Assembly: GCF_037975245.1 (NCBI RefSeq)
Contig: NC_092577.1
Location: forward strand, 36,572,898-36,636,897
DNA from: Apostichopus japonicus
Taxonomy: Eukaryota; Echinodermata; Holothuroidea; Aspidochirotida; Stichopodidae
Reading direction: 5' to 3'
Length of the DNA stretch: 64,000 nt
The notes beneath the pieces were generated by a model. That model was not told the origin of the DNA. It did no database searches and was given only the letters and a program-made list of their open reading frames with translations. Of the stretch, positions 1 through 64,000 are shown piece after piece (positions within the stretch are counted from its first letter, which is position 1; every line of letters starts with the position of its first letter). The translations under genes were made by a program, and so were the position numbers.

Positions 1-382
1 TTAAAACCCTTAATCATATAGATCACAGCCATGACGTATGTGCCTGTAAAATTCCCGAAACAATATGTAATCCATTTATTACATCAGACTTTTTTACAAC
101 TAGGCTACAAACGTCAATTTCAGTCATGACTCACGGGTAAAGTCAACCCAGTCTCATTTAATGATTTCATAGCATGAAATTCAAGCACAACATTATGTTT
201 CACTTGGTGATGAATAAGGCTTCAAGTTTGGCATTGTTATTGTTTTCTTATACAAAATACTTGTTTCTGGACGAGGTTTTGTAACCTTGGGTACCTAGAA
301 CCAACACAACACAGAGAGATACTCAAAATGCCTCCTTTAAAGTTTTCAGTGTAGTACTAACCAATAACCATTGATGTCAACA

Positions 383-1040
383 GGCGTACGAGGCGTAGCG
401 GAGGGGGCAGGGGAAGTCCGCCCCCCCCCCCCAAAAAAAAATACAAAATTCAGGGACACAAAAGTTGTTGAAAAACTCCGGCAGCCTCGTAACAAAAAAT
501 GAGTTTAAAATTTAAAAATATATATATTACGAAGGTTTTAAACACAGCCACTTGCCCGATTCCCCCCCCCCCCCCCGAATAATTCCCGATTCTTGCCGAA
601 TCGTTCCCGATTCTACCCGGAATGTTTCCAATTCTTACCCAGTTCGTTCCCGATTCTTGCCCAAATCGTCAACGGCTCTTGCCTGAATATTCGACACATT
701 ATGAAAAGTCATGATATAGAAAATATTTCCATCCGTTTTCATATCATAAAATGTCAGGGGACACTTCAAACAGCATAGTTTAAAGAACGATCCGGACCAG
801 GTGCCAACTATTGTCGGTAAGCCACTGCTTACAAATGACAATGTCAGTAAAATCGTACTCGCAACCGGCATCAGCATGTTTAATGCGACTCGTGTATTAG
901 TTTCAAAATTCGGGCAAAACGTTCTGTACTCCAAATTGGGACGGTTCTGTTGGTCTATGAACAGGGGGAGGGAGGGGTCAATATCATCATTCACAAATTT
1001 CCTGGTAAAATGTGGTCACTTTAATTTATAACAACTTACA
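383..1040. mobile_element. Possible MITE fragment with CAGGCGTACGAGGCG end
   Basis: Starts CAGGCGTACGAGGCGTAGCG and is followed by C-rich and CCCGATTCTTGCCCG-rich DNA resembling the first part of the element at 40495-42085. No matching inverted end or target duplication was found, so the right border is approximate. No gene is seen in 1-383. Confidence 0.4.
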
Positions 1041-1660
1041 TCAGGCGCGTATCCGGGATTTTCTAACCCGAGGGGCGCGAATTACTATCTAAGCGGAGCG
1101 CCACCATCAGTTGGCGCGGAGCGTACAAGAAAATTTCTGGTTTTGATACCCCCCCAGATCACCGGAAATGGCACTTCTCGGGCTTGAAAATGACCAACCA
1201 GATGTGCACTTTTGCCTGAGAATCAAGTATTTCCCAAAAGTTTTTTTTCCATCCATAACCTTTTTGAAGATTGTCACCAGTCACACATCATGTTCGACCT
1301 GATTGCATGTCCTATGGATCATTGCTTTTGTAGGTAATTCTACGTCACGGCCCACAATATCCGAAAGCCCCACTTTTCAAGGTTTTAAGCCCTTTATTTG
1401 TTGAGAATTTGAAAATTCACATTTCTCGTGAAAAAAATCACTTTTAAACATACCCATAATGTTGCACAAAATTCAATCTATGGACAACCAATATAGAAAA
1501 ACCTCCTGGAACCCCTAACAGACAGGTCAAAATTGCACGAGTAGAGGAAAGTATGATGAAGAATGTTGGTCAGGAAATTTTCTAAAATTCAGACACAGTT
1601 AATTTATTGGTGTAGAAATATTGCAACCTCTTATATGGCTATTATAAAACTTCGTTAAAG
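1041..1660. mobile_element. hAT-like MITE part, homologous to 51170-51740 in opposite orientation
   Basis: Starts CAGGCGCGTATCCGGGATTT at about 1042 and carries the core CTATCTAAGCGGAGCGCCAC. From about 1160 to 1650 it corresponds, reverse-complemented, to most of 51170-51660; shared stretches include CACATCATGTTCGACCTGAT and CATAATGTTGCACAAAATTC against their inverted counterparts. It may be the left part of a longer element ending near 2986 (GGATACGCACCTG), interrupted by the element at 1718. No target duplication was found. Confidence 0.6.
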
Positions 1661-1717
1661 GGAATGAAAAATAGCAGATATTTCCGATATCAGGTATATC
1701 GAACCGAACACTACACA

Positions 1718-2149
1718 CATAGGCGTAGGTCCCGTAGGAGGCGGGGGCTGCAGCCCCCCCCCCCCCCCCGCAACCATTTTTTTCGGGCACCTACTGAAAG
1801 AAAAATAAATAGCAATGAATAGCTTAAAAATGATCTCCTTGGTAATTAAAATAAAGTTGTAAGCTTGGCCGACATTACTACTGTAAAAGAGAGTTTTGAC
1901 ATAAATGGATCTGTATGCTTTTTCTCCATCTACATAAGACATTTGGTTGTTTACATTAGCATCCGGCGGTATACTGTGCAACTTTCACGGACCGTACGGT
2001 AAACGATGCCATGCAATGTAATGACCCATGCTTGCTTATATGATATTGGCATCGATATGTTGAACGCGCGCTCCGCGCGCGAAAAATTGTGGCTTTTTTT
2101 CGGGCAAGTCATTACAGCCCCCAAATCCAATTGGGCTCCTACGCCTTTG
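1718..2149. mobile_element. hAT-like MITE with 8-bp target duplication (ACTACACA)
   Basis: Begins CATAGGCGTAGG and ends CCTACGCCTTTG, an imperfect inverted terminal repeat. ACTACACA lies directly on both sides (1710-1717 and 2150-2157). The 8-bp duplication and short G-rich ends fit hAT-superfamily non-autonomous elements. It is related to the element at 55019-55327; both contain GCCCCCC blocks and GAACGCGCGC near one end. Confidence 0.85.
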
Positions 2150-2249
2150 ACTACACACAAAGACAGTTTTTGAGGCTGTTCATCGTGGAACATGCATTCA
2201 ATGCTCACTGATATGATGTTATATCTGCTCTTTGCTTTACAAATTCGAA

Positions 2250-2520
2250 CAGGCGTGTAGCGAGTAATTGCCAAGAGAGGGGCGAAGCCTGTAGGCAAAC
2301 TATCTAAGCGAAGCGCCACCATTGGCGCGAAGCGTTCAATAAAAATTTTGGCCGAAAATGCCTCCCAGATCGCTGGAAATGACACTTCCCAGGCCTTGTA
2401 AGTTGCATCTAAGCATTGTCTATTTTGAAATTACTAGCGATGTCATAAAGAAAAATTGCTTTCGGGGGGGCGGCGGTCGCCCCCTTCCCGAAATGCGTCA
2501 TGTTCCCCGACGACTCGGTC
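2250..2520. mobile_element. hAT-like MITE fragment with CAGGCGTGTAGCGAG end
   Basis: Starts CAGGCGTGTAGCGAG and carries the core CTATCTAAGCGAAGCGCCAC, followed by sequence that is the reverse complement of the first part of the intact element at 29881-30162 (for example TGCATCTAAGC and ATTACTAGCGAT). It ends in a G-run region without a clear second terminus. Confidence 0.65.
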
Positions 2521-2599
2521 GAGTTCAAGACCAGCCACAGTTGGTTCCATGTAGCACAATTGTACAATTGTTTAAGGCGTCGATACACACACACGCGTT

Positions 2600-2986
2600 A
2601 TGATAGACCATATATAGTATTTATATAGATACATTAGTGAGAGAGGAAAAATGGAAACGTCAAAAATGGAGTTGTCGGTGTAAGGGGTAGGGTGAGGCGC
2701 AAACCCCCTCCGTAATCCTCGATCTGTCACTGGCTACCATGTGTATATAATAGGGATCAGCGCTTTAACTATGACTGTTCCTCTTTCTCTTCCCGAGGTC
2801 TTGGCTATCTTCTACTCCCTCCTTTTCTCCTTTTTCTCTCTTTTTTCTTTTTCTTTTCCCTTCCTTCCTCTCCTCCTTTTCTTTTTCCCCCTCCTTTTCC
2901 CTTTTTTCTTCTCTTTTTTCTCTCCTCTTTTCCTTACCCGGGGGGCGCGCGCCCCCAACGCCCCCCCTGGATACGCACCTGTACAT
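2600..2986. mobile_element. MITE part shared with 56491-56882, with long T/C-rich stretch
   Basis: From TGATAGACCATATATAGTAT to GGATACGCACCTG this matches 56491-56882 closely, including a roughly 140-base pyrimidine tract and GGGGCGCGCGCCCCCAACG. The end GGATACGCACCTG is the inverted counterpart of CAGGCGCGTATCC at 1042. Confidence 0.7.
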
Positions 2987-3689
2987 AATTGCATTACTTT
3001 CAGGTAAATCGATGTTTACTTGCTACAGTGACGTCATGGAATCCTGCATTTGAGTAGAATCTATTTTGGGAAATGTTGCCTTTAAAATTATAACGAAAAT
3101 GAAAATGACTCGGGTCAGATTTAACTAGTTACTCTCTTGACGTGTGTGTGGTGAGATATTGTCCCTTTTTGCGGATGTGTCACCGTATCGAAGACGAAGA
3201 CGAATCTGTCTCATGATTGAAGTATTCCAAAGTTGAAGGGAGTTTGTTGCTGCGAATTGCGAAATGAAAACTGCAAACGTTTCAACCCAGCGCCACAACC
3301 GCTTTGAAAAACATCTACAACACTGAAGTTCATTGGTTCCTAGAGCCACAACAGGAACGCATGCGTATCGTTTCCTCAAAGGGGATTTCCCTGTGTAACC
3401 TTAGAAGTTAGAGCTTGAGCACGCATAGTAGCTTTTAAAACACAGGCGGTTTTGCAAACGACAGATGAACACATGGCTCTCAGCGGGAGGAACCTCGGTC
3501 CGAAGTTCTCCGAATATTAATTTATCACAGTACTTGATAGATCACGGAAGGACAACGAATAAATAAGAAGTAATTTAGCCAAGGGATAGCAATATTAAAA
3601 GGATTAATCATCCACTGGGTTCAATAATTTACAAGTCAAATCTGTCTTATTAATAAAGTGTGTCTAAGACACGCATAATCGAAGGGGCT
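2987..3689. other. Region upstream of the FKBP-like gene
   Basis: Non-repetitive DNA that must hold the 5' untranslated region and probably the promoter of the gene starting at 3690. I see no clear TATA box or other defined element. Confidence 0.35.
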
Positions 3690-3845
3690 ATGGAACATTT
3701 GCTTTTTCACTGCAACGTAGTCGTGAGATGTACGTTAACGAAATTTAACTTGAGCAGAATATCCATTCTGATGGTGTTCATTGTTTCCTCTCTCGGCTCG
3801 ATGAGGCAAATGGCGACAGCATCTGGGATTGTTGTCGAAAGTACG
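3690..3845 (+). CDS. FKBP-like gene, exon 1 (signal sequence)
   Basis: Codes for residues 1-52 and ends in phase 0 at a strong donor (ACG|GTAAGT). The hydrophobic run ISILMVFIVSSLGS suits a signal peptide behind a long n-region. The last residues, GIVVEST, read into exon 2 as the first strand of an FKBP domain, like the LQVETL strand of FKBP11. An in-frame TAA at 3654 rules out a start much further upstream in the same exon. Confidence 0.78.
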
Positions 3846-6800
3846 GTAAGTTGCATGAAAATCGCCACTACTAAGAAGCTAAGTTAGCCTACTGTTATAA
3901 CGATCTATGCTAGGCCCAACTTAAATTTAAATACTAAGTTTTGGCCTTAAACTTGTACAACATTTAGTTAGCCTAGGCCTAGACTGTACTATGCCATAGG
4001 TTACTCTTTATGTTTTTCTTACAAAGTTACAGCGAAAAACTACAGTCAAATACGATACGATAGGCCAGTGAGCGAAACCTGAGTCTATATTCTGCTTACT
4101 GAATATTAATTATTATGTGTGATTGTATGCATTATTGATTGGAGTCACAAGGAGAGACAGAGTAACCAACCAAAACTTAAGAGAGAAAACCAATGTCCAA
4201 GACATCATAAAGGAAATCAAAGTCAAGAAATGGCGTTGGGCCGGCCATTTGGCCAGGCAACATGATAACAGATGGACAAAGAAAATTACCAACTGGACCC
4301 CAAGAACTTGTGTCAGAAGGAGAGGCAGGCAGAGTAGAAGATGGACAGATGAACTCAGAGAATTTACAGGTGTTCTATGGCAAAGGAGAGCACAGGACAG
4401 ATGGAAATGGAAAATCGATGAAGAGGCCTTCCTCCTGCAGTGGAGCGAAATAGGCTAGAAAGAAAGTATGCATTAACGTGATAATACTACAGCATGTTTC
4501 CTGTGTACAAAAATTTGAACATCTTTTCCGTTGTAGGCTATAGCGATTTGCCTGTTTTGTATAACAATATCATTTTGCTATGTTTTGCCAGATAACTTAT
4601 TCCCAGACTACCGTAGTATACTAGACATGGATAAATTATATTGAGAAGCTTCAAATATCCACTCTGTTGTTTCCAACATATATCTTAGTTAGGCAATGCA
4701 GCCATACATGCAGATTAATGAATCTGTACCAAGATGGGGTTGGGATGTGGGAGGGAGGGTAAACTGTAACCATTTTATTTAATAAATATAGATAAAGTAT
4801 AGTGTAACACCAGTTAGCAAATTCAAATGACAAATTATTTTGCCTCGTTGCCATGAAGTTTTGCTGAACTGTGAAAAATGACAATTTCCAATGGCAAAAC
4901 ATTTTCTGCGCTTTTAAATATCAGTGGTTGCCATTCTTGGAGCGTAGGAGCCAAGAAGGATCAAGAATAGGGTAAGAAGATATTTACCAACCCACTCCCC
5001 AATAATTTGCCAAATTAATGTCCAAGGAGGAAATCCATTTCACATTAATGCCTCTTTGCGACATCAGTTGCACATATTTTGCCTTTGAAAATCACCAACG
5101 CAAGAAGATTTACTGGAAAATGCTGCACAGCTCCAGGATGGTTTTATCCCATGAATCCTCAGCAGGGCTCTCCTCCTAAGGGGGGGGGGGGCCTGCTCTC
5201 AGTTAACTTGATTGTTCATCTTACTGTACGTCAGTGTCCAAGTGCCAGGGGCTGTTCTTTCTATCCCCACTAACAGGTAAACTTAAGTCAAGTGTCAATC
5301 ATAGGTTTCTTCATTGACCTTCTAGCTGATCTAGACTCAGTACAGTAGATGTAGTCTAGGAGCCTGTAAGAAGTAAATACGAACTTACAGAAGAGTCCTT
5401 TTTATTTATCATCAGAGAAACAGGGAACTGAAATCGAGCTGTTCACTTTTTTGCACAGGAAAATACTTTAGTTTAGTCTGGATATATAATTATCATTTTG
5501 TAGAGTTCTTATTTACTGCTCTTTGAAAAATCATAAGAAATAAAATGCAAGTGGGTGTGCCATATTGGTTGCACTTGAAATTTAAATTTACAAAATGGTG
5601 TTGTCAATCTAAGACACGTCAAAAGTAGGATGGAGGAGTTTGGTCTGTTCATAAGTTCTGTATGGACATAATCTTATTGTGTTTCATAGATTTACACAAT
5701 AGTCATTGCAGTTGCACACAAAAGGCATTACTGGTCTTATAAGGATATCGATTCAGCCTTGATGCAAGCAGTTTTGCAGCTGCTTCAGTTTTTTTTTTTT
5801 CTTTTATTTTGTATTTAATAATACACAAACATGTGCCATTGGGGGCCTCCCAATCACCCACGTCCATATAGCACACTGATGGCATAGATGAGTATAGTGC
5901 CCCTTTCTCAATATTACACTTGATGCAGGCTATTGGCCTTTAAGTGACCAAATAATCAGGCCATTGAGAGTAATTACACCCAAGCTTATATATGCATGCT
6001 TAACCATCAACATAGCTGATCTTCAAAACAGACAGAAGAACTTGCACTTGTACAGTAGATGTTAGTTATAGCTGCTGTCAATATTTTGACAAGATGGAAT
6101 TTATTCATTCCTCTGAGGATGTAAATCAAATTGGTCATGGTCATTAGTTTAATATGTAAAGAGGATGCACTATTGAAGATGCTATTATGGGGTTGGTTAT
6201 TATAGTTATGTAGAGAGGATGCTATTAGGGATAAATGAACTAGCTTTCTTCCTGCTGCTAATCTTTAGTAATAATGACTTCTTGTGTCTTATAGGCTGCA
6301 GCCTGCTCGTTATGAATGAATGCTTCCAATTACCTCTTTTTGGTATATATTTTTGGTTGTAGTTCTAGAACCTTGTTTGTAAAAACTTCACCCTCTTAGA
6401 TGGGTATATCTTTGGGGAAATGGGAGGGGGGAGGGGGTTCCAAGGCGGTATTAATGCAGGGTTGGCAATTTTGTTTTAATTAAAATCGATTTTTATTTTA
6501 AATTTTAAATTGGATTTGTTATTTTAAATTTTAAATGGATTTTTTTTTTTTAAAAACACATGTCTTTGATGAATGCAAATGTCAAGTAACTAAATTTTGG
6601 AGGCATTAATGAGTCTCTAAATTACTACCATGAATGGTACAGGTATGAGCCTACAGGATGTATTATGCAGTTTGGAGAAAGATAAAATCTTATGATTTTC
6701 CATATTTTCATTACACTTTTGTTTCAATATATGTAGCCAACCTGGCCACTAGATGTTCTAGAGTATACAACAAGTACATTATTCTTGTTGAATACTATTT

Positions 6801-9800
6801 TCACTATCTTGTTACAAAAAATAATCAACTATTTACATAACAATAGGATGTCTGCTTGATTTTTCTTTAAATTAAATCTTGCTCTCCATACAAAAAAGAT
6901 ATTGACCTCACTGATACACATGTGGACACCTGCCTGCACCTAGATGTATCTCATACAGTGTACATACAGGTACAGGCTATTCCACATAAAATTGAACCAC
7001 CACTCTAAAGCCTTGAACATGAAGAAGGACCAATGTTGAACTTTAGAGTCTATTGACTGTACAATGTACACCTTCAGGTTTGCATTTTAGTGGTAACGTT
7101 GACAGTGGTTTTATATGTCCATTATGCTTTATTTCACTGGGGTAAGTCCACATACTTGAACATTTAAGACAAATTTACACATTGAAGCTTTGTTTTTATT
7201 TTATAACTTTAGTTGGAAACACCTTTGGAACCTTTAATTTACAAGTGTAAGGTGACTAACAGATTCTGCACACTAATTTATGTAACAAGTTACATGTGCT
7301 TGTATGCTAAATAGATTTCAAACTACAGAAGCAGATTGACTCACAGTAGTTTCTTACAGACTTAGTAAAATCACAACAAATTGAATAAAATGTTAAAATA
7401 TGAAGAAAAAACTTGATTTAAATCAGTGATTGAAAAAAAACTTTGTTTAAATCACAATTTAAATAAATGATTTAAATCACTGGGACTTTCATCAGCCAAC
7501 CCTGAGTAATGCTAACTTGAAAGTAGTCATCTTAATTATATAGTACATCAACTACCAGATATTTTGAAAATGAAAAATTCTTACCAGTGATGAAAATTGT
7601 GTTTAATCACGATGTTCCTGTGTTCAATCTAGATGTTACTGTGTCCAATATATATATTCAATTGTCCTGATTAGTTACAACAAGGTTTTCTTCATTTTTT
7701 TTGCAAATATCATTGAATGTGCTTCCAATATTTTGCAGGATAGGTACAGTAGATGGAGAAGTACATGATTTGAGTGGATACTGGTTCATATTTTGCTCAA
7801 ACCAGAAAATTTTGCGGTTCAGTACTTCCTCCAAAACTTATAATCCTTATGTAAGTAATATGGAGTACATGTCATTTAATACATTTTGTACATTGTAGAG
7901 GACAGGTTTTAGCAGATCTACTGCTTTCCCTGAATTTTATCGTTGTTGGTGTCAACTAATTAGGCTTGACTGACGCCTATAGAAATGCTTCTTCCATGAA
8001 TACTTGGTAATTGCCAAACATGTGTACTGTAGTACTAAAGAGTTCAGTACAATACTACACAGAACAGTATACTGCATGTATATTTTGATGATAAATACTG
8101 CATTAAGGCAGTATATATATACGATCTCAGATAAATCATACTAGCAGTAATATATTTTACAGTTAGACAGAGTGAAAGGACAATGTTAATTAAGTATATG
8201 CCCATGCAGCAATATAAATTACGACAGCAAGAGATATAACGCACCACAACATGTCATAATGTACATATGTACTTATGAACACAACATTAGATAGGCTCCA
8301 TTTCACATGACAATTAAGACCGCAGACGATATCTCTGACTCAACAGTGTTTTGGCAAGAGTCACATATTAAGATACAGTATGTATCACAATAAACGTCAG
8401 TCCTCCCAAATTATTGACTGCTATTCTGAAAGCTTCTGTATGATGAAGTTACTGCGGCGATGAAAATTAATATAATTTATTCAAACCTCACGTATGCCAG
8501 TACATTAATTTTGTTCTAAGTACTACTTGTCTTAAAATGAATTTTTCATACGTTTATAAAGTCTGACAGATCATAAATGGTATACTGTATGTTTACTAAA
8601 CTGGGAAGTGCATTGCATATATACATGTACTGTACATAGGTACTGTACATAGGTACTTTACATAGGTGCTGTACATAGGTACCGTACATACAGTAGGTAT
8701 CCGTACATAGGTACTGTACATAGGTAGGCTACTGTACAGTACATAACAAATTAAAAGCTCATTATAGTGAGTTTTTGTATGAGCTAAAGTGCAGTCACAT
8801 ACATGTACAGTAATTACATTTTAATAATAAATTTAAGTGCAACTGACATGTAGTTTTAACATACTTCATTGTATTCAGCAGTTTATTCCTAGATATGAGA
8901 GGTTTCTTTGATTTGTTTTTATGGTTGAGATCTTTGCACAATACGTGAGATTTGGAGGTCCAACCCACCATGAAATGAACAGGGCTCATTTTTAAGAAAC
9001 TTTCCCACCATGAGATGATTCAATTCAGTGCGTTTTATGACTATAAGACTGTGAAAGTTAGATCCATCCCACCATGACAGTGCATGTCAAAATTATACTG
9101 AGTTTATACAGTACAACATGGTAGGTTAAAAACAAGCCTATCCTTCTTTACACTCTAAATGATACTGAGTCTAGTATACAGTACTGTATGGTAGGTTTAC
9201 TAGCCTACATATCCTTCTTTTACACTCTTAATTAAACTGAGTCTATACTGTAATGCAGTGTTGCCAAGAGTAAACATGAACTCTGTACATTGCATACATT
9301 ATTTAGTATGAATCAAATGGAATTGTGAACAGAAAGAGATACTGGTAGCTGGTGATATTATTTACATGCATGTTCAAAGTTCATTTAATTATTTTTTTAT
9401 TTGAACTGAAATAAATCAAAAGAGTAAAAAGTGCTGCATAAATTTCTCATAGATTTAACTGACTGAGCACTGTTGATCAGTTAAATGCAAAAGGAATTTG
9501 ACAAACAGGCATTCACAAGGGAGTTGCCCACACAGTTTGTACTTTTTGCTGTTTTCTCATCATAATTGATTGAAAAATTAAAACAATGGAAACTTGAAAA
9601 TTCAGATTTGGAATTTTTGGGTTAGCACTGCACAGTGTATTATTATTTGAACTTGCTAGTACATTCCAGGGAATATTTGTCATTTCAGATATAATTTAAA
9701 GAATGCAAAACCTGTCCGTGTGATGATGAGTCAGCAAAGCTATGTAATTGGCTTTATAGTCATGAATGTTATATCATACGCTACACATCCCTTGGGTATT

Positions 9801-12800
9801 CCATGTAGTGATTACATTCTGTAAAATTTCATCATTTTAAAGTAAATTGATTTTCCATGAAAGGTTTACAATTTATGTCTGCAACACTGAGTGGGTTAAA
9901 ATGTTCTTTACTTCAATCCACATTGATTTAAAAGGAACTGTTGTATTGGACTTCTGAAAAATACAAAAGATAAATTGAAGGAGAGGGACGTGATCATAGA
10001 GAGGGTCAATAGGGGCGCAGTACAAGAATGTTTGGCCTATGCAGTTTATAGGCTAAGGTAGATTGGAGTGTGTAAATATAGGAGGCAGATAAATTATAAT
10101 GCATTATGAAAACACACAACAACAGTGGCTTTTGGGGTTTCTTCTAGATTGTCTTAGTCTGAATTCAAATGCACTTTGCAAACTAACGAAATATGCACCA
10201 CTCTTCTGAAAGGGTTAATTAACATAGGAAGCAGCCAATTAACTGAACTGGCAGTTTCTTGGATCAGTCTCACATGTCATCTGATATAGTACTTACTGAA
10301 ATCAGATGCAGCTTAAAATAAAATTTGCAGATGGATATAAGTTGACCATCCACTCATTGATGCCATTCACTAATAAACATCAGAGCAAAATGTTCTTTTT
10401 TTAGACCATCAATACTCAATGATCTGAAGTGTTACTTCCATTATCTATGATTGATTGAGTTTCCGGCTGATTTCACCTCTCAAGGTAGGTTACCACATCT
10501 GGATGCTCAGCATAGAATTATTTTAGTACTACAGGGAATCTCCTCCATGCAACTGGATGTAATTGAAGGGAACTCAGATTCATTGATAGAGTGGGTGAGA
10601 GAGGACCAACATTGCAGGGACGGGTAATTGAGGTAATGAGTGGGATATGGGAATTAGTAGTGTTCAACCGATTATGCATAACAGAAAATACCGATTACCG
10701 ATTATTTTTTCCATAATCGTACCGATTCAGATTCCGATTACGATTATTTGAAAATGCGAAAATATCCCGTATATACGAAATCGGCAATAAAGTTTGACAG
10801 AAACAATAATTGTTGTGATTTTTCCCTGTTTCCTTTTGCTTCGTTGTTATACAAGGCTCTAAGGTATCATTTTTGTATGTACCAAATTACCTCTTGAGTT
10901 TCTCGGAAAGAAAAAAAAAGTGTTTTTTTTTTAAATTTCCAAAATACGGAAATATGACATCCTACCTAGTCAGTACTGTGCTAAGCGAATGGCCTAACCA
11001 CCTCGACGTGAATGTCACCTGTTAATGGCTTGAAATGGGCTAAGAATAGTTACTCAAAATATCCATCTCAAAAAGTATCTCAGACAAACCATCCATCTTC
11101 AATCTTTACCAAAGTGTAAATTTTAATGACATGTTGCCTTCATTCCGACATTATTTTCTACTTATTTTCAGTATTATACCGTTTATGAACAAATAGAAAT
11201 GTTACGAACTTCAAGTTAAACATACCTATTCGTTACCTATTTAACTCTATTCAGGTTCAATTAGAAAATGTAAGCTTAGGCCAATCAAACTGAAAAGCAA
11301 ATTGTACCATCGTAACTTGTTTAATATTACTCTAAAATGTAATACCAGATTGATGTAAAGAAATAATAACAACTAGAAACTACTCCAATATAAAATATAA
11401 CATTCCCTCTATAAGACATATCACTTACAGTACCTTCCAAACAAATGCCGATTTCCAGCAAATTGAAAGTTTGCTACGCATTTTTTTTTGTGTTGCAAAC
11501 CGATGGTTAGGCTACATTTCTCATTGACTTAGTGTGGTTGTTAGGCTAACATGTGGTCGAAGATTGCAGTTTCCGTGGATATTTTTATTTGTATTTGCGA
11601 CACAACTAGAGCGAATAAACAGATGGCAAGGTTAGATTTCCATGCAGTTGACTTAGTGTGAAGTAAGGCTACCATGTGGTCGGAGATTTGTGAGGATTTT
11701 AGGTTATTTTCGCTGGTGCTGAAATTGCTTCGTGCACGCCGTAATTTTCCACGGTAACTTCCCGGGGATTGTGCGCGACCCTACCGCACTGCTTCAAATT
11801 TGATGCGGGATGTGAAAACTGTTTGCGCGATTCGCGCTGCAACTGCAATTCCTAGCTAAAGCAAACGCATGTCACAATTAATTTTACACAGACATCTGAT
11901 ATAACGAGGGCGATTTTTCTTATATTTCTTTTTCACACTCGTAATTGTGCTTTAGGAGGGCTTTTTAGCACATCGCTCCCGCTTATTTTCGACCCTGTCA
12001 AGCACATTCGTTAATTCGCGAAATTGGTATTGCTGCTATGCCTACTGTGCCAAGAAATTTGAAGTCACTAACCACGAGGGAAGCAAAATCGGCGACCCTG
12101 GCAGCGTAAATTGATGAAAGTATACACTGTGAAAGACGTATATAGAGGGTGTCTTATTTTAATATTTCGTAGTAAAAGAACAAACCTAATACATCAGTTG
12201 ATATTTTCAACTTCCATATGTTTTTGAATAATGATATTTTCACCTTCCATATGTTTTTGAATAATCGGTATGAAATAACTGGTATTCCACGTAATTTTTA
12301 CCGATTCCGATTATGTTCCGATTATGCAATATTCGTACCGATTCCGATTCCGATTAGGTTAATCGGTTGAACACTAGGAATTAGTAGGATTGGGGATGTT
12401 GCAGAGGGACGTGGAGAGTGTCAGAGGAAGATGGATAGAAGAGGAAGGATAATGTGATATTGTGATTGAGTAAAATGGAAAATTGAAGAGGTCTGGTTGG
12501 AATTAGATTCTTGCTCGATGATGGGAATTAAGGAACAGAGGATGGAGCTGGGAACAGGAAGAGGAGAGAGGGAGATTGGAAATGCATGGGAATGAGGGGA
12601 AGAAACCAAAGAGAAGAGAAGGGGGAGTGGAGGCTAAAATAAAAACTTTTGTTTCCAAAGCGCCATTTTGAAACATTTCATACCTTCCATAACTTACCAT
12701 TGTATGACAAAAGTAAAGCTAAAATTGCCAACGCAGTGATTCTATTTTTCATTTAAAAATGTCAGCGAAAGAAAAAGTTAGGATCCTTTTTAACAGCCTA

Positions 12801-15800
12801 CCGGTAGTTGTCATGGCAAGGGTACACCATACAATTACAACACAGTTTATTGCAATGCATGATGTACTATATAACTGGGCATGCAGCTGCAGGAATCCTC
12901 ATGCTGTATGTTGTTAACAAACCTCATGACCTTTGCACTCTTGCACAATCCTTTCCTGAGAGTTCTTTACTTCTTGATCCGGCAGCGTTCTCCAGTGTGA
13001 ACCCACCCAGGTTAATCTTTGTTATCTCCCTGTGGGGTAACGAAACTCTGATCTCCATATGGCTTTCTCGAATGTGAACAAGGCCTAAGATATTGTTTTT
13101 AGAATGTATATTTTTGTTTATGTGGTTCTTACCTTAAATATAGTACTACAATCTTAGCATGTATGGGGCTGGCAGCTTGTAGTTTTATTACTGTACAAGT
13201 TTTCCACAGTATTTCAGAATCTGAATAATTATGACAAACGGCAAGATTTGAGTGAAGGTCAAATTACCATGACTAATCCCTTAAGTACTATCCCTTACTA
13301 ATTGGTCATTCCTTTCTAGGAGTTCCTGTTTACTAATTAAGACCAAAAGTAATTAGATATGGTCTGGTACCAGCTTCTGTTTTCACATGTAGGAGATGCT
13401 TAAAGCAACATGCTTGTACATATGTGTTTAAAATATGGTCACCCAGTTAAATGTCAGGCTTTTGTTAAATCCTCGATCTGGCTCCTAACTCAAAATAATA
13501 TTGCCATATAGCGGTCGATATGCAGTCCCAAAAATCCAGGAATTCTCTGCAATATTTGGGTCTTGAATCCCTGTGGCAAGTATTGGTAGTATATATATTT
13601 ATTTCAAAGTATTTACTATCAAACTAGGGGTCTGCACATATATAAGAAAACATCTGTGATAGGAAAGAATTAATGCCTGTATGCATTCCACGATGAAGCT
13701 TCTGTTTTATTTAGAAAAACTAAGTTTGCATCTAATTTAAGTGCCAAAACATTTCAGAAAGGGGATCCCCAGGCCCCATCAGTGGAGGTCTACTAAACCC
13801 TGGTACTAATCAGAACACTGCTTTGTTTTAATCAAAGTGGGAATTATTTCATCTTCAAAAAATGTACTTTTTGTCAAACTTTTGTCAACTTTTGTCAACC
13901 TTAAAACATATATATATACAACCACAATATTTTTATATTGTCATGTGTTGAATTTACGTAATGAATTAATACCTTACATGGCACCACATACACATGCAGT
14001 TATGCCCAGAAAGTTATTTACCTGGATTGCTTTTGTGTATGTAATCACTGGAATAAAGTTCATAAGGTCCTTCTATCCATATGGTTGTAATTTGTTATAT
14101 ATATATAGGTTTTCAGCGATTGTCAAGGGACATAGCACATATTATTGAGATTTATACACTTTTATACAAGATTAGACCCCCACCCTCCTTGTAAGGTGAC
14201 ACTATGGTATTTTACATAAGATATTCAGTTTTTATTCCATTCAATCCCTTTGAGTCCATCCCTTTCGGGTTCAAGTAGCCTCAAAGAAAGTTTTTTGGTA
14301 AAACCCTACAAATTAGACATACTACATGGCTGGTATGTTAATTGGTAGAATTCAAATCGCTTAGTCCTTCTGGGCTAGACTGACTTTTCTTGGGACCAGC
14401 TGACACAAGTTTGAAATGGCAGAGGTGACCAGGGATCTAGGCTTTTATTTGGTATGTTGTTGGTGGAGACTCTGTCTTGTAGAGCAATTACCAACCAGCC
14501 AACTCCACTAATAACCCACTGACCAGTACACAACAAGCAAGCGCAAGGTTGCCCCTCAGACAAAACTAAGATAATATCACTGTAAGAGATCACATCACTC
14601 CAACCAATCAAAAACCCCTTTAAACAAAACCCTATTGTCCTGAGCAAGTTTTGTTATGTGTTGGGTATGCTAATTAGTGAAGAAGATATTAAAGCAATAT
14701 GACTGTTTCTTTCAGCTGGTGATTTGATGTCCTGTCATGCAAGACCAAAACCCTAGTCTTCTCTGGGAAATTTGTAAATTTAATATTCGATCTGTCTCTG
14801 TATGAAGTTTCGCAAGCTATTACAGCTCCGTAAGTCCTCAGAAAGGAAAATTTTGTAAAATATTTGGGTACTAGTAACAGTATAGTACTAAATGCATACT
14901 AGTAACAGATCAATTGAGCAACAAATAGGTGTACCTTAAGTAGGACATCCTGTTTGCAGACTTTGGAACCTGGCTAGCTTCCCACCTGCATTCCTGCATT
15001 CCATTTTGCATATATTGCAACTCTTTAAATGTAGTTCATACAAAACATATATGCAACAAAATCGATTAATGAATTTATACATTCATGCATGCTGATTGAA
15101 GACGAAGGGAGATGAGAAAATTCTTACTGGAAAAGGAAACTGTCAATTAAAGCAGCAGCTGAGTACAACTCAATGTTACATAACGATGCTCCACTTCCGA
15201 TGAGAATCTCACAAGTAATTATTAACAGAAGCAATCAGTGTTGAGTGCATGCTAATGCTATGAAGGATCCTTCATGTCGAATACATGTATGATCATAGCA
15301 CAGTACATATAGCATGTGTTTTAAACTATAGCTCAACAAAAAACTTTAAACTTGGTAGGTATGTTGGTAGCCCTTCGTGAGCAGATGATCCTATTGTTTT
15401 TCATGGAGGTTAGAGGTCATTTGAGGTCAACAGATGTCAAAGTCTGAGGAATTTTGAAAATTTGATAACTTCAGAAGTTGCTTGAACTTCAAACTTGGTA
15501 TGTATTTAGCCTCTTCTAAATACATGTCTACAGTTTCCCTTGAGGTCAAAGGTCAATTACAGGTTACAGTCAGAATAAGTCTGATTATGCAGAAGTGAAG
15601 TCTGTTTGACCTTCAACCCTCTTTGCATTATGTATGAATTAATTCTGCAAGACTTGCAATCTAATGCTCAGCAATTCAGATTGCTGGAAAATCCTGTATC
15701 TAAAGTTTCTTCTCATATTGGCAAGGAATCACTAAGTCATTTGACTTTGTGGTATATAGATGAGGGATAATTTTGACAGATATTGTATAACACATACAAT

Positions 15801-18800
15801 GCATACAACCAAAGAGCAAAAGAGGCAAGTGCCTGGGGACCCCAAGGTCAAGCCTTCGCATCCCTAAAAATTTCCAGGCAAGATCACCAACGTTCTATTT
15901 CTTGTTGTATCTGTAAAATGTAATTAAGTGTGCTTTTACAATATTCTTTTTATTTTCCCAAACCCAGTCTGTGGCCTTATTATTTCTGCTTTTTTGTTTC
16001 TGCACATGAATTAATGGCAGTTTTCACACAGTAAAGATGAATAGAACTGGCTGACTTTGTTTGCCTAACATCATTCAGAAAGATGCTAGTTTTATGCATT
16101 CAAATGAATCATTGATCAATAATAAACATTGATTTTGACACATGTATGCTAACATATGAACGTTGTATTAAATGTGATCATGATAATATAGTGTTGAACT
16201 GCCTTTTATTTCATCTGGGTAGAAGGAAAACGGCTATAGTATGCATTTAATAGCACATATTACATATGTATCTAAGAAGATCTTACGAAGTATGATAATT
16301 CAAGAACCTACGTACATACATGTCTTCATTAGTCACTAATGCCATGCTCCCAAAGATTCATCCATGTTAGATGGTCATCCATGTTGTAACAGTAGTCCAT
16401 GTATTCTCTCAAAGATCATTCCCTGCTCTTAAAGGCCCACACATCCTCTAACAGCCCATTCATGCTTTCAGTGTTCCATGTATGCTCTCAAAGATCCATC
16501 CATGCTCTAAAAGACTCATATTTGCTTTAACAGCCACACATGTCTGCATTAGTTAAATGTCATGATCTCAAAGATAAATCCATGTTAAGAGGTTCATCCA
16601 TGTTGTAACAGCTCATGCATGCTTTCAGTGTTCCTTGTATGCTCTCAAAGAATCATCCATGCTCTAAAAGACTCATATTTGCTTTAACAGCCACACATGT
16701 CTGCATTAGTTAAATGTCATGATCTGAAAGATTCATCCATGTTAAGAGGTTCACCCATGTTGTAACAGCTCATGCATGCTTTCAGTGTTCCTTGTATGCT
16801 CTCAAAGAATCATCCATGCTCTAAAAGACTCATATTTGCTTTAACAGCCACGCATGTTTGTGTTCATTTAGTTCAATGCCATGATCTGAAAGATTCATCC
16901 ATGTTAAGAGGTTCACCCATGTTGTAACAGCTCATGCATGCTTTCAGTGTTCCTTGTATGCTCTCAAAAAATCATCCATGCTCTAAAAGACTCATATTTG
17001 CTTTAACAGCCACACATGTCTGCATTAGTTAAATGTCATGATCTGAAAGATTCATCCATGTTAAGAGGTTCACCCATGTTGTAACAGCTCATGCATGCTT
17101 TCAGTGCTCCATGTACAGTATGCTATCAAAGATCCATCCATGCTCTAAAAGACTCATATTTGCTTTAACAGCCACACATGTCTGCATTAGTTAAATGCCA
17201 TGATCTCAAAGATTCATCCATATTAAGAGGTTCATCCATGTTGTAACAGCCCATATACCATGTTTCAACACTTTTAAACTGACTGTTTCATAATACATGC
17301 AAAACGTTGATAATTGTCAGAACGTTTTAAATGTTTGTGTCATCTTCAGATTTTGATGTTTTGAAAATTTATTTTTAAGACTTCTACTGTTTCTTTAATA
17401 GTAAATCTCACATATTTTGCATTATTGATTGTTTTAAGACTGTTAACTTAAGATGTAAGGGAGGGTGCAAAGTTGTTATTTTAAGATTTTTGACGTACAG
17501 TATATACTTTATTGTATCGCGTGCAAATGGTTCTTTCGGAGTAAGAGATTACCTAAAATACAAGACTGCATTATTTTCATTGTTATTATTTTGGACGGTA
17601 TAATTGGATCTCAACAATGGGAAATACAATTTTGTTGGCTGCAGGGTTAACTATTGTAATCCACCATAGTAATGCTAATCATTCTACATGTCCATACATA
17701 GCTAAATCTGTTGCCAAACAACAGTCCTTGGAGCATTGAAAAGGATTTCCTGTTGACAAACAATGCAAAATTTTACATTGAAATGAAAAATATTCCGTGC
17801 TGCTAGTTGAAAACCCCATCTTACTTAATAGCTGGCCCTTAACTTGAGATATGGTTGATTGCATGTAACCTATTTTGCTTCGCTATTCCTTCAACTACTC
17901 CAGGAAGTTGGATCACAGTAGGGGGTCTGTGATGTCATCTGAATAAATGCTCTTAAAATGGAAGCTTTTCTTATGCTATTATAATCTTCTTGTTGATTTA
18001 TCCTTGAAACATGGTTTGGAATATTTTATTACCTAGTTGCTTCTACCTAAAAATTCATATTTTTTTTAGCAATATTATTTTTCTGTGGATTTAATGATTG
18101 ACAAAGTACAAAAAAAAACACAAATACATTTTCAGATGTATTGCCCTCTTACTGTCCGATGCATTTACAAATTATCACAAAATTCATGATACAAAAATGC
18201 TATGAGGATGTGGGATTCATCTATCGATTGAAAAAGGTTTCAGCAAGTTTGCTAGGCAATGAAATTATACAACCAGAAACTCCTTTTAACCAGCAGTGTG
18301 GAATAGTAAACTCTTTAAAGTAAGTTTTACATTGTCTATATGGTTTTGATTCCATCTATTTTAACTGACATAAAATTCCTGGTTTCTGATTCCGTTGGAT
18401 TACATGCGACATTACATGTAAACACAGCTGAGTTTTCATTCTCTCGGTGGGTACCAGAGTCATTTGTCTCCTTTAACAGTATTGACCCGAAGACAGCTGA
18501 GAGTGGAGACTGACCACCAGGGAATTGAGCAGTTCACTTTATTTCAACCTTGATTAATATTTTTCTTGCACGTGTTCCTACATAGTCTGAAGGTGACAAT
18601 CAGCATCTCCCTGTTACAGCCTCACTCAAGAGAAACCAATATTTTCTTGCAACGTAGCTAAATTAAAATTTATAAACAGGAATAGCCCATCCGAAATGTA
18701 TTACATGTTAACCATTACCATGGCAACCTGCATCTAGCATAAGGTCAAAGACAAAATACTACTGTTTGATTTAATTTGTAGAATTTGTTGTTGGCTCCCG

Positions 18801-21800
18801 GCTGCCTTGGTAAGAGCCATTATTAAATATTCCGACTGAGGATCGAAACATATTTCACACAAGAGTTTTTGTCACCTTCAATGTCATTAGAATACAGATA
18901 CAAATTTTCAGGTAGTTTATTTCTGGTATTTTGTTTCTCAGCTGAAGTATTTTTTATTTACATGCATGTTAGCTAGTGCAATTACCAACAATTTAAGTCA
19001 CAACACACACCTAGATATGACTGTAATATCTACTGGAAATGGTCTACATTTTGTGTACACTTGAAGTATTTATTTTTGGATCTTTATTGGTGGATCCAAG
19101 AAAATAGAGAGGATCACAAACTGCTTTGTATGTTAATGAATCTGTGCATGAATATGCATAAACATATATGGGATTAGTCTCTTAAAGGATGCCTTTTGTT
19201 GGTGGATCCACGAAAATGGAAAGAATCTCAAACTGCTTTGTATAAATGAATCTTTGCCTGCATCAACATTTATATGGGATTAGTCTCTGGAAGGTTGGTT
19301 GTAGTAATGTTTCTGTATATGCCAGTTTTCAATATATTCACCAATAAGCTTAAAATCACTGGAATGCAACATAGCAGGCTAAAGTGATGATAACCCAAGC
19401 GATTCTTCACTACAGGCATAAATGTTAATGTCAATCCAAATTTTCATTTTCACTGAACTTTTAGTGCAGTAAGCTGGAAAGGTTGAAGTTTAAATTTGGC
19501 AAACAAGTACTGAGACTTTCATACAATTCTTAAACTTTTAATGTGTTACCGTAGTTGTGAGGGATGCACAGGGTTATCTTGGATAGAAGACCAGATTTAT
19601 AGCAAAAAGTGTTTTGTTCCAGCCAGGTTTAGCTATTACTATTCAAAATGCCTTTAGTACAAGTACAAATCCATCAAGAATTACACACAAACTTCAAACA
19701 AGGAAACTACTGTATGCTAGAATATATGTATCTAATGCAGTACTATGCAGCGTATCGCTTCATGTCTAGATATATTGACCAATCACCATGAAGCATGATC
19801 TCCTCGCTACATACCTACAATATAGCAAACAGTTACTTACTATACTTACAGCATATGATCCAGCCTTCATTCATTCATAATTGAGAACTAATTATAGGAA
19901 TAGAATGGAAATCATGCCCAAGAGGATAATTCCTTGACTAACTCTCAGCTTGGCTATAAATAATTGATTATCATAGATCTGTTTTTGTTATACACAACAT
20001 CCATACACTGGTGCTGTGGCCAGGGGATAAAGACAGTGGCTTATGAAGCAATGAGGCTTAGCAATCGAGAGGTTTCGGGTTCGATACCCGGCAGGGTCAT
20101 AGCAAAGTAAATTTAGCATTAAAGAGCAGTCTACGGTATTCCCATCTGAAATGACTTTTGAAATGAAAAGATTCCAAATGTTGAGTTAAAATGTTGAATT
20201 AGAAGCCACCGACGTAAAAGTTGTAATCAATAGGCCCTTGCGGGTTTCAGTCCCACATATGTGGTGGCCTAAGTTCATCTACGAGGGGTGAGTGGAAGTT
20301 AGTTTCAAAGCTAATTAGGAGTCGCAATGTTGAAAGAAGGAAGTTTAGCAGGATATTCTAATAACGTGTTGAAACATGACAATTTTCATTGATATGGATC
20401 CATGTTAAACACTGCACCGTAAGTAAGCAGACCTATTACAACAGCCTACAGCTAGCTGTTTGAATCAGTAATGTCCTGATGTATAGATTCACTTCAGCTT
20501 CCATGCGGATTGAATACCATAGTCTCAATTAGCAAAACTCGCAGATAATTACGTAGCCCATATCTGACAATGTTGAATAAGGGATGGGGGAGGGGGTACA
20601 GAGGATGGAGGGGAATTAGTTACATGGGTGTAGTTAGGGGGAGCCTAAGGAGGGGTAGGGGAGAGAGTAAAGATGCTGTAAGGGAATTACATGGGTGTAG
20701 TTATCGAAGCCAGGGGTGGAGGCAGGGCAGCTGGAATAGGGTAAAGATGCTGTGAGAGGCATGACATGGATGTAGTTAAGGGGGCCGGGGGAGGGGGCAG
20801 GGGAGCTGGGATTAAGGAGAGGGTGAAAATGCTGTGAGAGGAATGACATGATGTTCATGGAGAAAGTGATATAGAATAACATCCATGCACATGCATTTAT
20901 GTTTTAGTTGAAACACCTCATTCATGATTTCAGCAAAATTTAAGAGGATAAATATATTCCTGCTTATAGGCCAATAACATTATTAATTATATGAAACCTT
21001 TATTGTCTTCTTTCCCTTCTAGAGCACACCAGGCCAATGTGAACTATTTGCTGAACAAGGAGACACACTGTCCATCATGTACACAGTAAGTAAAACTAGA
21101 TTCACATCTTCATCTAGATGTATCTAGTATAACTAGATACACATCTTCATCTAGATGTGTATCTAGTATAACTAGATACACATCTTCATCTAGATGTATC
21201 TAGTATAACTAGATACACATCTTCATTTAGATGTATCAAGTACAACTAGATACACATCTCCATCTAGATTTATCTAGTATAACTAGATACACATCTTCAT
21301 CTAGATGTACATCTTGTATAACTAAATACACATCTTCATCTAGATGTATCTAGTATTACTATATACACTTCTTCATCTAGATGCAGATCTAGTATAACTA
21401 GATACACATCATCATCTAGATGTATCTAATATAACTAGATACACATCTTCATCTAGATGTACATCTAGTATAACTAGATACACATCTTCATCTAGATGTA
21501 CATCTAGTATAACTAGATACACATCTTCATCTAGATGTACATCTAGTATAACTAGATACACATCTTCATCTAGATGTATCTAGTATAACTAGATACACAT
21601 CTTCATCTAGATGTACATCTTGTATAACTAAATACACATCTTCATCTAGATGTATCTAGTATAACTAGATACACATCTTCATCTAGATGTACATCTAGTA
21701 TAACTAGATACACATCTTCATCTAGATGTATCTAGTATAACTAGATACACATCATCATCTAGATGTATCTAATATAACTAGATACACATCTTCATCTAGA

Positions 21801-24800
21801 TGTACATCTAGTATAACTAGATACACATCTTCATCTAGATGTACATCTAGTATAACTAGATACACATCTTCATCTAGATGTACATCTAGTATAACTAGAT
21901 ACACATCTTCATTTAGATGCATCTAGTATAACTAGATACACATCTTCATCTAGATGTACATCTAGTATAACTAGATACACATCTTCATCTAGATGCATAG
22001 GCCTTTTTGTTCAGCAGTGTAGTAGGCTGAAACATATTCTGGCTTTACCAAGAATGCTGATTGAAACCAATGTTATTTTAGTATAACTTGTTAACTCCAG
22101 AGAAATTTGATACAGTGAAGTACAATCATGAAAATTATATAGCACTTATTTGAATGAATATACACACAATGATGTGGATGTTCCATGCTTGGTAACAAAT
22201 ATTCAACAGTAACTCACTTCACCCCTCCTTTGAAGCTCATTTCCTAGAAAAACATAACTGTAATGTACATGATACTAATGTTTTACCTGGAACAACGTTC
22301 CACAAGCTAATGCAACATATACAGACATACACTAATGTAGAATATATAGACATACACTAACGAAACAAATACAGACGTACACTTATATAACATACAGACA
22401 TGCACTGCAACATGGCTACGACCATACACTAATGCAACATGACTGACTACAGACATACACATTAATATAACATACAGACTCACTATTAAACTTTTGAATG
22501 TAGAATGTAGAACATACAGACTCACTTATAAATGCAAATACAGACATACACTAATGTAGAATATACAGACATAAACAAATACAGACATACACCGATGCAA
22601 CATATACAGACATGCACTAATGTAACATATACAGATATACACGAATGTAACATAAACTGGCATACACTTTTTGATAGAACTTTGGAAATGAAAACCTATG
22701 TATAGTTTCCTTCTCTTTTGCCATAGTGTCCTCAGCTTGAATGAAAATTTCACCTTTCTATTCTACTGTACAGCAGGGAAATTTTATCCAGGAAGGCATC
22801 ACAAAATGCTATGGAAAGTGTATTAATTGCTATATAGCAACTTGTGCAAAGATGTATAGCAGGTTTTGTGCACAGGTACCATAGTATTTTGTAAGGGAAA
22901 GTTCAGAACCTTTGAAAGTAGTATACAAAATATGAACGCTAAATTAGTCCCTGTACAGTGCAATATACTATACTGTACACTATTGTTGTCCGTCTCTTTT
23001 GCAGCAGTGTCCTCAGCTTGAGTGAAAGTTTTACACCTCTGATTTACTGTACATGCAGCTAGTGCAATAAACTGTATACTTTAGTGTCCTCATTTGCAGT
23101 AATGTCCTCAGCTTGAGTGAAAGTTTTACATCTCTGAGCTATTGTGCATGCAGCTAGTCATTATAAGAAACTATGCACTGTAGTGTCCTTCTCCTTTGCC
23201 AGTGTCTAATCAGCTTGAGTGAAAGTTTTATCTCTATTTACTGTACATGCAGCTTGTGCAATAAACTGTATGCTATAGTGTCCCTCTCTTTTACAATAGT
23301 ATCCTCAGCTCTGACCTACTGGACAATTGCAATATACTGTGTACTATACTGTCCTTCTCCTTTGCGGTAATGTCCTCAGCTTGAATGAATGTTTAACTGA
23401 TTAGCACATACATGCAGCTAATGCTATAAACTGTATGCTATAGTGTCCTTCTCCTTTGCGGTACTGTCCTCAGCTTGAATGAATGTTTAACTGATTTACA
23501 CATACATGCAGCTAGTGCAATAAACTGTATGCTATAGTGTCCTTCTCTTTCCCCATCGTGTTCTCATCTTGAATGAAACTATATTACCTCCATGATTTAC
23601 TGTACAGTGCAATAACATACATGTACTGCGACACCATCACGTAAGTACTGTATTTGAAGTATTGGCCCTTATTATAAACGTATACATGCAACTTAACTTT
23701 TAACTCGAGATTAAATCCCATGATTACTTCCTAAATTGTGAAAGCACAGAAGTGATTCGCGCACAAAGAAATGTCTGGTGCCGGTAATCTGACCTAGTTT
23801 CGAATGAGCTGTAAACACCGCCATGGATCCCAGAAAATATACACACAGCTTGCTACCGTCAGTATTTAGACACTAGTGTACAGTCAGTACATACGGCTAC
23901 GGTCAATACCCACAGCACAGTGTATATAACAGCGATGGACATCTCAGGTCCAGCTAAAGATAACAAGGTATCACGTTTCATTACTGTCTGCATTTTGTAG
24001 CAACAAGAAGAAAACTTCCCTTGCAAGCAACGGAAAGTTAACTTTTTTCAGAGGGCGGCACGCAGTTTGGGGGCGAGTCTTCAATGCCTTTAATGTAACC
24101 TGCAATTATCACAATGGGGTTGATAGCTCATAATGTACATATAGCCTTACTAGGTAAATTTGCATACTTTCCAGCAGTTAACATAATGTTTGGTTCTTTC
24201 TGTGAGAGCAGGTCAAATTACAATACCATTTCAAAATAAACTTAAATATAGACTGATGTAACCAACATGCTTGGCTTGCAAAGATTATTAACTGAGATAA
24301 ACACAAAGGAAGCATGGTTTACAGAATAAGCTTGGCTGTGGTGATACTTCATAGGGACTTTACTATGTCACTTGCTCATCTTTGTAAATTAAAGTACTAA
24401 AAAATGTGGCCTGCGGTAATACAGTTATTATCAGATTAATGAATAATTTGCAATGACAGTTTGTCTCTGTTGTTGTTAATGAACTACACACCATCAGGTG
24501 ACTATATGCAGCAGCCCTCCTGTGGCAGCTCCATGCTGGACTCTGCCAAGATCTGCGAAATGTTTTGGCAGAGATTTGACTGATTTTAGCAGCACAGCAC
24601 AGGCTCTGAACTTTGCAGGGAGCTTTAATGATCTGCTTCCAGTCATAATATTAGGGATCATTTCAAGGTGATTGGTTCCCAGCTGATGGTGAACTGCTCC
24701 CAATGGTCATGTATATAGTCATTTGATATTGTTGGAATGCTCTAAAGATCTGAAGTCAGGTTTAATAGAGCAACAGTCTAAAAGGCAATCAACATCTAGT

Positions 24801-27800
24801 ACCATGGAACTATAAACATGGAGCTATAAACAGACTGTTTATAGCTCCATGTTTATAGCTCCATGGCAGTACCAAGAGTATCTTTCACAATCACTGTATG
24901 TACTCACTCTTGAGTTTAACAAGGGAATCATTGATCAATGCCATATTTGGTGGGTCTTTTCAACTTCGGAACCATTCAGTTTAAAGGGTGTAAAGACTCG
25001 CGCACAAAGAAACGTCTAATGCCGGTAATCTGACCTAGTTTCCAATGAGGTGTAACAGAAGTGTTAGACACCACCATCGATCCCAGAAAATACACACACA
25101 GCTTGCTACCGTCGGTAATTAGAGACTAGTGTACAGTCAATACATACAGCTACGGTCAATACCCACAACACAGTGTATATAGCAGCGATGGACATCTCAG
25201 GTCTAGATAAAAGATAACAAACTATCACGTTTCATTACTGTCTGCATTTTATAGCGACAAGAAGAAAACTTCACTTGCAAGCAAAAGAAAGCTAACTTTT
25301 TTCAGAGAGCAGCCCGCGGTTTGGGGCGAGTCTTCAATGCCTTTAATTCATTTAGCTAAATCACAATGAGATGACAATAGACCTTAACATTTAATGTTCT
25401 TGTTTGCAAAACACATTTCTTTAGATTTGTTAGGGTTAAGCAACAATTTTTTCCTGTCACAAGTGTCAGTGACAGAACGCTGATAAAAGGAAATGTCTTG
25501 AAATTTTACCCATCATGGCAGTATCATCAGCATACTTTGTGACAGAAATATGCTCATTTGCAGAAGGACTTCCCAATGTTGCGTTATAATAGCTCACACA
25601 ACAGATATTGCAATGAAAAGTTCCTTATCAAATTAAATTAGTCATCCATTAATTGATTTCTAATTACAGATATTTATTTTGCTAGCTGTCTTAATATCCT
25701 TCCTTTTGCAGTTGTGGAATAAGTCCAGTACATGTACTAGTAATAGCTCACTTACAACATATTGAGGCCATTGGCCTGCAACAAAGTATGACATCATAAG
25801 GATCACAAAATAATGGTGTTTGAATACAAGAAGAAAGGGAAGTTCCCTCAGACTCCACTGCAATTTGTCTAAATATTCATTTGTCATTAAGACGGAGAAG
25901 AACACAATTTTATTCTGTGGTCCAAATGGACACAAAATGACCTTTCTTTATCGGTTTGAGAAGCCGGAACAGTCCAAAAGAACAGCTTATATCAGCCAAC
26001 ATAAGGTCTTCTGCATGAAAACGGATACTAGTTACAACCCATGTTCGTAATAGTTCTGCAAGGTTAAAGAGAGGATAAGGTGTCTTGATCAGAGAGTGGA
26101 CAGGGTGTGGGGTTGGATGTGGGTTTGACCCTTATTACTTTAGTTTCAACTCACTCAGATGGACTCTGCAATGATAATACAATTATTTATTTGCAGGAAG
26201 CCTATGGAGATGCTGACCAAAGCGCTTCAAAACAGACCATGATAACTCTTGGAGATCCGGGTATTAACAGAGGTTGGAATGATGGTCTGCCAGGAACATG
26301 CTTGAAGTAAGTCCAAAAACATATTCCATCTTCTGTCTTTTGGGGGTATGTTTCAGATTGCTTCTTCTTTTTACAGTATAAAACCTGTTTACAATTGAAG
26401 GTAACTAATATAAGTATACTGTAAAACAAACATTAGTCTGTAACGTATTTCTATTTCATGAAGATAGTCTGTAATCGTGTTCAATTATCTAGTCTGTAAC
26501 CCTGTTCTATTTCAAGTATCTAGTCTGTAATCCTGTTACATTTCAAGTATCTAGTCTGTAATCCTGTTCTATTTCAAGTATCTAGTCTGTAATCCTGTTC
26601 TATTTCAAGTATCTAGTCTGTAATCCTGTTCTATTTCAAGTATCTAGTCTGTAATCCTGTTCCATTTCAAGTATCTAGTCTGTAATCCTGTTCTATTTCA
26701 AGTATCTAGTCTGTAATCCTGTTCTATTTCAAGTATCTAGTCTGTAATCCTGTTCTATTTCAAGTATCTAGTCTGTAATCCTGTTCCATTTCAAGTATCT
26801 AGTCTGTAATCCTGTTCCATTTCATGAATCTAGTCTGTAATCCTGTTCAATTATCTAGTCTGTAACCCTGTTCTATTTCAAGTATCTAGTCTGTAATCCT
26901 GTTCTATTTCAAGTATCTAGTCTGTAATCCTGTTCAATTATCTAGTCTGTAACCCTGTTCTATTTCAAGTATCTAGTCTGTAATCCTGTTACATTTCAAG
27001 TATCTAGTCTGTAATCCTGTTCTATTTCAAGTATCTAGTCTGTAATCCTGTTCTATTTCAAGTATCATCTATAAAGTATTATATTAGTCCTTACAGTTCT
27101 AGGGTTGTATGATATTTTATTGCTTTCATTTCTTCTGATTCATTGTTTTATCTTTCACATTTATTATTTAAATTTCTAGTGAACTCCGAAAACTGATAGT
27201 TCCTGCCCTTGTAGCTTTCAGTCGACTCCCTCCACATTTAAGTTCTAACGTGAATATAACTTACCTCATCAAGATCGTCGAGATTGAGAAACCTAAATTT
27301 CCATCCATGGACGAAATATTTCAATTTGAAGAAATGCCCATTTCCACGATCGTTATGGTTACGGAGGAGACATTAATACCGGGTGAGAGGAACGATGGAA
27401 TTGATGAAGAAGACCCTGACATCAATCGAACAGATGGAGAGAACGAAAGAAGAAAGACGAGCCCCCCTAAGGATCAGCAAGAGGTTGATGTAGCTATCGT
27501 CGTGTTTTATTTGCAGTTGGCAGCCATCCCAGTTGTGATTTTACTGATTCTGATCATAGCTTATTACATTTACAAGATCAAATATCCTCACAAAAGAACT
27601 ACTTTCTTTAAGGTGAGTGATTTAGACCCTGAGTGTTAAAGTCGGGCAGCTCATTGACCGGCTACTGATTCTACCATGGTAGCAACATCACTTAGATTGG
27701 AATTGTTCTTATGTAAGGATGAGATGCACAGTCTTATTGGACTATTACACCATCTGTTAGGTGAGTTACACCATCTGTTAGGTGAATGACACCATCTGTT

Positions 27801-29684
27801 AGGTGAATGACACCATCTGTTAGGTGAATTGCACCATCTGTTAGGTGAATTACACCGTCTGTTAGGTGAATTACACCATCTGTCAGGTGAATTACACCAT
27901 CTGTTAGGTGAATTACACCATCTGTTAGGTGAATAACACCATCTGTTAGGTGAATTACACCATCTGTTAGGTGACTTACACCATCTGTTAGGTGAATTAC
28001 ACCATCTGTTAGGTGAATAACACCATCTGTTAGGTGAGTTACACCATCTGTTAGGTGAATTACACCATCTGTTAGGTGAATAACACCATCTGTTAGGTGA
28101 ATTACACCGTCTGTTAGGTGAATTACACCGTCTGTTAGGTGAATGGCACCATCTATTAGGTGAATTACACCATCTGTTAGGTGAATGGCACCATCTGTTA
28201 AGTTAATTACACCATGTTGTTGAATTAAGCCATCTGTTAGGTGAGTTACACCATCTGTTAGGTGAATTAAGCCGTCTGTTAGGTGAATTTAGCCATCTGT
28301 TAGGTGAATGACATCATCTGTTAAGTGAATTACATCATTTTCACAGTGAATCACACCATCTTAGCAGAGAATCACAACATCTACAGGGAAAATCACACCA
28401 TTTTGTTGGAGATATTTAATATCTCTTTAAGGTTTACATATTTGTGCATTTAAGTTATTGTTGCAATAGAGGGTACATACGTGCAATGTCAGTTCTCTTA
28501 TAGAAGAGAACGTTATGGTTCCATATATTATATGACAATTGAAATATATTTTGTCTTGTTTCCTCCCCATGATTTGTACTTTCATCCAATGGGACGGAGA
28601 TGCAAGTTGAGCATGGTAGGATACATTAAGTGTGAATAAACAAAGAATTTAAAAGAATTCCTTTGTACATCATGCACTATTGTTTAAACTAAATATGAGT
28701 GCATATTATAATTCTTTACTGTCCCGGCCACTTCCCAAGCCTCTTTTCCAGAGTGAATTAATAATTACAAATTTTGTTATGAATAGTTTTTGAGTCGCCC
28801 AATCAATTTTGTAATTTTTGAAATAACAAACTAAGATTATTATGACAACCTAGTGAAATTTCATGTTACTTAGGTGAAATTGTATACTACTCAAGTGAAA
28901 TGGCATTTTACTTAAGTAAACTACATGGCCTATCTGAAGACTTCAATTTCCCCGTAAGCAAAATAGGCAATAAATTTTACTTAGGTAAAATGCCATTTCA
29001 CTTAAGTAGAATTCAGTTTTACTTTAGTAGAGTTGACTTAACTAAAGTATAATTGGACGATATTGACCTCTTAAGTAGAATACAATTTACTGAAGTAAAA
29101 TTAAATTCTACTTAAGTGGAATTCCTTTTTAATAAAGTAGAATGAAATTTCACTCAAGTAAACTTAGGGAGGGGGGGGGGGGGGAAGGGGAATGTTAAAA
29201 CAGCTTATGATAGGGCCCTGCTTGCATGTGGAGATTCGAAAAGAATATTGTCTTTTCTTTGAAATACAGAATTAGCCAAAAGATACATTGAAAGTGCACA
29301 AAGGACATAACAGTGTCATCATTTGGTTGTAGGATGGTACATTACATCTTTAAACTCCACCTTAGCATAGTAGTCCCCTTCTGTAGGCTAGATGAGATAT
29401 GGTCGGTTAGGAGGGGCTCCAGCCATGGGGCCCAGAATAGATTAATATAGGATAATTAATCATTGATTCTCTTTCTTCATTTATCATAAAGAAGAAGTTA
29501 ACACTTCAAATTACACCTCTCTTACCCAACCTTCCATGCCCACAAGACTTAAGTAACCTACAGTACCCCTGCTCCGATGTTTCCTTTCACAGTCATGTTT
29601 CCACTGCATGTTAATATTTTTCAGAGAGAGACAGTTGGCAGACAGGTTGAAGCTGTTGCCCTTGGTGGTATGCCACCCTCATGA
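3690..29684 (+). CDS. FKBP-type PPIase-like single-pass membrane protein (5 exons, complete)
   Basis: Exons 3690-3845, 21023-21085, 26197-26306, 27180-27612 and 29625-29684 have GT-AG borders and compatible phases and give 273 residues. Residues 24-36 are hydrophobic and look like a signal sequence. About 48-148 match an FKBP domain: GDTLSIMYT (65-73), MITLGDPGINRGW, ELRKLIVPA (111-119) and ITYLIKIVEIE (136-146), as in secreted FKBPs. An acidic linker (about 170-210) leads to a membrane segment at about 213-241 and a basic tail ending in GGMPPS. Sequons lie at N135 and N192. The family catalyses prolyl isomerization; the signal sequence and C-terminal anchor recall FKBP11 of the ER. The DGxxFDSS hairpin is shortened and the AYG tyrosine reads AFS, so activity may be weak. 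An in-frame stop at 3654 precedes the start; Met28 and Met38 are alternative starts. A phase-0 microexon in intron 2 could restore the hairpin and cannot be excluded. Confidence 0.84.
4135..4457 (+). mobile_element. LINE fragment, C-terminal end of a reverse transcriptase ORF
   Basis: The frame reads GVTRRDRVTNQNLREKTNV, then KKWRWAGHLARQHDNRW, then RRRGRQSRRWTDELR, WQRRAQDRWKW and EAFLLQW before a stop. This order (R-DR-N--IR--T, RWRWAGH-AR--D-RW, RGRP--RW-D, A-DR--W, E-F--QW) is the known C-terminal tail of endonuclease/reverse-transcriptase LINE proteins. No RT core is seen upstream, so this is a 5'-truncated copy inside FKBP intron 1. Confidence 0.85.
6457..7504. mobile_element. AT-rich hAT-like element with CAGGGTTGGC ends
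   Basis: Begins CAGGGTTGGCAATTTTG and ends CAGCCAACCCTG, inverted over about 10 bases, with TTTAAAT-rich subterminal regions on both sides. Flanks ATTAATGC and AGTAATGC are similar but not identical, so the target duplication is only suggestive. No coding capacity is seen. Confidence 0.6.
8625..8740. repeat. Simple tandem repeat of TACTGTACATAGG type
   Basis: About eight imperfect copies of a 12-13 base unit containing GTACATAGGTAC. The unit is partly palindromic. Confidence 0.8.
10658..12376. mobile_element. Non-autonomous hAT transposon, 1.7 kb, with 8-bp target duplication
   Basis: Starts TAGTGTTCAACCGATTA and ends TAATCGGTTGAACACTA, a perfect 17-base inverted terminal repeat. GGAATTAG flanks it directly on both sides (10650-10657 and 12377-12384). 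The subterminal regions carry many CCGATTCCGATTA repeats, a usual arrangement for transposase binding sites. No transposase ORF is present, so it is a deletion derivative or MITE. It lies in FKBP intron 1. Confidence 0.93.
15335..15640. repeat. Dispersed repeat with AGGTCA half-sites (DR1)
   Basis: Contains AGAGGTCATTTGAGGTCAAC and, at 15543-15555, AGGTCAAAGGTCA. A related stretch occurs at about 33980-34020. The copies look like an interspersed repeat. Confidence 0.5.
16340..17262. repeat. Tandem repeat, 157-162 bp unit, about 5 copies
   Basis: The landmark GCTCTAAAAGACTCATATTT recurs at 16504, 16661, 16818, 16980 and 17142. Flanking part-copies of CATCCATG start at about 16340. It lies in FKBP intron 1. 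Confidence 0.9.
19075..19290. repeat. Two-copy direct duplication, about 115 bp
   Basis: GGTGGATCCAAGAAAAT and GGTGGATCCACGAAAAT each lead into CAAACTGCTTTGTAT and then ATATGGGATTAGTCTCT. The two copies are diverged. Confidence 0.75.
20011..20100 (+). repeat. tRNA-derived SINE head
   Basis: Has a box A-like TGGCCAGGGGATAA and a box B GGTTCGATACC inside a perfect T-arm hairpin (CGGG-TTCGATA-CCCG). The middle is too long for a type-I tRNA and the acceptor arms do not pair well, so I read it as the pol III promoter head of a SINE. Confidence 0.6.
21023..21085 (+). CDS. FKBP-like gene, exon 2
   Basis: This 63-base phase 0-0 exon follows a pyrimidine-rich acceptor (TTTCCCTTCTAG) and ends at ACA|GTAAGT. 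It codes for residues 53-73, including CELFAEQGDTLSIMYT, which lines up with the C-x(6)-GD-L-I-HYTG stretch of secreted FKBPs. The other open reading frame of the same bases, which ends CPSCT, does not join exon 3 without a stop. Confidence 0.82.
21095..21997. repeat. Minisatellite with palindromic CATCTAGATG units
   Basis: About 20 copies of a 37-46 base unit built from CATCTTCATCTAGATG, (TACAT)CTAGTATAACTAG and ATACACATC. CATCTAGATG and CTAGTATAACTAG are palindromic. The array starts within about 15 bases of the exon 2 donor at 21086. Confidence 0.95.
22310..22665. repeat. ACATACAGACATACACTAATG tandem repeat
   Basis: Imperfect 20-40 base repeats of CATACAGACATACACTAATG in FKBP intron 2. 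The open frames on the other strand are a product of the repeat. Confidence 0.85.
22980..23570. repeat. Tandem repeat, roughly 70-100 bp unit, about 7 copies
   Basis: Landmarks GTCCTTCTCCTTTGC, TGTCCTCAGCTTGA and ACTGTACATGCAGCTAGTGC recur in order. Copies are diverged and of uneven length. Confidence 0.85.
23740..24093. mobile_element. TTAA-flanked MITE, copy 1
   Basis: Shares about 330 bases with 24981-25346 and 34344-34693, including ATGCCGGTAATCTGACCTA-like and ACTAGTGTACAGTCAGTACA-like blocks, and ends GGCGAGTCTTCAATGCCTTTAA. Its left terminal repeat has decayed. Confidence 0.8.
24802..24866. repeat. Near-perfect palindrome, 32-base arms, 1-base spacer
   Basis: The left arm starts CCATGGAACTATAAACATGG and the right arm is its inverse with one mismatch, centred on the A in CAGACTG. 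Each arm contains ATGGA(A/G)CTATAAA twice. The same motif forms the palindrome at 56024-56051. Confidence 0.9.
24981..25346. mobile_element. TTAA-flanked MITE, copy 2 (best preserved)
   Basis: Runs from TTAAAGGGTGTAAAGACTCG to GGCGAGTCTTCAATGCCTTTAA. The ends are inverted repeats of about 18 bases (AGG, five variable bases, AAGACTCGC), with TTAA at each border. TTAA target sites are typical of piggyBac-superfamily elements. No ORF is present. Confidence 0.85.
25390..25565 (-). mobile_element. LINE reverse transcriptase relic (YADDT motif)
   Basis: On the minus strand, 25546-25509 reads SVTKYADDTAMMG, the catalytic YADD block of non-LTR reverse transcriptases. About 90 bases on, after stops, LLLNPNKSKEM follows in another frame, matching the L-LN--K-KEM block known in these proteins. 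It is a short, frameshifted fossil in FKBP intron 2. Confidence 0.8.
26197..26306 (+). CDS. FKBP-like gene, exon 3
   Basis: Follows TTATTTGCAG and ends TTGAA|GTAAGT, entering in phase 0 and leaving in phase 2. It codes for residues 74-109. MITLGDPGINRGWNDGLPG matches the FxLGxGxVIxGWDxGLxG core of FKBP domains, and the pocket-floor tryptophan is kept. The stretch before it (EAYGDADQSASKQT) is about four to five residues shorter than usual. Confidence 0.88.
26440..27066. repeat. 31-bp minisatellite in FKBP intron 3
   Basis: About 18-20 copies of a unit with CTAGTCTGTAATCCTG and TTCTATTTCAAGTAT, nearly identical, plus shorter variants with TTCAATTAT. The copies adjoin without spacers. Confidence 0.95.
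27180..27612 (+). CDS. FKBP-like gene, exon 4 (end of PPIase domain, linker, membrane segment)
   Basis: Follows AAATTTCTAG; the split codon AA|T gives Asn110. It codes for residues 110-254: ELRKLIVPALVAFSRLPPHL and ITYLIKIVEIEKP close the FKBP fold. An acidic stretch with DEEDPD follows, then DVAIVVFYLQ to AYYIYKIKYPHKR, a membrane helix with a basic stop-transfer. The exon ends AAG|GTGAGT in phase 0. Confidence 0.88.
27740..28340. repeat. 21-bp minisatellite in FKBP intron 4
   Basis: About 27 copies of AATTACACCATCTGTTAGG(TG), degenerating to the right. It starts about 125 bases after the exon 4 donor. Confidence 0.95.
28840..29165. repeat. Cluster of palindromic ACTTAAGT motifs
   Basis: At least a dozen copies of (T/C)ACTTAAGTA/GAA-type sites in both orientations at irregular spacing, ending at a G-run (29167-29190). 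The region can fold on itself in many ways. Confidence 0.7.
29625..29684 (+). CDS. FKBP-like gene, exon 5 (C-terminus and stop)
   Basis: Follows TTAATATTTTTCAG in phase 0. It codes for RETVGRQVEAVALGGMPPS and ends in TGA. The phase match and in-frame stop make it the best terminal exon, but it rests only on splice sites and reading frame. I saw no clear AATAAA in the next kilobase. Confidence 0.66.
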   Translation, partial: RETVGRQVEAVALGGMPPS

Positions 29685-29880
29685 TGTTACCGTGGTGATG
29701 GGCAGGGCCTCCAGTAGTAGTGACTGGAAAGGAACCAATCTCAGCTGGAAATAATCTTCTAACTTCAAACGCTTCCAGTAATTTAAAGAGGTTATATTCT
29801 TTCAAACAGAAAGTTGTTGTAAAGCTTGACAATGTGAGACATTTGTTTGAAAATTGAAATAATCCTGCCTCATTTGAAAC

Positions 29881-30162
29881 CAGGCGCGTAGCCAGGGGGG
29901 GCGACCGCCCCCCCTTGAGCATATTTTTTGGGTATGTTTTTTATGATATTGCTAGTAATTTAAAGCTTAGATGCAACTTACAATGCCTGGGAAGTGCCAT
30001 TTCCAGTGATCTGGGAGGTATTTTCAGCCAAAATTTTCTTGTAATCGTAGCGCCAACTCATGGTGGCGCTACGCTTAGATAGTTTTCAATGTCAAATCTA
30101 CAGCTCTGATAGTTTGCCTACAGGTTCGCTCCTCCCTTGGCAAATTCCTCGCTACACGCCTG
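29881..30162. mobile_element. hAT-like MITE with 8-bp target duplication (TTTGAAAC)
   Basis: Begins CAGGCGCGTAGCCAGG and ends CTCGCTACACGCCTG. TTTGAAAC flanks both sides exactly (29873-29880 and 30163-30170). Inside is the core GCGCCAACTCATGGTGGCGC followed by TACGCTTAGATAG. It is an intact short copy, just downstream of the FKBP-like stop codon. Confidence 0.93.
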
Positions 30163-30889
30163 TTTGAAACTAGTGCCCTGCTGGAGTTCTCAGTGTCTGG
30201 CAGATCAGAATTCAGAGGGGAGTGATAGACTAAAGGTGGGGGCAGGGGTGGGGGCAGGGGTGGGTGAGGCAGCAAATTTGGTGTTTTGAAAACCAGTTGA
30301 CCACCAAAGAACTGACCAGTCAAATATTAAGGTGGATAGCCACCGCCATGTCATTGGGCTAGCTGGGTTGAGAGTAAACATTTAACCATTGAACCAGAGA
30401 GCAAAGCATTTGGTTCTTTTCTCAATACCTTGAATTTTCTCCTACTTCTCCACGCCCTGTTGACAGCCATCGCCTACAATTACCATGGCCTTTGTACTTT
30501 TCTTTCAAGTATTTTATTGTCTGTTAATTAGGTTAATTAAGTTTATTTAGTGCTCAGGAATGTTTTTTGGTATACCTTTTGTTACCCCATCCGATTCCCC
30601 TTTCTCCCTTGCTCCAAATTCCATCCGCCCCCCCACCCCACCCAAAAAATGAAAGCAAAACAAGCAGTGAGATAAGAATAACACTACAACAGTTTGGTGG
30701 AAAAATGATACATATTACACTGCAAGGGTTTTGTTTTACAGTCTTGTGAAGATATGTCTTTGTTGCTATGTTGTTCTAAAAGTTTTCACGTGATTTATGG
30801 GTGGCATATAAGTTTGATTCCACCATGTGATTGCTATGCGCCATTAGGGACTGAGAATACCCAAAGTGTTGGCCATAAATTCATGTGTA

Positions 30890-31725
30890 AGATACAGGTA
30901 CAGGTTCACTGTAGAGAGTTTGTTATGTGTGACATAACATTTGTAAGATCCTTACAGGTTCACTGTAGATAGTTTGTTATGTGTGACATAACATTTGTAA
31001 GATGCTTACAGGTTCACTGTAGGTAGTTTGTTATGTGTGACATGAATTCATGTGTAATATGCTTTAATACAGGTTCACTGTAGATAGTGTGTTATACGTG
31101 ACATAACATTTGTAATATGCTTACAGGTTCACTGTAGATAATGTGTTATGTGTGACATGAATTCATGTGTAAGATGCTTACAGGTTCACTGTAGAGAGTT
31201 TGTTATGTGTGACATAACATTTGTAAGATGCTTACAGGTTCACTGTAGATAGTTTGTTACATGTGACATGAATTCATGTGTAAGATGCTTACAGGTTCAC
31301 TGTAAAGAGTTTGTTATGTGTGACATAACATTTGTAAGATGCTTACAGGTTCACTGTAGATAGTTTGTTACATGTGACATGAATTCATGTGTAAGATGCT
31401 TACAGGTTCACTGTAGGTAGTTTGTTACATGTGACATAACTTCATGTGTAAGATGCTTACAGGTTCACTGTAGAGAGTTTGTTATATGTGACATGAATTC
31501 ATGTTTAATATGCTTACAGGTTCACTGTAGGTAGTTTGTTACATGTGACATGAATTCATGTGTAAGATGCTTACAGGTTCACTGTAGAGAGTTTGTTATA
31601 TGTGACATGAATTCATGTCTAATATGCTTACAGGTTCACTGGAGGTAGTTTGTTACATGTGACATAACTTAATGTCTAATATAATGCTTACAGATTCAGG
31701 TTCACTGTAGGTAGTTTGTCATGTG
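30890..31725. repeat. Tandem repeat, about 60-64 bp unit, about 13 copies
   Basis: Units carry GATGCTTACAGGTTCACTGT, TAGTTTGTTA(T/C)(G/A)TGTGACAT and either AACATTTGTAA or GAATTCATGTGTAA. The two subtypes partly alternate, suggesting a double-unit period. Confidence 0.92.
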
Positions 31726-31831
31726 TGACATAAATTGGTTTTAATAATTGCTTTGGATGGTGATCAACTATGTTTGTTCTGTTTACAGGATTTTTTGGGT
31801 CATGATAAGACCATGCATTCACCAATACACA

Positions 31832-33014
31832 CAGGGGCGTAGCGAGCGGGGGGGTGTGGGGGGTGTCACACCCCCCCAATAATTTGGTCGCTGTCGGCAA
31901 ATTTTGGGTCTGTCGGCAAAAGGAGAAAAGGTGAAGGGAGTGGAAGGGGAAGAAAGAAGGAAAGCTGAATAGAGAAAAGGAGAACGGGAGCTTCTTCCGT
32001 GCCAAATTTGACTTAAAATATGCACCAGATTGCATCTAAGGACGTTTCAAAACTGAAACTTTTCCAAAGGGGAGGGGTAGACCCCCTACCCTTAGACCCC
32101 TCCCCCATTTCAGTCACCACTTCCAGATCCGTCGGCAAATCAAATTTGACTTAAAATATACAGCAGATTGCATCTAAGGACGTTTCAAAACTAAAAAATT
32201 TCCAAAGGGGAGGGGGACACCCCCTCCCCTTAGACCCCTCCCCAATTTCAGTCACCACTTCCAGATCCGTCGGCAAATCAAATTTAACTTAAAATATACA
32301 GCAGATTGCATCTAAGGACGTTTCAAAACTAAAAAATTTCCAAAGGGGAGGGGGATACCCCTCCCCTTAGACCCCTCCCCCATTTCAGTCACCACTTCCA
32401 GATCCGTCGGCAAATCAAATTTGACTTAAAATATACAGCAGATTGCATCTAAGGACGTTTCAAAACTGAAACTTTTCCAAAGGGGAGGGGTAGACCCCCT
32501 ACCCTTAGACCCCTCCCCCATTTCAGTCACCACTTCCAGATCCGTCGGCAAATCAAATTTGACTTAAAATATACAGCAGATTGCATCTAAGGACGTTTCA
32601 AAACTAAAAAATTTCCAAAGGGGAGGGGGACACCCCCTCCCCTTAGACCCCTCCCCCATTTCAGTCACCACTTCCAGATCCGTCGGCAAATCAAATTTAA
32701 CTTAAAATATACAGCAGATTGCATCTAAGGACGTTTCAAAACTAAAAAATTTCCAAAGGGGAGGGGGATACCCCCTCCCCTTAGACCCCTCCCCCATTTC
32801 AGTCACCACTTCCAGATCCGTCGGCAAATCAAATTTGACTTAAAATATACAGCAGATTGCATCTAAGGACGTTTCAAAACTAAAAAATTTCCAAAGGGGA
32901 GGGGGACACCCCCTCCCCTTAGACCCCTCCCCCATTTCAGTCACCACTTCCAGATCCGTCGGCAAATCAAATTCTCCACACCCCCCCAACAAAAACCCCT
33001 TCGCTACGCCCCTG
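31832..33014. mobile_element. hAT-like MITE with internal 138-bp array and 8-bp target duplication
   Basis: Starts CAGGGGCGTAGCGAG and ends TTCGCTACGCCCCTG, flanked by AATACACA on both sides (31824-31831 and 33015-33022). Most of the interior is a 138-base tandem array (31990-32970, about seven units) with CCGTCGGCAAATCAAATTT and GCATCTAAGGACGTTTC. Unit variants run in the order A-B-C-A-B-C-B. Confidence 0.93.
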
Positions 33015-33022
33015 AATACACA

Positions 33023-36000
33023 TAAATTAGTTGAACATTCCCAAATGGAAGATATTGGGGCAGTGTGTGTATAGCAAATGGCAGATAGGACACCTGACAA
33101 AACTGTGATAATAATTCAGACTCTTGCAGAAGTCATATCTATAAGCTGATATTCCCTTTGCAAAAACCAAACCCATTGTGGGCCATATATGGCTATTTTA
33201 CAGATGAGGTCTAGAAATTTCTATGTGATCAATTTTGTTTGTACATTTCTTGCACATTTAATGACAGTGGTGATGGATGCTCTTTAAGGTGTTATCCACC
33301 CTGTTGTTATTGTCACGGAATTCAATATCAGAAAATACCTTCATGTACCAGTGCTAAAAGGTGTATATATCAGGTTGCTCAACTTCATAGTCAAATGGGT
33401 GAAATAATCAGGTTGCAGAGGTCAGAAGTTATTTGATCCATGCATAATTCTTGGAAGAGTTGATAACAGCTAGATGGCGGTAAATATATTAAACCAGGCA
33501 GGTTTTACCAAGGAACGAACAAAATACATGAGGATCATGTCTTTCACCGCAACAGATGAGTTCCTTAAAAACAATGAAGGCTCTATTTCCCCCCCCCCCC
33601 CTGCAAAGAAGAAAACATTCCAGAACACACCACTAGTCATAAATTTCCCAAAGGTTTACATGCTGTTTTGACAACTACTACATCCTGGAACTTTAAAAGA
33701 AAAGAAAGCGAGAGTTGGGCCAATTTCAGAGATTGTCTGCAAAAGAAAAGAATAATTTGACACTGAGCAAGGTGAGAATATTCACTGAAGAATCATGATT
33801 GATTGTGATTTCATTATGGGATTGGATCTCAACAAAATTAGCTAAGGAAGAAGAAGAAGGAAGTAAATAATATTTTAATTGTGATTAAGAATACCTATTT
33901 AGTGTGTAGAAGTACCACATTGTTTATTTATTTGTTTTATCACAAATAAATTACAATGTGAAAGTAGCCTATGGTTTTTGGTGGAGGTCAAAGGTCATCT
34001 GGGTTCATCAGAGGTCAAATCGTGAAACCCTTGTAAACATGTACACCCTCACTATACATTACATCAGAATCATGAAGACACTTCTCATGTTACATCATTG
34101 AAACCACAATGCATTTTTTCATTCTGGTTTTAATTGTGATTAAGAATACCTTGTCAAATTAAAGACCAGAGGTAGAGGTAGAAAAGAAGTGATGGATGAG
34201 AAACAGGCTAGGGAGGAGGGGGATGTGTGGTCAAGAGGGAGGGGATGGATGCTAATATGCCAGTCTCCCTACACAAGGGAAACTGACCCAGCTGAACTGT
34301 AACCATGTGCCTTGAGTACACAGCTCCATTGGTAGTTCAATCTTTAAAGGGTGTGAAGACTCGCACAAAAAGAAATGTCTAATGCCGGTAATCTGACCTA
34401 CTTTCGAATGAGGTGTAACAGAAGTGTTAGACACCACCAGAAATTACGCACACAGCTTGTTAATTAGACACTAGTGTACAGTCAGTACATACAGCTGCGG
34501 CCAATACCCACAGCACAGTTTAAAAACGATAGAGCGATGGACATCTCAGGTCCAAATAAAGATAACAAGGTATCACGTTTCATTACTGTCTGCATTTTGT
34601 AGCAACAAGCAGAAAACTTAACTTGCAAGCAACGGAAAGTTAACTTTTTTAGAGCGCGGCACGCGGTTTGGGGTGAGTCTTCAATGCTTTTAAAACCTGC
34701 TCAAATTGCATATGGAAACTGACAGCTGGGATTGGATTCCTCGGAAAATCTCTGATTACAAATCTCTGGAGATGCAACAAATTGTACATAACTCTTGGGT
34801 CTGCTCTACGATCAGTAATATTTCAGAAACACAACTATATTGTTCACCATCACAAAACGCTATTTAGAAAACTGTCAAAATGGGGAGGGGTCAACCCCAC
34901 CCCTCCTGTGAGGTTCAACACCTTGGGATTAAGAGCGATCATCTCGTAATTTATATTTATGTAAACATGTTCGGGGACAAATTCAATTTTCATGTGTATA
35001 ATAAACTGTGTGTCACAGCTAATTTACTCAGTTTGTCAATATAACACAAGTAACATAATGCATGTTTTGCATTTCCTCTGCTAGTGTTGTTCCATCCACA
35101 TTATACAGACCCATTTTCATTATTTAGAACCAAATCATCTTGACAACTGTTTGACACTGTGCTTTGGGTGATGGAAGGTCCACATAGGTTCTTTTATTTT
35201 AAAATGTCTATTTACAGTTTAAACAATAATTGTGATATTTTGTTGTTGTTTATTCTGCTATTTTTGGAGTCACATTTCATTGGATGTGCTAATGTTTCAA
35301 CTTTTCAACTGTTTGTCTTTCGTACACACTTTGGGCCAAATGCTTTGTTAAATTTACTTTTTATTATCCTTTTGTGAAATAAAAAGCACAGGCAAGTTGT
35401 AATGCTAAATGTAAATTTCACAAGGTTATTATTATCATGTTAATGCAAGTTTCCATTAGTGACATTACTATAATGATGGTGTCATAGCTGGAAAAAAAAG
35501 TTAAAAGAATACTAAGAGAAGAGTAAAAAGATTTTAATATCAAACACAAGGAAAAAAAAAACGTGCTTCAATTTATTTCTGTCACATACTTTGCTTTACA
35601 AGTTAGAACAAAACAAAATATTATTAACATAATTTGTCAAAGCTGCCTGTATGTATTCATGTTTAGAAACTGATAGCGGTGTCAGAATCTAGAATGGTAG
35701 CAACAGTGGGAAGGATAATAATAATTATTACCCAAATCAATAGATATTTGCAGTTGTATTCTGGATGAACAAATATTATCTCTTTGAAAAAAAGATATTA
35801 AGCATAATCAATAAGCATCTGTTTCTTTCATTATCTCTCCCATGTAACTGTATTCAAACATACCCAGCAGCACAAACATATGATATACAACAACATATTT
35901 ATGTCTTTTGTTAAATGTAACTACTCTCTTTCTATATGTACAGCACTTCAATTCTCTGTTTCATTACCATAACAAAGAGTAAAACATAATTATAACAAAA

Positions 36001-37480
36001 AATGTCTTCTTCTTTACTTCAACAATTACTTCTGTCAATTGGTTCTCAATGGACTTATTTCATACTTATTATCACCTTTCATTCAGTAATTATTATATTT
36101 GCCTGATGGCATGATACGTTGATGATACTATATACTGTATTCATGATGAAATACTTAATCATTTGGTCTATGTATATTGAAGGTGGAAACATGCCTTCTA
36201 TGTTATGTCGAAGATGGAAACAGGCCTGTAATTAAGACAAGTTATGGAGGGAGAAGGAGGAGGGTTTGATTTAACTCTTTCCTCCCCTCTCACTCTTCCA
36301 AATGGAGTAATAACAGAAATGTCCAAAAACTGGAAATTTTCTGCCTCCTCAAGTCAAAACACATCCTCATAACATTTTGTTTGAAGAAGATTATGAATTT
36401 TTCAAACTTGGGATGTCCATGATAGGTCTACAGACACCTAGCCTATTTGCCCCATATTCATTACATTTGTTGTGTGTTATAATCTCATTCAAATCTGTTG
36501 AAATCATTTGAAGAGCTCTTTCGTTTCCAAGATATACACATTTGAAGTTTTGATAAATCTGGAGAAATGATTTCTATTGCCTCTAAGAGTGGTTAAGAGG
36601 GATACAGGACAATGTTGTTTATAGCTACTTACATGATTACTAATGGATGTTAGAGTGATTAGGACAATGTTGTTCCTGGCTATTTACATGATTTCCAATG
36701 CCTATGAGAGTGATTAGGACAATGTTGTTCCTAGGTGTCCATAGACCTTTAAGTATTTCCATCTGTCAGCAATTGTATCTTACTTTCTTAATTCTAGGTA
36801 GACCTACTTTATCTCAGCAGCAGTAGGCTTTAATTTTTGTTGTTGCTGCATTCTTGTAAATATATTTTTGCTGTTCTGTGTAAATGTATAAACATGGAGT
36901 GACAATTCTTACAACTTCATCATAATACAAGTGTGCTGTTCTACCTTGAGTTCTGTGTTAATAAGTATAGTAGGTTTAATATTGCTGATGTATTTGTCTT
37001 TCTTCATGCTAAAGTATCATTAGGTTTATGAGTAAATACTATAATATTAGTTAATTCCTTGTTTGATACTTACATAATTGTATGTTATAATCATTTGATA
37101 CAATCAACTTGTACAGTGTGACTTCAAACATAGGATCCCTTCTACAGCATATGAAATGTAATAAAATATGATTTGTTTGCACAATGAAATTTCTATTGTT
37201 CTTGATGAATATTTCCTTGTCCACACCCACCATGTAAGAGTGGTGAACCAGGAGACTACTCAACAAAGAATATCAATCATCACAACATCACAGTTCCAGA
37301 TAAACATGGGTAGATGTACAATCACCCCCTCCCCCCACACCCTCCCATCTCACCCCTTGCAACCTAACACGCACAAATTAACAGTATTTAGACCTCATTA
37401 ATAGTCTAAATAGGCCTCAGAATGCATCATCCTTTTATAAATATAACTTTTATTTTATCTCGATGAGGACTCTGGACCCC
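33023..37480. other. Intergenic region without recognised genes
   Basis: Apart from the TTAA MITE at 34344-34693, this stretch is AT-rich. It has an AGGTCAAAGGTCA site at 33985-33997, a short inverted repeat CACATTGT/ACAATGTG near 33915-33960, and three diverged copies of GTGATTAGGACAATGTTGTTCC around 36590-36740. No frame looks coding. Confidence 0.6.
34344..34693. mobile_element. TTAA-flanked MITE, copy 3
   Basis: Runs from TTAAAGGGTGTGAAGACTCG to GAGTCTTCAATGCTTTTAA. It has an internal deletion relative to copy 2 after CACCAC (the ATCGATCCCAG block is missing). It lies between the FKBP-like and amidase genes. Confidence 0.82.
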
Positions 37481-37499
37481 TCCACAAAATGAGCGTCCG

Positions 37500-38070
37500 C
37501 TTCAAAGACCACATGACAGCAACCTTCCTTTATGACATCTTGGATCCACCCCTGCTCTGGACCCCTTTGGCATCATATACTTAACCCCCTCCTCACCCAC
37601 ACCCTCTTTTATGACATCTTGGATCCACCCCTGCTCTGGACCCCTTTGGCATCATATCTTTACCCCCCTCCTCCCCCACACCCTTCTTTATGACATCCTG
37701 GATCCACCCGTCTGGACCCCTTCGGCATCATATCCTTACCCCCCTCCTCCCCCACACCCTTCTTTATGACATCCTGGATCCTTCCCTGTCTGGAACCCTT
37801 CGGTATCATATACTTACCCCCCTCCCCCACACACTCCTTTATGACATCCTGGATCCACCCCTGTCTGGACCCCTTTGGCATCATAAACTTACCCCCCTCC
37901 TCCCCCACACCCTCCTTTATGACATCCTGGATCCACCCCTGCTCTGGACCCCTCCGGCATCATATACTTACCCCCTCCTCCCCCACACCCTCCTTTATGA
38001 CATCCTGGCTCCACCCCTGCTCTGGACCCCTTTGGCATCATAAACTTACCCCCCTTCTCCCCCCACACCT
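37500..38070. repeat. C-rich tandem repeat, about 78-bp unit, about 7-8 copies
   Basis: TTTATGACATC(C/T)TGGATCC, CTGGACCCCTTTGGCATCAT and CTTACCCCCCTCCTCCCCC recur in order. The long open frames on both strands are a by-product of the repeat. Confidence 0.93.
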
Positions 38071-38683
38071 CTGACTTTAAGTTTTGATTAAATTTGTCAA
38101 GAACCATAAACACTAGGTATGCCTTGCCTGGAATTTTTCACAGGGGCACATTGACCTTGGGGGCCATGGAGGTTCCTAGTCTTCCAATCATCTGTCTTAA
38201 TTGATTATCCAGCAATGCATCATCATTAGAGAATATTATCACGCAAATTTAAAAGACAAAGTTACTAAATCCCACAAAAATGGCTTTTGTGCCATAAATC
38301 TTTCATAAAAAGTTTGCTTATCAAAATGAATCAACTTTTGACACAAATTTGTTTAATATTATTTTACTAACCTCTTGTGGTGATGAAGCATTTTTTAATC
38401 ACATTATACTATTGTTCGTAATAAAATTGATACAATAATTCACACAATTCCAAGAAATGCAAGCCAAGAACAAATCACAGCTATTGATTATTTTATCAGT
38501 ACCTGAGATTAAACCTAAATTCATCAGGCAGAACAAACTGTTTTGGCAATGAAGTAGGGAATGTTATCACATGTTTAACAACATCAAATTCCAAAGGTTA
38601 GATACCAACAACGTTCAGTATATGATGCACCAATGCATTAGCTTTTTGCACATTAGATGTGTTGCTGTACATGCAACCAGGTG

Positions 38684-38871
38684 CTAGGTATACATGAATT
38701 CCAGCTTTCGGGCTACTTTTAATAATTTGACCTCTTCGAAAGGGGATGCTTCTAGGTGGGCCCCAACTGGAAGGTTGTCGATGAAACCGACATTTAGGGA
38801 CAAAGCCGGAAACCCAGTCAGATCGGCAGAGAAGAGGTTGTCACTCATGTTCTCAGATTCAGTTATCAGAT
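38684..38871 (-). CDS. Amidase exon 11 (C-terminus and stop)
   Basis: Follows TTTTCTGTAG; G|AT gives Asp470. It codes for [20 protein letters not shown] and DNLPVGAHL and ends LEFMYT-TAG. TG-PALS---G-----PVG is the conserved C-terminal block. The end is shorter than usual for the family, so a further alternative 3' exon cannot be excluded. Confidence 0.87.
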
Positions 38872-41800
38872 CTACAGAAAATAAAATATGAAAAGAGGTT
38901 CTCACTCATGCTGTCAAATTCAGTTAACAGATTTGTGAAGGATTCCACACAAATTATGCATTATTTGTTTGGAATATCTCTAACATGCATGATATTTCAA
39001 ACTTTTGTGGCAACATTGTGTGACAAATACTTATAAGTGAAATACATTTAGCAAAACAGTCTTTGCTGAAGTTTAGAGCCATCAAGTAAATGCATTTTCT
39101 TTTGTTGATTCCCTTAACCTCAGCAAGCTACATATATGGGTTTTCAACCACATGTTTTCCAATATTCCAAGTTATGCAAATATCCAAACTAATATTTTAG
39201 TATATATGAACATGAGGTATGTACTTAAAAATATAAAATTGCTAAAAGAAAATAATATTAAATGCAAACCAAATAGTCAACAGTTACACATAAAACCTTC
39301 AGGACACCTACTTAAAGAACAGTTTGACTTTAATTTCTTACTGAATTTTGACCTTGTAGATATTTAATTCTATAAATACCTAATGGATGAGTTTATGGTT
39401 TATTTATATTGGCAGTTTAATGCTATAGCTACCAGATGTGACAAATCCAATTAAAGCCCGGCAGCAACGATAACAACCATCGACTGGATGTCCCTAATTT
39501 CAGGTGTCAATTACACATCAAATGGTGCAGGCCTACAAAACGGAAACACCTTGTAATATCCTATTGATATTGCTCAACTATTAAATTATAAAGCTTAAGT
39601 TGATGCCCTTTAATGACCTTCATAAACTTGGAGTGCATAAAGAAAGCCATAATAAGGTGTCCTCACCCTCCACCCAGAGATTAAGCCAGCCTTGCTTTGC
39701 ACAGCCAGTTCTGCAAAATCACAACCTAAATTGTGAACAACTTTCGGAATATATGTGAACCCTGCATCTAATTCATGTAAATTTCTACCACTTGCAATGG
39801 CCTTATTGATTTGTTTGTAAACAATATTTATCGATGTTGAAATATTTTGTGCAATGATTCATAAACAAGAGAGGAGAGGGAAAAAAATAATGGGAAAGTA
39901 CTATTTATCAATCTTTTACAACCAATGTTGGAAAGTCAGGCCACAACAGGGCCGACCAGGGACGGATGATGGTGGAGAGGGATGATGACTGGGGGAGGGG
40001 GGGATGGATGATTACCAGGAGGGTGATAACAGGGGATGCATGATGATTGGCAGGGATGATGACGGTGAACAGATCATGATGATGGGGAGGGATGTTTACT
40101 ATACAAAGTAGATATTTTATTCCATACTGTAGCTAGCAATTAACCATTTCCATTGAACTATGAAGTTGCTAAAAGGCCCTTAGAATAGCTCCAAAAAGCA
40201 TGAAACTTTGCCCTCAGATAACCCAAACAATTGCAAAATATCACAGGGGCTGTTGATGCCCACACGTGTCCCTCAAGAAAATTCGTTTGCAATGTTTTGG
40301 CATCATGATTTTGTGACACAAAAATAGCACACCCAGTTTTTCATTTGCACACCTAAATGGCCAAATCCTGCCACAACCCCCTCCTCTACCCCAACCCCCC
40401 AGACCCTCAACATGACCCTTTAAAGTAAACATTATCTTTTACCAGTATTTAGTATCCATGATATTCAAGCCTGCCTATTTTGTATCATCTCAGGCATAGG
40501 CGTACGAGGCGGGGGGGCAGGGGGGCAGACTGCCCCCCCAAATTTCCAGAGGACAAGAAATTCGGGCAAAAGTCCTGAAAAATTCGGGCAGCCTAAGAGG
40601 AGAAAGAATTTTTTTTTTTTTTTTCTCCTCTTAGGCTGCCCGAATTTTTCAGGACTTTTGCCCGAATTTCTTGTCCTCTGGAAATATATATAAATATGCA
40701 GTAGCTTGCCCGAATCTTTTTCAAATTTTTGCCCCACAATTCCATGGTTTTCTTTATTTAGCATCATGATGCCCGAATATTTCCGTGTAACACCACCGTA
40801 AGCGCAGTTCATCTGGGCTACCACGCTTTTTGCTCGATCAATTTTTTTCTAACTAGTCAATTGCATACCTAGACCAAGGGCGGCGGAACCGGGGGGGGCA
40901 CAGGGGGCACGTGCCCCCCACTTTTCCTCAGGTTAAAAAATGTGCCTTTTTTCTACATAAAAATTGAGGTGCCTCAAGTTAGCAAGAGGCCAGGGAACCA
41001 GAATGAACACTCGGGGAGGGCCGTTTCCAGCCATCTGAGGGGTTTATAAAACCAAAAATTTTCTCTATAGTACGCTCCGCGCCAACTGATGGTGGCGCTC
41101 CGCTCAGATAGTCGTGCATACAACTTTGCAAATCCTGGCTAAGCCTGTGACTTTTAATGAATTTCTGTTGGTCAAACTCAAAGCTATTTCGAATGGAAAA
41201 AATTTGTTAAGATATTAACAAGAAAAAAAAACTCTAATTCGGAAGATTCCTACATTAGCAACTAGCATGATTTCACCTCATTTTGTCTCAAAAGAAAACT
41301 TCCTTGTTTCCCAATTTGCGCTTTGGATATTGCAGTGCTAGTATGCATATTTTCCTTTGGGGGGGGGGGGCGTTGATGGAGTGATGTGTATACACAAATA
41401 AGATAATACAATAAGAGTTATAAATTAGGGTACTAAATATAAGGCTGTATCATTCCAATCGAATTTTTGCAAAGTGCCCTTTGATGTCGGTGCCTCCCCC
41501 CCCCCAGAATAAAAGTGCTTCTGCCGCCCTTGACCTGGACATCCCCAACATGAGTGTATATAAGAAACATTTTCTTTTCCATGGATGGTGGGGGGGTGCC
41601 TACAAGTACAGGTTTATCATATTCTTTGTTATATTTTATACTTTTTTTGTGAGACAAATTGCAGTCTCAGCCGACACAGCGACATTATCCCGCCTACGTG
41701 TCGTTGAACAATGTATGTTTTTCTGGAGGTAGCTGAGTACTGTGTTAAAATAATAAATAAGGTAACTAAATAGGAGCTTAAAAAATATACTGTCCCATTT

Positions 41801-44800
41801 TTCCCCTTCAAAGTGATGTTACCATTTTTTCTTCTTCTAATTTACCAAATTTTTGGGGAAGTGTAAATTTCTAAAACGTGAGATTATAAAATAAAGAATG
41901 TTTAGGTGCAACTTGCAAGGCCTCAGAAGTGCCGTTTCCGGCAATCTGAGAGGCATTGTTTGCCAAAAATTTTCTTGTACGCTACGCGCCAACCGATGGT
42001 GGCGCTCCGCTTAGATAGTGTCACGGGAACTTTCGGGCACAAAAAGTTCTGCCCCCCCAAACTGAAATGGTCCCGTACGCCTATGATCTCAGGTTTGGAG
42101 GAGTGGAGGGAGAAATCTCCAAGTATAAAATGTTGTGGGAACAGGTGGGGGGGGGGGATTTGGTAAAAGTCACCGCACATTAAGGCTCACTGGGCCCATT
42201 GCCCATTATACCACTCCTAAAAGTTGCCGTCACTCTCCTTTCTAGTCATCTGCAACTATTATAACTATTCCAACCATCTCTATTACTTCTCCTAAGGGTA
42301 CATTCTTTTTTGCTGCTTCTTAACAATGAGAAGAGGAAGACACCATGTACTCACCAAACACTGAACTGTCTTTGGTGGGTAACTTGGGTGCTAAAAACGG
42401 GACTGTTGGCATAGCAACAACATCGTACGTCTTAAGGATTGCCTCATATTCTTCTCTCAGTAAACGTCTGAGATTCTGAGCTTTACCGTACCACTGGCCA
42501 GGATAGTTCTGTTTGATATATTCCGCAGATAACATAAACATCTAAATTAAAAGAGAAAAATGAACAACTCTGAATTTATGGATCCCAACTTACAACTATA
42601 TTTGTTTGATGATTTAAAGGTCATTTCATGACTTTCTAACATTACAAAGAGAAGCTATATTTGCAAGCTGTGTGGTAGAACACATTGTGGGCTGAGTGTG
42701 GCTGGTTGGCCGAATGCAGCCCTCGAGCCAATTTTCTGCCTTCAATGATAAGGTTTGCTCAACTCTAGTAATGCTGTGCACTGAATTTGAATGGCAAGGA
42801 TAGAGGGTTAGGGCATACTTGTAATCTGCCAATTTTTTGCCTTTTGCTGATTTTGAGCTCTGAGATAAATGAAGGCAACATACTATTGACAACAATTACT
42901 GTGGTAGTCTACCCGTCCTTGCATTCCACCTCACAGCTGCTATCTTCCTATTCCTACTGACCCTCCTAATATGGTTTGAAAACCATGAAATGTGTATTTT
43001 TATAAAAATACGACTACAGGCCCAGTCACCTTTTAAGGTAGGCAAATTTGATGGATATCCAAATCTCCATTCTCAAACGTTCCTTTATTGTATACACACC
43101 TATGTGTTTACACACCTATATGTTTACACACCTATGTGTTTACACACCTATGTATTTACACATCTATGTGATTACACATCTATGTGTTTACACACATATG
43201 TGTTTACACACCTATATGTTTACACACCTATGTGTTTACCTTGCCATTGTGTGAGAGATCCTTGGCTTTGGTCTTGAAAGATTTTCCAGCAAAGGCCATC
43301 ATACTTGTTGGATAGAAGCCGGAATGTCCAGTTCCACCACCTATTGTAATGTAATGTAAATAAAATCTTATATAGCGCACTACGCGCGATGCATCTGTGC
43401 GCTTTACAAACAATCTAGAAAATACAATGCCATAAAACATTAAATAGAAAAAACAGTAAATACATATACCATCTACAGAAATATACAGAAATATGAGATC
43501 GAAAAACTATTGAAAGTACTGGTGAAGCGTAAATTCGATAAAACAGATTGACTACAAAATCTACAATTTGAATGCTAAAAAGTGAAAATTGTGATCAGGT
43601 ACGTGCTACTGTATGTTCTTCAAAGGAGTGTTGCAGCATATACACTCTGAGAACCTTCACGGTCTGACTGCTGTCAAGGAGGCAAACTGCTGAGCTAGAA
43701 GGGGCCCCTAAGGGTCATGGCTGGAAGTTTTTGTGTAATAATTGATTTGTGCCATCATAACCCCAGTGAACATGGGTCTGCATCCTACCCCATTTGCAAC
43801 CACCCCCCCCCCCCTCATACCCCCTTACATTCTGAAAACTGTATCAGGCTACCTGGCTAAGCAGTCCCTCCTTGAATGTCTGTACAATCACACCTTTTGC
43901 TTGCTTCATTTCTAGCCACTTAAAAGTGTATATTTATTTTAATTTTGTGATACCATGATAATTAAAACATGAATGTAGAAAGAGTCAGACATTTACCACC
44001 ACAGTTGAACATGTTATCAAAGGTTCCTTCACAGGCTAAGCATTCCCAAATAGCGCCACCTTTTGAGAAATGGGAGAGACACAGATCAGTAAGCTAGTAT
44101 TTCTCACAGGCTAGTCCTTTCTTTTACAAGACGGCCACTTGTTAGGATGTTATGTACGTTATATTGTGGTCAGGGGTGTACTGTAGTACCAGTGACGTGA
44201 GGTTAATACTTCAATAAAAACATAACTAACTAAAGTTGAGCTCTTATATATGATATTTTAGTTTCTGACATTTATAGGCAAATATGCTGCAAGTCAAGAA
44301 ATCGGTTATGTCTGGCTTGACCCTTAATGAGACAGGATACTACTAGAGATGTTTGTTTGAGCAAAAAGGCATTTTGAGAATTGCAGATTAAATAAATAAA
44401 AATCACGTTTCTTTATCTACCGACTGGTTGACATGCATGTCTGCAATAAGGTACACTTTAAGTTTTTTAACTTGAAAGCCAGACTGATAATGTTCAACAG
44501 CAAATTAGGTTTTGTTTTCAAAAGATCTACATTTTATTAAAAGGCAAAGCTATACTTCACCAGGGTAAATTAAACAACTTTACTAAAAACTAATATATTG
44601 AAAGGTCAATATACAGATATAAATGACTTAAGATCTGCTTCCTAACTGCACTTTTTTTTAGCTGCTAGTTTAAGTGAACTTTTCTGTTAAAACAGGATGC
44701 TAAGGAAATCATTCTGAAGAGGTCTTGTGTCACAATTAGGAATGTATCCCGGGGTTTGAGTCAAATTAAATCTTCCTTAGCTGTTTGACACTGTACAGGA

Positions 44801-47800
44801 TTAACTGACATGTCCTAATCATAGTATGTTAATACATTTCTATGCGTGTACCAATTAGGCCAGGACAGAGATGTGTGCTTTCCAATTACTGAGTGTGGGC
44901 CAGGGGTTAAGTTAGTGATTTCAGTGATTTGCATTAAGCATACACAAAAAATTGGAGATAATGATACCGGAAATTTTCACATGGACCTAGCCATTTCATT
45001 TTCAAACATAGTTGGCTATGGAGTGGGGAGGAGTGGGCATGTGTGGGGAGGAGTGGGGAGGGTAACTCACTTTCCCTTCTTCTTTATTACCATGGATCCT
45101 GTTCTGACCCCCTCCTGATGAGAAGTCACATAAATATTTAGGAGGTAGACAACTTGAAATTCAATAAATACACAATTTATATTGAAATGCATATAATAGT
45201 GACATTATTATCTATTAAAGTTGGAATTTTTTTTTACTTTTTGGAGAAAAAAGGTTGCGCTTAGAATATCCAGCTTGATGTCTGAATGCAAACAACACAT
45301 TCCAAAAATTTCATAGCTACTGCTAGCCAGAAATAATCATGTGGCTTGTTGATCTGATCAAATGCAATTCAACAGAAACAACATAGGTTATTGATCAAAT
45401 GCACTTCGACGGAAACAACATAGTTTGTTGATCAAATGCACTTCAACAGAAACAATGTAGTTTGGTGATAATCAAATTTGCATTTAAATAACAACAATAG
45501 TATTTATCATGCCGTGAATTACTGGGTATAGCTCCAACAATCTTAACTTGGCAAATAAGTAATATACAAGTCACATGAAGCTAGAGGTGAAACAGTTTCA
45601 CATAAGTCTAGACTCTTTGGTGCATAAGTACATAACTTGTTAAATAACTATTTAAAGCTTAATAACCTAATTGCACATTGATAGCTTAGAAGACAAAAAC
45701 ACTTTATTTGTGCAGATTATTGCACTAAATATGTTGAATACTCCTAGTGCACGTGAAGTGCAGCATGGTCCAAAGAGCTACCAGAGACATTTTAGTTTGA
45801 AAATATGAAGTGATGACAGTTTACTTACTGTAATTCAACATTGGTATTGAGACTTCCTCCACCTCAGCCCCAGCTTGTTTCAACGCCATGATGGCGCCTC
45901 TCACCAGATCGTTAACATAGTGGTCAGAGTGGGGCCAGTTGAATCCCTCTGACACGAGACCAATCTTCAATCCTGATATGTCGAAATCTTCTATCTGAAA
46001 GTAACATTTATGATGTTTCATTATATAATGGGTATAAGTATATATGTAACAACATACAAGAAATGACACAAAAGATAAATGCATAGTATATGTAGCATAC
46101 CCCATAGTGTGGCATAGCAAGGAGCAACTAGGTGCACCAATAGAAATGGGCCCCTAAGAACAGTCCACAACCATGGTTTGGACTTAGATGAGCAATGTTA
46201 GATATTGTGCACCTTTATATGCCCAGATATGCACTCACAATTAGCTATCTCATGTTGACTGAGGACTGGATTTCCAATTGATATGATTGCTTATTTCTTA
46301 TAATTATGTAATACGTATCCTTTCGAACGTAACCAGTTTGAGAATAACACAAAATAATATTCCTACTAGAATTTACTACCAATTTAATTTTGTTTTGAGC
46401 GAGCCCTATAATTTCAAATTGGAATCTTCTGAATGAAGAGAATTCAGCTACCACAGATTTGGTCTATTCCTGTTAAAACATCTGCAAATTTAGTTGTCAT
46501 GGTTAAGGAAATTAAAAGTGCCATGAAGGACAAAATTGCCAGCTAAATGATGAAAATATCTACAACGGTTAACAGACCACACTACTTTGATGATTTAGTG
46601 TGCTTATGCAAGCTAATGATCAGGTTTATAAACATTGTTTGATGGTATGCTTGTACAAGCTAATGAGGTTTGATGAAGCATTTCCCAATTATTTAGGAAC
46701 AAACTTTAAAGTTTGTGTATATTTGGTGCTCAGGTTGCCATCATCATGATTTTGTTTTAAATTTGGATTTTAAACATAAGTTTATGAAACCTTAGAGAAG
46801 TGTCAGATCGGATTATTTGCTGTTGGTGTTTGTTGTTTGCTGATTGGATGCTGTTGTCAAAGTGAATCGATTTTCCTGGTGTAAAACAAAGTATCCGGTT
46901 TCTGGTTTACAAGTGATACAAGCTTCAAATTCAATGTAAATGTGCATGATTATAAGAGAAAAATACCAACCTCTTTTGAATATTCATGACATGGTAATAT
47001 GCTTGGTTGGCGTGGATCAAGCCCATTATCATATCCAGCAAGTACCTGCAGAAAATGTAACAACAAATGAAACACGTCCATCTGAATACAAATATCCAAT
47101 CTATCATTCACATATGATCCAAAGGTGATGTTCTTGTTTGTGAAGGATTCTTTTGTACTTGACATGCATTTCCCTTCCAGATATAACATTAATTTGCCTG
47201 CAGGACTGTGATAATAAGGTGATGAAATTTATATTAACTGAGCATGTATATGGATATGCACTGGTTTATTTTCAATTTCAGCCTACCTGCAGGACTGTGA
47301 TAATAAGGAACTTTAAATTAACGGAGCATGTATAGGGATATGCACTGGTTTATTTTCAATTTCAGCCTACCTGCAGGACTGTGATAATAAGGAACTTTAA
47401 ATTAACGGAGCATGTATTGTATAGGGATATGAACTGGTTTATTTTCAATTTCAGCCTACCAAACTCCATGAAGTTGAGGGAGAGAAACCTGGCAAATTTT
47501 GTTATCAAGACCATTCACAAAGTGGTTCGCACACGGAATCTAAGATTTATCCAAACATATTTGTCTACTTTCAATTCACTTTCCCGGTGGAAGTTTATCA
47601 TTGAAAGCTCTATGGGAGCTCGCGAGTGAGAGAACACATTATACAAGCACTTAAAAGGGAACAGCTTTAAACCACCTGGTCATTCACACATGCATATAAG
47701 AGGGCTAAATTTGTCACAAGTTTGCATATTCCTTTACTGTCAATGAGACCCTAATTACTATAGTATAGGCCTATATTAGACAATGTTTTGCTACACCATT

Positions 47801-50800
47801 TCAATTAACCAAATGAATTAACAATCTAAGGATTGCGGGGTGGAGTCCTGGCCGGATCATTACGTTCATCATACATGAATAAGGGTGTGAATCATACATG
47901 AATTAGGATGTGAATCGTACATGAATAAGGGTGTGAAATTAGGGTGTTTATCTTGCATGTATTGACAGACATTGACACCGGCTTGCTTATTCAGTTAGTA
48001 CATAACAATACCTCCAACAGTAGAGCACAGTCATGGACGGTTTTTGCCATCGGACCTAAATGATCCAATGATGGATCCATGGACATAGCACCAGTGTAAG
48101 GTACCAATCCAAACGTTGGTTTCTGTCCCACGATGCCACACCATGCTGCTGGAATCCGTATTGAACCCCCTTGGTCTCCGCCGATTGCCAGGTCAACAGC
48201 ACCGGAAGCTACCTGCATGTGAAATAACATGCTACATTGTATATGTCACCAGAAGCTATTTGCAACATGTGCAAAACGCATGAAAGAAATGACACAAAAC
48301 ATCTTTAAATTGACTGATCGATTGCATACCGAAGAGGTCGTTTTTTAGGCTTGAAAAACTAGTCTAATTGGTGGCAGGTTAATAGACCATGCTTCATTTT
48401 CATGAATTTTAGGACTTACGATTAATGCATATAACTATTTCTGAAATCTACCGATATTTGTGCTACTTAACCTCACAATATGGGATTATTGAAGAGAGCT
48501 TGTAGAGCTATTTTGTGAGCAAAAAAATCTACTGTTTAAAGGAAAATGAGAGTAAAAACAAATAAATCTTATCCAAGTTAACAGGACACAAGTATTTCAC
48601 CCGTCCAAATTGTTGGTGCCCCTCCTTCAATTGTTGGTCCCCCTTCAACTCCTGGCTATGACCCTGCATCCAGCCCCTTCTCCCTCCTCCTCTCCACCCT
48701 ATCCCTCTCAACAAAAAACAGGTGAATAATTTCTAAATGATATCATAAGCCATTTATTCAATTTTACACAAGTTAAACAATTAAGTTCTGCACAAGTTTC
48801 TTAACTTGCACAATGCACTTAAAATGGGTTTTTTTTTCACCACAACAATATGCTAGTGAGCTACGCTGAGCTAATGAGCTACGCTAAGCTACGTTGAGCT
48901 GCTGAGCTACTGAGCTACGCTGAGCTAGTGAGCTACGCTGAGCTAGTGAGCTACGCTGAGCTAGTGAGCTACGCTGAGCTAGTGAGCTACGCCGAGGTAG
49001 TGAGCTACGCCGAGCTACTGAGCTACGCCGAGCTACTGAGCTACGCCGAGGTAGTGAGCTACGCCGAGCTACTGAGCTACGCTGAGTATAGTGAGCTACG
49101 CTGAGCTAGTGAGCTACGCTGAGCTAGTGAGCTACGCTGAACTAGTGAGCTACGCTGAGGTAGTGATCACGCTACGCTGAGGTAGTGAGCTACGCTGAGC
49201 TAGTGAGCTACGCTGAGCTAGTGAGCTACGCTGAGCTAGTGAGCTACGCTGAGCTCGTGAGCTACGCCGAGGTAGTGAGCTACGCCGAGCTACTGAGCTA
49301 CGATGAGTATAGTGAGCTACGCTGAGCTAGTGAGCTACGCTGAGGTAGTGAGCTACGCTGAGCTAGTGAGCTACGCTGAGCTAGTGATCACGCTACCCTG
49401 AGGTAGTGAGCTACGCTGAGCTAGTGAGCTACATTGAGCTACGCTGAGCTACTGAGCTAAGCTGAGCTACTGACTATACTAGTGCACATAGGATGTTGTT
49501 TTGAACTTCACCCCATTATGGCATATCTGTTGTGAAATGTGCAAATTACACGATATTGGGCATTTCAATAGGAAGAGTTTAGTCTGGACCAGAAAACAAT
49601 TCAGGGCTTCACAAGCTGTTAATCATTTTGAGAGGTAGAGAACAAATAGTACCAGTGCTGCACTTCCCCCACTGGAACCCCCTGCACTGTGGAGAGGCTT
49701 AACAGGATTCCTGATTGTCCCTTTCCCAGAGGTGAAACTGGATCCAGAAAAGCACAGATTCTCGCAGGCTGCCTTACCGATGATATGACCACCTGAACGA
49801 AATGAAGAAACAGAAGGAATGATCAAAAGTGATTTTGTCACATTAATTATGTCTTTCATCATAATTGAACCCCTCGTAGTTATTATGCTTGCATCCTAAT
49901 GAGACAAAATGGCAACATGTTATTTACTGCATGTATGTGGATGGATATCTGTCCCCAGTACACTTTCAGCAGGTGTTGTTTCAGAGCTGAGTTAATCCTG
50001 ATCTGTCAACGTTCATGTATTTTCCATCTCAGCTGTTTGTTGCATCTTAGCCTCCTACCAAGAATCTCCGTATTGGAGCTGGTGCAAGGCTCTAAACACT
50101 GTAGAATACAATTTCATTCCACCAGATATTCAGTAAATTTAACACTAAGATTTCCGGTCCAAGGGTAACAATCCATATTCAGCTCTCTTTGCTATCCTCC
50201 TCTCGACAAGCATCTCCCAGCCCTCTTCTTCCCTTCTCCACTTGTCTCACATTGCTTTGAAGTTTGGATCTTGCAAACCAAACCAAGATCAGAGATATTT
50301 ACAGCCTGGAAAATAATCATAGTAAATGACATATAAATGCATTATAATATATATATTATACTCTCAAAGGTAAAGTGTGCTTCCAATTCTGTCTCTCTTC
50401 CAGCCTACTGTACAACCCCTTTCTTAATTTCTCTACCCTTCCTTCCCCAACTGTAGCTTCTTACCTGTATCCCTCCAACTCACGCACTACCCTCCTGCTG
50501 GCAACACTTTCCATCTTCAATACCCCTAGTACCATGGGCGGCGATCATGGGGGGGGGGGGGGACGGGGGGACATGTCCCCCCCCCCAATATTTTTGTTGG
50601 GGGGATATAGTATCTAATATCCCCCCCAATATTTGGTGGCATAGTTTTTTTTTTAAGCATATGTTTTGTATTTTTTTATGATATCGCTAGTAATTTCAAA
50701 ATAGAAAATGCTTAGATGCAACTTAAAAGGCCTGGGAAGTGCCATTTCCAGCAATCTGGGAGGCATTTTCGGCCAAAATTTTCTTTTGCGCTTCGCGCCA

Positions 50801-53800
50801 ACTTATGGTGGCGCTAGGCTTAGATAGTCTGGGTACAAGCTTTGCCCCTCCCGTGGCAAATTCCTCACAAGGCGCCTGTTTAACTGTGTCACAATTTGTT
50901 ACTATAAATGACCGAAAGTAGTTTTTACTTTTTTTTCGAAATGAATAGCTAGACGGACCGCATCCGTAATGAAATTTGGTTGGAATCTTGTGTATGAGTG
51001 TAAGTACGTACAATCACACATATGATCCACATCGATATGGGTTCACTGGGTTTCCATTTGGCCTGTTTCCTACAAGATTTCTAACCGCAGGTGCTTAGCC
51101 AAGGGAGGGGGGGGGGTGAAGGGTGGAGACCGCCCTCCCCCTCGAGCATATTTTTTTGGTATTTTCTATGATATCGAAGTTTTATAGTAGCCGTTATAAG
51201 AGGTTTCAATATTTTTACACCAATAATTTAACTGTGTCTGAATTTTCGAAAATTCTTTGAACAACATTCTTCATCATACTTCCCACAGATCTACTCGTGC
51301 AATTTTGACCGGTCTGTTAGGGGTTGAGGGGGGGTTTTCTATATTGGTTGTCCATAGATTAAATTTTGTGCAACATTATGGGTATGTTTTGAAGTGAATT
51401 TATTATTCAAATTCTGAACAAATAATGGGCTTAAAACCATGAAAAGTGGGGCTGACGGGTATTAAGGGGCGTTACGTAGAATTACCTACAAAAGCAATGA
51501 TCCACAGGGGATGCAATGAGGTCGAACATGATGTGTGACTGGTGACAATCTTGAAAAAATGTATGATAAATGAAGAAAAAAATCTATTAGGTAAAACTTG
51601 GTTCTCAGGCAAAAGTGCACATCTGGTTGGTCATTTTCAAGCCCGAGAAGTGCCATTTCCAGTGATCTGGGGGCTATCAAAACCAAAAATGTTCTTGTAT
51701 GCTGCGCGCCAACCAATGGTGGCGCTCCGCTTTGATAGTAATTCGCCTGCATCCAAGCAAATGTCCCCCAATATTTGAAACAGATCGCCGCCCCTGCCTA
51801 GTACCTCCTTTAACTTCCTCCCTACTTCAGACCCATCGAATCCTACCGTCCCTCCTTCCATGAGCCACCGCTCTCCTCCAAACACTCCTGATACCAATAC
51901 TTTGTTCTTGCTGTCCATAATTACTCATACCTTCGTCCAAAATTCTTGTAACTACCGAAGCATCAAACTCTGGCATGTATCCCTCTAATGCACCACAACC
52001 ATTCATCATGGGAACTCCAGCTACTGCTATGTTATCTTTGATGGCCACGGTCTTCCCTGCAAGTTTCCCATCCTCTGCGCCTTTAATGTCTGTTTTCCAG
52101 TACCTGTACATAAATAAACATTCTCTCTTTTTGCATGCAAACGTCAAAGGGGATGCACCAATTTAAAACCTCTGTCTGGGTGATATGAACTCAGAATGTA
52201 GAGAAAACATTTGAAAATAATTACACCCTCAGGGATTAAACAAACCTTCTTAATGGACCAGATAGTCCCTAACAATTATGCTCTTCCCCTACCCCATTAA
52301 TATTTTCACTCCTCCCCCTCACCCTTCCCCAACCCCTCACCTTCAGGTTGGTTTTAAGATGTACTGGGCAGAAACAAATGAGTACTAATGTGTGACTGCA
52401 TCGGTTCATTAACTATTCCTTCAGTATTACACAGAAAATTACTTACGTTATTGAAGCTTGAAATTTCTCAAAGGGGAGCTCAGGTGGACAGCCTCTCCCC
52501 TTACACCCCTCCCCCAGGCTGCCATGTTCATTACTTAAAATCCAACCCTTCCCTCCTCCCTTTTATCTATAGGCATGACTATTGAAATGTATTACAAACC
52601 ATCTATTCAGAGGGCTGTCTTTAGCTGTTGGTCTAGTGCCTGGTGTCCGAGGATACTTGACTGGTAATGTTGGTTCCACCAACCCTCCCCCCCCCCCCCT
52701 TGTATATAGGCATGACTATTAATACACACCATCCATTAAGAGGGTTGTCTTTAGCTGTTGGTCTAGTGCCTGGTGTCCGAGGATACTTGACTGGTAATGT
52801 TGGTTCCACCAACCCTCCCCCCCCCCCTTGTATATAGGCATGACTATTAATACACACCATCCATTAAGAGGGTTGTCTTTAGCTGTTGGTCTAGTGCCTG
52901 GTGTCCGAGGATACTTGACTGGTAATGTTGGTTCCACCAACCCTCCCCCCCCCCTTGTATATAGGCATGACTATTAATACACACCATCCATTAAGAGGGT
53001 TGTCTTTAGCTGTTGGTCTAGTGCCTGGTGTCCGAGGATACTTGACTGGTAATGTTGGTTCCACCAACCCCCCCCCCCCACCCCCTTGTATATAGGCATG
53101 ACTATTAATACACACCATCCATTAAGAGGGTTGTCTTTAGCTGTTGGTCTAGTGCCTGGTGTCCGAGGATACTTGACTGGTAATGTTGGTTCCACCAACC
53201 CTCCCCCCCCCCCTTGTATATAGGCATGACTATTAATACACACCATCCATTAAGAGGGTTGTCTTTAGCTGTTGGTCTAGTGCCTGGTGTCCGAGGATAC
53301 TTGACTGGTAATGTTGGTTCCACCAACCCCCCCCCCCACCCCCTTGTATATAGGCATGACTATTAATACACACCATCCATTAAGAGGGTTGTCTTTAGCT
53401 GTTGGTCTAGTGCCTGGTGTCCGAGGATACTTGACTGGTAATGTTGGTTCCACCAACCCTCCCCCCCCCTTGTATATAGGCATGACTATTAATACACACC
53501 ATCCATTAAGAGGGTTGTCTTTAGCTGTTGGTCTAGTGCCTGGTGTCCGAGGATACTTGACTGGTAATGTTGGTTCCACCAACCCCCCCCCCCACCCCCT
53601 TGTATATAGGCATGACTATTAATACACACCATCCATTAAGAGGGTTGTCTTTAGCTGTTGGTCTAGTGCCTGGTGTCCGAGGATACTTGACTGGTAATGT
53701 TGGTTCCACCAATCCCCCCCCCCCACCCCCTTGTATATAGGCATGACTATTAATACACACCATCCATTAAGAGGACTGTCTTTAGCTGTTGGTCTAGTGC

Positions 53801-55578
53801 CTGGTGTCCGAGGATACTTGACTGGTAATGTTGGTTCCACCAACCCTCCCCCCCCCCTTGTATATAGGCATGACTATTAATACACACCATCCATTAAGAG
53901 GGTTGTCTTTAGCTGTTGGTCTAGTGCCTGGTGTCCGAGGATACTTGACTGGTAATGTTGGTTCCACCAACCCTCCCCCCCCCCTTGTATATAGGCATGA
54001 CTATTAATACACACCATCCATTAAGAGGGTTGTCTTTAGCTGTTGGTCTAGTGCCTGGTGTCCGAGGATACTTGGCTGGTAATGTTGGTTCCACCAACCC
54101 TCCCCCCCCCCCTTGTATATAGGCATGACTATTAATACACACCATCCATTAAGAGGGTTGTCTTTAGCTGTTGGTCTAGTGCCTGGTGTCCGAGGATACT
54201 TGACTGGTAATGTTGGTTCCACCAACCCTCCCCCCCCCCTTGTATATAGGCATGACTATTAATACACACCATCCATTAAGAGGGTTGTCTTTAGCTGTTG
54301 GTCTAGTGCCTGGTGTCCGAGGATACTTGACTGGTAATGTTGGTTCCACCAACCCCCCCCCCCACCCCCTTGTATATAGGCATGACTATTAATACACACC
54401 ATCCATTAAGAGGGTTGTCTTTAGCTGTTGGTCTAGTGCCTGGTGTCCGAGGATACTTGACTGGTAATGTTGGTTCCACCAATTTGTCGATGGTATCATA
54501 ATTTTCGCAAAATTTCTTCATGAAACTCTGGTATTGTTTCAGGTCTTCTGTTCCGTTCAACTTTAGACCTAGCTTTGTTGATATATTTTCCAACTCTTTC
54601 AGAGACGGTGGCCTAATAGAAGGTTCATTATAAACTTGATCTGGGTAACAAAGTTTACAAGAAACTTATTAATAAGCTGATATAAATTTGTTCAATTAAT
54701 GTATATAGCCAGGGGAGATCCAAGGAGGCGACCCAGGCCCCCATTTCTGTTTTTTATGGCCCTTTTATCATAAAAAATACACTTTGAATAAGACAGAATT
54801 AAATTAACGTTCATGGCAAGCTATGCTTAGATCATTTATAAATCCATAGTTCAGCACAGACCTTCAAAATAATGATATAAATAGGCCAGTGATATAGGCT
54901 TGTACATATGCACATGTCTACCGTATTCAGCCAGTAATATAGGCATTACTGTATATGTACAGCCGTTTTCCTACAAATTTTTTAGTTTTGCTGTCGCAGT
55001 ACCACAGCTATATGGATTCATAGGCGTAGGAGGCGGGGCTGCAAATATTTTTGTGAATTTGCAATGTGTTTTCAATGGATAAACTTATATTATTATCATT
55101 ATTATTGTAACGACTTCCCGAATAATTATAACCAATATGGAAGGGTAATATTACGGAAAATGATTGTATGTTATTGCCATGCGATGTAATAAGCGATGTA
55201 TGCCTATATGATATTCAAAATAACACGTCGAACGCGCGCGGAGCGCCCGAAAAATATTGGTTATATATTTTGCGGGCAAGTCGTTACAGCCCCCCCCCCC
55301 CAATCAAATTGGGCTCATACGCCTATGTATGGAATCAATTTCCTATCCAAAACAGACCCTGGGGCGAACCGTGTCCGTTGATGTTAAGTACACATTATAA
55401 TCGCTCATTTTTTTTGGTAGAATTGAGTTACTATTAATGTTGTCTAGTTTCCAACTGAACGCATGCAATGATCAATTGCATATTGTTTGATATGTAAAGC
55501 AACACTTTATTACTTACCACCAGACACGGACATTTCAGATGTTGGATATTGATTGCTCGAATCTCGGATATCAGACAT
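38684..55578 (-). CDS. Amidase-signature family hydrolase, complete, 11 coding exons
   Basis: Exons on the minus strand: 55578-55518, 54640-54400, 52103-51931, 49792-49653, 48212-48012, 47045-46971, 45994-45829, 44059-43997, 43340-43240, 42541-42355 and 38871-38684. All joins are GT-AG and in phase, giving 531 residues, a usual length. The family hydrolyses amide bonds with a Lys-cisSer-Ser triad; the substrate cannot be read from sequence. Triad candidates are K123 (AIKDN), S198 ([11 protein letters not shown]) and S222 ([18 protein letters not shown]). Spacings of 75 and 24 residues equal those of mammalian FAAH (142/217/241). [18 protein letters not shown] and GLDPRQP resemble bacterial and fungal AS amidases more than FAAH. 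No signal peptide or membrane anchor is seen, so it is probably soluble. The C-terminal part after residue 510 is short and the final FMYT is unusual. Confidence 0.92.
40241..40440. other. Amidase intron 10, non-coding part
   Basis: Between exon 11 and the hAT element at 40495 lies about 1.6 kb of AT-rich DNA. It has a small GATGATGG-rich minisatellite at about 39960-40090 and C-rich sequence here. No exon is seen. Confidence 0.5.
40543..40685. repeat. Long inverted repeat, about 64-base arms, poly-T loop
   Basis: The left arm starts ATTTCCAGAGGACAAGAAAT and ends GCAGCCTAAGAGGAGAAA. The right arm, after a short T-rich loop, is its exact reverse complement by eye. A transcript through it would form a long perfect hairpin. 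Confidence 0.93.
40875..41532. mobile_element. Nested hAT-like MITE
   Basis: Starts CAAGGGCGGCGGAA and ends TTCTGCCGCCCTTG. ACCTAGAC (40867-40874) and ACCTGGAC (41533-41540) flank it, an 8-bp duplication with one change. It contains the core ACTGATGGTGGCGCTCCGCT. It is inserted inside the element 40495-42085 and is therefore younger than it. Confidence 0.88.
42355..42541 (-). CDS. Amidase exon 10
   Basis: Follows CTTTTAATTTAG. It codes for [36 protein letters not shown] and [24 protein letters not shown] is a family hallmark. It ends TTTG|GTGAGT in phase 1. Confidence 0.94.
43085..43239. repeat. 17-18 bp minisatellite made of the exon 9 donor sequence
   Basis: About nine copies of ACACACCTATGTGTTT(AC) up to the exon 9 donor. 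On the minus (gene) strand each unit reads GTAAACACATAGGTGT or a close variant, so the genuine donor GTAAACAC is the first unit of the array. Confidence 0.92.
43240..43340 (-). CDS. Amidase exon 9
   Basis: Follows TACATTACAATAG; G|GT gives Gly374. It codes for [20 protein letters not shown] then LSHNGK, and ends AAG|GTAAAC in phase 0. A minisatellite of the donor sequence starts directly at its 3' edge. Confidence 0.88.
43997..44059 (-). CDS. Amidase exon 8
   Basis: This 63-base exon follows TTTCTCAAAAG; A|GT gives Ser353. It codes for [17 protein letters not shown] and NCG, matching the WxxIAxEG helix of the family. It ends GGTG|GTAAAT in phase 1. Confidence 0.88.
45340..45460. repeat. Three diverged copies of a roughly 40-bp repeat
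   Basis: TTGATCAAATGCACTTC, AACAGAAACAACATAG and close variants recur three times in amidase intron 7. Confidence 0.75.
45829..45994 (-). CDS. Amidase exon 7
   Basis: Follows AATGTTACTTTCAG. It codes for [20 protein letters not shown], then [17 protein letters not shown], the usual LKIG-V-EGF and A--L---GA-V--VSIP strands. It ends TACA|GTAAGT in phase 1. Confidence 0.94.
46971..47045 (-). CDS. Amidase exon 6
   Basis: This 75-base exon follows ACATTTTCTGCAG. It codes for [14 protein letters not shown] and a tail ending HEYSKE, continuing the LLLEVLAG-DGLDPRQ block of the family, and ends GAG|GTTGGT. Confidence 0.92.
47195..47460. repeat. Direct repeat, about 105-110 bp, 2.5 copies, amidase intron 5
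   Basis: GCAGGACTGTGATAATAAGG and TGGTTTATTTTCAATTTCAG recur, with only small changes in the second and third copies. Confidence 0.9.
48012..48212 (-). CDS. Amidase exon 5 (nucleophile serine)
   Basis: Follows TTCACATGCAG in phase 0. It codes for [20 protein letters not shown], with S222 as the likely nucleophile, then [20 protein letters not shown] and [19 protein letters not shown]. It ends GAG|GTATTG in phase 0. Confidence 0.96.
48855..49472. repeat. 18-bp minisatellite in amidase intron 4
   Basis: About 33 copies of GAGCTACGCTGAGCTAGT with variants (GAGGTAGT, GCCGAGCTACT, TGATCACG). AGCT occurs twice per unit and the unit is partly self-complementary. Confidence 0.95.
49653..49792 (-). 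CDS. Amidase exon 4 (GGSSGGS signature)
   Basis: Follows TTTCGTTCAG; G|GT gives Gly159. It codes for [18 protein letters not shown] and then [12 protein letters not shown], the amidase signature with the cis-Ser S198. It ends CTG|GTACTA in phase 0. Confidence 0.95.
50533..51796. mobile_element. hAT-like MITE with 8-bp target duplication (CCTAGTAC)
   Basis: Starts CATGGGCGGCGATCATGG and ends CAGATCGCCGCCCCTG, flanked by CCTAGTAC on both sides (50525-50532 and 51797-51804). The GTGGCGCT core occurs twice (about 50808 and 51717). Parts of other family members are nested (50700-50880 like 29881-30162; 51170-51740 like 1041-1660). It lies in amidase intron 3. Confidence 0.92.
51931..52103 (-). 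CDS. Amidase exon 3 (catalytic lysine)
   Basis: Follows TTATGTACAG; TG|G completes Trp101, then [19 protein letters not shown] and [16 protein letters not shown] with the triad Lys123. It ends GACGAAG|GTATGA in phase 1. Confidence 0.93.
52590..54480 (-). repeat. 127-131 bp tandem array of the 3' end of amidase exon 2 with its splice donor
   Basis: Fifteen units; the one at 54400-54480 is the end of the working exon. Each unit carries 81 exon bases (coding for [20 protein letters not shown] then DNPLNGW), the donor GGATG|GTGTGT and about 48 intron bases with a C9-C12 run. Units are nearly identical apart from the oldest-looking one at 52598-52680, one A-for-V change near 54075 and one S-for-N change near 53775. 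All copies other than the first lie in intron 2. Confidence 0.95.
54400..54640 (-). CDS. Amidase exon 2
   Basis: Follows TTACCCAG; starts in phase 1 and ends GGATG|GTGTGT in phase 2. It codes for residues 21-101, with [17 protein letters not shown] and [16 protein letters not shown], the conserved N-terminal lead-in of this amidase type. A TTAG acceptor at 54613 inside it is a possible alternative, but would break phase with exon 1. Its last 81 bases are the first unit of the tandem array to its left. Confidence 0.9.
55019..55327. mobile_element. hAT-like MITE with near-perfect 8-bp target duplication
   Basis: Starts CATAGGCGTAGGAGGCGGGG and ends TTGGGCTCATACGCCTATG, flanked by TATGGATT (55011-55018) and TATGGAAT (55328-55335). 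It is a shorter relative of 1718-2149. It lies in amidase intron 1. Confidence 0.87.
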
Positions 55579-55634
55579 ATGTTCCTCGATATCAGTCGTA
55601 CGTTCTGAATATCAAGTTCATAGACTTCTTCTGT
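55518..55634 (-). CDS. Amidase exon 1 (5' UTR part plus residues 1-20)
   Basis: Starts after TTTTTCAG, so at least one non-coding exon lies upstream. The ATG is at 55578; the coding part gives [20 protein letters not shown] and ends GGTG|GTAAGT in phase 1. This joins exon 2 as G|AT (Asp21). The start is chosen because it is the first ATG in the one frame that fits exon 2. Confidence 0.72.
55592..55621 (-). other. Upstream ORF in the amidase 5' leader
   Basis: ATG at 55621 opens a nine-codon frame ending in TGA at 55592, 13 bases before the main ATG. Short uORFs this close often lower translation of the main ORF; that role here is inference. Confidence 0.4.
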
Positions 55635-56023
55635 CTGAAAAATGATATGCCTATTCTATACTGGAGCTTTCCAAATAAACAAATAAAGATTTGATGAGGG
55701 TTAAAGGTTGTTTAAAGTGTTTACAGCTACCTCGATTTCTGCTCTTATTATTTATTTATTAATTATTTATAAAACAGGACGATAATATTTGTATGGTCTG
55801 TCTGGTTCAAGGCTCATATTTGTTAACAAGTTTGCCGTATATACAATGGCAGTTGGTGTAGTAGAGCTACTGCATACAGTTAACACCACCGAAAATTGGT
55901 TGCTCATATATTGTACAATATTGTTGTTCCTTCCAACAGCGGCGAAGTCGGAGGGGTCGAAACGGAGACGAAAAAATGCACGCACGAAATCAGTCATATA
56001 TAGGCTATTGGCAAGCTAGTTGT

Positions 56024-56051
56024 ACCATGGAGCTATAAATAGCTCCATGGT
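56024..56051. repeat. Perfect 28-base palindrome
   Basis: ACCATGGAGCTAT, AA and then its inverse TAGCTCCATGGT make a self-complementary site. It shares ATGGAGCTATAAA with the 65-base palindrome at 24802-24866. Confidence 0.85.
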
Positions 56052-56335
56052 TGGACTACTGCTAGACGAATGTGCTAAAAAGGAAATTATGGCACAGGTT
56101 TACAGTTAAGACTTTCCAAAACAAACATTTCCCCTTAGACCCCTCAGCTAGTAGAATGAAAACGGTTAGTGAAATTTCATGTACCAGCCCCTCCCCCAAA
56201 TACCAAATCGAGACATATGATAGACTAGAGCAGGTGCAAAAGCAAGTTATTACTTCTGGTAGACTTCACGCTAGAAAAATCAATCCGGGACTCAATTTCT
56301 AAAGAACATTACATAGGCTAAGCCTAAACATATAA

Positions 56336-56338
<3 letters not shown>

Positions 56339-56388
<50 letters not shown>
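56339..56388. repeat. (AT)n microsatellite
   Basis: An unbroken run of about 25 AT dinucleotides directly abutting the MITE at 56389. Confidence 0.97.
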
Positions 56389-56391
<3 letters not shown>

Positions 56392-56882
56392 GGGCGTATC
56401 CAGGATTTTCTAACCGGGGGGCGCGAATTACTATCTTAGCGGAGCGCCACCATCGGTTGGCGCGCAGCGTACAAGAAAATTTCTGGTTTTCTGGTGTTAT
56501 GATAGACCATATATAGTATATAATATATAGATACATTAGTGAGAGAGGAAAAATGGAAACGTCAAAATGGAGTTGTCGGTGTAAGGGGTAGGGTGAGGTG
56601 CACGCCCCTTCCGAAATCCTCGATCCGTCACTGGCTACCCTGTGTTTATAATAGGGATCAGCGCTATAATGATGTCACTGTTCCTCGTTCTCTTCCCGAT
56701 GTCTTGGCGTTTTTCTTTTACTCCCTCCTCTTCTCTCTTTCTTCTTTTTCTCTTCCCTTCCTTCCTCTCCTCCTCCTCTTTTTTCCCCTCTTTTTTCCCC
56801 TCTTTTTTCTCCTCTTTTTTTCTCTCCTCTTTTTCTTACCCGTGGGGCGCGCGCCCCCAACACTCCCCTGGATACGCGCCTG
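56389..56882. mobile_element. hAT-like MITE (CAGGGGCGTATCC ends)
   Basis: Starts CAGGGGCGTATCCAGGATTT and ends CCCTGGATACGCGCCTG, an imperfect inverted repeat of about 17 bases. It has the core GCGCCACCATCGGTTGGCGC. The left flank is the AT microsatellite, so no target duplication can be seen. It matches 1041-1150 plus 2600-2986. Confidence 0.82.
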
Positions 56883-56939
56883 GTTTTGGACGCGGTTTTG
56901 TTCATCCGCCAATATTTGTCTGTTTATTGCTAATTAAGT

Positions 56940-57980
56940 TGGTTGGGTGCGTGGGGGAAAAAACCTGATTTGCAGTTTTTGCCAAAACAAAAATCGATCC
57001 AAAATCGATTTCGCCCAAATGACGTAACAGGGGTTAACCGATGCTCAGGAGCCCAAATTTGCAACTCCCAGGTCCATATCTGCTTCCGTTCGGGAGATAC
57101 GCGGTCCCAAAGGACCCGATAGAAATACGTGTTCTTTATAAGTGCACAATTTGGAAAACCCCCTCTTTTCAGCCCCCTCACTTGTCCTCTCTGAAACACC
57201 CATCGACATTAAAATTAGACGTGGAGTAGAAGACACCCTTGTCTTTGTTATACACCAATTTCGTGTAATTATCTGACCGGGAAAGGCTTTTTGTTTATAT
57301 GATTTCTATTTTTTTCATAAATCATAAATCAGGTTTTTTGCCCCCTGCACGCCCCCACACAACACCCAATTCTAGAATAAACTTCAGATTCGTAATTAGC
57401 GTGTCGCGAACTACCAGAAAAGATACACATTTATCGCCTTTGCGATAAATGTTTTTTCACCTAAAAAAACACGTAGGCCTAAGGGATACGCACCTCTTGC
57501 AGTTTTTGCCAAAACTGACACATTTATTCGTAAATGTCAAGATAAAACTCAAGATGACAAATTTGATTTGACTGCTTTGAAATCACGTATCACTGGCAAG
57601 ATGCGTCGAGCACCCTCTTATGACACTTATTTCGCTCAGTTTGCAACTTCAGAGGAACAATAGAAAACCGAAAAACTTTTAGGGACAACAAAAGGTTTGA
57701 TAACCTTTGTTCGTCGTAAAAGTTTTTCGGTCTTACTTTTCTTTGAGGTAAATATTTTTTGTCGCAAAAGCGATAAATGTGTATCTTTTCTGGTAGTTCG
57801 CGTTGTGTGGGGGCGTGCAGGGGCAAAAAACCTGATTTGCAGTTTTTGCCAAAACTGACCAAAAATCGATTCAAAATCGATTTCCCCCAAACAGGGGGTA
57901 ACCTATGCTCAGGAGCCTAAATTTGCAACTCCCGGGTCCATATCTGCTTCCGTTCGGGAGATACGTGGTCCCAAAGGAAT
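56940..57980. repeat. Direct and inverted duplications of unknown origin
   Basis: 56960-57115 and 57830-57980 are direct repeats (AACCTGATTTGCAGTTTTTG; TATCTGCTTCCGTTCGGGAG). Between them, 57325-57445 and 57765-57840 are inverted copies (TTTTGCCCCCTGCACGCCCC against its inverse), and 57630-57735 holds an inverted AAACTTTTAGGG/CGTAAAAGTTTTTCGG pair. I recognise no coding domain. Confidence 0.7.
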
Positions 57981-57984
57981 CTGC

Positions 57985-58600
57985 CTAGCCCTCCAAAAGA
58001 TTTTATTGATAAGATCCAAAGTACTATTTTTGATTTATTTCGAACGGGAAAACTGATAAAGTAAGGAGACTTACTATGTTTAACCCCATTGAAAAGGGAG
58101 GTTTAAAAATCATATATGTTCACAGCTTTGTTGGTGCTCTCAAAACCTCTTGGGTCAAGCGTTATTGTGATAATGCCAACACGGGGTATATTGGAAGCTC
58201 CTTTTTTCATTCCTCTCTGTCGCCGTCCGGTAAAGAGTTGCCTTTTAATTGTAATTTTCATGACCAGGATATTTCCTGTATATGAAAATACCTTCATTGG
58301 ACAAATTTGTATGGTTTTGAGTAATCTTAGCTACCTTTAAGAAGCCTTCGGAAGACTTGGGTGAGCAAATCCCCAATAATTTTATTAGAATTGATAATAC
58401 CATTGTTTATGACAAAAAGCTTTTACGACGCTGGTTTACTGTTTGTTAGGGATATGTCGTTGCCAGATTGGAAGCAATTGTCCAAATAATGCTTTTCTGA
58501 CCAGTCTTTTACATTGTTAGGCTATTGTATGCTTTTATAGAAGACTTCCTTTCACATTGTATATTTGGACGTGAAAATAAATAAATCAAATCAAATAACT
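57985..58600 (+). mobile_element. Degenerate LINE 3' end (RT C-terminal region)
   Basis: 58076-58180 reads FNPIEKGGLKIIYVHSFVGA, then LKTSWVKRY, the GGL-M-----F--ALK-TW--R block that follows the RT domain in many LINEs. SPPKDFIDKIQSTIFDLF just upstream is in another frame. Frameshifts and stops are frequent. The end at about 58575 is AATAAATAAATCAAATCAAA, a simple A-rich tail. Confidence 0.72.
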
Positions 58601-58609
58601 AATAATTAT

Positions 58610-60180
58610 TTCTAAACAGTTACAGTGGTTAGTGCTATGTACTTAGAAAGTAAGACAAACTCTCTGTCTAGAATTCAACTCCCAGAGGATGTATTGATTT
58701 GGTATTTCTTTTCCTCATTTTGCAGTTAAAATGTTAGAAAAGCCTATCATTTCTCAATTAACAGTTACTATGGCGCAGTTGTTATGTTGTAAAATTTTGC
58801 ATATTTATTATTGTTTTCTACAAAGAAATTGTCAATAAACTGAAAGAAATGAGACATACTCCTTGTCTTGAGTTCAAACACCAGAGGATGCATCTGATTT
58901 TCTATTTATTTGCCTCCTAATGTTGTGAAGATTAAATATTAGAAACGAATATTAATTCTCAACAGTTCTAGTGGCGCAGTTGGTAGTGCTCTGGACTGGA
59001 GAGACACAGACAAACTCCATGTCTCCGGTTCGATCCCCAGACAGAGCATTTTGATTTTCTGTTCTTTTCCTTCTTCCATTCTGGACTTTGAAGTTTAAAT
59101 ATTAGAAACGAGCACTCATTCTCAACAGTTCTAGTGGCGCACTTGGTAGTGCTCTGGACTGGAGAGACACAGACAAACTCCATGTCTCCGGTTCGATCCC
59201 CAGACAGAGCATTTTGATTTTCTGTTCTTTTCCTTCTTCCATTCTGGACTTTGAAGTTTAAATATTAGAAACGAGCACTAATTCTCAACAGTTCAAGTGG
59301 CGCAGTTGGTAGTGCTCTGGACTGGAGAGAGACAGACAAACTCCATGTCTCCGGTTCGAACCCCAGACAGAGCATTTTATATTTTTGCTCTTTTACTGAT
59401 TCCATTCTGGACTTTGAAGTTTAAATATTAGAAACGAGCATTAATTCTCAACAGTTCTAGTGGCGCAGTTGGTAGTGCTCTGGACTGGAGAGACAAACTC
59501 CATGTCTCCGGTTCGATCCCCAGACAGAGCAAATTTTTTTGGGCTCTTTTATACTGATTCCATTCTGGACTTTGAAGTTTAAATATTAGAAACGAGCACT
59601 AATTCTCAACAGTTCTAGTGGCGCAGTTGGTAGTGCTCTGGACTGGAGAGAGACAGACAAACTCCATGTCTCCGGTTCGAACCCCAGACAGAGCATTTTA
59701 TATTTTTGCTCTATTACTGATTCCATTCTGGACTTTGAAGTTTAAATATTAGAAACGAGCATTAATTCTCAACAGTTCTAGTGGCGCAGTTGGTAGTGCT
59801 CTGGACTGGAGAGACAGACAAACTCCATGTCTCCGGTTCGATCCCCAGACAGAGCATTTTATATTTTTGCTCTTTTACTGATTCCATTCTGGACTTTGAA
59901 GTTTAAATATTAGAAACGAGCACTAATTCTCAACAGTTCTAGTGGCGCAGTTGGTAGTGCTCTGGACTGGAGAGAGACAGACAAACTCCATGTCTCCGGT
60001 TCGATCCCCAGACAGAGCATTTTATATTTTTGCTCTTTTACTGATTCTATTCTGGACTTTGAAGTTTAAATATTAGAAACGAGCACTAATTCTCAACAGT
60101 TCTAGTGGCGCAGTTGGTAGTGCTCTGGACTGGAGAGAGACAGACAAACTCCATGTCTCCGGTTCGATTCCCAGACAAGC
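58610..60180 (+). repeat. Tandem array of tRNA-like pol III units, about 160-bp period
   Basis: Eight close copies (GTAGTGCTCTGGACTGG at about 58983, 59144, 59308, 59470, 59629, 59791, 59951 and 60116) preceded by two decayed ones from about 58620. Each has box A TGGCGCAGTTGGT, box B GGTTCGATCCC or GGTTCGAACCC, then T-runs that could end pol III transcription. The acceptor can pair for five bases (GTTCT/AGAGC), but the anticodon loop lacks the usual T and the T stem is poor, so these are tRNA-like, not standard tRNA genes. Confidence 0.8.
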
Positions 60181-60283
60181 TCCATGTCTGCTGTTCATGT
60201 CCAGGCAGAGCCTTTTACTTTTCTACTCTCTGGAGGGAGTGGAAGTATAAATATAAGAAACAAAGTTTCCCCAGAGGGAACCG

Positions 60284-60358
60284 AAATGGTGCAGTTGGTA
60301 GTTCCATCATTCAGTAAGCGATTGGTTTGGATTGCATCGGTTCAAGTCCCAGGTGAGT
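60284..60358 (+). repeat. Further tRNA-like sequence
   Basis: Box A-like TGGTGCAGTTGGTAG and box B-like GGTTCAAGTCC, 50 bases apart, directly after the 160-bp array. Another weak box A (TGGTCTAGTGGTAAAGAC) lies at about 60719. These look like relatives of the array or other tRNA-derived SINE heads. Confidence 0.5.
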
Positions 60359-60369
60359 ACTCGCAAAAG

Positions 60370-60610
60370 GAGTTCTGACAAGTGGATTAGGTGAATCCCG
60401 AATGCGGGCGGTCCCCCTCTTCCTGACAGGTGGGTAAGGTGAGTACCGAAGGGGAGACATGGGAAAGGTGTGGACAAGGTGATGTCGCCACCCCCTCCCC
60501 CTGACAAGGTAAAGGCACGGACAAGTGGAGTTCGCCGCCACCCGCTCCCCCTGACAAGGTTCATGCGCAGACAAATAAAGTTCGCCGCCACCCCTCCCCC
60601 CTGACTAGCT
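60370..60610. repeat. About 55-65 bp diverged repeat with CCGCCACCC(C)TCCCCCTGAC
   Basis: Three to four imperfect copies of CTGACAAGGT...GGACAAGTGGAGTTCGCCGC. The minus-strand open frames here come from the repeat. Confidence 0.65.
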
Positions 60611-60799
60611 ATTCTGGGGGTGAGGGAGTAGTGGAGAAAATCTTTTACAAAAACGACTAAGTCCAAACAGCAGGATCTTTAAATATTTGTAAAGCTTTTC
60701 ACACCAGAGGCCCACCTAATGGTCTAGTGGTAAAGACTTTTGCTTTTGCATGTCAAGGTCCCTGGCTCAAACTCAATCTTTGCTTTTCCTTTTACAATA

Positions 60800-62630
60800 C
60801 TCCAGTAAAAGGTAGAAAAAAAAAGAGATGCTTGGAAATAACTATTTTTTTTTAATGACAAATCAGTTCATGGACAGGATGTTTCTTCATCCCTCCAACC
60901 ACAATTAATACCCTTCAACTACCTGTCCAGTAACAGGTTATCCCTTATCAAATACTAATCAAAACATGCAATACATCATTCATAAACATTCTTAGCGATA
61001 CCTGCATCTACTATTGAGATGGTTGGGTGACAACAGAGAGTTAGTTTCTATAATGTTTCTATTACTTATAATATCAGCCTGGAAGGCAGTTATTGAATAG
61101 TGCTAAGCAGTCACATGTACATATGGGATATGCCCTATGGCCTTTTACTTCACACCAGGTGGCTATCTCCAATTCACACAGGTACATTCTTTTTGGACAT
61201 TTTTTTTAAAAACATTTGGAAGACCATTTTCACATGAGGGGAAAAAGAATGGATTTCTCCTAGATAAAAATAATAACCCCATCTTACTTCAGCCAGACAG
61301 GGCTTGAATCCATAGGTTTGCTTGACAATAGGTTCCCAATAAAAAGGAGGTGGCCTTCCATGGATGATCGATGATTCAGTTTACAATAATACCATGGCAC
61401 CCCTGCTACCATCAATATCATTTTCTTTAACTTTCATTAATTAACTAAATCTGATTTTGAATTAGTTTTAGATAACTCTTAACTTTTACATTTTTGCCCT
61501 CCAGTTTGAAAAAGGAAATGATACTACCATAGCACAAACAACATAAATGTGGAAAGGTTGCTCCCTTTCATTGCCGTCTCAATCACCCCCCCCCCTCCCC
61601 GCTCCGACTACCACACCCCAAATTATATACACGAAGAGTGCATTATTGAAAGTTTCTCTAAATAAAGCCTTATCAGTAAACCTGTGCTACTACAAACTGA
61701 AAATTCAATTCAAAGATTCTCCCTCTTCACTTTCATTTCTCCTTCTCGATCCTTCGCCTCACCACCCCCCCCCCACCCCTGGTCCTTCCAACTACCATCC
61801 ATAACTCCTGCCAATATCAAATTCAGTCACCTTAACATCCCCATAAAGTGTCAGTCGGTCAAGCACCACAATGTTTGTAGACCAAGAAATCAACAACCGA
61901 AACCCATTTTTAAAACTTTAAAGCCCCATCAAATAAAGATGCTGTTTTTTACTTCTTTTTCTCTAAACGAGATTAACACACAAACACCAAATCCAAAATA
62001 TATAGAATTCCACTTCCCATTCTGAATATTCTTCAATTTTTTTTTTGCCTAGCCATGTTAAAAAAGTGAGTGTTATTCTTTTTGGCCTTCCCCCATCTTT
62101 GTGTTTGCATTGCAACAAGGTGTAGTTTTCTCTACTAAAAAAAACAAATCAAATCAAATAAAACTTAAATAAAAGATGATAACAGCACACCCAGGAGAAG
62201 AGTGAGAGCCCTCCCAAATACTACCGGCTTATGTATACAAAAGACCTCACGGACGCAGATTAAGGGTAAAGGAGTTACACCAATTTGAAGTTCCAAATAA
62301 CCTGGACTAACCCATTTGACCTGACGTGTGTCATTCCTGTGGTCTTATGATGGATGTTTATGAAATGTGATATATCAATCTGTGGGTGCCTCACCTGAAT
62401 GTACCCAGAACCACGACATGCAATACATGCAGATATAATCATGAAACTGTATAATGCCAACACATACATACTGTAACAATGAAGACCAAAGAAGAGAGTA
62501 AAAAAAGAAAAATAACATGGTTGGTAAAAGATATCACTCCTATTCGCCTGCTGACATTCCCACTGGGGATCGCATTTGATCCCAGAGAGACGCGATCTTT
62601 TGATCCTTTTTCCGACATCTTGGCAAATCT
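60800..62630. other. Intergenic DNA and presumed SRP68 3' UTR
   Basis: No coding frame or named repeat was seen apart from C-runs near 61586 and 61765. The part just below 62635 should include the 3' UTR of SRP68 on the minus strand, but I could not place a polyadenylation signal. Confidence 0.4.
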
Positions 62631-62634
62631 AGAG

Positions 62635-62933
62635 TTACTTTTCACCCCCACTCCACCATCCATGCAGGAACCCACCCAAACCCCCCTGCGCGGCCGATTT
62701 ATTCTGTTTCAGTTTCTCGTCCAAGGAGGGAAACTCTATATGGTTCAGCACTATGTCAAAGAAGAGCGGTTTGCACGGTGACAGCTTTAAGTCCGGTGGG
62801 AATGCCGTGAAGTTGGGCTTGGCGGCAAGGTCCGGCTGGTTGGCGTTGTACCGGTCCAGCCTTTCCACCAGCGGTTGATTGTCCTTCAGACCGAGTTGCG
62901 CCATTCCTTTGCTGATGGAAGGTTCACTGGAAT
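62635..62933 (-). CDS. SRP68: Signal recognition particle subunit SRP68, last coding exon (C-terminus)
   Basis: After the acceptor CGTTAATTTTCAG, the exon enters mid-codon and reads SSEPSISKGMAQLGLKDNQP, LVERLDRY, then CKPLFFDIVLNHIEFPSLDE and KLKQNKSA, ending GWWSGGEK-TAA. DN-PLV-R and CKPLFFD-ALNH--FP-L-DKL are the C-terminal block of SRP68. In the SRP, SRP68 binds 7SL RNA through its N-terminal part and SRP72 through this C-terminal part. The GGLGGFLHGWWSGG tail parallels the glycine/hydrophobic tail of the vertebrate protein. The other exons lie beyond the right edge. It is on the same strand as the amidase, about 7 kb upstream of it. Confidence 0.9.
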
Positions 62934-64000
62934 CTGAAAATTAACGCAAAGAGTTTCTTGGTAAGCCATGGCCTTTTTTTTAAAGTATTCTTGGGTGGAG
63001 GGTATTTTCTATGGGTGAGAGTAGTCGGAGGGTGGGGGAAGTCAATTCAATTAATTGTGAGAAATGTCATTCAATTAGGAACCACATAAGGCCTATTCTC
63101 ATCTTTGTAGTAAGTTTGTCAGCTTGAGCTACCTGACAGTTCATAAGTAGGGGGGTATATTGGAGTGGAATTTGAGATTTGAATCCCTGAATAGAGAAAG
63201 TTTACAAAACTTGATAATTTGCAGTCATTTTTTGTTGTTGCTGTCACAAACAGAAATGGATACCCACTTTCTATTATTTGGAGAAGACAGAAACTGGTTC
63301 ATTCGAAGTCTACAAGGCCAGATACACTCTTTTTATTTTGGCTTTCAATTTCTTTATTCTGACAAATTTCGATAGTACAAAAAAACAGCATTTTTGATAG
63401 GGCTTTTGATACTTCCTTGTGATCCCTGGACATCATACATTCAGCTACGAGCAAAAATAACTGTTGTCTGTCCTGTCCACTACAATACTCCTATTGTAAT
63501 ATTTTCACACCCTAAGGGCTAATAGGTCTCTCCACCCCCCCCCCCCAAAAAAAGGGGTGAAAAGGGGCGGTGCTGCTTCCAACTGAATTAATCTTTTCAC
63601 TCATTGTTTAACAAAAGAGAAAAATTTGGGAAAGAAAACAACAGATTATTAATATAAATGCCATGTTTCTCTGAATCATTGTCTATGCTCTGATGGAAAA
63701 CATTTGTTCCAGTAGCAGGGTCAATTCCCAGGTTCCAAATGGACTCGGCAGTTTAATCTAGTGCATTTTCCTGACGATCAGACCCAAAAGAGAACATCGA
63801 TATGTCTCTCCACCGTTATCCCAAAGAAGAAACCTTTCAGAAACTCAAGGGTACTAAAGGAATTTCAAACTAACCAGGGTCCTGCACAAAAGTAACAGGG
63901 TAGTAGCATGATGGTCTCTGCCTGATTCCCCCTCCCCCAACCCTATTTCTTTTCTTAATTTTTTGGTATTCATCCTTTCATATATAGTCCATCTTGCATT
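62934..64000 (-). other. Intron of SRP68 (partial)
   Basis: AT-rich with C-runs near 63535 and 63930. No other SRP68 exon is convincing here, so the penultimate exon is probably outside the window. Confidence 0.45.

What the first reader, a model, noticed from the sequence alone, without database searches (positions are those of the whole stretch)
52590..54480. A coding exon end plus its splice donor has been amplified 15-fold inside its own gene
Seen: fifteen 127-131 bp units in tandem, each with the last 81 bases of amidase exon 2, the donor GGATG|GTGTGT and about 48 intron bases. The unit joined to unique coding sequence (54400-54640) is the working one; the rest sit in intron 2 as near-identical decoys. 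Known: minisatellites made of exon-intron junctions are rare. Inference: recent unequal exchange or gene conversion, with 14 surplus donors that could compete or lengthen exon 2. The oldest-looking unit lies farthest from the exon, suggesting growth or homogenisation from the exon side.
Basis: partly seen in the sequence, partly recalled or inferred. Interest (0 to 1): 0.85.

Follow-up and report, generated by a model that had tools for sequence, protein, structure and literature searches.

The report
Splice-donor minisatellite in an amidase gene
The end of one exon, together with its splice signal, has been copied 15 times in a row inside an animal amidase gene; such "mirage" repeats are known from amphioxus genes, and here they also turn up in several other genes of the same genome, mostly at the splice-donor end of exons.

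Summary
The array is real: 15 head-to-tail units (window 52546-54482), each holding the last 83 nt of exon 2 of a minus-strand amidase gene, a splice donor and a short piece of intron. The genome search found it at one place only. Spliced from unit 1 (exon end 54400) to 52103, the protein aligns to a solved amidase with no gap at the join; splicing from any of units 2-15 gives the same early stop. So unit 1 is most likely the working donor and 14 are decoys, 13 of them equally strong on paper. This is a known kind of object: the "mirage" minisatellites of amphioxus. What is added: the genome, probably the sea cucumber Apostichopus japonicus by assembly size, carries further mirages, in four of the five amidase genes examined (counting this one) and in CCT, Sec1-type and ALDH genes. 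They cover donors more than acceptors: 14 of 113 against 2 of 114 usable junctions by alignment. The rate is uneven: 0 of 56 kinesin/myosin exons had one. Most decoys would give a stop; in one paralog they are in frame and would add 20-residue repeats. No RNA or population data were available.

The parts
54400..54640 (-). Amidase exon 2 (241 nt); its last 83 nt (54482-54400) are the exonic part of unit 1
   Evidence: joined product aligns to 3a1k
52546..54482 (-). Array of 15 units; units 1-14 are 126-131 nt: 83 nt exon 2 end + donor-led 43-48 nt of intron; unit 15 is 137 nt with a longer, diverged intron part
54394..54399 (-). Donor GTGTGT of unit 1 (exon ...GGATG|GTGTGT), taken as the working donor
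   Evidence: no RNA seen
52683..54352 (-). Units 2-14: decoy exon ends with donors identical to unit 1
52546..52682 (-). Unit 15: first 67 nt identical to the rest, the remainder diverged (donor ATG|GTTTGT)
54479..54482 (-). TTGG in exon 2, start of each unit; the same four bases follow unit 15 at 52545-52542 (GGGTTGGATTTT): possible microhomology of the first duplication
   Evidence: sequence; mechanism inferred
51931..52103 (-). Amidase exon 3, acceptor ...TGTACAG|G
43089..43239 (-). Second donor-side array of the same gene: 16-bp unit x 9.4 that begins at the donor of the exon ending about 43237 (almost no exonic part)

Best explanation
It is a mirage minisatellite: a tandem duplication of an exon-intron border that kept the first copy as the real exon end and left the rest in the intron. 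Likely steps: (1) inferred: a first duplication between a TTGG in exon 2 and a TTGG about 137 nt further on in intron 2; (2) inferred from near-identity: later unequal exchange, slippage or conversion made and homogenised the copies, sparing the far edge, whose distal part has diverged; (3) shown on sequence: only the donor of unit 1 keeps the amidase frame, and all 14 others lead to one stop in unit 2; (4) inferred: splicing chooses the first donor after the acceptor of exon 2 (exon definition, co-transcriptional order), so the array is largely silent, with any leakage sent to nonsense-mediated decay. Because decoy donors lie after the true one, donor arrays should be better tolerated than acceptor arrays, whose decoys come first; this fits the donor excess in the genes sampled here.
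For: Unit anatomy and a single place found in the genome. Joined exons 2-7 match the solved amidase 3a1k at 1.1e-94 (query 13-328), with no gap at the exon 2/3 join. Donors 2-15 (14 of 14) give the same stop; donor 1 gives none up to the end of exon 3. Same kind of object in amphioxus, with copies at both exon borders, RT-PCR taken to show regular splicing, and array edges left out of homogenisation (passages of PMC3087553; of PMC3902484). In this genome junction repeats are also in amidase paralogs B, C, D and, worn, E, and in CCT, Sec1 and ALDH genes. Alignment test: 14 of 113 donors against 2 of 114 acceptors exceed all 1362 null scores, p 0.0016; without gene A 12 of 105 v 2 of 105, p 0.010; the 17 control genes only 7 of 73 v 0 of 74, p 0.006. 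Placement test: 11 arrays on donors against 2.5 expected, 2 on acceptors against 2.6 (21 genes without A, 125 exons).
Against: Independent slices around 56 kinesin and myosin exons held no array over either exon edge (0 of 56 and 0 of 56), so the rate is uneven (7 of 91 v 0 of 56, p 0.044); with 190-nt flanks long periods (by my estimate above about 150) would be missed. Four donors were set by eye after seeing the arrays (two in control gene CCT17, one in D, one in A); without this the excess shrinks to 9 v 2.5 (p 7e-4) and in controls to 5 v 1.6 (p 0.019). In the alignment test several predicted donors are a few tens of nt off or uncertain, and hits C 11015 and GP 11673 were not inspected by eye. 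Array cover after control donors (0.085 within 50 nt, 0.14-0.17 from 50 to 800 nt) is near the non-exon mean of 0.138, so part of the asymmetry is a lack of arrays before acceptors rather than a surplus at donors. Recalled, not looked up: classical work on duplicated donors reports use of the intron-proximal copy, which argues against a simple 'first donor wins'. No transcripts were seen.
Confidence: 0.85

Rival explanations
1. Regulated unproductive splicing: the decoy donors are used on purpose or by leakage to make stop-containing mRNA, and copy number tunes the amount of amidase.
For: 13 of 14 decoys score as high as the true donor (matrix recalled); every decoy gives the same stop.
Against: In the four paralogs fetched, exon 2 has another donor array (B), an acceptor array (C) or none found (D, E), so no shared device is seen; amphioxus mirages are reported not to disturb splicing. 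No RNA evidence either way.
Confidence: 0.12
2. Assembly artefact: the units were multiplied by the assembler.
For: Units 2-14 are nearly identical.
Against: Units carry different G-tract forms and private changes in an irregular order, and the far unit is diverged; if the assembly is that of PMC10344927 it rests on about 64x HiFi reads of mean 14.7 kb (passages), more than seven times the array.
Confidence: 0.04
3. A dispersed satellite or mobile element that happens to include coding sequence.
For: Tandem structure, high copy number.
Against: All 15 copies found lie at this one place and the unit contains this gene's own exon end in frame.
Confidence: 0.01
4. Chance only: a genome rich in minisatellites will have some arrays on exon borders, with no special process at donors.
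For: Arrays cover 13.8% of the non-exon bases of the 17 control regions; 56 further exons show none; arrays just after donors are not denser than elsewhere in introns.
Against: Arrays start in exon ends 11 times against 2.5 expected under viable random placement (9 without settings by eye), and donors exceed acceptors in each of three cuts of the alignment test.
Confidence: 0.35

Closest known systems
Mirage minisatellites of amphioxus (Adh3 of Branchiostoma; globins BflGb6 and BflGb9; passages of PMC3087553)
   Same: Tandem units that span an exon-intron border, at either end of an exon, units with splice signals, high identity inside and an edge unit left out of homogenisation
   Different: 15 copies of a unit of about 128 nt here, against 6 and 3 repeats (two haplotypes) of 150-160 bp in BflGb6; other phylum if the genome is a sea cucumber; donor side dominates in my sample; no RNA test here
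Tandem splice-site repeats in lancelet PGBD5 (passage of PMC3902484)
   Same: 60 and 108 bp repeats at 5' and 3' splice sites, said not to disturb splicing
   Different: Few, imperfect copies there; many near-identical copies here
Intron gain by duplication of AG/GT-bearing exon pieces (Rogers, as discussed in PMC3087553)
   Same: Duplicated splice signals could be recruited as new borders
   Different: By eye the units here carry a donor but no good acceptor, and no new intron is seen

Membership tests
Mirage minisatellite (exon-intron border repeat) | Head-to-tail repeats whose unit spans an exon-intron border of the host gene | tested here: met
   15 units, 83 nt exon + donor + intron
Mirage minisatellite (exon-intron border repeat) | Surplus copies keep splice signals | tested here: met
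   13 of 14 decoys carry the same donor, unit 15 a weaker GTTTGT
Mirage minisatellite (exon-intron border repeat) | Homogenised inside, edge unit left out | tested here: met
   unit 15 diverged after its first 67 nt only
Mirage minisatellite (exon-intron border repeat) | Regular mRNA is not disturbed | not testable with these tools
   No transcripts held; frame analysis only
Mirage minisatellite (exon-intron border repeat) | Copy-number instability between alleles or cells | not testable with these tools
   One assembly held, no reads
Amidase signature family (PF01425) | Sequence match to the family over its core | tested here: met
   exon hits above cut-off; 1.1e-94 to amidase 3a1k
Dispersed satellite or mobile element | Copies at several places | tested here: not met
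   15 matches, all in this array, within that search's sensitivity

The most novel reading that the evidence does not exclude
In this animal, splice donors are standing sites of tandem-array birth: exon ends with their donors are repeatedly amplified into the following intron, the first donor keeps the job, and the decoys form a reservoir from which new introns or in-frame protein repeats can be drawn. Amidase paralog D shows the second route: its 60-bp units are in frame and stop-free over the first six decoys, four of which keep a strong donor, so a shift of donor would add 20 residues per unit.
Probability: 0.3. Interest if true: 0.72.

Novelty: new member of a known kind. Interest (0 to 1): 0.55.

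Why it matters
A natural gene with 14 surplus donors, 13 of them equally strong by score, is a ready test of how cells pick one donor out of many identical ones. If mirages are common here, as part of the sampled genes suggest, they give many natural replicates of that test, a measurable donor/acceptor asymmetry, and a concrete source for new introns and protein repeats, in an animal group for which I saw no report of them in the listings of my searches.

Tried and rejected
Rejected: dispersed satellite. Rejected as unlikely: read-through to later donors giving a longer functional protein in gene A (one common stop). Considered and left open: G-run driven expansion. The units of A and B and one SEC22 array carry long G runs after the donor, but the CCT21 and ALD22 arrays and the other SEC22 array do not, so G runs are not general.

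Tried for a rate: 56 exon slices gave 0 of 56, which lowers the rate that the first control genes suggested. They were meant to be the first 28 kinesin (of 126 listed) and first 28 myosin matches (of 70 listed) of 120-235 nt without a stop; by oversight I passed over one kinesin match that met the rule (C4:7774314). Control genes: taken were 1 of 1 glycogen phosphorylase locus, 2 of 2 aconitase loci (a lone match at C4:21299304 left out), 2 of 5 Sec1-type loci, 3 of 9 ALDH loci, 9 of 11 CCT-type loci (the two left out look intronless), picked from the match tables before their DNA was seen. Amidase matches on C21 were not fetched.

Weak rows inside the counts: gene D 4926 and CCT17 18852 have about 2 nt of exon but count as donors; gene B's acceptor repeat has 3 nt of exon; CCT17 11607 has an uncertain donor; the predicted donors CCT17 17307 and A 13773 lie inside the array, about 10 to 30 nt from those I read by eye. 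SEC22 6914 was outside the alignment test because its region ended too soon; 113 of 134 donors and 114 of 134 acceptors could be used there.

Literature: sought such repeats; apart from the two amphioxus papers I saw no report in the listings. One search listed 15 of 94 papers, of which I opened one (PMC9210306, not relevant); other listed papers were not opened. One search, on choice between duplicated donors, listed 2 papers that I did not read. The 2002 amphioxus Adh paper is not held.

Full report
What is there. On the minus strand an amidase gene runs down to about 38.7 kb of the window; a likely first exon near 55.6 kb was read by eye only. Exon 2 is 54640-54400 and exon 3 is 52103-51931. 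Fifteen tandem units start in exon 2 at 54482 and run through intron 2 to 52546. Units 1-14 are 126-131 nt: the last 83 nt of exon 2, then 43-48 nt of intron that open with the donor GTGTGT. Length differences lie in a G-rich tract. Units fall in two mixed classes by that tract: a T in the G run (units 1, 6, 7, 9, 11) or an A (units 2-5, 8, 10, 12-14). Units 4 and 6 have private changes in the exonic part. Unit 15 has 67 identical nt, then 3 changes at the exon end and many changes and gaps in the intron part. The genome search finds these 15 copies and lists no others; it warns that it can miss some kinds of sequence.

Which unit works. Exons 2-7 joined with unit 1 as the end of exon 2 match solved amidase 3a1k with E 1.1e-94; the alignment has a few gaps elsewhere but none at the exon 2/3 join. 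That 3a1k is a bacterial (Rhodococcus) enzyme is recalled. Four paralogs have the same exon border. Splicing from each of units 2-15 to exon 3 gives one and the same stop, after 111 codons from the first full codon of exon 2 and inside unit 2, because unit 1 is 130 nt long and shifts the frame. Thirteen decoys score as the true donor does (7.4 bits with a recalled human-like matrix), unit 15 scores 3.5.

Not alone in this genome. The family search found paralogs, of which I fetched four; matches on C21 were not fetched. Gene B has its exon 2 donor in 3 copies of a 192-bp unit and an acceptor of a later exon in 2 copies of 95 bp (3 nt of exon). Gene C has its exon 2 acceptor in 6 copies of 73 bp, three of the five decoys having lost the AG. 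Gene D has a donor in about 12 copies of 60 bp. Gene E has a worn 3-copy donor repeat. I call A, B, C and D clear and E weak. Seventeen control genes (glycogen phosphorylase, aconitases, Sec1, ALDH, CCT; 91 exon matches) were picked from match tables before I saw their DNA (how many of how many is in Tried and rejected). They show donor arrays in SEC22 (two exons), ALD22, CCT21 (two exons; 121 bp x 7 with 62 nt of exon and 46 bp x 12 with 31 nt) and CCT17 (two exons; one with only 2 nt of exon). The other 13 control regions have none by TRF.

Numbers. TRF arrays placed at random where they would leave an exon whole: 11 on donors against 2.5 expected, 2 on acceptors against 2.6, in 21 genes without A (125 exons); control genes alone 7 against 1.6 and 0 against 1.65. 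Four donors were set by eye after I had seen the arrays (two in CCT17, one in D, one in A); without these settings 9 against 2.5 and, in controls, 5 against 1.6. A second test by local alignment with no such settings: 14 of 113 donors and 2 of 114 acceptors exceed every one of 1362 null scores and span the border; Fisher p 0.0016, without gene A 12 of 105 against 2 of 105, p 0.010, controls only 7 of 73 against 0 of 74, p 0.006. Two of these hits (C 11015, GP 11673) I did not inspect. Against this, 56 slices round kinesin and myosin exons gave 0 of 56 and 0 of 56 at the exon edges. Pooled over all controls, with the settings by eye: 7 of 147 donors and 0 of 147 acceptors, p 0.0145. In the control regions array cover is 0.085 in the first 50 nt after donors and 0.14-0.17 from 50 to 800 nt, against 0.00 and 0.01-0.09 before acceptors; the non-exon mean is 0.138, and beyond 800 nt the two sides are alike, 0.098 and 0.107. 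So arrays are scarce before acceptors, and array starts are frequent in exon ends.

What the decoys would do elsewhere. Of 11 donor arrays read by frame, an in-frame stop precedes the second donor in 9 (A, B, E, both CCT21, both SEC22, ALD22, the second CCT17 array; for seven of them, B and the first CCT21 array read by eye because the script took a wrong frame there; the distances to the second donor were read by eye). The first CCT17 array shifts the frame by 31 nt and its decoys are weak (2.3 against 10.5 bits). Gene D is open: its stop comes 393 nt into the intron, after six 60-nt steps; decoys at 180 and 360 nt have lost the GT.

What is known. Tandem repeats over exon-intron borders are called mirages in amphioxus. 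Passages of PMC3087553 describe both borders, AG/GT signals in many but not all repeats, RT-PCR that suggests regular splicing, 6 and 3 repeats in two haplotypes, and edge units left out of homogenisation. A passage of PMC3902484 adds PGBD5 and cites Adh and troponin C. The present array meets the three features that I could test. The genome is most likely Apostichopus japonicus: 671,581,487 bases in 35 contigs, against 671.60 Mb and 34 scaffolds with chromosomes of 18.21-46.02 Mb in PMC10344927 (passages); I saw contigs of 18.20 and 46.04 Mb. This is an inference from sizes only.

Mechanism. Shown: anatomy, frame, one place found. Inferred: first duplication at TTGG, growth by unequal exchange or slippage, choice of the first donor, decay of mis-spliced mRNA. 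Recalled, not looked up: classical duplicated-donor experiments favour the intron-proximal copy, so exon definition must be doing the work here if unit 1 wins.

Noticed in passing
window 38871-38932: Upstream of the acceptor of the last amidase exon found there is a worn copy of about the first 43 nt of that exon (one search score 30, not spanning the border): perhaps a decayed acceptor-side mirage.
   Followed up: partly
L005 local 3614-3441: Amidase paralog C has a TAA in exon 3 (VVTRV*DAG), so it may be a pseudogene.
   Followed up: no
L006 local 8804-9504: Amidase paralog D: 60-bp donor array in frame and stop-free over six decoys.
   Followed up: partly
L028-L030 (CCT17): A CCT gene region with 54% of its bases in tandem arrays.
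   Followed up: no
L022 (CCT21) near local 6613: A copy of an exon end without its donor lies downstream (score 37).
   Followed up: no
window 58926-60177: 163-bp unit x 7.7 with a tRNA-like stretch (GGTTCGATCCCC); ARAGORN calls no tRNA there, only tRNA-His at 20009.
   Followed up: no
window about 51740, 50810 and 42010: Copies of an interspersed repeat in amidase introns that also matches genes C and D.
   Followed up: no
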